This document shows positions 1 through 37,559 of a stretch of 37,559 nt of DNA, piece after piece. Position 1 is the stretch's first letter. Each line of letters starts with the position of its first letter. Made by a program: the position numbers and the translations under genes. This stretch comes from Ignavibacteria bacterium (GTDB lineage Bacteria > Bacteroidota > Ignavibacteria > UBA10030 > F1-140-MAGs086): positions 1-37,559 of the forward strand of contig VGWC01000017.1 in assembly GCA_016873775.1 (NCBI GenBank), written 5' to 3'. The notes under the pieces were generated by a model. That model did no database searches and was not told where the DNA came from. It saw nothing but the letters and a program-made list of their open reading frames with translations.

Positions 1-1058
1 CAGGAACTCACGGAAAAACAACAACGACTTCGATGACGAGTTTGGTGTTGCTCGAAGGTAATCTTGACCCGACTGTTATTGTCGGCGGAAGATTGCACGG
101 ACTTGGCGGAACAAATGCGCGGCTCGGCAAAGGTGAATTTATCGTTGTCGAAGCGGATGAATTTGACCGCTCGTTTCTTTCGATTACGCCGACGATTGCC
201 GTTCTCACAACGCTCGATGTTGACCATCTCGACACGTATCGCGATTTGGAAGATATCAAGCAAGCGTTTATTCAGTTTGCAAACAAAGTTCCGTTTTATG
301 GATTTGTTGTGTTGTGTTTGGATGAGCCGTCGCTGCAAGATATTATGATTCATCTGAAAAAGAAAAAAATCATTACGTACGGTTTAAGTCCGCAAGCAGA
401 TTTGCAAGCGGTGGATATAACGCATAAAGAAAATGTTACGAAATTTTCTGTTGTGAAAAGTTGGAACGAAATAGGAACAATCGAAATGCAAACGACGGGA
501 AAACATAATGTGCAAAATGCGCTTGCAGCAATTGCTGTTGGGTTAGAACTCGGAATTCCTTTTGCAAAAGTGAAAGCGGGAATCGAAAAATTTTCCGGCG
601 TGTATCGTCGTTGGGAAAAGAAAGGCGAAGTGAACGGCGTGTTGTTGTTCGATGATTATGCGCATCATCCGACGGAATGTAAAGCAACGCTCGCTGGCGC
701 AAAAGCCGGTTGGCGAAAAAGAATTGTGTGCGTGTTTCAGCCGCATTTGTATTCGCGCACGAGAGATTTTTACGAAGAGTTTGGAAAAGCGTTTTTGCTT
801 TCCGATGTGTTGGTTGTTACCGATGTGTATCCCGCGCGCGAAGAACCGATTCAAGGCGTAACAGGAGAATTGATTACAAACGCCGCGAAACAATATGGAC
901 ATAAAGACGTTCATTACGTTCCCGACAAAAAAAATCTTCCGTCGCATTTGAAAAACATTGTGAAGAAAAATGATATTGTTGTTACAATGGGCGCAGGCGA
1001 TGTGTGGAAATATGGAAATGAGTTTTTGGAACAGTTAAAAGTTAAAAAAGAAAAGTGA
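1..1058 (+). CDS. murC: UDP-N-acetylmuramate--L-alanine ligase (MurC), 5'-partial
   Basis: MurC joins L-alanine to UDP-N-acetylmuramic acid using ATP, the first amino-acid addition in cytoplasmic peptidoglycan precursor synthesis. The reading frame is open from base 3 and begins inside the Mur ligase P-loop (GTHGKTTTTSM), so the N-terminal UDP-binding Rossmann domain lies before the window. Visible downstream are the central ATPase domain (EADEFDRSFL, then TLDVDHLDTY), DDYAHHPTE near the start of the C-terminal domain, QPHLYSRT, and a GAGD motif near the end. DDYAHHPTE with QPHLYSRT favours MurC over MurD, MurE or MurF. About 350 residues remain of a family usually near 460. It is followed by murB, ftsQ, ftsA and ftsZ, the usual division and cell-wall order. 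Identity is very secure. Confidence 0.96.
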   Translation, partial: GTHGKTTTTSMTSLVLLEGNLDPTVIVGGRLHGLGGTNARLGKGEFIVVEADEFDRSFLSITPTIAVLTTLDVDHLDTYRDLEDIKQAFIQFANKVPFYGFVVLCLDEPSLQDIMIHLKKKKIITYGLSPQADLQAVDITHKENVTKFSVVKSWNEIGTIEMQTTGKHNVQNALAAIAVGLELGIPFAKVKAGIEKFSGVYRRWEKKGEVNGVLLFDDYAHHPTECKATLAGAKAGWRKRIVCVFQPHLYSRTRDFYEEFGKAFLLSDVLVVTDVYPAREEPIQGVTGELITNAAKQYGHKDVHYVPDKKNLPSHLKNIVKKNDIVVTMGAGDVWKYGNEFLEQLKVKKEK

Positions 1059-1078
1059 AAAATTACTGTTGAATTTTC

Positions 1079-1169
1079 AATAGAACACTGATAACACAGA
1101 TGAGACGGATACTCACAGATAATTATCATCAGCGAAAATCAGTTCAATCCGTGTCATCTGAGTTCTATT
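1079..1169. repeat. 91-base dyad-symmetric element between murC and murB
   Basis: The element starts with AATAGAAC and ends with its exact reverse complement GTTCTATT. The left arm has four CNGAT boxes (1088, 1097, 1106, 1116) and the right arm four ATCNG boxes (1128, 1138, 1147, 1156). Box spacing is 9, 9, 10 on the left and 10, 9, 9 on the right, symmetric about base 1124. By hand count 32 of 45 opposed positions pair by Watson-Crick rules, plus one G-T, with no gaps. The centre contains the palindrome GATAATTATC (1118-1127). It fills most of the gap and ends 25 bases before the murB start. It resembles dispersed palindromic repeats I remember from FCB-group genomes; that link is from memory only. 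Confidence 0.8.
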
Positions 1170-1194
1170 AACTATTCGCACAATGTGAAGTAAA

Positions 1195-2124
1195 ATGTTA
1201 CGACTCGATGAATTACAAAACAATTTCAAAGGAACGCTTGCGTTGAACGAAATGATGAGTAGACATACATCGTTTTGCATTGGTGGTCCGGCGGATTTGT
1301 ATGCAGAACCAAACGATAAAAATGATTTGCTTGCGCTGCTCATTTTTTTGCAAGAACAAAATATTCCATTCACAATGCTAGGAAACGGAAGCAATGTTTT
1401 GGTGAGCGATAACGGTTTGCGCGGCGTTGTCATCAATTTGGAAAATGGTTTGAACAAAATTTCTTACGAAAATGCGAAGCATCCGCCTCTGGAGGATAAT
1501 TTTGTTGTTGTGGAATCCGGGGTAATGTTGAATCGCTTTGTTGATTTTTGTATTCAACGTGAACTCAAAGGCGTGGAAATGCTTGCGGGAATTCCGGGAA
1601 CAATCGGCGGCGCAATTCGAATGAATGCCGGTGCGCATGGTGGAGAAATTTCTGATTGCATTGTTGATGTAGAAGTGATTCGTGACAAAAAATTTCAAAC
1701 TGTTACGAAAGAAGAAGCGCAGTTTCAATATCGCTCATCTGTGTTTCACCGCGAAGTAATTGTCAGCGCGCGATTTCAACTTCCGCGAGGGAACAAAGAA
1801 GAAATGTCAGTTGTGCGAAAAGAAATGTTGAAGAAACGCAACGCAACGCAACCGCTTGATTTTCCGAATTCGGGAAGTGTTTTCAAAAATCCGAAACCAC
1901 TTTTTGCTGCAAAGTTGATTGAAGAATGTGGATTAAAGGGAATGCGAATCGGTAATGCGGGGATTTCCGAAAAGCACGCTAACTTTATCGTGAATTTGGG
2001 AAATGCGAAAGCCGATGATGTTCTTTCTCTGATGAAACTTGCAAAGAAAACTGTGAAGGAAAAATACAACGTTGATATGGAATTGGAAGTGAAGTTGCTC
2101 GGTTTTCAAAAAAATTTAGAATAA
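1195..2124 (+). CDS. murB: UDP-N-acetylenolpyruvoylglucosamine reductase (MurB)
   Basis: MurB reduces the enolpyruvyl group with NADPH through bound FAD to give UDP-N-acetylmuramic acid, the substrate of MurC just upstream. The 309-residue product has the expected FAD-binding signatures TMLGNGSNVLVSDNGLRG and GIPGTIGGAIRMNAGAHGG. The substrate-domain motif SGSVFKNP carries the Ser expected to donate the proton, and the closing Glu is probably in MELEVKLLGF. Length fits the shorter MurB class (about 300 residues). The ATG follows a 91-base inverted repeat that fills most of the gap after murC, and only an A/G-rich stretch (GTGAAG) precedes it. ftsQ starts 9 bases after the stop, so murB probably shares a transcript with the division genes. 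Identity is secure. Confidence 0.96.
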   Translation: MLRLDELQNNFKGTLALNEMMSRHTSFCIGGPADLYAEPNDKNDLLALLIFLQEQNIPFTMLGNGSNVLVSDNGLRGVVINLENGLNKISYENAKHPPLEDNFVVVESGVMLNRFVDFCIQRELKGVEMLAGIPGTIGGAIRMNAGAHGGEISDCIVDVEVIRDKKFQTVTKEEAQFQYRSSVFHREVIVSARFQLPRGNKEEMSVVRKEMLKKRNATQPLDFPNSGSVFKNPKPLFAAKLIEECGLKGMRIGNAGISEKHANFIVNLGNAKADDVLSLMKLAKKTVKEKYNVDMELEVKLLGFQKNLE

Positions 2125-2133
2125 TATTGAATA

Positions 2134-2943
2134 ATGCAGAATCCTATTTTGAAAATAAAAATCAATAAAGACCGATGGATCCTTCTTGGTAAAATATCCG
2201 TATGTATGCTGGTATTGATGGGAGTAGGTGTTCTACATTACTATGCGATTCAATGGAGTCAATTGCTCAAAGTTAGAACGATTGTGATTCAGGGGAACGA
2301 ACAATTACGATTACAAGGACTCTGTTCGCAATTATTTTTACCGAATGATTCTCTGTTATTTTCCTTTCGGCTTGAAAATGTGAAAAACAATGTATTGAAA
2401 AATTCATGGGTTCGGTCGGTTCGTATAAAAAGAATATTTCCATCAACATTAGCGATTACAATAATTGAGCGGGTGCCCGTTGCAATGGTGAGCGGAACAA
2501 AGACATTTTATGTTGATGCGGACGGAATTATACTTGCTCCGTTGTCGGAATGGATGCGATTTGATTTACCATTGATTTCCTCCGATGCGCAGTTGCGGTC
2601 AATGAGTTACAGTACCGAAATTCCTTTTTTACTTCGTCACTCGCTTGCAGTTGCAGTTTTGATGAAACAACGACACCGTGATGTGTATGCGTTGCTCTCG
2701 GAAATTCATTCGGATGTTAGCAACAACATTATTCTTTATACGTATGAAAATGGAATACCTGTGCTACTCGGAAAGGGCAACATCGATGAAAAATTATCGA
2801 ACCTCTCCGCGTTTTGGATTGCATCGCTGAAAAGCATCAATGGAGAACAAATACATTCTCTCGATGCGAGATTTCAGGATAGAATTATTGTGAAGTGGAA
2901 GAATACTGAAGGAAGTACGAACAGAAACAGAGTAACAAGTTAA
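2134..2943 (+). CDS. ftsQ: Cell division protein FtsQ/DivIB
   Basis: FtsQ is a bitopic divisome protein that links FtsB/FtsL and the septal synthase to the Z-ring. The 269-residue product has a basic cytoplasmic tail, one membrane segment (about residues 16-38, ILLGKISVCMLVLMGVG), then an extracytoplasmic POTRA-like stretch starting LKVRTIVIQGNEQLR. The FtsQ domain follows (WVRSVRIKRIFPSTLAITI, then ERVPVAMV, then FYVDADGIILAP). That order and the position between murB and ftsA identify it despite typically low sequence conservation. No ddl gene lies between murB and ftsQ, unlike in many dcw clusters. Its TAA stop shares one base with the ftsA ATG (TAATG), which suggests translational coupling. 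Confidence 0.93.
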   Translation: MQNPILKIKINKDRWILLGKISVCMLVLMGVGVLHYYAIQWSQLLKVRTIVIQGNEQLRLQGLCSQLFLPNDSLLFSFRLENVKNNVLKNSWVRSVRIKRIFPSTLAITIIERVPVAMVSGTKTFYVDADGIILAPLSEWMRFDLPLISSDAQLRSMSYSTEIPFLLRHSLAVAVLMKQRHRDVYALLSEIHSDVSNNIILYTYENGIPVLLGKGNIDEKLSNLSAFWIASLKSINGEQIHSLDARFQDRIIVKWKNTEGSTNRNRVTS

Positions 2944-4190
2944 TGGCAAAGAACGAACAATTACAACCACCGCTTTTTGTTGGACTTGATATCGGAACAA
3001 CAAAAATATGCGTTATCATTGCTTCACCTAATGCAAAAGGAGAATTGAATGTTCTTGGCATTGGACAAGCGGATTCTGATGGCGTTACAAAAGGCGAAAT
3101 CAAAAACCTCGAAAAAGTATCTGTTGCAATTCAAAATGCGCTTACGCTTGCCGAACAACGCGCGGGCGTAAAAATTACTTCCGTCGTTACGGGAATTGCT
3201 GGCGAACACGTGCAAAGTTTTCAAAGTCGCGGTGTTATTGCAATTAACAATGCTGAGCAGGAAATCAAACGCGAAGACGTGTTGCGACTATTGAACGATA
3301 CGCGACGAGTTGCACTTCCCCCGGAGCAAAAAATTCTGCACGTATTTCCTCAAGAATTTATTATTGATGGACAAGGAGGAATTCACGATCCAGTGGGAAT
3401 GAATGGAATTCGGCTCGAAGCGACAGTGCATGTTGTAACAAGCGCGAACAATGCGATGAAGAATATTGAAAAATGTGTTGAACGAACTGGGATAAAAATT
3501 CGCGATATCATATTGCAACAACTTGCATCGAGTTACGCAACGCTTGTGGATGAAGAAAAAGAACTTGGCATTGCGCTTGTGGATATTGGCGGAGGAACAA
3601 CAGATATCGCTGTGTTTGAAGAGGGTGTGTTGCGTCATAGTGCTTCCATTCCGTACGCGGGAAATCATGTTACACAAGATTTGCGCAAAGGTCTCGGACT
3701 TTTACAAGAACAAGCGGAAAAAATAAAGTGCGAATACGGCAATGCGTTTTCAAAAAATATTATTGAAGACGAACCGATTGTGTTGCCGGGAATTGCGGGA
3801 AGAAGTCCGATAGAAATTTCCAAAGAAACTATTTGCAGAATTATTCAGCCACGAATGGAAGAAATATTTGAACTTGTTGCCGACGAACTGAAGCGCAATG
3901 GATTTGCGAAACGACTTGCGGCGGGGATTGTTCTCACCGGCGGCGGCGCAATGATAAATGGAACTTCGGATTTAGCGCAAACAATGTTTTCTATGCCGGT
4001 GAAGTTAGGAATTCCATTCGGATTTTCCGGCGGACTCGTACAAGAAATTGAACATCCGACGTATGCAACATCTGCGGGACTTGCATTGTATGCGTATCGT
4101 TATAGAGATAAAATGCACGACGATATTGAAGAAGAACATCCATTGAAAAATATACTGCAGGGTTTGAAGAAATGGTTAAAGCAGATGTAG
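2943..4190 (+). CDS. ftsA: Cell division protein FtsA
   Basis: FtsA is the actin-like ATPase that tethers FtsZ to the membrane and recruits later division proteins. In the 415-residue product the actin-fold elements are visible: phosphate-1 GLDIGTTKICVIIA near residue 13, phosphate-2 ALVDIGGGTTDIAVF, and the adenosine motif IVLTGGGAMINGTSD. The C-terminus ends in an amphipathic basic helix (NILQGLKKWLKQM), as expected for the FtsA membrane-targeting sequence. The ATG overlaps the ftsQ stop by one base. A 121-base gap with octamer-type repeats separates it from ftsZ. The partner peptide is present at the FtsZ C-terminus. Identity is secure. Confidence 0.97.
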   Translation: MAKNEQLQPPLFVGLDIGTTKICVIIASPNAKGELNVLGIGQADSDGVTKGEIKNLEKVSVAIQNALTLAEQRAGVKITSVVTGIAGEHVQSFQSRGVIAINNAEQEIKREDVLRLLNDTRRVALPPEQKILHVFPQEFIIDGQGGIHDPVGMNGIRLEATVHVVTSANNAMKNIEKCVERTGIKIRDIILQQLASSYATLVDEEKELGIALVDIGGGTTDIAVFEEGVLRHSASIPYAGNHVTQDLRKGLGLLQEQAEKIKCEYGNAFSKNIIEDEPIVLPGIAGRSPIEISKETICRIIQPRMEEIFELVADELKRNGFAKRLAAGIVLTGGGAMINGTSDLAQTMFSMPVKLGIPFGFSGGLVQEIEHPTYATSAGLALYAYRYRDKMHDDIEEEHPLKNILQGLKKWLKQM

Positions 4191-4254
4191 TTTATTCGTT
4201 ATTTGGTTCGTTCATTTGTCGGAAAGCACAAACCAATAAACGAACAAGCAAACA
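4190..4254. repeat. Octamer-type inverted repeat between ftsA and ftsZ
   Basis: Starting on the last base of the ftsA stop, the sequence runs as 8-base units GTTTATTC, GTTATTTG, GTTCGTTC, ATTTGTCG (4190-4221). A complementary-style run follows (CAAACCAATAAACGAACAAG, 4229-4248). The two halves can pair: TTCGTTATTTGGTT (4195-4208) against AACCAATAAACGAA (4231-4244) match at 12 of 14 positions. The right half resembles the tract inside metG near 30065-30120. It has no run of T directly after the hairpin, so it is not a normal terminator. Confidence 0.6.
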
Positions 4255-4311
4255 CAATAAAAGAGTTTTTTAAAAAATATTTTACAAATAATTTAGAGAA
4301 AGAAAAGCAAA

Positions 4312-5481
4312 ATGATTGAACTTGAATACAATAATGAACGTGGTGCAAAACTTCGAGTCGTTGGCGTTGGCGGCGGCGGCGGAAATTGCGTCAATAATAT
4401 GATTGAAAAAGGAATGCGCGGCGTAGAATTTATCACGATGAATACGGATTCGCAAGCGTTGGAAAACAGCAAAGCATCGCGGAAAGTGCAGATTGGAAAA
4501 TCATTGACTCGCGGACTTGGAGCGGGCGCAGATCCCTCTATTGGACAACGCGCAGCAGAAGAAGACCGTGAAGATATTGCTCGCTCTATCGAAGGTTGCG
4601 ATATGGTTTTTATTACCGCCGGAATGGGGGGAGGTACGGGAACAGGAGCGGCGCCGGTAATTGCGAATATTGCCAAAAGCGCAGGAGCATTAGTTGTTGC
4701 AATAGTAACAAAACCGTTTTCTTCAGAAGGAAAACGAAGAATGTTTCAAGCGGAAACAGGAATTGCGGAATTGAAGAAACATGTTGATACGTTAATTGTT
4801 GTTCCCAATCAGAAATTGCTTTCACTTGTTGATAAGACGACCCCATTACGTGAAGCATTGAATCGCGCTAACGATGTTTTGTACAATGCGACGCGAGGAA
4901 TTTCTGAAGTGATTACTATTCCCGGGTTTATCAATGTGGATTTTGCAGATGTTCGAACAGTGATGAAAGAAAGCGGCGATGCGTTGATGGGAGCAGGAAT
5001 AGCAACGGGAGAACATCGCGCAATCGAAGCCGCACATGCTGCTATTTCTTCTCCGCTCCTCGATGATATTTCCATTTCCGGCGCGCGCGGGGTATTGATT
5101 AACGTTACTGGCGGAAATTCGATGACTCTGATGGAAGTAGATGAAGTTGCAAACGTTATTCATGAATCTACGGGAGATGATGCGAATGTTATTCTCGGCG
5201 CTGTAATTGACGAAAATGCAGGGGAAGAATTGCGTGTAACAGTGATTGCAACCGGCTTTAATAAAAAGAATGGTGCGATGAACAAGAAATCCGTTGCAAA
5301 TTACCTGGAGCCGTTTCCTGTGGGAATATCAGAAAAGAATGCATTGGACGAACCGGCATTTGTTCGGAAAGGAATTGCCGTTTCCGGTGTAACGGTGCTT
5401 GATACTTTGCCGCTAACAAAAAATAAAATAGACAAGAGAGATGCAGATAAACCGGCATTTCTGAGGAGAATAATGGATTGA
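4312..5481 (+). CDS. ftsZ: Cell division protein FtsZ
   Basis: FtsZ is the tubulin-like GTPase that forms the division ring. The product of 389 residues opens the GTPase domain with VVGVGGGGGNCVNNM, carries the tubulin signature GMGGGTGTGAAPV and has the T7-loop region PGFINVDFADVRTVM. After a variable linker it ends with DKPAFLRRIMD, the conserved C-terminal peptide that binds FtsA. The ATG follows a purine-rich stretch (GAGAAAGAAAAG), a plausible ribosome site. It is the last gene of the division cluster and is followed 24 bases later by a strong hairpin and T-run. Length and every key motif are normal. Confidence 0.98.
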   Translation: MIELEYNNERGAKLRVVGVGGGGGNCVNNMIEKGMRGVEFITMNTDSQALENSKASRKVQIGKSLTRGLGAGADPSIGQRAAEEDREDIARSIEGCDMVFITAGMGGGTGTGAAPVIANIAKSAGALVVAIVTKPFSSEGKRRMFQAETGIAELKKHVDTLIVVPNQKLLSLVDKTTPLREALNRANDVLYNATRGISEVITIPGFINVDFADVRTVMKESGDALMGAGIATGEHRAIEAAHAAISSPLLDDISISGARGVLINVTGGNSMTLMEVDEVANVIHESTGDDANVILGAVIDENAGEELRVTVIATGFNKKNGAMNKKSVANYLEPFPVGISEKNALDEPAFVRKGIAVSGVTVLDTLPLTKNKIDKRDADKPAFLRRIMD

Positions 5482-5505
5482 AAGAATGAGTATTGTAATT
5501 GTGAT

Positions 5506-5546
5506 AGAGAAGCAATTTTTATTGAAGGAGTTTGCTTCTCTTTTTG
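5506..5546 (+). terminator. Intrinsic terminator after ftsZ
   Basis: A perfect 10-base stem, AGAGAAGCAA (5506-5515) with TTGCTTCTCT (5532-5541), encloses a 16-base loop and runs straight into a T-rich tail (5541-5547). It lies 24 bases past the ftsZ stop and marks the end of the division transcript, so the cyclase gene downstream probably has its own promoter. Confidence 0.85.
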
Positions 5547-5659
5547 TTAAGGATAAATAATTTTAAGAAACCACAGCAAAGTTTTGCAATAAGGTTTTTA
5601 TTATTATTTTTTGAACAAAACAATAGAAAGAAACCATATCGAAGTTTGTTACAATTCTA

Positions 5660-8617
5660 ATGCCAGAAGTCTCTAAACATTATCCTCCATCGCACGAACA
5701 TCGCAGACTTGCGGCAATAATGTTCACCGACATCAAGGATTATTCCAAAAAGATGCAGAGTGACGAATCAGCCGCATTGCGAATGCTCGAAATCCATAAT
5801 CAAATGATGCGGGAAAATATCGCGCGATATGAAGGAACGGTTGTTAAAACCGTTGGCGATGCATTTCTTGTTTCGTTTGATAGTGTTATCAATGCAACGG
5901 AATGCGCTGTCGAATGTCAGGAACGGTTTATTGAATACAATAAAGAAAAAGAGGAACATCAAAAAATTGTCATTCGTGTTGGCGTTCATCTCGGAGATAT
6001 TATTGAGAAAGACAACGATGTATTCGGCGATGGTGTGAATATTGCTTCAAGAATTCAGTCAATGGCAGAGCCCGGCGGAATTAACATTTCGGAAAGCGTT
6101 TATCAACAAGTACGAAATAAACTTGACTTACCCTACCTTTCATTAGGCGCTCCCCAACTCAAAAATATAAAAGAAGCCATTAAAATTTATCAAATAATAA
6201 TTGGCGATGGAAAACAGCGTTCTCCCTTTGCTACGCAATGGCTGATTTTTAAAACGTTGATGAGAAGACGAGAATGGAAAAGAAGATTGGCAATTGGTAT
6301 TCCACTCGCGCTTCTTTGTTTATTTTTTGGATTGTCTTTTGATAATTATCCCAAGATTCAAAAATTTCGAGCAGATAATCTACCGTGGTTTTATTCATTA
6401 AAAAGTGTGGAAGGAAAAGTAGCTGTTTTACCTTTTGAAAATAATTCTAAGTTAGAAGATTACGCTGTTAACGGTATGACAGACGAAGTCATTTCTTCAT
6501 TAGGTTCTATTAAAGGTTTGTTTATATTAGACCGAAATGCTGTAATCAAATATGACATTAAAGAACTTCCTAAAAATGAGAGAGAACTTCCAGCACTTCC
6601 ACAAATTGCAGAAGAGCTTGGTGTTCGATACGTTATTAAAGGACTTGTAAGAAATGCTGGTGATAAATTGCGAATCAGTTATGAGGTATATGACAATCAA
6701 AAATCAAAAAAAACGGTTGGAAAACTTGATGAAGATTTTTCTGAGGAGAATATACTTGGAGTTCAGGAACGATTAGCCGGTTCTATTGCAAAAGAACTCC
6801 GCATCACAGTTACAAAAGAACAACAAGCTGCAATCGCCGCGAAAACCCAAGTGAATTCTAAGGCGTATGATTTTTCATTGCGGGGGTTAGATTATTTACG
6901 CAGAAATACGAAACGTGACAACGAATTTGCATTGCAAATGTTTGAAAAAGCAGTCGCGCTTGATACATCGTTTGCTTTGGGTTATGCTGAACTTGCGTAT
7001 GCGCAATGGCTACACTATAGTTGGTACGGAAGCGGTGGGAAAGACCTTCTCGATCATAGTTTGAAAAATGCACAACGCGCCCAACAATTGAACCCCCAAT
7101 TGGGTGAAGCATATCGAGTTATCGGTGCAGTCTATTCAATGGCACCGCCGTTAGCATCCAATTACACGGATGATGTGAACGCATTAAACAAAGCGATTGA
7201 ACTGAACCCGAACGATGCTATTTCCTATTATCTGCTTGGGTCTGTGTATGAAAGAAAAGATTTAAACCAATCACTTTCCTATTACGAACAAGCAATACAA
7301 CGAAGTCCAAGCAATTCTTTGTTTTATTTAGGAAAAGGAAGAGCGTTGATGAAAAACAAAATGTTGGATTCTGCAATTGCGATTGTGAGAGAAGCAATTG
7401 AATATCAACCGGACCAAATTCAGGGATATTTGCAACTGGGTAATTTGTTTATTCAAAAAGAAAATCTTGGTGAAGCGGAAAATTCGTTTCGCAGAGCAAT
7501 TCAACTTCAACCGGATAATACTGCGGGCTATTTGGGATTAGCAAAAATGTATCGCCAATTGGGAAAATATGAAGATGCATTAACACAATATCAAAGCGCG
7601 TTGTTGCGAGATTCAACGAACCGCGAAGTGTACTTTGGATTGGGCGAAAGCAATCTTTCTTTGAGAACACTGAAAGACGCAAGAAAATATTTCGATAGAG
7701 TAATTGAAATCGGGCAGTATGATTTCCGCATTGTCAACGATGTTGGACGCGCGTATGAGCGTATTGGTGATTTTGAAACGGCATTGTATTATTTTGACCT
7801 TTCCATTGAAAAGAATCCGAATGCACAAGCCGCTGGAGGAGAAATTTCTGTGGATGCACTGGAAAAGAAAGCGCAGATGCTGGTTTCATTAGGACGTTTG
7901 GAAGAAGCAGTAACAGCAATGGAAAAAGTTGTTGAACTCAAAAAAGATTTTGCTATTCCATATTCCAATTTGGCATTATTTTTAAATATGGCTCTGCGAC
8001 CTCAAGAAGCAATCACGGCAATCAAGAAATATCCTCATTATTTGGATGAACCCGATTTACTGATGAAACTAGGAATGAGTTATCGTATGCTTGGTGATAT
8101 CAATAATTCATTAGTAAGTTACAGTGCCGCAGAAGAATTGTATAAAAAACGCCTGGAAACTGCGCCACGAGACCAAGTCTTACTTTCCTTTGTAACTGAA
8201 ACGTACTATCATCGAGGGATTTCTTTTGAGAAGGCGGGAAAACAAGCGGATGCATTTAATCAATTTGATAAAGCACTTAAATATTATCAGGATAAATTAA
8301 ATGACGACCCGGGAAATCTTGAAGTCATTGGATATATCGGAGTCATTAAAGCACGATTAGGCGATAAAAGCGGCGCACTTCAAACAATTCAAAAACTTGA
8401 ATCGGATGTATCTTCTGACGCGATAGCGAATTATCAAATTGCCGCAGTTTATTCTGTGCAAAATGATATTCCCAACGCCGCAAAATATCTGAGAAAAGGA
8501 ATTGCGTTAGGTTTTAAAGAATTTGGTTTTATGATGATTGACCCCGATATGGAGAATTTGATTAAATCAAAAGAAGGACAATCGCTATTGAAACAGAAGA
8601 AAAAACTTCCAAGTTAA
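5660..8617 (+). CDS. Class III adenylate/guanylate cyclase with TolB-like and TPR regions
   Basis: The 985-residue product is a three-part signalling protein. Residues about 15-180 form a class III nucleotide cyclase domain. Its metal-binding Asp residues are Asp24 (FTDIKDY) and Asp67 (TVGDAFLVSF), and its transition-state pair is Asn127 and Arg131 (GVNIASRIQ), so it looks catalytically competent. One membrane segment follows (about 213-231). Next is a TolB-like region starting VAVLPFENNSKLEDY (about 254-380), and from about 395 to the end many tetratricopeptide repeats, for example FALGYAELAYAQWL and GYLGLAKMYRQLGKYEDAL. ATP or GTP preference cannot be read safely. It stands alone between the ftsZ terminator and lysS. 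No known receptor domain is visible, so TolB/TPR probably acts as the sensing or docking part (inference). Confidence 0.88.
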   Translation: MPEVSKHYPPSHEHRRLAAIMFTDIKDYSKKMQSDESAALRMLEIHNQMMRENIARYEGTVVKTVGDAFLVSFDSVINATECAVECQERFIEYNKEKEEHQKIVIRVGVHLGDIIEKDNDVFGDGVNIASRIQSMAEPGGINISESVYQQVRNKLDLPYLSLGAPQLKNIKEAIKIYQIIIGDGKQRSPFATQWLIFKTLMRRREWKRRLAIGIPLALLCLFFGLSFDNYPKIQKFRADNLPWFYSLKSVEGKVAVLPFENNSKLEDYAVNGMTDEVISSLGSIKGLFILDRNAVIKYDIKELPKNERELPALPQIAEELGVRYVIKGLVRNAGDKLRISYEVYDNQKSKKTVGKLDEDFSEENILGVQERLAGSIAKELRITVTKEQQAAIAAKTQVNSKAYDFSLRGLDYLRRNTKRDNEFALQMFEKAVALDTSFALGYAELAYAQWLHYSWYGSGGKDLLDHSLKNAQRAQQLNPQLGEAYRVIGAVYSMAPPLASNYTDDVNALNKAIELNPNDAISYYLLGSVYERKDLNQSLSYYEQAIQRSPSNSLFYLGKGRALMKNKMLDSAIAIVREAIEYQPDQIQGYLQLGNLFIQKENLGEAENSFRRAIQLQPDNTAGYLGLAKMYRQLGKYEDALTQYQSALLRDSTNREVYFGLGESNLSLRTLKDARKYFDRVIEIGQYDFRIVNDVGRAYERIGDFETALYYFDLSIEKNPNAQAAGGEISVDALEKKAQMLVSLGRLEEAVTAMEKVVELKKDFAIPYSNLALFLNMALRPQEAITAIKKYPHYLDEPDLLMKLGMSYRMLGDINNSLVSYSAAEELYKKRLETAPRDQVLLSFVTETYYHRGISFEKAGKQADAFNQFDKALKYYQDKLNDDPGNLEVIGYIGVIKARLGDKSGALQTIQKLESDVSSDAIANYQIAAVYSVQNDIPNAAKYLRKGIALGFKEFGFMMIDPDMENLIKSKEGQSLLKQKKKLPS

Positions 8618-8648
8618 TTTTATTTTGAAAAGAAAGGTACGTAATTAA

Positions 8649-10160
8649 ATGATTGAGCATTCACACGTTGACGATATAAACGTGTTGATGAAACGCCGCC
8701 GCGAAGAACTCGAAGAACTTAAAAAATTCAATATCAATCCATATCCGTATGAATTTTCTCGTACGGATTTTTCGTCAGATATCCTTGCTTCATTTTCCGA
8801 TGATGCGCCGAAAAGAAATGTTGCAATCGCCGGAAGAATTATGTCGCTTCGCAGAATGGGGAAAGCATCATTCTGCCACATTCAAGATTCGAAGGGAAAA
8901 ATTCAAGTTTATTTGAAGAAGGATGATGTTGGAGAAATTTATGATGCGTTCAAACTTCTCGACATTGGTGATATAATTGGAGTAAATGGATTTATCTTTC
9001 GAACAAAGATGGGAGAAGTTTCTGTTCACGCAGAAAGTTTTTCTGTTCTCTCAAAATCGTTGCGTCCACTTCCGATTGTAAAAGAAAAAGTTGATGAACA
9101 AGGAAACACTGTAACATTCGACGAATTTTCTGACAAAGAACTTCGCTATCGTCAGCGTTATGTTGATTTGATTGTCAATCCTCACGTGCGCGAAGTTTTT
9201 TTCAAGCGTGCGCAAATCGTTAAAACGATTCGCAACTTTCTCGATGCACAAGGATTTCTTGAAGTCGAAACTCCAGTTCTTCAACCCTTGTACGGCGGCG
9301 CATTTGCTCGTCCGTTCATAACGCATCACAACGCACTCGACACACAATTATATTTGCGAATAGCAGACGAACTCTATTTGAAACGCTTACTTGTTGGCGG
9401 AATTGATGGCGTGTACGAAATCTCCAAAGATTTTCGCAACGAAGGAATGGACAGAAACCACAACCCGGAATTTACGATGATGGAAGTGTATGTTCCCTAC
9501 AAAGATTACGTGTGGATGATGAAAATGGTGGAGAAAATGTTTGCAGAAGTTGCACTTGCAATTAATGGTTCATTGAAATGTAATGTTGATGATAAAGAAA
9601 TAAATCTCTCTGCTCCGTTTCAACGTTTGACAATGTTTGATTCGATTGAAAAGTACACGGGAAAAAATCTTCGAGGAAAAAATGAAAATGAACTTCGCGC
9701 TATCGCAAAAGAACTTCAAGTTGAAGTTGATAAAATTGCATCGAGCGGAACAATTATTGATTCAATTTTTTCTGAAAAAGTTCAGCAGCATTTAATTCAA
9801 CCGACGTTCATTACGGATTACCCCGTTGAAATGTCACCGCTTGCAAAACGACATCGCACAGAAGAAGGGCTTGTAGAACGATTTGAATTATTCATCAACG
9901 CACAAGAAGTGTGCAACGCATTTTCTGAACTCAATGACCCGCTCGACCAACGCTCGCGATTTGAAGAACAAATGAAGCAGCGAGAACGAGGAGATGTTGA
10001 AGCGCAAGTTCTCGATGAAGATTTTTTGCGCGCAATGGAATTTGGTATGCCTCCCGCTGCCGGACTCGGAATGGGAATTGACCGATTGACAATGCTTCTT
10101 ACGAATCAACATTCCATTCGCGATGTGGTTTTGTTTCCGCATATGAAACCGGAAAAGTAA
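8649..10160 (+). CDS. lysS: Lysyl-tRNA synthetase, class II
   Basis: LysRS charges tRNA-Lys in the cytoplasm. The 503-residue product has the N-terminal OB-fold anticodon domain ([20 protein letters not shown]) followed by the class II catalytic core. Core motifs seen are RQRYVDLI and [20 protein letters not shown] (motif 1 region), [18 protein letters not shown] (motif 2) and [14 protein letters not shown] (motif 3). The ATG lies about 10 bases after an AAAGG ribosome-site-like sequence. Length is usual for bacterial LysRS. The stop codon is itself inside the left arm of an intergenic inverted repeat. Identity is secure. Confidence 0.97.
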
Positions 10161-10278
10161 ATTCCAAATGACAAAAAACAAATTACAAATAAATTTCAAA
10201 ATTCAATTTTCGAAAATTATCGTACGGATTTGAAATTTGTTCATTGGAATTTATTTGAAATTTGAAATTTGTTTTTTG
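10158..10278. repeat. Heptamer-rich inverted repeat between lysS and the GH57 gene
   Basis: The tract is built of CAAAT-type units about 7 bases long. Two inverted pairs are clear. TAAATTCCAA (10158-10167, including the lysS stop) is exactly complementary to TTGGAATTTA (10244-10253). CAAAAAACAAATTACAAAT (10172-10190) pairs at 18 of 19 positions with 10260-10278. The centre holds the palindromes TTTTCGAAAA (10207-10216) and CGTACG. The two pairings overlap in register and could form alternative folds. No protein frame is supported across it. Confidence 0.75.
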
Positions 10279-10310
10279 GAGTTTTTCTCGAAAACGTTTT
10301 CGCTAAGCAA

Positions 10311-12518
10311 ATGCAATTCATTATCGCTCTTCATAATCATCAACCAGTCGGAAACTTCGGTGAAGTTTTTGAAGAAGCGTATGCAAAATCCTACCACCCA
10401 TTTCTCACAACACTCGAAAAATTTCCCAACGTAAAAGTTTCGCTGCACTATTCCGGAATTCTTCTCGAATGGATTCGGCAATATCGAAAAGAATTTTTTC
10501 CGCTTCTCAAAAAAATGATTGAACGCGAACAGGTCGAAATGCTTGGCGGCGGATTTTACGAACCGATTCTTTGTTCTATTCCTAAACGAGATCAAGTTTC
10601 TCAAATCAAAAAACTTTCCGCATATCTCAATAATCATTTTGGAGTAACAACGAAAGGCATTTGGCTCACAGAACGAGTTTGGGAACAATCGCTCGTTTCT
10701 TCCATCGTGGAAGCGGGAATTGAATTTACAATGCTTGACGACACGCATTTTTTCTACGCAGGATTAGAAGAAAAAAATATGCGAGGATTTTTTCTTACGG
10801 AAGATGAAGGAAATGTTTTGAAAATTTTTCCGATGAGTATGCAAATGCGGTATGCGATTCCGTTTCATACGATTGAAAAATTAGAAAATGAGTTGAGAGA
10901 AATTGAGAATGAAGTAGTTAGTAGCGAGAAGTCAGTAGTCAGTAGTCAGTTGTCAGTAGATAAAACTACAAACCACAAACCACAAACCACAAACCATAAA
11001 CTTTCAAACTCGCAACCAGCAACTCGCAATTCGCAACTTTTACTCTACGGTGATGACGGAGAAAAATTCGGTGTATGGCCAAAAACGTACGAACACGTAT
11101 TTGAGAAAAAGTGGTTAGAACAATTTTTTGAAATGCTCGAAGAAAATTCTTCGTGGTTACAAACGAAAAATTTTTCAGAAACCGTGAATGAAATTACTCC
11201 GCTTGGAACTATTTACTTACCGACTGCATCATATTCAGAAATGCTGCATTGGGCATTACCAACACAAGCGTTTGAAGAGTACGAAGATTTTGAGAAACAA
11301 TTAGAGAAGAAAAAACTATTTGAAAAGAATAAGCGATTTGTGCGCGGTGGATATTGGAAAAATTTTTCGTTCAAATATTCGGAAGTCAATTGGTTGCATA
11401 AAAGGATGTTGAATGTTTCCAAACAAATTTCGTTGCAGACAAATCGAAATGATGCAATCCAAAAAGCGGAAGAGCACTTACATTCAGCGCAATGCAATGA
11501 TGTGTATTGGCACGGAGTTTTTGGCGGATTGTATTTACCATGGCTTCGCCGTCCGATTTTTCAGAATTTGATTGCTGCAGAAAAAATTATTTCCAACAAT
11601 GAAAATAAAATTTCTGAAATTGATTTGGACATAGACGGCGAAAAAGAAATTTGTGTTTCGACTCCATCGCTCAACCTTTTTTTGAAACCATCACTCGGAG
11701 GAGAAATTGCAGAAATAGATTTCAAGCCGATTGCACATAATTTGAGTGATGTGGTTACGAGAAGGAGAGAAGGTTATCATCGAAAAGTTTTTATTGCAAA
11801 GAAGGAAATTGAAAATGAAGTTGCAACGATTCACGATTCGGTAAAAACGAAAGAGGAGGGAATTGAACAGTATTTAGTTGAAGATAAATTTCGACGAATA
11901 TCATTACTCGACCATTTTTTTGACGCGAAGATTTCGTTAGAAAATATTCGACAACAGAATTGGAAAACGATTTCAAACTTTGCGGAAGAACAGTATTCTT
12001 CTTCAATTCAAGAAACGGAAAATCAATTTCAAATTTCTTTACAGCGAAACGGAAATATTGTTCAACGTAAAAAAGAAATTCCAGTTCGGTTGCAAAAAAA
12101 TATTTCAGTCCTCAAATCAAATGCGGAACTTGAAATTGTTTATAGCATAGTAAGTGAAGAAAAATTTTCTAACATTTATTTCGGCAGCGAATGGAATCTT
12201 ACTCTTTCTGCAGGCGATGCCGATGATAGATATTTTCTCATCAATAATTCAAAACCGAAAAATTTTCATTTGCGAAGCGAAGGAATAAGTGAAAATGTTT
12301 CTTCACTGAAAATGATTGATGAATGGCTGAATATCGAAGTTGAATTTGTTTTCGATGAAGCAACAACGCTATGGCGATTCCCTGTTGAAACGGTTTCGCT
12401 TTCGGAAGATGGTTTTGAGCGCGTGTATCAAGGTTCGTGCTTACTACCGTTGTGGAATTTAAAAGGCATGAAGCATTTTGAAACATCGTATAGATTTTCA
12501 ATTAGAAAATTCAAGTGA
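10311..12518 (+). CDS. GH57 4-alpha-glucanotransferase / alpha-amylase-like enzyme
   Basis: The 735-residue product matches the glycoside hydrolase 57 layout of Thermococcus litoralis 4-alpha-glucanotransferase, compared from memory. Motif 1 is LHNHQPVGNF and motif 2 lies around GGGFYEPILCSIPKRD. Glu121 in GIWLTERVWE corresponds to the nucleophile, and the Asp pair 248-249 in YGDDGEKFGVWP contains the acid/base. Motif 5 is RGGYWKNFSFKYSEVNWLHK, followed by QCNDVYWHGVFGGLYLP. The second half (from about residue 420) resembles the beta-rich DUF1926 region. Residues about 202-243 are Ser/Thr/Asn/Gln-rich, encoded by simple 7-base repeats and look inserted. I chose ATG 10311 because MQFIIALHNHQP fits the family start; longer starts lie in the upstream repeat. 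Likely glycogen or maltodextrin remodelling. Its stop overlaps the next gene (GTGA). Confidence 0.88.
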   Translation: MQFIIALHNHQPVGNFGEVFEEAYAKSYHPFLTTLEKFPNVKVSLHYSGILLEWIRQYRKEFFPLLKKMIEREQVEMLGGGFYEPILCSIPKRDQVSQIKKLSAYLNNHFGVTTKGIWLTERVWEQSLVSSIVEAGIEFTMLDDTHFFYAGLEEKNMRGFFLTEDEGNVLKIFPMSMQMRYAIPFHTIEKLENELREIENEVVSSEKSVVSSQLSVDKTTNHKPQTTNHKLSNSQPATRNSQLLLYGDDGEKFGVWPKTYEHVFEKKWLEQFFEMLEENSSWLQTKNFSETVNEITPLGTIYLPTASYSEMLHWALPTQAFEEYEDFEKQLEKKKLFEKNKRFVRGGYWKNFSFKYSEVNWLHKRMLNVSKQISLQTNRNDAIQKAEEHLHSAQCNDVYWHGVFGGLYLPWLRRPIFQNLIAAEKIISNNENKISEIDLDIDGEKEICVSTPSLNLFLKPSLGGEIAEIDFKPIAHNLSDVVTRRREGYHRKVFIAKKEIENEVATIHDSVKTKEEGIEQYLVEDKFRRISLLDHFFDAKISLENIRQQNWKTISNFAEEQYSSSIQETENQFQISLQRNGNIVQRKKEIPVRLQKNISVLKSNAELEIVYSIVSEEKFSNIYFGSEWNLTLSAGDADDRYFLINNSKPKNFHLRSEGISENVSSLKMIDEWLNIEVEFVFDEATTLWRFPVETVSLSEDGFERVYQGSCLLPLWNLKGMKHFETSYRFSIRKFK
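10911..11040 (+). repeat. Tract of three heptamer repeat types inside the GH57 gene
   Basis: Within the coding frame there are CAGTAGT-type units (10933-10960, four copies, one ending in A), then four perfect ACAAACC units (10968-10995), then CAACTCG-type units (11013-11040, four copies with changes). The 130 bases add about 42 residues without a stop. They differ sharply from the surrounding coding sequence, and the homologous enzyme I recall has a much shorter stretch here. Confidence 0.85.
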
Positions 12519-13375
12519 AACAACATTTTACTTTGCTTCTGTCATTGATTTCGATGAATAATATTTCGTTCTCTATTTCTGATTCTACCCAAACAGAAAC
12601 TCAACAAATCAATTCAACACGCGTTGCATTGGTTTGCCTTGCAGCTTCTGGATTTATTGCGGCTGGACATTTTCAAAATTACGATGCGTGGTGGAAGGGA
12701 AACAGAAACGGATTTCGATTTGTATCTGGGAAAAAAGATGATGGAGAAAAGTACCGTAACGCGGATAAATTCGGTCACAACTATTATTCGTTTTTAGTGA
12801 GTGACGTAATTGGAAATGCTTTTGTTTGGTCGGGAATTGAAAAACGCAACGCATTTTTTTATGGTGGAACAATCGCGTGTTTATTTCAATCGTATGTAGA
12901 AGTGGAAGATGGAACGCATCCCGAATTAGGATTTTCGTTTGGTGATGCGGTTGCGAACATAACCGGTTCGTATTTTCCCTTATTGCAGAATGAATACCCG
13001 TTATTCAAAAATTTTACATTTAAGTACAGTATAATTGATGCAGGAAATGTGGAAAAAGGTTTGAATAGAACATTGATTGACGATTACGAAAGTCAATACT
13101 TTTGGTTGAGTGCGAAAATTCCCAAAATGATTTTTGGTTCGGAAAATTTTTTTGCAAGGTTTTTCAATGTTGCAGTTGGCTATAGTGTGAAAGGAATTCA
13201 TCCGCCGATTCATCGAGAAGCGGAATGGTATGTTGCGCTCGATTACGATTTTGAAGCAATTCCAATTGAAGGAAGTTTTGCGCGTTCTTTTTTTCACGTG
13301 TTGAATTATTTTCATTTTCCCTCGCCGATGATTCGCGTTATGCCAAAGTTTATTTCGTATGGATTGCGATGGTAA
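12515..13375 (+). CDS. DUF2279 (YfiM-like) family envelope protein
   Basis: The 286-residue protein has a hydrophobic, signal-like N-terminus, then a DUF2279-type region: a second hydrophobic stretch (VALVCLAASGFIAAGHFQNY), the conserved-looking NADKFGHNYYSFLVSDVIGN, and further hydrophobic patches to about residue 160. The C-terminal half has aromatic, alternating segments (VAVGYSVKGIHPP, AEWYVALDYDF) that could be membrane beta-strands. Function of the family is not known to me; an outer-membrane or lipoprotein-like role is inference. The GTG start overlaps the GH57 stop by four bases and its own stop overlaps the glycosyltransferase start by seven, so the three genes are probably co-translated. 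Confidence 0.72.
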   Translation: MKQHFTLLLSLISMNNISFSISDSTQTETQQINSTRVALVCLAASGFIAAGHFQNYDAWWKGNRNGFRFVSGKKDDGEKYRNADKFGHNYYSFLVSDVIGNAFVWSGIEKRNAFFYGGTIACLFQSYVEVEDGTHPELGFSFGDAVANITGSYFPLLQNEYPLFKNFTFKYSIIDAGNVEKGLNRTLIDDYESQYFWLSAKIPKMIFGSENFFARFFNVAVGYSVKGIHPPIHREAEWYVALDYDFEAIPIEGSFARSFFHVLNYFHFPSPMIRVMPKFISYGLRW

Positions 13376-14097
13376 AATTTTCCATTATCATTCCGACGCT
13401 CAATGAAGAAAAACTTCTTGAGAAATTGCTTTCTCAAATTACTGATGAAATCAAAAGTACATTTCAGTTGGAAATAATTGTTAGCGACGGTGGAAGTACG
13501 GATAGCACGATTTCTATTGCAAAAAAATATTCGGATGTAATTGTTCAAAAAGAAATAATCGAAAACGAAAATATTGCAATCGGAAGAAATCGCGGAGCAA
13601 AAATTGCGAACGGAGAAATTCTTGTTTTCTTAAATGCGGATACGCAATTTCAAAATGCAAAAGAGTTTTTTCGGGAAGTGATTTTTATTTTTGAAAAACA
13701 AAATATCGTTGGAATTACTTGTAGCGTGTATGTTGTGCCGAAGGAAGAACTCTTCGGTGATAGGATCATTCATTTTGTTATCAATCATTGGTTTTGGTTC
13801 TTGAATCTCGTTGGAATCGGAATGGGACGTGGTGAATGTCACGTTGTGAAGAAAGAAATTTTTCAACAACTTCATGGTTATAACGAACGAATGTCGGCGG
13901 GAGAAGATTTTGAATTTTTCACTCGACTAAAAAATAAAGGAGAACTAAAATTTTTGAGAAATATTGTTGTGTATGAATCTCCGCGTCGTTACAGAAAATA
14001 CGGATATATGAAAGTATTATTTCAATGGTTTTTGAACGCAATGTATGGTGTACTATTTCGAAAGTCATATTCTACAAAGTGGGGAATAATTCGATGA
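13369..14097 (+). CDS. Family 2 glycosyltransferase
   Basis: The 242-residue product is a short GT-A fold transferase of family 2. It has the opening FSIIIPTLNEEKLLEKLL, the nucleotide-sugar region VSDGGSTDST, the DXD-like metal site FLNADTQF, and the acceptor-side motif SAGEDFEFFTRL with an ED pair. A hydrophobic stretch (IIHFVINHWFWFLNLVGI, about residues 130-147) may sit at the membrane, but there are no clear transmembrane helices. It could glycosylate a lipid or polysaccharide precursor; donor and acceptor cannot be told. The ATG overlaps the DUF2279 stop by seven bases, and the gene ends the group that began with GH57. Confidence 0.88.
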   Translation: MVKFSIIIPTLNEEKLLEKLLSQITDEIKSTFQLEIIVSDGGSTDSTISIAKKYSDVIVQKEIIENENIAIGRNRGAKIANGEILVFLNADTQFQNAKEFFREVIFIFEKQNIVGITCSVYVVPKEELFGDRIIHFVINHWFWFLNLVGIGMGRGECHVVKKEIFQQLHGYNERMSAGEDFEFFTRLKNKGELKFLRNIVVYESPRRYRKYGYMKVLFQWFLNAMYGVLFRKSYSTKWGIIR

Positions 14098-14192
14098 AAA
14101 ATACTTTCGCTTGGAAAACATATTTTTTTATATTTGAACCGAATTCAAAAATAAGTGCATTTTTTTTACAAAATAGATATTTCTAAAAACCA

Positions 14193-14198
14193 GAGGAG
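14193..14198 (+). promoter_or_regulatory. Strong Shine-Dalgarno site for the S41 protease
   Basis: GAGGAG lies 9 bases before the GTG at 14208 and is the best ribosome-binding match in the window, where most starts have only A-rich leaders. It supports the GTG as the true start. The rest of the 110-base gap is AT-rich; a TATATTTG at 14129-14136 fits the Bacteroidetes -7 box, but I found no -33 box at the right distance. Confidence 0.75.
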
Positions 14199-14207
14199 TC
14201 CTCATCT

Positions 14208-15812
14208 GTGAGAAAACGTTTTTCTCTATATACATTAATTGCTGTAACGATTGCATCCATACTTTTTGGAGCAGTGCTACAAACTGTTATTTCTGAAGAT
14301 AATATATATCAGCAAGTTCGCAAGTTTTCTGAAATATTGAGTAATGCGCAGAAAAATTATGTAGATAATGTTGATACGGAACAATTGGTCGAAAGCGCAA
14401 TCAATGGAATGTTGGAAACGCTTGACCCTCATTCGATTTATATCCCCGCCAAACAAATGCAAAAGGTTACTGAAGATTTTCAAGGTTCATTTGAAGGTAT
14501 AGGAATTGAGTTCGATATTATCAATGATACGCTTACGGTTATATCGCCAATTCCTGGCGGTCCAAGCGAAGCATTGGGAATTCAAGCGGGAGATAAAATC
14601 ATAAAGATTGATACTTCTAATGCAATTGGAATAAAACGTGATGATGTACCAAAAAAATTACGAGGGAAAAAAGGAACGAAAGTAAAAGTTGAAATTTTAC
14701 GTTTAGAAGAAAGCAAATTATTGGAATATGAAATCATCCGCGACAAAATTCCTATTTATACTGTTGATGTTGCGTTTATGGTGAATAGCGAAATAGGATA
14801 CATAAGCGTTAATAGATTTGCCGCAACCACGTATGAGGAGTTTGCGCAAGCGTTAACAACACTGAAAGAAGCGGGAATGAAAAAATTGATTTTGGATTTG
14901 CGGAACAATCCCGGAGGTTATCTTGACCAAGCGTTTCAGATGGCGGATGAATTTTTACCTGCGGGAAAGAAAATTGTGTACACAAAAGGGAGACAACCAC
15001 AATTTAACGAAGAATATTCTTCCGATGGTAAAGGAAAATTTCAAACTATCCCGCTCGTTGTTTTGGTAAATCAGGGTTCTGCATCGGCGAGCGAAATTGT
15101 TTCCGGCGCAGTGCAGGATTGGGATAGAGGATTGATTGTCGGCGAAACCACGTTTGGAAAAGGATTAGTGCAGCGTCAATTTCCGTTACCTGATGGTTCA
15201 GCATTTCGGTTGACGACTGCGCGGTACTATACCCCTTCCGGAAGATTGATACAGCGTCCGTATGGGAGCGACCACACGGCCTACAGAAAAGAAGTAGCCG
15301 TAAGAGAAGAATCTGAAGGAGAAAATCTCGAACATTCAAACGAAGCCGATTCTACAAAGCCAAAATTCACAACAGCAGGAGGACGAACGGTTTTTGGCGG
15401 AGGTGGAATTACACCGGATTTTGTTATTAAAGCAGAAAAGTTGCAAAAATATACCGCACAACTACGCGGACGGTCTGTATTTCTGGAGTTTGCTAACAGA
15501 TATATGGACAGGAATGGAACTTCCATACGCGCAAAGTATGAGAAAAAACTCGAAGTATATTTTAAGGAATTTACTATAACTCAAGAAATGGTTGATGAAT
15601 TATTGGGAATAGCAAAAACAAAAAATATTGAAATGAATGAATCCGAATTTCAGAAAGACATTTCATACATCAAAGCATCAATGAAATCGCAAATTGGTCG
15701 AATGATGTTTGGTAATCAAGGTTGGTATCCAATTTTATTGAACGAAGATAATCAGTTTCTCAAGTCAAAAACACTTTTCCCGGAAGCAGAAAAATTGGCG
15801 CATTTCCGGTAA
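14208..15812 (+). CDS. S41 C-terminal processing peptidase (CtpA/Prc type)
   Basis: The 534-residue protein is a secreted or membrane-anchored serine protease. It starts with one hydrophobic segment (LYTLIAVTIASILFGAVL), then a helical N-domain with LDPHSIYIPAKQM. A PDZ domain follows (about residues 88-170; GSFEGIGIEFDIINDTLTVI), then the S41 catalytic core. The catalytic Ser is expected to be Ser293 in NQGSASASEIV and the Lys is Lys318 in GETTFGKGLVQ. The spacing of Ser, Asp and Lys equals that in E. coli Prc (S430, D441, K455). After the core is GRTVFGGGGITPDFV, usual for this subfamily in FCB bacteria. Such proteases trim or degrade periplasmic proteins. The DUF3108 gene begins 5 bases later. 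Confidence 0.94.
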   Translation: MRKRFSLYTLIAVTIASILFGAVLQTVISEDNIYQQVRKFSEILSNAQKNYVDNVDTEQLVESAINGMLETLDPHSIYIPAKQMQKVTEDFQGSFEGIGIEFDIINDTLTVISPIPGGPSEALGIQAGDKIIKIDTSNAIGIKRDDVPKKLRGKKGTKVKVEILRLEESKLLEYEIIRDKIPIYTVDVAFMVNSEIGYISVNRFAATTYEEFAQALTTLKEAGMKKLILDLRNNPGGYLDQAFQMADEFLPAGKKIVYTKGRQPQFNEEYSSDGKGKFQTIPLVVLVNQGSASASEIVSGAVQDWDRGLIVGETTFGKGLVQRQFPLPDGSAFRLTTARYYTPSGRLIQRPYGSDHTAYRKEVAVREESEGENLEHSNEADSTKPKFTTAGGRTVFGGGGITPDFVIKAEKLQKYTAQLRGRSVFLEFANRYMDRNGTSIRAKYEKKLEVYFKEFTITQEMVDELLGIAKTKNIEMNESEFQKDISYIKASMKSQIGRMMFGNQGWYPILLNEDNQFLKSKTLFPEAEKLAHFR

Positions 15813-15817
15813 TCACC

Positions 15818-16651
15818 GTGCGAAAAAATTCGTTACAACGATACACGATTTTAGTTGCAGTTGTATTATTATCGTTCTTCTATAATCTCTTTTCTGCACC
15901 GACGCCGATAGAAAGCGGGAACGTTGTTTTTTATGAAGGTGAAAACTTGCTATACAATGTTCGTTACGGATTTATTGATTTAGGCACCGTAAGAATGAAA
16001 ACGTTCGGCAAATTTGTTAAAAACGGGAAAACACTTTGGAAGGTATGTTCATACATTGATTCGTACCAAGGTGTGCCATTTGTTGACCTACACGTCATTT
16101 ACGAAAGCCATATAGACGAAAGCGGTTATCCATCGCAATTTACTGCACGAACGTTTGACGATGGCAAATGGTATTATACTGTTTATGATTTTGACCAGAC
16201 GCAACACAAGATATTTGTAACGATTGGCACGGGAACGAAAGACGTAATGAAAAGCGCAACGTATCGCGATACGGTAGCGGTAAATAAAAAATATCAAGAT
16301 GGTCTTTCGATATTTTATTATGCGCGTCAAAAATCCGGCTTAAATATGTTTGAAGTTATTCCAACATATCAGAACGAAAAAGTATCCACAACGGATTTAC
16401 AATTCTCAAGTTCAGTTTCGTTGACAGAATTGGACGCAGTGGATTACCCAGTTTCGATACATTATTTAGAAGGGAAAGCAAATTTTATCGGTATCTTCGG
16501 ACTAACGGGCGGTTTCCGTGGATGGTTTTCCAGCGACGATGCACGTGTTCCGATATTAGCAAAACTGAATGTATTGTTAGGGAGTGTAACATTTGAATTG
16601 ATTGAGTGGAAACGTGGAACGTGGACTCCGCCGCATAGTTTTGACGAATAA
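15818..16651 (+). CDS. DUF3108 family exported protein
   Basis: The 277-residue product starts with a signal peptide (basic MRKNSLQRYT, hydrophobic ILVAVVLLSFFYNLF). It is followed by the typical DUF3108 opening FYEGENLLYNVRYGFIDLGT and a beta-rich body (YESHIDESGYPSQFTARTFD, GLSIFYYARQ, VDYPVSIHYLEGKANFIGIF). The family is usually periplasmic or outer-membrane associated and has no assigned biochemical role that I know. The GTG start lies 5 bases after the S41 protease stop, so the two are probably co-expressed and may share a compartment; a functional link is inference. Confidence 0.82.
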   Translation: MRKNSLQRYTILVAVVLLSFFYNLFSAPTPIESGNVVFYEGENLLYNVRYGFIDLGTVRMKTFGKFVKNGKTLWKVCSYIDSYQGVPFVDLHVIYESHIDESGYPSQFTARTFDDGKWYYTVYDFDQTQHKIFVTIGTGTKDVMKSATYRDTVAVNKKYQDGLSIFYYARQKSGLNMFEVIPTYQNEKVSTTDLQFSSSVSLTELDAVDYPVSIHYLEGKANFIGIFGLTGGFRGWFSSDDARVPILAKLNVLLGSVTFELIEWKRGTWTPPHSFDE

Positions 16652-16662
16652 AAAAGAATAAA

Positions 16663-17175
16663 TTGCTAATACCGTATAAAAATATTTTACCGAATGTTCA
16701 TCCAACAGTCTATATTGCTGAAGGAGCAAAAATTATTGGAGACGTTGTTATCGGAAAAAATTCCAGTATTTGGTTTAATGCCGTTGTACGCGGAGACGTG
16801 AACTATATTCGTATCGGTGAAAACACGAACATTCAAGATGGGTGTTTGTTGCACGTTCGCAATAATAAGTATCCGTTGGTACTTGGTTCCAATGTAACGT
16901 TAGGTCACGGAGTAATCGCCCATGGATGTATGATAGAAAACTATTGTTTATTAGGAATGGGTGTTATTGTTTTGGATAACGCTCGCATTGGTTCTTATTC
17001 GCTTATTGCCGCGGGAACAGTTGTCAAAGAACATCAAATAATTCCGGAAGGTATGTTGGTTGCAGGGATTCCTGCAAAAATACTTCGTCCCCTTTCAGAG
17101 GAGGAAAAACATTCATTAGAACAAAGCGCAGAAAATTATGTTCAATATGTACGCAACTATCGAGAAGCAAATTAG
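16663..17175 (+). CDS. Gamma-carbonic-anhydrase-like left-handed beta-helix protein
   Basis: The 170-residue product is a hexapeptide-repeat trimeric protein of the gamma carbonic anhydrase / YrdA family. Turns of the left-handed helix are clear (AKIIGDVVIGKNSSIWFNAV, VRGDVNYIRIGENTNIQDG). The three zinc-ligand His residues appear conserved: one in LLHVRNN and two in GHGVIAHGCMI. Whether it hydrates CO2 or has another role cannot be decided; many relatives show weak or no activity. The TTG at 16663 is the best start because IPYKNILPNVHPTVYIAEGA matches the usual N-terminus; it lies 11 bases after the DUF3108 stop with an A-rich leader. Confidence 0.9.
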   Translation: MLIPYKNILPNVHPTVYIAEGAKIIGDVVIGKNSSIWFNAVVRGDVNYIRIGENTNIQDGCLLHVRNNKYPLVLGSNVTLGHGVIAHGCMIENYCLLGMGVIVLDNARIGSYSLIAAGTVVKEHQIIPEGMLVAGIPAKILRPLSEEEKHSLEQSAENYVQYVRNYREAN

Positions 17176-17193
17176 AGAGTTAAAAAAATCGGT

Positions 17194-18087
17194 ATGAAGA
17201 TAACATTTTGGGGAACTCGAGGTTCGATACCTTCTCCCGGATTACATACCGTTCGCTATGGAGGAAATACGCCGTGCATTGAAATCCGTTTGGACGATAA
17301 TTCCCTTATCATTCTTGATGCAGGAACGGGAATTCGTATGTTAGGAGATAAATTATTAGCCGAAGGAAACCCCATAAACGCGGCACTGTTAATAACGCAT
17401 CAGCATTGGGACCATATACAGGGATTGCCATTTTTCAAACCCGCATTTATTGGTGGGAATAAGTTTATGGTAATCGGTTCAAGTGTGCGTGGTATTTCAT
17501 TGAAGCGCGCACTTTCCAATCAAACAAAACGAATGTATTTTCCTGTTCGACTGAAAGAGATGGAAGCAACATTTACTTTTCGTTCTGTCAAAGAAGAACA
17601 ATTTGAAGTTTTTGGGGCAACGGTAAATACGATTTACGTGAACCATCCGGTATTTGCTCTCGGTTATCGTATTCATCACCGAGGATGTTCCGTAGTATAT
17701 ATCAGTGATAATGAGCCTGTGGATAGTCAAACCATTGCACAGATGAGTTCCAAACGTTCTATTATCCAAAGTTACATCAATCACGGAAACGATTTGAATC
17801 AGAAACTTTATGATTTTTGCCGCGGTGCAGATTTGTTAATCCACGATTCGTTTTTTACTCCCGATGAATATGTTCAACACATCGGATGGGGACATTCACA
17901 TTATCTTTTTACTTTACAAGTTGCGCGGGAAGCAAAAGTAAAACATTGTGTATTTTTTCACCATCATCCTGAACGCAAAGACGAGGAAATTGATGATATG
18001 GTTCAGATATGTAAGCGTGAAATAGAGCGAACGAATATTGCGATGGAATGTTCCGCGGCAATAGAAGGTCAAACAATTGTACTTTGA
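17194..18087 (+). CDS. MBL-fold metallohydrolase, cyclic-nucleotide phosphodiesterase-like group
   Basis: The 297-residue protein begins with the typical MKITFWGTRGSIPSPG and GGNTPCIEI. It carries the metallo-beta-lactamase zinc motif THQHWDHIQG (HxHxDH), a later DxG-like turn (ILDAGTGIRML), YISDNEP with its metal-ligand Asp, HDSFFTPDEY and FFHHHPERKDEEIDDM. This subfamily of cytoplasmic MBL proteins is often found beside signalling genes and resembles class II 3',5'-cyclic nucleotide phosphodiesterases and RNase Z-like enzymes; the substrate is not known. A cyclase is encoded about 9 kb upstream, so a link is possible but not shown. It lies 18 bases after the carbonic-anhydrase-like gene and 9 before ybeY. 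Confidence 0.82.
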   Translation: MKITFWGTRGSIPSPGLHTVRYGGNTPCIEIRLDDNSLIILDAGTGIRMLGDKLLAEGNPINAALLITHQHWDHIQGLPFFKPAFIGGNKFMVIGSSVRGISLKRALSNQTKRMYFPVRLKEMEATFTFRSVKEEQFEVFGATVNTIYVNHPVFALGYRIHHRGCSVVYISDNEPVDSQTIAQMSSKRSIIQSYINHGNDLNQKLYDFCRGADLLIHDSFFTPDEYVQHIGWGHSHYLFTLQVAREAKVKHCVFFHHHPERKDEEIDDMVQICKREIERTNIAMECSAAIEGQTIVL

Positions 18088-18096
18088 ATTGTTTCA

Positions 18097-18531
18097 ATGA
18101 ACAAGAAACACAGCGGAAGGATTGAAATTTTTCATCAACATCGCTGGCTTCGGTTTAAAAAAGTTATTGCTCAAGAAATAGTGCATAGTGTTATCCACTG
18201 TGAACGATATGCGCTTCAAGAAGTGAACGTAATTTTTGTTGACGATGCATTTATGAAAAAACTTCACAAAGAATATTTTGATTTGTCTATCGGAACAGAT
18301 GTGATAAGTTTTAGGTTTAATAGTGGCAAACAAATAGAAGGTGAAATATATATTTGTCTCGATACAGCGCAGAAACAAGCGAAACAATATTTCCAAACAT
18401 ACACGCAAGAAGTTTCGCGGCTTCTCATTCACGGAACACTTCACCTTCTTGGTTACGACGACACAACAGTGGCGACACACAAAAAAATGACACAAAAAGA
18501 AAATTTTTATTTACAAAATATACTCTTGTAA
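18097..18531 (+). CDS. ybeY: Endoribonuclease YbeY (16S rRNA maturation)
   Basis: YbeY is a metal-dependent RNase in 16S rRNA 3'-end processing and ribosome quality control. The 144-residue product shows the family core: VNVIFVDDAFMKKLHKEYF, GTDVISFRFNSG, then EGEIYICLDTA, and the metal motif HGTLHLLGYDD. In E. coli the motif is HGxLHxxGYDH; here the third metal-ligand His is Asp. I recall non-His residues there in other Bacteroidetes/Chlorobi YbeY, so this is probably lineage-typical rather than a defect. It sits between an MBL hydrolase and smg in a tight run (9 and 10 base gaps). The ATG has no clear Shine-Dalgarno sequence. Confidence 0.92.
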   Translation: MNKKHSGRIEIFHQHRWLRFKKVIAQEIVHSVIHCERYALQEVNVIFVDDAFMKKLHKEYFDLSIGTDVISFRFNSGKQIEGEIYICLDTAQKQAKQYFQTYTQEVSRLLIHGTLHLLGYDDTTVATHKKMTQKENFYLQNILL

Positions 18532-18541
18532 ATTCATAACG

Positions 18542-19003
18542 ATGTACGATAAAATTGTTGAAATACTCATTTATCTCCTTTTAGAAATAAAAGAAAAGCA
18601 AAGTCTGAACGACCTTGATTTATCCAAACTCGAAGAGAGCGGGTACTCGCCGATAGAAATAAGCGCAGCACTGAGTTGGTTATTTGAAAAAATGCGATTT
18701 AATGAAACCAAACTTCCATTGCAAACAACCGCAGATTCTTCCCGTTCATTTCGGATATTTCACGACGTAGAAAAACTTGCTATTGACGCGAAAGCGCGCG
18801 GATTTCTTATGCAATTGCGCGAACTCAATCTTGTTACCGAAATTGAACTGGAATACATTATTGAACGTATAATGCTCAGCGGATATTCACACGCAAACAT
18901 TGAAGATGTGAAAGCAATTGTCTCTTCAGTGTTTTTTGAAATGAAAGACCCTTCATTATACGGCGCAAGTAATAAGATTTTCGATAGCGGAACAATTCAT
19001 TAA
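18542..19003 (+). CDS. smg: Smg / DUF494 family protein
   Basis: The 153-residue protein has the Smg (DUF494) profile: MYDKIVEILIYLLLEI at the start, SGYSPIEISAALSWLFEKM in the middle, and AKARGFLMQLRELNLVTEIE followed by EYIIERIMLSG near the end. The family is small, acidic and helical, with no settled function. In many bacteria it sits next to topA (often dprA-smg-topA), and here it is again directly before topA with a 15-base gap. That conserved neighbourhood supports the call. Confidence 0.88.
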   Translation: MYDKIVEILIYLLLEIKEKQSLNDLDLSKLEESGYSPIEISAALSWLFEKMRFNETKLPLQTTADSSRSFRIFHDVEKLAIDAKARGFLMQLRELNLVTEIELEYIIERIMLSGYSHANIEDVKAIVSSVFFEMKDPSLYGASNKIFDSGTIH

Positions 19004-19018
19004 CACAAAAAGGCAACT

Positions 19019-21358
19019 ATGGCGAAAGCCGCACAATCTCTTGTCATCGTCGAATCTCCTTCGAAAGCAAAAACCATTTCCAAATATTTAGGCGCAGGTT
19101 ATACTGTTGAAGCAACTGTTGGACACGTGCGCGATTTACCGAAAAGCAAACTCGGCGTTGATGTCGAAAACAACTACGAATGCGAATACGTTACAATCAA
19201 AGGCAAAGGCGAAGTTCTTAAAAAACTTCGTGCGAAAGCAAAAGATGCAACATCGGTTTATCTTGCAACTGACCCAGATCGAGAAGGAGAAGCAATTGCA
19301 TGGCATATCGTAAAAGAAGTTTTCGGAAATGATGGAAAAGGCAAAACGTTTCGCGTACTTTTTCACGAGATAACGCCGCGTGGAATTGCCGAAGCAATGA
19401 AACATCCGCTCAAAATCAATGACAAACTTGTTGATTCGCAACAAGCGCGGAGAGTGATGGATAGAATTCTTGGATACAAAGTTTCGCCGTATTTATGGAA
19501 ACGCGTGTACTATGGATTATCTGCAGGCAGAGTTCAATCGGTTGCATTGCGCTTGATTTGCGAGCGTGAAGAAGAGATTCAAGCATTTGCGGCAACGGAA
19601 TATTGGTCAATTGTTGGTGAGTTTTCGCATACATCGTCAGAATCGTTTTTTGCAAAACTTTTTAAAATTCATAAAAAAGAAATTATTGTTCCAGAAAAGG
19701 ACTATCTGAATGAATTACGGAAAAAAGGAACATTGCATCAGTACACGTGGATAGAAAATGAATCAGCAGCAATAGAGTTAATGAACGATATACGGCAACA
19801 TCATTTTTCCGTTTCCGATATTCAGAAGAAAATATCGAAGCGTAATCCATCGCCGCCGTTTATTACGAGTACAATGCAACAAGAAGCCGCTTCCAAACTT
19901 CGTTTTTCCGCGAAGAAAACAATGATGGTTGCGCAGCAATTATACGAAGGAATTGAATTGGGAGAAGAAGGAACTGTAGGCTTGATTACGTATATGCGAA
20001 CGGATTCGACACGATTGAGCGAAGATATTGTATCGGAACTTCGCGAGTATATTTTTCGAACGTACGGAAAAGAATATATCCCCGAAGAACCGCTTGCGTA
20101 TAAAAAAAAGAAATCATCGCAAGATGCTCACGAAGCAATTCGCCCGACAATGCTGAAACATTCTCCGAAAGCAATAAAAAAATTTCTTACCCCGCAACAA
20201 TATTCGTTATACGAATTGATTTGGAGTCGTTTCGTTGCGTGTCAAATGAGCCCCGCTACATTAGAAACAACTACTGCATTGATAGAAGGCGGTCCTTATT
20301 TGTTTAAAGCAACCGCGTCGCAATATGTATTCCGCGGATTTTTACAGGCGTATGATGATGCGGAAGAAGAAATAATAACGGATGAAGACTCTGAACTGGT
20401 CAAGAAAAAAATTCCATTGTCATTGCAAGTGTATCAAAATGTTTTTGTCGAACAACTTATTCCGCATCAGCATTTCACAAAGCCGCCTGCTCGCTATTCT
20501 GAAAGCACATTGGTAAAAGAATTGGAATCTCTTGGTATTGGAAGACCAAGCACGTATGCGTCAATTGTGAGTACTGTTCAGGAACGCGGATACGTGGAAC
20601 AGCGAGAACGTCGTTTGTTTCCCACATCATTAGGTATTGATGTGAACAAAATCCTTGTGCATAATTTTCCCGATATTTTTAACGTTCAGTTCACTGCGAC
20701 GATGGAAGAAGAATTGGAAACCATTGCTACAGGAAAACAGAAATACAAAAAAGTACTGGACGATTTTTATGTTCCTTTTGTACGATCTTTGGAACAAGCG
20801 GAACAACGCGAGCATGCTCTTCCGCACGAACATCAAACAGAAGCCGCTGGACAATTGTGCGAAAAATGCGGAAAGCCAATGATTGAACGTTGGGGACGTA
20901 ACGGAAAATTTCTTGCTTGTTCGGGATATCCGGAATGTAAAAGTACAAAGCCATTGAAAAGGGAAGTGGAAGAAATTGCAAAACCTACGGGCGTAGTGTG
21001 TGAAAAATGCGGAAGTGAAATGGTGTTTAAACTGAGCAAGTTTGGAAAATTTCTCGGATGTTCAAATTATCCCGAATGTAAAAATATTAAACCGATTACG
21101 TTGGGAATAAAATGTCCAACATGTAGCGAAGGCGATGTTCTTGAACGAAAATCGAAACGAGGGAAAGCGTTTTACGGATGTTCCCGGTATCCCGATTGTG
21201 ATTTTGTGAGTTGGGATAAACCGGTAAATATGCCGTGCGATGTGTGCAACAATAAATTTATTGTAAAAAAATATTCTCAAAAGCGCGGAGAATATTTCCA
21301 ATGTCCTAATTGCAAAGCGGAAATATCGAAAGAAGTTCAGGAAATAGCAGTAAACTGA
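19019..21358 (+). CDS. topA: DNA topoisomerase I
   Basis: Type IA topoisomerase that relaxes negative supercoils. The 779-residue product starts with the TOPRIM domain (VIVESPSKAKTISKYLG, then LATDPDREGEAIAWHI). The catalytic Tyr is Tyr325 in GLITYMRTDSTRLS. Further core motifs include DAHEAIRPTM and LESLGIGRPSTYASIV. After the core come four cysteine zinc-ribbon units (CEKCGKPM, CEKCGSEM, CPTCSEGD, CDVCNNKF), each followed by a second Cys pair or ligand; a four-unit tail is at the longer end for bacterial TopA. smg lies just upstream and xerC starts 9 bases after the stop, a common topA-xerC pairing. Confidence 0.98.
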   Translation: MAKAAQSLVIVESPSKAKTISKYLGAGYTVEATVGHVRDLPKSKLGVDVENNYECEYVTIKGKGEVLKKLRAKAKDATSVYLATDPDREGEAIAWHIVKEVFGNDGKGKTFRVLFHEITPRGIAEAMKHPLKINDKLVDSQQARRVMDRILGYKVSPYLWKRVYYGLSAGRVQSVALRLICEREEEIQAFAATEYWSIVGEFSHTSSESFFAKLFKIHKKEIIVPEKDYLNELRKKGTLHQYTWIENESAAIELMNDIRQHHFSVSDIQKKISKRNPSPPFITSTMQQEAASKLRFSAKKTMMVAQQLYEGIELGEEGTVGLITYMRTDSTRLSEDIVSELREYIFRTYGKEYIPEEPLAYKKKKSSQDAHEAIRPTMLKHSPKAIKKFLTPQQYSLYELIWSRFVACQMSPATLETTTALIEGGPYLFKATASQYVFRGFLQAYDDAEEEIITDEDSELVKKKIPLSLQVYQNVFVEQLIPHQHFTKPPARYSESTLVKELESLGIGRPSTYASIVSTVQERGYVEQRERRLFPTSLGIDVNKILVHNFPDIFNVQFTATMEEELETIATGKQKYKKVLDDFYVPFVRSLEQAEQREHALPHEHQTEAAGQLCEKCGKPMIERWGRNGKFLACSGYPECKSTKPLKREVEEIAKPTGVVCEKCGSEMVFKLSKFGKFLGCSNYPECKNIKPITLGIKCPTCSEGDVLERKSKRGKAFYGCSRYPDCDFVSWDKPVNMPCDVCNNKFIVKKYSQKRGEYFQCPNCKAEISKEVQEIAVN

Positions 21359-21367
21359 TTTTCACCG

Positions 21368-22270
21368 ATGGAACAGTATGTAGAAAATTTTTTGCAATAT
21401 CTTCGTTCGCGATGTTTTTCGCCGCATACAGTTGAAGCGTATGAAACGGATATCCGTCAGTTTGTATCGTTCTTAAAAAAATATTTTGAACAAGAATTCG
21501 TTGCATTAGAACAAATTGACGTAGCGACAATTCGTCATTTTCTTGGTTATTTATTCGAACAGAATTTTCAAAAAAAAAGTATCAATCGGAAACTTTCTTC
21601 TGTGCGGTCGTTGTTTCACTATTTACTCAAAGAAAAAATTTACACGCAAAATCCTGCGTTGCGAATTTCAAACGCAAAAAAAGAAAAACGGTTGCCATCG
21701 TTTCTTTCTGAGGATGAAGCGGAGAAGTTAATGGATGTGCCGGATACTTCGTCAGTCGCTGGTTCACGCGATTCAGCAATTCTTGAATTGTTGTACAGCA
21801 CAGGAATACGTCGTGCTGAATTGATTGGATTAAATTTGAGCGATGTGGATTATATTGGGAATTGTGTTCGCGTTATGGGGAAAAGAAATAAACAGCGCAT
21901 TGTTCCGTGTGGAAACATCGCATTGAAAAAATTGAAACATTATTGTTCAATTCGGCAAGAATTATTTACCGAACAAACAACGGATGATGATAGAGATGCA
22001 ATATTTCTCTCGAAAAACGGAAAGCGGTTTTTACCTTGGACATTGACGCTATTAGTGAAAGCATATATCAAACAAGTTTCTGATGTTTCAAAAAAAAGCC
22101 CGCATACGTTGCGTCATACTTTTGCAACGCATTTGCTTAATCGCGGCGCGGATTTGCGTTCCGTCAAGGAAATGCTTGGTCACGAACAACTTTCGACGAC
22201 ACAAATTTATACGCATCTTACGCCGGAACGATTGAAAAAAATGTATGAACAAGCGCATCCGAGAGCATAA
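21368..22270 (+). CDS. xerC: Tyrosine recombinase XerC
   Basis: The 300-residue protein is a tyrosine site-specific recombinase for chromosome dimer resolution. It has an N-terminal SAM-like DNA-binding domain (SPHTVEAYETDIRQFVSFLK; SINRKLSSVRSLFHYL). The catalytic residues are Arg in STGIRRAELIGL, the Lys region VMGKRNKQRIVP, His-x-x-Arg in PHTLRHTFATHLL, His in LGHEQLSTTQIY, and the nucleophile Tyr281. The end KKMYEQAHPRA matches the XerC-type tail more than XerD. It follows topA directly. Bacteria of this group usually have a second Xer gene elsewhere, which I cannot check, so XerC versus XerD is from the tail only. Confidence 0.92.
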   Translation: MEQYVENFLQYLRSRCFSPHTVEAYETDIRQFVSFLKKYFEQEFVALEQIDVATIRHFLGYLFEQNFQKKSINRKLSSVRSLFHYLLKEKIYTQNPALRISNAKKEKRLPSFLSEDEAEKLMDVPDTSSVAGSRDSAILELLYSTGIRRAELIGLNLSDVDYIGNCVRVMGKRNKQRIVPCGNIALKKLKHYCSIRQELFTEQTTDDDRDAIFLSKNGKRFLPWTLTLLVKAYIKQVSDVSKKSPHTLRHTFATHLLNRGADLRSVKEMLGHEQLSTTQIYTHLTPERLKKMYEQAHPRA

Positions 22271-22312
22271 AAAATTTTATTCACTAACAAGAAAGATATA
22301 ACTAAAGAACTT

Positions 22313-22648
22313 ATGGATATTCATATAACATCAAGAAAAATAAAAATTGGTTCGCTCTTGAAAGAGCATGCACATTCGGAAATAGAAAAATTTGAACATT
22401 TGTTTGAACACATTCAACGTTGTGATGTTATTTTTAGTAAAGATGGTCAAGCCCCAAATACCAATGTGGCAGAGATTGTTCTCCACGCGAATGGACATTT
22501 TCTCACATCGAAAGAGCAAACGGAAGATTTTCGAAAATCACTTGATATAGCAGCCGAAAAAGTATTTCATCAATTAAGTACGTATAAATCGAAACTAACA
22601 TCGCGCAAGAAATCCAAAGTTGCGCGTACGCGTAAAGCACTTTCGTAA
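22313..22648 (+). CDS. hpf: Ribosome hibernation promoting factor (short HPF/RaiA)
   Basis: The 111-residue protein begins MDIHITSRKIKIGSLLKEH, the beta-alpha opening of the YfiA/HPF family, and has the second helix region TEDFRKSLDIAAEKVFHQL followed by a basic tail. Such proteins bind the 30S subunit in the A/P-site region and inactivate ribosomes in slow growth. It lacks the extra C-terminal dimerisation domain of long HPF, so it is the short form. It lies 42 bases after xerC and is followed by hprK; hpf close to hprK recalls the rpoN-hpf-ptsN-type clusters, although no rpoN or ptsN is here. Confidence 0.88.
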   Translation: MDIHITSRKIKIGSLLKEHAHSEIEKFEHLFEHIQRCDVIFSKDGQAPNTNVAEIVLHANGHFLTSKEQTEDFRKSLDIAAEKVFHQLSTYKSKLTSRKKSKVARTRKALS

Positions 22649-22661
22649 AATCATTACCGTC

Positions 22662-23684
22662 TTGGACAATTTTAAGCAAAACGAAACGCCCAAAAAAAGT
22701 ATCACCGTCGAATATTTGTACGAAACCATCAAACATCGCGTTCATTTGGAGCAACTGAATGGCACGACAGGTTTCTCTGCTGTAATTACAGATAAAAATA
22801 TTCATCGTCCGGGACTTGCGCTTGCGGGATATGTTGATTTATTTACGTATGATCGCGTTCAGGTTGTTGGAAATACGGAAGTTCGGTACTTACAATCGTT
22901 GCCCAACGAGAGAGCAAAAGATTCATTTGAAGGAATCATTCAATTTCCGATTCCTTGTATTATCGTTACGAACAATAATGAATTGTGCAGCGAACTTATT
23001 CAAAGTGCAACGGAAAAAAATATCGCACTGTTTCGCACACCGTTTGAAACGACGAAACTTATTTATTTTGTAAGCGATTTTCTTGATGACCAGTTTGCAC
23101 CGCAATCTACTATTCACGGTTCGTTGGTAGATGTGTACGGTGTCGGACTTTTGTTAACAGGAAAATCTGGAATTGGGAAAAGTGAAATTGCATTGGATTT
23201 GGTGGAACGCGGTCATCGTCTTGTTGCGGATGATGTCGTTACGATAACGCGCAAAGGAGAAAGCATTCTGATGGGTGCGGGAACAAATCTTGTAAAACAT
23301 TTTATGGAAATACGCGGTCTCGGTTTGATTGACGTTCGAAGTATGTTCGGCATTCGCGCAATACGTTTTCAAAAGCGTGTGGAAATTATTGTTGAACTTG
23401 AAGAACGCAATTCTGAAAATGATTACACAAGAACGGGTTTAAGTTCTGCCGTGAGGGAACTTTTGGGCGTTGAAGTGCAAACTGTTAAACTTCCAATTTT
23501 TCCGGGTAAAAATGTAACCGTTATTTGCGAAGTGATAGCACTGAACTATCTACTAAAACACTATGGCTATGATGCTGCAAAAGAATTTTCAAAACGACTT
23601 GAACACGTTATCAGTGAAAAATCGCAACATCGCAAAACGGAAGAAATGAGAGTTGTTGACTATTTTGAACACGATTTTGAATAA
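22662..23684 (+). CDS. hprK: HPr kinase/phosphorylase
   Basis: HprK phosphorylates (and dephosphorylates) Ser46 of HPr, linking carbon state to regulation. The product has the N-terminal domain starting SITVEYLYETIKHRV, a Walker A GKSGIGKS (residues 167-174 from this start) and HRLVADDVV. The HprK signature is MEIRGLGLIDVRSMFGIRAI, and the C-terminal FPGKNVTVICEVIALNYLLK matches the family end. The start is uncertain. TTG 22662 (13 bases past the hpf stop) gives 340 residues; TTG 22620 would overlap hpf by 29 bases and add 14 residues; neither has a clear ribosome site. No HPr or PTS gene is in the window, so the target is open. Confidence 0.93.
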   Translation: MDNFKQNETPKKSITVEYLYETIKHRVHLEQLNGTTGFSAVITDKNIHRPGLALAGYVDLFTYDRVQVVGNTEVRYLQSLPNERAKDSFEGIIQFPIPCIIVTNNNELCSELIQSATEKNIALFRTPFETTKLIYFVSDFLDDQFAPQSTIHGSLVDVYGVGLLLTGKSGIGKSEIALDLVERGHRLVADDVVTITRKGESILMGAGTNLVKHFMEIRGLGLIDVRSMFGIRAIRFQKRVEIIVELEERNSENDYTRTGLSSAVRELLGVEVQTVKLPIFPGKNVTVICEVIALNYLLKHYGYDAAKEFSKRLEHVISEKSQHRKTEEMRVVDYFEHDFE

Positions 23685-23692
23685 ATTCTTTA

Positions 23693-23722
23693 AAAATGAA
23701 ATTTTGTTCATTTTCAAAATTT
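23693..23722 (+). terminator. Weak AT-rich hairpins after hprK
   Basis: Two competing perfect 8-base stems overlap. AAAATGAA (23693-23700) pairs with TTCATTTT (23707-23714), and AAATTTTG (23699-23706) pairs with CAAAATTT (23715-23722). They lie just past the hprK stop and before a promoter. Almost no GC pairs and no clean T-run are present, so this is at best a weak terminator or an alternating hairpin. Confidence 0.4.
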
Positions 23723-23735
23723 ATTAAAATAACAC

Positions 23736-23764
23736 TTGACACGAATGTGTTTTTTCTTTAAATT
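23736..23764 (+). promoter_or_regulatory. Candidate sigma70-type promoter for the M23 peptidase gene
   Basis: TTGACA (23736-23741) is a perfect -35 box. A 17-base spacer leads to TAAATT (23759-23764), a 4-of-6 -10 box. The predicted start near 23771 gives a leader of about 18 bases before ATG 23789. It sits in the first larger gap after a long tight run of genes, which fits a new transcription unit. Confidence 0.6.
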
Positions 23765-23788
23765 TTCGCCGCAAAAAAGTATACTACG

Positions 23789-24763
23789 ATGAAACACTTA
23801 TACACAAAACTACTCCGGATGTGCGAGCTACTCAGAAAACGGATTTTCGTCTATTCGGATGAAACATCGAACTTTCGCGAAGTGAACAAAGCCTATGTAA
23901 AACTTTTTGGAATTGTTCTTTCCTCGCTATTGCTTGGAGCGATGGGAACGATGGTAATTGTGCTTGTATTCTCTTCTGTGTCGTTGGATTCAGTTCTTGT
24001 GCAAAACGAAAATACTATACTGAAAAACCAACTTCAACGGATGGAAATCGAAGTTGAAAAAATGAAAACCGAACTTGGACATATTTCATTGCAAGGAAAC
24101 AAACTTCGAATGTTAGTGGATTTACCCGTTGTTGATAAATCAATAGCAAAAGCAGGAACAGGAGGAACGGAAGATGTATTCTCTAATGTAACTTCAGAAA
24201 CGAGCAATACATTCAGTTCGGCAATATCAAAACTTACCTCACTTCAAAGAGAAATACGTATACAACAACAAAGTTTTAAGCAAATAAAAGAGAAAGCAGA
24301 ATTCAATAAAAAATTTTTCGACTGTTTACCATCGTTGAAACCGATGGAAGGTTATTATTCGCCTACTGGATTTGGAAACAGAATGCATCCGGTTCTTGGG
24401 TTATATAAAACGCACGTTGGACTTGATATCATCGGAAATGTTGGAACACCGATTTATGCCGCAGGAGATGGCGTTATCGAATTTTCCGGGCGAAATACGG
24501 GCGGATATGGTTTGATGATAGAAATAAATCATGGTTTCGGATATAAAACGTTATACGCACATTGTTCAAAAGTATTCGTAAAAGAAGGAGCGAGAGTGAA
24601 GCGAGGCGATATTATTGCAAAGAGTGGAAAATCCGGTTTAGTTTCAGGTCCGCACCTTCATTATGAAGTAAGTTACAACGGAGTAAAACAAAATCCCGTG
24701 GATTTCTTTTTTGATGATATTCATCTATCAACATTTAAAAATCGCCGCATTGCACAAAAATAA
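23789..24763 (+). CDS. Membrane-anchored M23 (LytM) metallopeptidase
   Basis: The 324-residue protein has a short basic cytoplasmic tail and a membrane helix (about residues 47-69, LFGIVLSSLLLGAMGTMVIV). A coiled-coil region follows (NTILKNQLQRMEIEVEKMKT and later LTSLQREIRIQQQSFKQIK), then a C-terminal M23 domain. Its zinc ligands are intact: His and Asp in KTHVGLDI, TLYAH, and His in GPHLHYEV, so it should be an active Gly- or D-Ala-endopeptidase on peptidoglycan, like MepM-type enzymes. It follows the candidate promoter, and the DUF2795 gene is 28 bases downstream. A role in envelope or division remodelling is inferred. Confidence 0.92.
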   Translation: MKHLYTKLLRMCELLRKRIFVYSDETSNFREVNKAYVKLFGIVLSSLLLGAMGTMVIVLVFSSVSLDSVLVQNENTILKNQLQRMEIEVEKMKTELGHISLQGNKLRMLVDLPVVDKSIAKAGTGGTEDVFSNVTSETSNTFSSAISKLTSLQREIRIQQQSFKQIKEKAEFNKKFFDCLPSLKPMEGYYSPTGFGNRMHPVLGLYKTHVGLDIIGNVGTPIYAAGDGVIEFSGRNTGGYGLMIEINHGFGYKTLYAHCSKVFVKEGARVKRGDIIAKSGKSGLVSGPHLHYEVSYNGVKQNPVDFFFDDIHLSTFKNRRIAQK

Positions 24764-24791
24764 CAAAGAGAAAATAAAATTATAACTCCGT

Positions 24792-25022
24792 ATGATATGG
24801 ACTATGGAACTTGCAGCGTATCTTGACGATGCGCCGTGGCCAGCAACAAAAGATGAACTCATCGAATACTCTGAACGAATTGGCGCACCGAGAGAAGTAG
24901 TTGAGAATTTGCAAGAACTCGAAGATAGTGAAGAAGTCTATGAAGGCATTGAGGACGTTTGGCACGATATTCCTTCGCAAGAGGATTTCTTTTTTGAAGA
25001 TGACGAAGATAACGAGTATTAA
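24792..25022 (+). CDS. DUF2795 small acidic protein
   Basis: The 76-residue, very acidic protein opens WTMELAAYLDDAPWPATKDE and continues with GAPREVVENLQELED and a tail of Asp/Glu (FEDDEDNEY). This matches the DUF2795 family, common in Chlorobi and Ignavibacteria-type genomes, which I know only as a domain of unknown function. It could be a regulatory or binding protein; nothing in the sequence shows a catalytic site. It lies 28 bases after the M23 gene, and a strong intrinsic terminator follows 37 bases after its stop. Confidence 0.82.
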   Translation: MIWTMELAAYLDDAPWPATKDELIEYSERIGAPREVVENLQELEDSEEVYEGIEDVWHDIPSQEDFFFEDDEDNEY

Positions 25023-25059
25023 TTGTTTAACATAGAAATCTGTTTCTGATAATTTCAAT

Positions 25060-25087
25060 AGCCCGGCTTTTGTTTGCTGGGCTTTTT
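25060..25087 (+). terminator. Intrinsic terminator after the DUF2795 gene
   Basis: AGCCCGGC (25060-25067) pairs with GCTGGGCT (25076-25083) over 8 positions, one of them G-T, around an 8-base loop, and ends in a run of T (25083-25087). It is the most GC-rich hairpin in the window. It closes the M23-DUF2795 unit, so the Omp85 gene beginning 15 bases later needs another promoter or read-through. Confidence 0.9.
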
Positions 25088-25102
25088 CATTTTCTTTTTC
25101 CT

Positions 25103-27187
25103 GTGAAAAATTTTTCCCTCCGAATATTCTCACTGGTGTTTATCTGTATGACTATTTCTGGCTCTGATGATAAACGCACTTCGAATTTACAAGTTCAACG
25201 CTTGGAAATTGAAGGAAACGAATCGTTCAGTACGGAAGAAATTCTCAATCTTTTTTCTACACGGGAAACTCCTTGGTGGGGCACGCAAATAGCGTTTTCT
25301 CTCTTCGGTGATAAAATCGGAAGTCCTCCATCATATTTTGAAAGCGTAGCATTTGATGCGGATGTTGAGCGGTTGAAAAATTATTATCGCGAAAACGGAT
25401 TTCCGGATATTGAAATTTTACACGATTTGAAAAAAAACATTACAAAACAAACGATAACAATATCTTTGAAGATCAATGAACATTCTCCTCTTCGTGTTGA
25501 TTCGGTTGTGTTCCTTGGCGTCGAAGATATTGATTCGACGTTGCGAAATGAAATACTTTCTCATTCCATTCTCAAGAAAAATGCACGCTTTGTCAATAGT
25601 GATGTGAATCGAGAAGTGAACCGCATACTCACACTGTTTCAAGACAACGGGTATCCACACGCAGAATTTGTGAAAGATAGTTCTTCCCTTTCTCGGTACG
25701 TATCAACGAACAGCATTGTCGCTCGGTTGTACTTTATTCATAAAAAAAAATTTACATTTGGTTCATTGACATTTGACATCACGCAACATTCGAACGATAC
25801 AGTCAGCAGAGAAGTTTTCATAAAACAAATCGGAATCGCAAAGGGTGAATTATTCAGTAACGAAAAGAGAGCGCGCGGAGAACGGAATTTGAACCGTTTA
25901 GGAATTTTTGAAGCCGCTCGCATTGATGCACAGTTTCCTCAAGATGGAAACAAAGCGTTTGAAATTCCTTTGACCGTTGTCGGAAAACTTAGACCTAAGC
26001 ACGATATTGCGCCGGAACTATCGCTTTCAGACGAGAACAATGCGTTCAATATTGGACTTGGCGGAGGATATACGGATAGAAATTTTTACGGAGAAGCAAG
26101 AAATTTTCGTTCGCGTTTGATATTTCGGTTTCAATCGTTGCAAACGTGGAATTTTCAAAAACTTGCTCTTCGAGAGCGTTCTGTTGTTGGAAGTATTGAT
26201 TTAACTTTTTCCGTGTCGCAACCGTACGTATTTATGCAATCCCTTACCGGGAATACCAGCGTTACGTTTCGTGTTGAAAAACAACGCGAGTACATACAGA
26301 ATATTATCCGCAGCAATCTTGGTTTTACAAATCAATTTGCTGCATTCACCCAAGGTTTTTTCGAATGGTCGCTCGAGCGTTCGCAAGTAGAATTTCTTTC
26401 CGATTCATCGAAGAGAGCAAGCCAGAACATTTTGGAACAAGAAGATACAAAACCGCAATTCAATTCTATTTTGAGCGGAACGTTGCAACGCGATAAAACG
26501 AATGATATTTTTTCTCCCACGAAAGGATTTTTTCACTCGATTACGATGGAAGAATCGGGAGTGCTTCCGCTCCTTGTACGAAATCTACAACCCGATTTAC
26601 CATTCACCCAATATTACAAAATTACTATGCTGGGAAGATGGTATTTTGAAACCGGAAAAAATAAATTTTCGACTCTTGCATTCAAGTTAAAAACCGGTTA
26701 CCAAAATAAATACGGAGAAAGTTATAGCAACAGCGAGCGATTGATACCATTGAACAGAAGGTTTTTTTCCGGCGGAAGCGGAAGTGTTCGGGGATGGCGC
26801 TCTCGGGAATTGGGCGCAATGAATAAGGATTTGCTTCCTTTAGGAGGAAATGTTTTATTTGAAACGAACATTGAAGAACGAATCAATGTATTCAAAGGAT
26901 TTGGAAAATTTTGGTTCGTTGATGTCAGCCATATTTGGACTGTGTTTTTTTTAGATGCAGGAACTGTTTGGCGTAAAGAACGCGACATACAACTTTCCGA
27001 TATTGCAGTTGCAACGGGATTTGGAATTCGTTATGATACGTTTTTTGGTCCGTTCCGATTTGATATCGGATACAAAGCATACGACCCGAATGAACATAAA
27101 GGAAAACAAACGATTTTTCAAAAGAAATTTTTCGGCGAAACGTTTAAGCATGCGGTCTACCATTTTGGTATTGGGCATGCGTTTTGA
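25103..27187 (+). CDS. Omp85 superfamily outer-membrane protein (BamA/TamA-like)
   Basis: The protein (about 694 residues) starts with a signal peptide (VKNFSLRIFSLVFICMTISG). It has several POTRA-type repeats (LQVQRLEIEGNESFSTEEIL; LRVDSVVFLGVEDIDSTL; FTFGSLTFDITQ) and then a C-terminal 16-strand-type barrel, ending in alternating aromatic residues (HAVYHFGIGHAF). The loop-6 motif is present as GSGSVRGWRSRELG (VRGW in place of VRGF/Y). This architecture folds or translocates proteins at the outer membrane. It is more TamA-like in POTRA number, but BamA cannot be excluded. I chose GTG 25103; a TTG at 25070 lies in the terminator hairpin. The delta' gene starts 22 bases after the stop. Confidence 0.88.
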   Translation: MKNFSLRIFSLVFICMTISGSDDKRTSNLQVQRLEIEGNESFSTEEILNLFSTRETPWWGTQIAFSLFGDKIGSPPSYFESVAFDADVERLKNYYRENGFPDIEILHDLKKNITKQTITISLKINEHSPLRVDSVVFLGVEDIDSTLRNEILSHSILKKNARFVNSDVNREVNRILTLFQDNGYPHAEFVKDSSSLSRYVSTNSIVARLYFIHKKKFTFGSLTFDITQHSNDTVSREVFIKQIGIAKGELFSNEKRARGERNLNRLGIFEAARIDAQFPQDGNKAFEIPLTVVGKLRPKHDIAPELSLSDENNAFNIGLGGGYTDRNFYGEARNFRSRLIFRFQSLQTWNFQKLALRERSVVGSIDLTFSVSQPYVFMQSLTGNTSVTFRVEKQREYIQNIIRSNLGFTNQFAAFTQGFFEWSLERSQVEFLSDSSKRASQNILEQEDTKPQFNSILSGTLQRDKTNDIFSPTKGFFHSITMEESGVLPLLVRNLQPDLPFTQYYKITMLGRWYFETGKNKFSTLAFKLKTGYQNKYGESYSNSERLIPLNRRFFSGGSGSVRGWRSRELGAMNKDLLPLGGNVLFETNIEERINVFKGFGKFWFVDVSHIWTVFFLDAGTVWRKERDIQLSDIAVATGFGIRYDTFFGPFRFDIGYKAYDPNEHKGKQTIFQKKFFGETFKHAVYHFGIGHAF

Positions 27188-27209
27188 TGTTTGAAAGAGA
27201 AGCGTACAA

Positions 27210-28367
27210 ATGTCTTGGAAAAATATTATTGGACAGCAACGAGTAAAAGAAATATTACAACGTGCATACGAAAGCAATCATCTTGCGCACGCATATCTTT
27301 TTTATGGACCGGAAGGATGCGGCAAAGAAGCAACAGCTATGGAATTTGCAAAGGTTCTCAATTGCGAACGAAACAATGGTGAAGCGTGTGATACATGCGA
27401 AACGTGCAAACAGATTCAGCGTTTGCAGCACCCCAATATCAAAATAGTATTTGCACTTCCTGGTTCAAGTTCCAAAGAAGAAAACAGTTCGGAAAAAACA
27501 ACGCGGGGAAATCCCGAATCGTATTCTCATCTTTCCGAAGAAATCATCGAAGAGATTCACGAACAGATAGAGCGAAAAGCGGAGAATCCATATTTTCACA
27601 TTCAAATTCCCAAAGCAAAAGAAATATTGATAAAAAGTGTCCGCGAAATCATTCGTGAACTTTCACTCACACAGTTTTCTAGAGGGACGAGAGTGATTAT
27701 TGTATTTGATGCGCATCTCATTAATGAAGAAGCGGCTAATGCATTCTTAAAAACATTGGAAGAACCGCCGCGCTCGACTGTAATTATTTTAACAACGCTG
27801 AGAAAAGATAAAATACTTCAGACAATTGTTTCCCGATGTCAACAGATTCCGTTTGAATTGTTAAAAGGGAGCGAAATTGCATCGGCAATTATCGAACGAA
27901 AGCCAGTTTCTCCTTCACACGCAAATCTTATAGCGCAACTTGCAAACGGAAGTTACGCGCGCGCACTCGAATTGCTCGAAGAAAAACTGATGGAACGGCG
28001 CACGCATCTTCTGAATTTTCTTCGCATCATCGCTTCAAAAAGCGATGACGAAATAGTTGAAGTTGCGGAAAATATTTCAAAAGATTTTTCCCGAGAAGAA
28101 CTTGTTCAATATCTTTTCCTGATGTTAGTTTGGTTTCGAGATGTGATGATGATGCAATGCAATGGCACAATTATTAACATTGACCAAAAGGAAACATTGA
28201 TGCGATTGATGCAACGATACCCAAACATCAATTCAGCATACGCTGCGAAACGCATCGAGCAAACTCTTTCGGAAATTGATAAAAATGTCTATGCGCGTTT
28301 ACTGATTACTTCACTTGCGTTGGATTTACGAACGCTTTTTTTGGATTCTGCTGTAATTGTACAATGA
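27210..28367 (+). CDS. holB: DNA polymerase III clamp-loader delta' subunit
   Basis: The 385-residue AAA+ protein begins WKNIIGQQRVKEILQRAY and has YGPEGCGKEATA as a P-loop in which the usual Thr/Ser after Lys39 is Glu40. A C-x8-C-x2-C-x2-C zinc site lies in NCERNNGEACDTCETCK, and the SRC motif in TIVSRCQQIPF is present. The changed P-loop argues for the non-hydrolysing delta' subunit rather than DnaX. Between the zinc site and the second half there is a charged insert (SSSKEENSSEKTTRGN, about residues 90-105). A C-terminal collar-like helical region follows. Its TGA overlaps the metG ATG (ATGA), pointing to coupled translation. Confidence 0.88.
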   Translation: MSWKNIIGQQRVKEILQRAYESNHLAHAYLFYGPEGCGKEATAMEFAKVLNCERNNGEACDTCETCKQIQRLQHPNIKIVFALPGSSSKEENSSEKTTRGNPESYSHLSEEIIEEIHEQIERKAENPYFHIQIPKAKEILIKSVREIIRELSLTQFSRGTRVIIVFDAHLINEEAANAFLKTLEEPPRSTVIILTTLRKDKILQTIVSRCQQIPFELLKGSEIASAIIERKPVSPSHANLIAQLANGSYARALELLEEKLMERRTHLLNFLRIIASKSDDEIVEVAENISKDFSREELVQYLFLMLVWFRDVMMMQCNGTIINIDQKETLMRLMQRYPNINSAYAAKRIEQTLSEIDKNVYARLLITSLALDLRTLFLDSAVIVQ

Positions 28368-30442
28368 ACAACACAAAGAAAATTTTAGTTACTGCTGCAC
28401 TTCCGTATGCAAACGGAAAAATTCATCTCGGTCATTTGGCTGGAGCGTATTTACCTGCTGATATTTATGTTCGGTATCAACGCGCGATGAAACGTGATGT
28501 TGTGTTTATTTGCGGCTCGGATGAACACGGCGTTCCGATTACGATTACAGCGGAAAAGGAAAACACCACGCCCAAAAACGTTGTTGACAAAGTTCACGAA
28601 CTCAATAAATCTGCGTTTGAGAAGTGCGGAATGTCGTTTGATAATTATTCACGCACATCGCTCCCGCTTCATCACGAAACTGCAAAAGAATTCTTTCAGA
28701 AATTTTATCATCAAAAAATTCTTGTTGAAAAAAAAGAGCAACAATTTTTTGATGAGAAGAAACAAAAATTTCTTCCCGATAGATATGTGGAAGGAATTTG
28801 TCCCGTCTGCACAAATCCTGAAGCGCGCGGCGACCAATGCGAAAAGTGCGGCTCGTATTACAATGCATCAGAATTAAAAAATCCGAAAAGTAAATTGAGC
28901 GGCGAAACTCCGACACTCCGCAATACAACGCATTTTTATTTTCCGTTGGGAAATTATCAGAAACGTTTGGAAGAATATTTGAAAGCGAGTTCGGAAAAAG
29001 AACAATGGAAAGACAATGTGTTGAATGCGTGTAAAGGTTGGTTCCATGATGGTTTACGTGATAGAGCAGTTACGCGCGATTTGGATTGGGGCGTTTATGT
29101 TCCGCTCGATGGTTACGAAAATAAAGTTCTATACGTGTGGTTTGAAGCCGTGCTTGGTTATATCTCTTCGACAAAAGAATGGAGCAAAAATATTGGCAAC
29201 GAAAATTCGTGGAAAGAATATTGGCAAAACGAAAACACGAAATACGTTGCATTCATTGGAAAAGATAATATCGTGTTTCACTGCATAGTTTTTCCCGCGA
29301 TGATTATGGCATGGAATGATATCAGCGATGTGAAATATGTTTTGCCCGCGAATGTTCCCGCGAATGAGTTTTTGAATTTTGAAGGACAAAAATTTTCCAA
29401 AAGTAAACATTGGGGAATTGATGTTGATGATTTTCTCTCGGAGTTTCCAGCGGATATCCTTCGGTATGCGCTTTCAGGAATTTTGCCGGAGAATGCAGAT
29501 TCGGATTTTTACTGGAAAGATTTTCAAGCGCGAGTGAATGGTGAACTTGCGGATATTCTCGGGAATTTTATTCATCGCACGCTGACGTTTCTCCATAAAA
29601 ATTTTGATGGAAAAATTCCCCAATGCAGTGAACTTACTGAACTTGATTTGCAGTTGATTTCATTACTCGAAACCACTCCCGATGTTGCGGGAAAATATTT
29701 TGATGCGTACAAATTTCGTGATGGAATAATTGAAGTAATGAATCTCGCACGATTTGCGAATAAATATTTTAACGATAGCGCGCCATGGAGTTCGTTGAAA
29801 AATAATCCGAAACAATGCGCGACTGCCTTAAATCTTTGCGTTCAAACAATTCGCTCGCTCGCAATTTTGTTTGAACCAATAATTCCGTTCACGGTGCAAA
29901 AAATTTTCAAGATGTTGAACATAAAAAATTCTATGCGCGAAACTTCTTGGGAAAGTGCGAAAGAATTGCGATTAAATGAAGGACATCCGCTTCAACAACC
30001 GGAAATATTGTTCTCAAAAATTGAAGACGAAACGATAGAAAAAATTTTAAATCGAATGGAACAACAAACCAATACTTCAACAAGCCATCAAGCAAACAGG
30101 CGAGTGAGCGAACCAGCAAAAATCTCCATTGAAGACTTCAGGAAAATTGAATTGCGTGTTGCAAAAATTCTCTCGTGCGAACAAGTGCCGAAATCCAAAA
30201 AATTACTGAAAATTAAAGTAACTCTCGGAACCGAAGAACGACAAATACTTGCTGGTGTTGCGGAGCATTACAAACCTGAAGAGTTAATCGGAAAAACGAT
30301 TATCGTTGTTGCAAATCTCGAAGCGGCAAAACTGATGGGAGAAGAATCGCAAGGAATGATGCTTGCGGCTTCGGATAACAACAGTAATCTGTGTTTTGTT
30401 ACAACTGCAAAAGAAATGCACGCAGGAAGTTTAGTGAAATAA
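28364..30442 (+). CDS. metG: Methionyl-tRNA synthetase with C-terminal tRNA-binding domain
   Basis: The 692-residue product charges tRNA-Met. It starts with the class I core LPYANGKIHLGHLAGAY (HIGH as HLGH). The zinc knuckle follows, CPVCTNPEARGDQCEKCG, and DNIVFHCIVFPAM and the KMSKS loop as KFSKS (residues 343-347). An alpha-helical anticodon domain then leads to a low-complexity linker at about 566-586 (EQQTNTSTSHQANRRVSEPA). Last comes an EMAP/Trbp-type tRNA-binding domain (FRKIELRVAKILSCEQVPKS). The linker is encoded by octamer-like repeats. It overlaps the delta' gene by four bases and is followed by a 75-base gap before the next gene. Confidence 0.96.
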   Translation: MNNTKKILVTAALPYANGKIHLGHLAGAYLPADIYVRYQRAMKRDVVFICGSDEHGVPITITAEKENTTPKNVVDKVHELNKSAFEKCGMSFDNYSRTSLPLHHETAKEFFQKFYHQKILVEKKEQQFFDEKKQKFLPDRYVEGICPVCTNPEARGDQCEKCGSYYNASELKNPKSKLSGETPTLRNTTHFYFPLGNYQKRLEEYLKASSEKEQWKDNVLNACKGWFHDGLRDRAVTRDLDWGVYVPLDGYENKVLYVWFEAVLGYISSTKEWSKNIGNENSWKEYWQNENTKYVAFIGKDNIVFHCIVFPAMIMAWNDISDVKYVLPANVPANEFLNFEGQKFSKSKHWGIDVDDFLSEFPADILRYALSGILPENADSDFYWKDFQARVNGELADILGNFIHRTLTFLHKNFDGKIPQCSELTELDLQLISLLETTPDVAGKYFDAYKFRDGIIEVMNLARFANKYFNDSAPWSSLKNNPKQCATALNLCVQTIRSLAILFEPIIPFTVQKIFKMLNIKNSMRETSWESAKELRLNEGHPLQQPEILFSKIEDETIEKILNRMEQQTNTSTSHQANRRVSEPAKISIEDFRKIELRVAKILSCEQVPKSKKLLKIKVTLGTEERQILAGVAEHYKPEELIGKTIIVVANLEAAKLMGEESQGMMLAASDNNSNLCFVTTAKEMHAGSLVK
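30065..30120 (+). repeat. Octamer-type repeat inside metG
   Basis: The linker-coding stretch reads as successive 8-base units CAACAAGC, CATCAAGC, AAACAGGC, GAGTGAGC and GAACCAGC (30078-30117), preceded by ACAAACCAATA. That opening and the AAGC-rich style match the right half of the ftsA/ftsZ element (4229-4254). The frame stays open and supplies a Thr/Ser/Gln/Asn-rich linker. Confidence 0.65.
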
Positions 30443-30449
30443 AAAAAAC

Positions 30450-30485
30450 TTGTTATTTAGAACGAAGTGAGGAATCTTCTTTAAC
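30450..30485. repeat. Possible dispersed-repeat remnant after metG
   Basis: The gap between metG and the next gene contains TGTTATTTAGAACGAAGTGA followed by GGAATCTTCTTTAA. It resembles a repeat I remember from many bacterial genomes (TGTCATTTCGAACGAAGTGA and relatives). Only one copy is in the window and no hairpin partner is visible, so this rests on memory. I see nothing else in the gap. Confidence 0.4.
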
Positions 30486-30517
30486 AAACACGATACTTTA
30501 TTAGAAACAGTAATTTG

Positions 30518-31108
30518 ATGATTATTTTATTTTTCTTTCTCTCTGTATTTCCTCAGCAAGAATTTTCTTCCTTCGATGAAGTAATTCTTTGGCACATGCA
30601 GCATAAAAAAGAAATGCACGCGTTCGATTATTACAAACTCGTGTTTCAAAGTTCATTTGGTCCGGAACACATAGGAAATGATTCATTGCAAATTTTCGGA
30701 ATGTTGCAACAAGAAATGAAAGAACAAAGCACCATGAAAACCGATTCCGCGGAACAATTGCTTGAGCCAATTTCGGAAGATGGAGAACTTGTGCGCATTA
30801 ATCTTCGTCCGTTTCGCGATGCACAATTATCGTTGCGTTCTCTTTCTCGCGCAGTGTATTTCACTGCGAAGGAATTGCAGCAAGATACATTGTTATTTCG
30901 CAAACAGTGGCGAAATGTTTTGCAGTTACGTGAAGACAAAAAGATTACGATTGATGACAGAGATTTGAACGTCATTAACGATGCATTTTTGAGCAAAGGA
31001 TTTATTTTTCCTATGCATCACTCGTGGGAATACCAGCAGGCGAATAATCCATCGTATCGAGTTGTGAAGCGTTCGCTGTTCGAAAAGTTGTGTAAAAAAG
31101 TGCAATAA
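30518..31108 (+). CDS. Conserved hypothetical exported protein
   Basis: The 196-residue product has a short hydrophobic N-terminus (MIILFFFLSVFP) that could be a signal peptide, then a helical, soluble-looking body. A segment reading FDYYKLVFQSSFGPEHIGND and a later PISEDGELVRINLRPF resemble a family of uncharacterised proteins I recall with a YKL-x-x-Q-x-x-x-G-x-EH core; no Pfam name comes to mind and no catalytic motif is certain, though the conserved-looking Glu-His and Arg could be functional. I chose ATG 30518; a TTG one codon earlier is possible. It lies 8 bases before the peptidase-MA/barrel gene, suggesting co-expression. Confidence 0.7.
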   Translation: MIILFFFLSVFPQQEFSSFDEVILWHMQHKKEMHAFDYYKLVFQSSFGPEHIGNDSLQIFGMLQQEMKEQSTMKTDSAEQLLEPISEDGELVRINLRPFRDAQLSLRSLSRAVYFTAKELQQDTLLFRKQWRNVLQLREDKKITIDDRDLNVINDAFLSKGFIFPMHHSWEYQQANNPSYRVVKRSLFEKLCKKVQ

Positions 31109-31116
31109 TTTCCGCA

Positions 31117-33948
31117 ATGCGAATTTCCCTTTTCATAGTTATTTCTTTGCTTGTCGTTGAACAATCTTTAGCGCAATTTTTTTCTTTTGGAAGAAATAAA
31201 GTGCAGTACACGGAATTTGATTGGCACGTTTTGAAGACGGAACATTTTGACGTGTACTATTATCCTGAAATGGAAGAACTCGCGCGTATCGGTGCGCAAT
31301 ACGCGGAAGAAAGTTATATTCATTTGATACAGAAATTTAATCACAATGTTTCGTTGCGAATTCCACTTGTCTTTTACAGTTCACACTTACATTTCGAACA
31401 AACGAATATCAGTTCAGGACTCATTCCCGAAGGCGTTGGTGGTTTTTTTGAATTTCTGAAAGGTCGAGTTGTCATTCCGTTTAATGGCTCGCTTGCGCAA
31501 TTTCATCACGTGATTCGCCACGAATTAGTGCATGTGTTTATGCACAGCAAAGTCAATCGGATATTGCTTGACCATCGTATTGCCCAAGACCGTTTGCCAC
31601 CGTTGTGGTTCACGGAAGGACTTGCGGAATATTGGTCAACATCGTGGGATATACAAGCGGAAATGTTGTTGCGCGATGCTACGATGAATAGTTATATAGT
31701 TCCATTATCTACAATGGACAAGATTTCGGGAACGTTTTTGATGTATAAAGAAGGTCAAGCAATATTGGAATTTTTAAGCAAGAATTATGGCGAAGAAAAA
31801 ATTTTGTTGTTAATGGAAAACTTTTGGCGCTCCGCTTCTTTTCAAGAAGTGTTTCGCTATACCGTTGGAATGAATTACGAAGAATTTGATAACGCGTGGA
31901 TGTATTCTTTAAAGAAAAAATATTTTCCTTTGCTCTCGAAGAATGATTTTGTGAATAATTCTTCTACGAAGTTAACGACAGAAGGATTCAATTCAAAACC
32001 TGTTTTTTTTCGAAGAGATAATGTGCGCGAAATTTATTTTGTAGGAAATTATAGCGGCTATACAGGAATCTATCGTATAGCACTTGATTCGGTGTTGTAC
32101 GACAAAAACATCTTGCCCCGGAAACCCGAACTCATTATAGAAGGAGAAACATCGGAAGAGTATGAAGTTTTTCATTTTTTTCAAAGCAAAATAGATGTAT
32201 CTGCGGACGGAACGCTTGTGTTTGTAACCAAAAAAGGAGAATCCGATGCGCTTCATCTTTTTGATGTACAGTCAAATACAATGATTGCGACGTATCAATT
32301 TGAAAATATTGTTCTCATTACCTCTCCGTCGTTTTCCTTTACATGCGATGAAATAGTTTTTTGCGCTGTGGATAAATCTGGATTCAGCGATGTGTATGTT
32401 TTCAATGTTCGTGATGAACAACTTCGAAAAATTACTGATGATATGTACGATGACCGCGACCCCGTATTTTCAAATGATGGAAATTATATTTTCTTTTCTA
32501 GCGACAGAACTACGTTCGGTTCAAAAGGATACTACAATATATTCTCTATTGATTTCAAGAGCGGAAGTATTGAATATGTAACACACGGAGAACATAATTT
32601 CAGTAGTCCTTCATTTTCTGACGATGGAAGTCAATTAAGTTTTGTTTCTGACATTGGCGGCGCGCGCAATATCTATACGATGAAAACAAGTCAATTTTCT
32701 GATTCATCCCGATACGAAATGTCTATAACGAAAATTACCAACTTTGTAACCGCTGCATTTGACCCAACGTTCACCGATAGTAATGAAATAATATTTTCTT
32801 CATTCGATAATTATCGTTTTCAATTGAATGCGCTTGCACTTTCTGAAATTCATGATTCATCAATGAAAGAAATGACGATGAACATTCTTCCTTCATCAAC
32901 ACATTGGATTTCTCAGACGTATCACGATGGAGCAGGAACAGAGTCAAAAAAATACCGCGGTGAATATGCGATTGATATTGCACAAAGTCAGGTATCAACG
33001 CAACCGTTTTTCGGAACTGTTGGCGGTGCGTTTGTTGGTTTGAGTGATATACTCGGAAACGATAGATATAATTTTCTCGTGTTCAATACTGCGCAAACTC
33101 GGAATGAAGTTCTCAATAGTTTTAACATTGTCATTTCGAAAACATCATTGGAAAAGCGCGCCAATTACCATTATGGAATATTTCGTTTTTCGGGACCACG
33201 TTATGATTTAACAGATCCGGATTTGTTTTTTTATGAACGCTTATTTGGAGGATTTTTTGATTTGAGTTATCCACTCTCGACATTTCAGCGTGTAGAGCTT
33301 TCGATGAGCGTTTTGAATTCCAGCAAAGGAATTTTTGAAAATATCAGTGAACGAAAAGCGTTGTTTATCTCAAATGGCGTCAGTTATGTTTTCGATAATT
33401 CTTTATGGGGACAAAGCGGACCGATTGATGGAACACGTTTTATGACAATTCTTGCGTACACCACAGATGTGCAGAATTCCAATGCTAATTATATTTCATT
33501 CAGTTTCGATTACAGAAAATATTTTCGACTTACACAACGTTCATCGTTCGCAATTCGTGCGTGGACATTCTTAAACGAAGGACAGGAAGCGCGGAGATTT
33601 TTTATGGGAGGAAGTTGGGATTTACGAGGTTATCGTCGTTGGTCTTTGCGCGGAACAAAACTGTGGCTGCTTTCTCAAGAACTTCGATTTCCGTTGGTTG
33701 ATGAACTCACGCTGCGTTTTCCGATTGGCGGTGCATCATTTGCATTTCGCGGCGCTGTGTTTTTTGATGTTGGAAGTGTATGGGATAAAGAATACAAGCA
33801 AACATTTGGAAGTGTTGGCATCGGCGCTCGCTTAAATTTAGGAAATGTGGTTGTGCTTCGTTACGATATCGGAAAAAAACTGGAACCCAATCTTTCGAAA
33901 TTTAGTAGCGGTTTATTCTATCAGTTTTTTTTCGGATGGGATTTTTAA
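31117..33948 (+). CDS. Peptidase MA - beta-propeller - Omp85-type barrel fusion protein
   Basis: The 943-residue product has a signal peptide (RISLFIVISLLVVEQSLAQ) and three parts. Residues about 30-270 are a peptidase-MA-like gluzincin: HELVH (135-139), with the third ligand expected at Glu167 in WFTEGLAEYWS. About 280-600 are TolB/PD40-like propeller repeats (SADGTLVFVTKKG, FSNDGNYIFFSSD, FSDDGSQLSFVSD). The last part (about 620-943) is a beta-barrel-like region with GGSWDLRGYRRWSLRG, close to the Omp85 loop-6 RGY motif, and the end FYQFFFGWDF. No POTRA domain is seen. The likely site is the outer membrane with the protease part in the periplasm. Substrate unknown. Its TAA overlaps the next ATG by one base. 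Confidence 0.8.
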   Translation: MRISLFIVISLLVVEQSLAQFFSFGRNKVQYTEFDWHVLKTEHFDVYYYPEMEELARIGAQYAEESYIHLIQKFNHNVSLRIPLVFYSSHLHFEQTNISSGLIPEGVGGFFEFLKGRVVIPFNGSLAQFHHVIRHELVHVFMHSKVNRILLDHRIAQDRLPPLWFTEGLAEYWSTSWDIQAEMLLRDATMNSYIVPLSTMDKISGTFLMYKEGQAILEFLSKNYGEEKILLLMENFWRSASFQEVFRYTVGMNYEEFDNAWMYSLKKKYFPLLSKNDFVNNSSTKLTTEGFNSKPVFFRRDNVREIYFVGNYSGYTGIYRIALDSVLYDKNILPRKPELIIEGETSEEYEVFHFFQSKIDVSADGTLVFVTKKGESDALHLFDVQSNTMIATYQFENIVLITSPSFSFTCDEIVFCAVDKSGFSDVYVFNVRDEQLRKITDDMYDDRDPVFSNDGNYIFFSSDRTTFGSKGYYNIFSIDFKSGSIEYVTHGEHNFSSPSFSDDGSQLSFVSDIGGARNIYTMKTSQFSDSSRYEMSITKITNFVTAAFDPTFTDSNEIIFSSFDNYRFQLNALALSEIHDSSMKEMTMNILPSSTHWISQTYHDGAGTESKKYRGEYAIDIAQSQVSTQPFFGTVGGAFVGLSDILGNDRYNFLVFNTAQTRNEVLNSFNIVISKTSLEKRANYHYGIFRFSGPRYDLTDPDLFFYERLFGGFFDLSYPLSTFQRVELSMSVLNSSKGIFENISERKALFISNGVSYVFDNSLWGQSGPIDGTRFMTILAYTTDVQNSNANYISFSFDYRKYFRLTQRSSFAIRAWTFLNEGQEARRFFMGGSWDLRGYRRWSLRGTKLWLLSQELRFPLVDELTLRFPIGGASFAFRGAVFFDVGSVWDKEYKQTFGSVGIGARLNLGNVVVLRYDIGKKLEPNLSKFSSGLFYQFFFGWDF

Positions 33949-35141
33949 TGCTTCAGGAGTGTAGGTTTACTATTTTCGATTTGTTGAAGGAAATACTGCA
34001 ATTCATTCGTTCAAACAAACGATTATGCATTATCCATTACTCAATATTCATTGCTTTCGGTTGCGGTGGAATTCGACTTCCACAAACGTTTTTTTCTTTT
34101 GACAAAGATGTAATCAGAGAAGAACTTGTTCCTCCGCTTGAAAAAATTTTTGAACATACGACTGTTGCAGGTTTTCCCAAAGACGCAGGAACGCTTGTGG
34201 ATTCGTTTCTCTTTGTTGGAACGTTCAACGGCGAAATAAAAGTCTATAATATTGTCACGGGAAAATCGCACGGTTATATTGATGTTGGGACTTCCGTTGC
34301 AAGCGCACCCATCGTGGACAGCGAAAGAATATATGTAGCATTATCGAAAGATAAATATTCATTCGTATGTTACAACATTGCAGAAAGAAAAATAGAGTGG
34401 AAAAAAGAAATCGGCGAAATTGAAACGCAGCCGCTCTTGTTCAACAGTAGCATCTCTGTTATAAATTCAAACGGTGAATTATGTTCCTTCAGAAAAATTT
34501 CAGGAGAACTTCGTTGGAAATATAATGTTCCATCAAGAAAACGCGGAGATAGTTTTCATTCTCCTCTTGCAACCGATGGAGAAAATATTTATTTCGGTTG
34601 CGACGACGGTTTTGTGTATTCCGTACGAAATGAAGATGGAACACTTCGTTGGAAGTTGCCATTGGAAGGAAGTATTTTTTCGTCGCCGCGTATTGATGGA
34701 GATAAAATTTTCATTACGACGTTGAAAGGATTTGCATATTCCGTTCATAAAGAAAATGCCAACATACTTTGGAGCTATGATGTGCAATCTCCGCTCTATT
34801 CTTCTGCAAATGTGAACGAAACATTCGTATTCGTAACGACATTAGGCGGAACAGTTTATAGCCTGAATAAAGAGAGCGGTTCTGTTATTTGGAAATATGA
34901 TGCGGGAGGAGGAATGAACGTTACTCCACATTTGAGAGGAGATATTTTATATGTCGGAACACTGACGAAATCACTGTTAGCAATTGAAGCGAATACAGGC
35001 AAACAGGTATGGAAATTTTCTCTGGAAGGAAGATTGAAAACAAATGTCATTTCGAATAATCATTTTTTAGTAGCATTTGTAGAAGATAGAACTGTTCTCG
35101 CATTTCGTTCGCAAGAAAAAGTTTTTGAAGAAACAAAATGA
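33948..35141 (+). CDS. BamB-like PQQ-type beta-propeller lipoprotein
   Basis: The 397-residue product is a seven- or eight-bladed WD/PQQ-like propeller. Repeats of the type DGTLRWKLPLEGSIFSSP, ESGSVIWKYDAGGGMNVTP and NTGKQVWKFSLEGRLKTN carry the W-K and Gly-Ser features of BamB-like blades. The N-terminus has a long polar region, then LCIIHYSIFIAFGC, which ends in a lipobox-like IAFGC (Cys39), so it is likely an outer-membrane lipoprotein. I chose ATG 33948, sharing one base with the previous stop (TAATG); an ATG at 33936 would overlap by 13 bases. Neighbouring barrel genes fit a role in outer-membrane assembly, but that is inference. The signal core is encoded by heptamer repeats. Confidence 0.82.
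   Translation: MLQECRFTIFDLLKEILQFIRSNKRLCIIHYSIFIAFGCGGIRLPQTFFSFDKDVIREELVPPLEKIFEHTTVAGFPKDAGTLVDSFLFVGTFNGEIKVYNIVTGKSHGYIDVGTSVASAPIVDSERIYVALSKDKYSFVCYNIAERKIEWKKEIGEIETQPLLFNSSISVINSNGELCSFRKISGELRWKYNVPSRKRGDSFHSPLATDGENIYFGCDDGFVYSVRNEDGTLRWKLPLEGSIFSSPRIDGDKIFITTLKGFAYSVHKENANILWSYDVQSPLYSSANVNETFVFVTTLGGTVYSLNKESGSVIWKYDAGGGMNVTPHLRGDILYVGTLTKSLLAIEANTGKQVWKFSLEGRLKTNVISNNHFLVAFVEDRTVLAFRSQEKVFEETK
34022..34056 (+). repeat. Heptamer repeat encoding the lipoprotein signal-peptide core
   Basis: Five consecutive 7-base units, ATTATGC, ATTATCC, ATTACTC, AATATTC and ATTGCTT, lie in frame and encode LCIIHYSIFIA, the hydrophobic core just before the lipobox Cys39. The same style of unit (ATTATNC) is known to me from dispersed repeats in other bacteria. 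The tract is unlike the rest of the gene. Confidence 0.7.
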
Positions 35142-35722
35142 AGTTGCAATTCTTGTTTTTCTATTTTATTATTTCCGCTGCGCTGATGATGATAATTTCA
35201 TCGCATACGTTTTCTCAAACAACAGAAATTACAACTGAGCCAAATGATCTTCATGTGTTTGTAAATTCTCAATTTGTCGGTCGTTCGCCTGTTCGACTGA
35301 ATTTTGAAAAAGAGCCGCAAATACTTTCAATATATTCATCACGCATTCGGTCTTGGAATGCGTTGCCGGTAGTTGATACTGTGTGGAAAAGCGAAAAAGT
35401 TTTTTCTCGCCACTATACAATCAATAACCCACTTCCTATTTTTTCCAACGAAGTGGCCTTGTTGAGAAATGATAAACAACATTCGTCTGTTTCGATGTAT
35501 CTCGTTGGCGCAGGAACAATATTATCGGGAAGTATATCAGCATATTTTAAACTTCGAGCGGATCATTTGCATCAACAATTTCTTGATGAATATTATGAAA
35601 CAGGATTTCAAAACATTTCACTCCGAAATTCTGTCCGACGCAATGATATGATTGCATCCGTATCGTTGGTATTGACGGAAATCGGGTTTATGTATTTAGC
35701 ATATTCTTTACTAAATTTTTAG
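35138..35722 (+). CDS. PEGA-like domain exported protein
   Basis: The 194-residue protein has a signal peptide or anchor (FLFFYFIISAALMMIISS) ending TFSQ. A PEGA-like stretch follows (TTEPNDLHVFVNSQFVGRSP, then VRLNFEKEPQ; about residues 28-65), then a linker and two hydrophobic segments (SMYLVGAGTILSGSISAYF about 122-140; SVSLVLTEIGFMYLAYSLL near the end). PEGA domains are surface-related and often found in S-layer or envelope proteins. The exact role is unknown. Its ATG overlaps the propeller gene stop by four bases (ATGA), so the two are probably coupled. Confidence 0.7.
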   Translation: MKLQFLFFYFIISAALMMIISSHTFSQTTEITTEPNDLHVFVNSQFVGRSPVRLNFEKEPQILSIYSSRIRSWNALPVVDTVWKSEKVFSRHYTINNPLPIFSNEVALLRNDKQHSSVSMYLVGAGTILSGSISAYFKLRADHLHQQFLDEYYETGFQNISLRNSVRRNDMIASVSLVLTEIGFMYLAYSLLNF

Positions 35723-35768
35723 CGCTTTTTTTTGCATAACATTGATTCACAATTCATTCTGGGTCTTT

Positions 35769-37559
35769 ATGAGTAAGCATTTTTTTTCACGATATACTTT
35801 ATCTCACATAGCGATTTTTCTTTGCATTACTTCTTTAGCATTTTCACAAAAAAAATACGAGCGAAAATCGGTAACGGCGATTGGCGCAGTATTTTTTAAA
35901 ACAACTCCTGCGCCGGAAATTGTTTCCCTCATTAACAATCGTTTGGAATATCATCTTGAAGTTCCGCGTTTTGATTACAACGAACTTTCAAAAGATGCAA
36001 CGCGCGAGTTTGTGGAGAAAGGAAACAAAACCGATTTGTCTCCGTCGAGTATTCAAAAAGTGTTGGAGGAAACAATTGTTCCGCAAATTGTTCAAGTGGT
36101 CAATGCTGTTTCTGAAGAACGCGCAAAAGGAAATCTCACCGAAGAACAACTTGCTGCCGCGGCTGTTAATAAAATGAAAGGAAGCGGATTAACTGCCGAC
36201 GACGTTTTGAAAGTGATGAACTCTGCATATCTCTATTTGCCCGTTGTAACGGAATTGACAAGCGAGGAAAAAGAAGCGAAAATTAAAGGCTACGTTGCGT
36301 GGTATCGAATTTCACAAAAAGATGGAAAAGCAAAAGTGGATAAAGTGAATGAAGCAACCTCCATTCAAGAAGGAAATGGAAATGGTGACCCGGACCAATC
36401 GTACCGATTAAGAAATCGTTCAGTGAATGGAACGGAGTTTGCAAAAATTATTTCCGTGAATACGTGGGCGAAAAATCTTGCCGTTGCGATGAAAAATATT
36501 TCTGCATTCAAACTTGGCGGGGAAATAAAAAGCGTGGACGGAAAATTCGTTGAAACAAATCTTGGGACAAAAGAAGGACTTGGATTAGACGAAGGATATA
36601 ACGTTCTTGAAGAGGAAGAAGATAACAATGGAAATATAAAAATTGTGAATGTCGGATTTGTTCGTGCGTCATTTATTGCAAACAATACACAAAAGGAAAA
36701 CGAATATTCACGATTTCAAAAATACATCGGCTCGAATTTTGAACGCGGAATGTCTTTGCAAGAACGTCCGCGATTGGGAATTGATATAACAGTTCGACCA
36801 AAATATTTTACTGCAAACATTCCTCGTTATGCTACGCCGATAATAAACTATGATGCTTTCCTCGCAATATATCATAACTCTCTATTGAGTGAGTTGCAAA
36901 TTTACTTTCCTACATTAACCACCAAACAAATTACTCCCAAAATTTTTGATGACATCGAAAACGGACACGGATTTATTTTGAAAAACGATGCAACATCAGG
37001 GATAGGCATTGACATTAATTTCAATTTGAACATAGCGAAACTCACGAAAGTATCGCAATTGTTTTTGAATGCAGATTTGGCTTTTGGTGTTCCTAACGCT
37101 GAAGTAGATGGAGATGCGTTGGTACAATCGAAAGCAGACCCAATTATTTATAGCGGTTATCTCGGTCCAATGAAAAAATTTTGGTTTGGGAGAATGAATT
37201 TTAATATCGCTGGTTCAGTCGGTATTGATGTATTCAGGTTGGAAAATTCCGATGCTCAATCCGGTGATTTCGAGAGAATGAGTTTTATTGCTCCTGGAAT
37301 ACAATTAACTGCAGGGTTGGAATATCTTATCAATCCCGATTTGACATTTAATTTCAATCTCGGTTACAAAGCAGCACTTTCGCCTATTGTTGCAGAAGTG
37401 AAATTCAAAGACGAAAAGACTATTGATATTTCGGATTTGCTTTCTTCGAACACATTCTTTTCCGGTTTTAAGAATTTGAATATGAGCGGCGTAAACATCT
37501 CCGTAGGAATTTCCTATGCGCTTCCATCACTTCCGATTGACCCGTTTGCGCAAATTTCT
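35769..37559 (+). CDS. Large exported protein of unknown function, 3'-partial
   Basis: The frame is open for 597 codons to the last base, with no stop. The N-terminus (SHIAIFLCITSLAFSQ, after MSKHFFSRYTL) is a clear signal peptide with a likely cut after AFSQ or LAFS. The next 250 residues are helical and charged, with possible nucleic-acid- or protein-binding features but no motif I recognise. From about residue 380 there are aromatic alternating segments with many Gly and Asn residues (GLEYLINPDLTFNFNLGYKA; MSGVNISVGISYAL), typical of outer-membrane beta-strands. I read it as a candidate outer-membrane protein; the family is not identified. The gap before it (35723-35768) shows no clear ribosome site, and the start was chosen by the signal peptide. 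Confidence 0.7.
   Translation, partial: MSKHFFSRYTLSHIAIFLCITSLAFSQKKYERKSVTAIGAVFFKTTPAPEIVSLINNRLEYHLEVPRFDYNELSKDATREFVEKGNKTDLSPSSIQKVLEETIVPQIVQVVNAVSEERAKGNLTEEQLAAAAVNKMKGSGLTADDVLKVMNSAYLYLPVVTELTSEEKEAKIKGYVAWYRISQKDGKAKVDKVNEATSIQEGNGNGDPDQSYRLRNRSVNGTEFAKIISVNTWAKNLAVAMKNISAFKLGGEIKSVDGKFVETNLGTKEGLGLDEGYNVLEEEEDNNGNIKIVNVGFVRASFIANNTQKENEYSRFQKYIGSNFERGMSLQERPRLGIDITVRPKYFTANIPRYATPIINYDAFLAIYHNSLLSELQIYFPTLTTKQITPKIFDDIENGHGFILKNDATSGIGIDINFNLNIAKLTKVSQLFLNADLAFGVPNAEVDGDALVQSKADPIIYSGYLGPMKKFWFGRMNFNIAGSVGIDVFRLENSDAQSGDFERMSFIAPGIQLTAGLEYLINPDLTFNFNLGYKAALSPIVAEVKFKDEKTIDISDLLSSNTFFSGFKNLNMSGVNISVGISYALPSLPIDPFAQIS

Follow-up and report, generated by a model that had tools for sequence, protein, structure and literature searches.

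Tandem arrays of seven-base units have been described in several groups of bacteria. TAACTGA arrays are known from Beggiatoaceae, Cyanobacteria and Bacteroidetes (MacGregor 2015, PMC4679880), and GGGAATC and GGGGATT arrays from Xanthomonas and Nostoc (PMC4692102); long simple sequence repeats (Mrazek 2007) and heptanucleotide repeats in Calothrix are cited there as well. A slippage origin has been proposed for bacterial heptamers, seven being, in the argument of Mrazek 2007 as quoted in the same two papers, the length that contacts the polymerase. The known arrays are mostly intergenic; where they do fall within genes, it is chiefly hypothetical proteins or the ends of proteins that are affected. 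Seven-base tandem repeats are expected to be excluded from genes, because length changes not divisible by three break the frame.

Repeated DNA of other kinds does enter genes. Rickettsia palindromic elements, and the coding palindromes of Wolbachia and Methanocaldococcus, are cited in PMC2996958 as lying in frame in assorted housekeeping genes, where they form unstructured and apparently tolerated segments. The tandem repeats of Borgs evolve fast and create disordered protein regions, which have been argued to be functional (PMC9879509).

The stretch of DNA analysed here, referred to as the window, is 37,559 nucleotides long and comes from the genome of an Ignavibacteria bacterium. It holds a GH57 gene (features in Table 1) with an open, intact frame, in which all domains of a 4-alpha-glucanotransferase (catalytic, middle and C-terminal) were found, together with the nucleophile Glu and the acid/base Asp of the family. 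Among solved structures the nearest is that of the Thermococcus litoralis 4-alpha-glucanotransferase (PDB 1k1w, E=4.8e-143), with which the protein shares the whole fold and the catalytic residues: an AlphaFold2 model, built from 21 sequences and having a mean pLDDT of 87.8, superposed on 1k1x with a TM-score of 0.93 (by target length). The preliminary description had proposed Glu121 and Asp248/249 as the catalytic pair; Glu121 does align with the T. litoralis nucleophile, whereas the acid/base residue is 249 and not 248. Between the two residues there are 128 positions here, against 91 in T. litoralis (Glu123 to Asp214), whose enzyme is without the loop described below; that description gave a difference of about 35. 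Outside the inserted segment, dN is 0.13 and dS 0.87, a ratio of about 0.15, which shows that the enzyme evolves under purifying selection. Because of this ratio, and as had been supposed from the retention of all GH57 motifs, the protein appears to tolerate the insert.

Table 1. Features of the GH57 locus (positions are those of the window).
Feature	Position	Strand	Basis
Another heptamer locus, in the spacer that directly precedes the GH57 gene: AAATTNC-type hairpin with two arms	10160..10280	.	Tandem Repeats Finder 10165-10192, 10253-10271
GH57 4-alpha-glucanotransferase / alpha-amylase-like gene	10311..12518	+	735 aa; Pfam PF03065, PF09094, PF09095
Catalytic nucleophile Glu121 (T. litoralis Glu123)	10671..10673	+	Alignment; invariant column
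Array 1: CAGTAGT/CAGTTGT/GAGAAGT heptamers, in frame	10913..10957	+	Tandem Repeats Finder 10913-10959, consensus AGTAGTC; period scan
Predicted disordered loop, codons 205-239	10923..11027	+	AlphaFold2, pLDDT <50 throughout 205-239
Array 2: ACAAACC heptamers, four exact	10963..11001	+	Tandem Repeats Finder consensus AAACCAC
Array 3: CAACTCG-type heptamers, degenerate	11007..11038	+	Tandem Repeats Finder consensus AACTCGC
Acid/base Asp249 (T. litoralis Asp214)	11055..11057	+	Alignment; invariant column

The presence of heptamer repeats in frame within the GH57 coding sequence, the central observation of the preliminary description, was borne out by Tandem Repeats Finder, which identified three abutting period-7 arrays at 10913-11038. 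They cover 126 nt, or 42 codons, between residues about 201 and 243, matching the number of residues first attributed to them; the net gain in length over relatives is 35-37 residues according to the alignments. Four units of each type had been counted; this is exact for ACAAACC, but only approximate for the degenerate CAGTAGT and CAACTCG types. Units of array 3, for example, vary among CAACTCG, CAACCAG and CAATTCG, and their type is among the commonest word families of the host genome. The units of arrays 2 and 3 share a core (AAC, then C or T), and the two can be read as a single array whose words drift and whose phase shifts by one base. In a plain period scan, arrays as strong as these, all of period 7 or its multiple 14, were found nowhere else in the window.

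The inserted segment is missing in eight order-level relatives with readable frames, in 16 proteins from Thermotogae, Deltaproteobacteria, Actinomycetes, Gemmatimonadota and Acidobacteria, and in the T. litoralis enzyme. A homologue with a similar segment at this site, which the preliminary description had named as a finding that would speak against it, does exist: the sister, the same-genus genome Ignavibacteriales CROMO_A_84, carries an array at the identical site, similar in kind, 48 nt shorter and made in part of other words. There, the CAGTAGT array is kept, and a degenerate AACTNNN array replaces the ACAAACC and CAACTCG ones; one gap is exactly 21 nt, corresponding to three ACAAACC units, and the frame is kept. 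A shorter and differently worded segment at the same site shows that the insert is older than the split of the two species and still changing.

The same pattern recurs elsewhere, within a comparison that involves a single sister species. At most of the orthologous sites compared, both species carry arrays that differ in words or in unit number, and several intergenic spacers likewise hold heptamers made of other words in the sister. At a first site in the isoleucyl-tRNA synthetase (IleRS) gene, one species has GAGTTAC/CAACTCG arms and the other GGTTGGA/ACAAAYC arms around the same loop, while at a second site the array is present in one species only. Unit number thus varies between close relatives at GH57 (the 21-nt step) and at further sites, in all cases between species; insertion in frame into a conserved gene, missing in relatives, was found for GH57 and for IleRS site 2.

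In the predicted structure, residues 205-239 are the main low-confidence part of an otherwise confident GH57 model. They are flanked by a helix (188-199) and by a strand (243-249) that ends with Asp249, and in the model the insert forms a disordered loop leading from helix to strand. Loops in this position generally lie on the face of an alpha/beta barrel opposite the active site, so the closeness of the insert to the catalytic Asp would be mainly one of sequence. The original statement that the repeats lie near the active site holds in this linear sense; in the model they form a disordered loop before, not after, the strand of Asp249. The Ser/Thr/Asn/Gln loop, disordered in the model, is probably functionless. 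A conserved functional GH57 loop was rejected as an explanation, the loop of the sister differing in both length and sequence.

A census was carried out on 837 kb, a third of the host genome, which is a fragmented draft 97.7% complete and with contamination of 2% or less. At a score of 12 or more, 92 period-7 arrays were found (about 110 per Mb), whereas the other periods between 4 and 12 yielded 0-11 each. Only 0-1 period-7 arrays arose in 438 kb simulated with a first-order Markov model, and loci of other phyla, 352 kb in all, contained none. Arrays of tandem seven-base units, the mark of a satellite, are therefore commoner than chance by about a hundred times, and the whole genome is estimated to carry a few hundred of them. 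What had been described as a striking capture of repeat DNA is indeed heptamer DNA missing in order-level relatives, but it is no isolated event, since similar arrays occur throughout the genome and in many essential genes. They lie inside or adjoining Pfam domains of IleRS (two sites), ValRS (two sites), UvrA, UvrC (where the RNase H domain is split), Ppx/GppA, a MacB/FtsX (LolC/E-type) permease and an AcrB-type pump; NadD and TrpB carry them at the N-terminus, and they also occur downstream of the E1 dehydrogenase domain. Peptides typical of the in-gene arrays are NSQLATRNSQL, SYELRVTS, NHKPQTTNHK and SSQKSVVSSQLSV. According to gene calls that are crude, 21 of the 92 arrays (about 23%) are deep inside genes, where 62% of the DNA lies, 37 (40%) are intergenic, in about 11% of the DNA, and 34 are at gene edges. 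This deficit deep in genes and excess between them indicate that arrays are purged from genes.

The 92 arrays use 46 consensus words. Pairs of arrays sharing an identical word number 105, against 9.5 when the letters are permuted. The motif (AACTCGY)x3 has 61 matches in the host genome and 11 in the sister, and occurs at single sites in 3 of the 96 other genomes of the order that were searched. Exact sharing of at least 27 nt was observed for four pairs of arrays, with 0.9 expected from unit-order shuffles, none of 200 of which reached four; four pairs are a modest signal of copying. Array 1 of GH57 and the array of the LolC/E-type permease (contig C46) have 31 exact nt in common, with variant units in the same order, and the stretch common to the arrays at L088:1366 and L221:19709 includes non-periodic flank; such stretches measure 28-36 nt. 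All six CAGTAGT units placed in the phase that would give TAG are altered, compared with 2 of the 15 in other phases (Fisher p=0.0005), a result suggestive of selection against stop-reading units, drawn from few units in four genes, two of them orthologues, and from an altered unit, CAGAAGT, that is also found in intergenic arrays. The array at L084:12184-12274 drifts from AGTTACG through AATGACC, AATTACA and GATAAC, and then, after a strand flip, to GTTATC and GTTATTG, so that the succession of words can be read along it. In G018, a whole genome of the same order, the control word, the pattern read backwards, was matched eight times, so heptamer vocabularies peculiar to further members of the order may exist.

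The ability to fold was evaluated on the DNA of arrays and array clusters. The insert in GH57 does not fold (z +1.17), whereas the locus just upstream of the gene, which differs in the sister, folds at -23.3 kcal/mol (z -3.07, reached by none of 200 shuffles), and IleRS site 1 forms a strong hairpin with inverted arms (z -6.9). Only 8% of the clusters have a z below -3, and random regions show a distribution no different from theirs (Mann-Whitney p 0.49). A hairpin origin was discarded as a general rule, since the clusters overall fold no better than random regions, even if a minority fold strongly. Candidate enzymes were also sought in the genome. The reverse transcriptase domain RVT_1 was not found in its 97.7% complete sequence, and a reverse-transcriptase or telomerase-like writer was rejected on this basis; two MutS-type genes are present, therefore MutS loss does not explain the expansion; and RAYT-like mobilisation was set aside, since no link to arrays was seen for the four Y1_Tnp transposase-like genes present.

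Dispersed repeats of other types were noted in the same genome. Repeats of ~250-280 nt, with many diverged copies in the sister, are located at L089:8770-9060, L207:1975-2290 and L225:10279-10531; those of L089 and L225 encode SQNYPNPFNP... C-terminal segments, resembling type IX secretion sorting domains, and a heptamer array at L088:15310 sits within a segment of this type. Elements of ~90-110 nt, made of short imperfect words and themselves partly palindromic, are found at L207:14160-14265, L225:18956-19063 and L207:7249-7358; they contain ACACGGATTACACGGAT... and CACTAAGACAC...ACTAAG, and several copies are present in the sister genome. A repeat of ~180-200 nt, without a long frame, lies at L225:12071-12275 and has copies 73-82% identical at several sister sites; a structured RNA or the end of an insertion sequence are possible identities.

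Taken together, we consider it probable that the arrays are a genome-wide heptamer satellite, shaped by slippage, mutation and some copying between loci, of which the in-gene survivors are those that are stop-free, in frame and located in tolerant loops. Replication slippage would add or remove units seven bases at a time, point mutation would make their words drift, and units would sometimes be copied from one locus to another; within genes, selection would keep totals divisible by three, altered forms of stop-prone units, and products that fall in surface loops. At GH57, the outcome would be a disordered Ser/Thr/Asn/Gln loop retained from a time before the two species separated. The comparisons between genomes support both the steps of seven and the filtering in genes, the biochemical step being one that we only infer. 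Slippage with mutation and occasional copying, filtered in genes, is the most economical account; slippage alone leaves unexplained the common vocabulary, and why the period is seven rather than five, six or eight. An artefact of assembly or contamination is extremely improbable: both genomes are many-contig drafts, the sister being a metagenome bin, but the same orthologous sites carry arrays in two separate assemblies, the arrays are shorter than 120 nt with open frames, and the contamination figure is low.

It is rather unlikely that the arrays are a small mobile element, similar to those of Rickettsia or to REP elements served by a transposase, inserting in frame as a unit. Some arrays do share exact stretches inclusive of non-periodic flank, a few fold into hairpins with inverted arms, Y1_Tnp genes are available, and Rickettsia elements do insert in frame in housekeeping genes (cited in PMC2996958); on the other hand, folding is overall that of random regions, no conserved element length, sequence, ends or target duplication was seen, no strong hairpin was found in the GH57 insert, and orthologous sites hold other words instead of showing presence or absence of one element. 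That the encoded loops are adaptive, their disordered segments being kept by selection for binding, regulation or stabilisation, is considerably less probable. The inserts in GH57 and at IleRS site 1 are common to both species, and the Borg precedent (PMC9879509) goes in the same direction, but neither sequence nor length of the GH57 loop is conserved between sisters, functionally unrelated enzymes are involved, arrays are depleted within genes, and the sister is without the insert at IleRS site 2. We give equally little weight to a dedicated enzyme that writes heptamers, such as an error-prone polymerase recopying a short template, which would produce both drift and a common vocabulary. The strict period, the limited set of words changing gradually along arrays, and the isolated occurrence of one word family in three more genomes of the order, at a single site in each, are consistent with it; however, RVT_1 is missing, no candidate enzyme is known, and slippage with mutation can equally yield drift. 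A broader and speculative proposal, to which we assign a low probability comparable to that of the mobile element, is that a DNA-synthesis process of this Ignavibacteriales genus, other than simple slippage of existing repeats, both writes seven-base words and rewrites them at favoured positions, some of them within essential genes, and spreads a common vocabulary between loci.

The satellite proposed here shares with the known bacterial heptanucleotide repeats the exact seven-base unit, the degenerate units, the many sites, and the differing unit number at the same place in close relatives; mixed heptamers have also been reported in Microcystis and Bacteroidetes. It differs from them in having several arrays inside essential enzymes, in the dozens of words within one genome, and in the open frames of its in-gene arrays, whereas the forward TAACTGA array has stops in all frames. 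Rickettsia-type elements, as far as they are described by citation in PMC2996958, are palindromes with a recognisable family sequence, whereas here only the period is constant and most arrays are not palindromic. Borg in-gene repeats have units all divisible by three and nearly unique in sequence (PMC9879509), unlike the seven-base words common to many loci of this genome. Each component is known elsewhere; what is new is the combination, in-frame heptamer arrays within essential enzymes. A search of the open-access literature returned no paper on heptamers in Ignavibacteria.

The arrays now lie in the cores of a glucanotransferase, of repair proteins and of tRNA synthetases, and they are being rewritten between sister species. 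The genus is a natural test bed for two questions: why many bacteria favour seven as the length of a repeat unit, and by what route satellite DNA that codes for nothing turns into disordered loops of essential enzymes.
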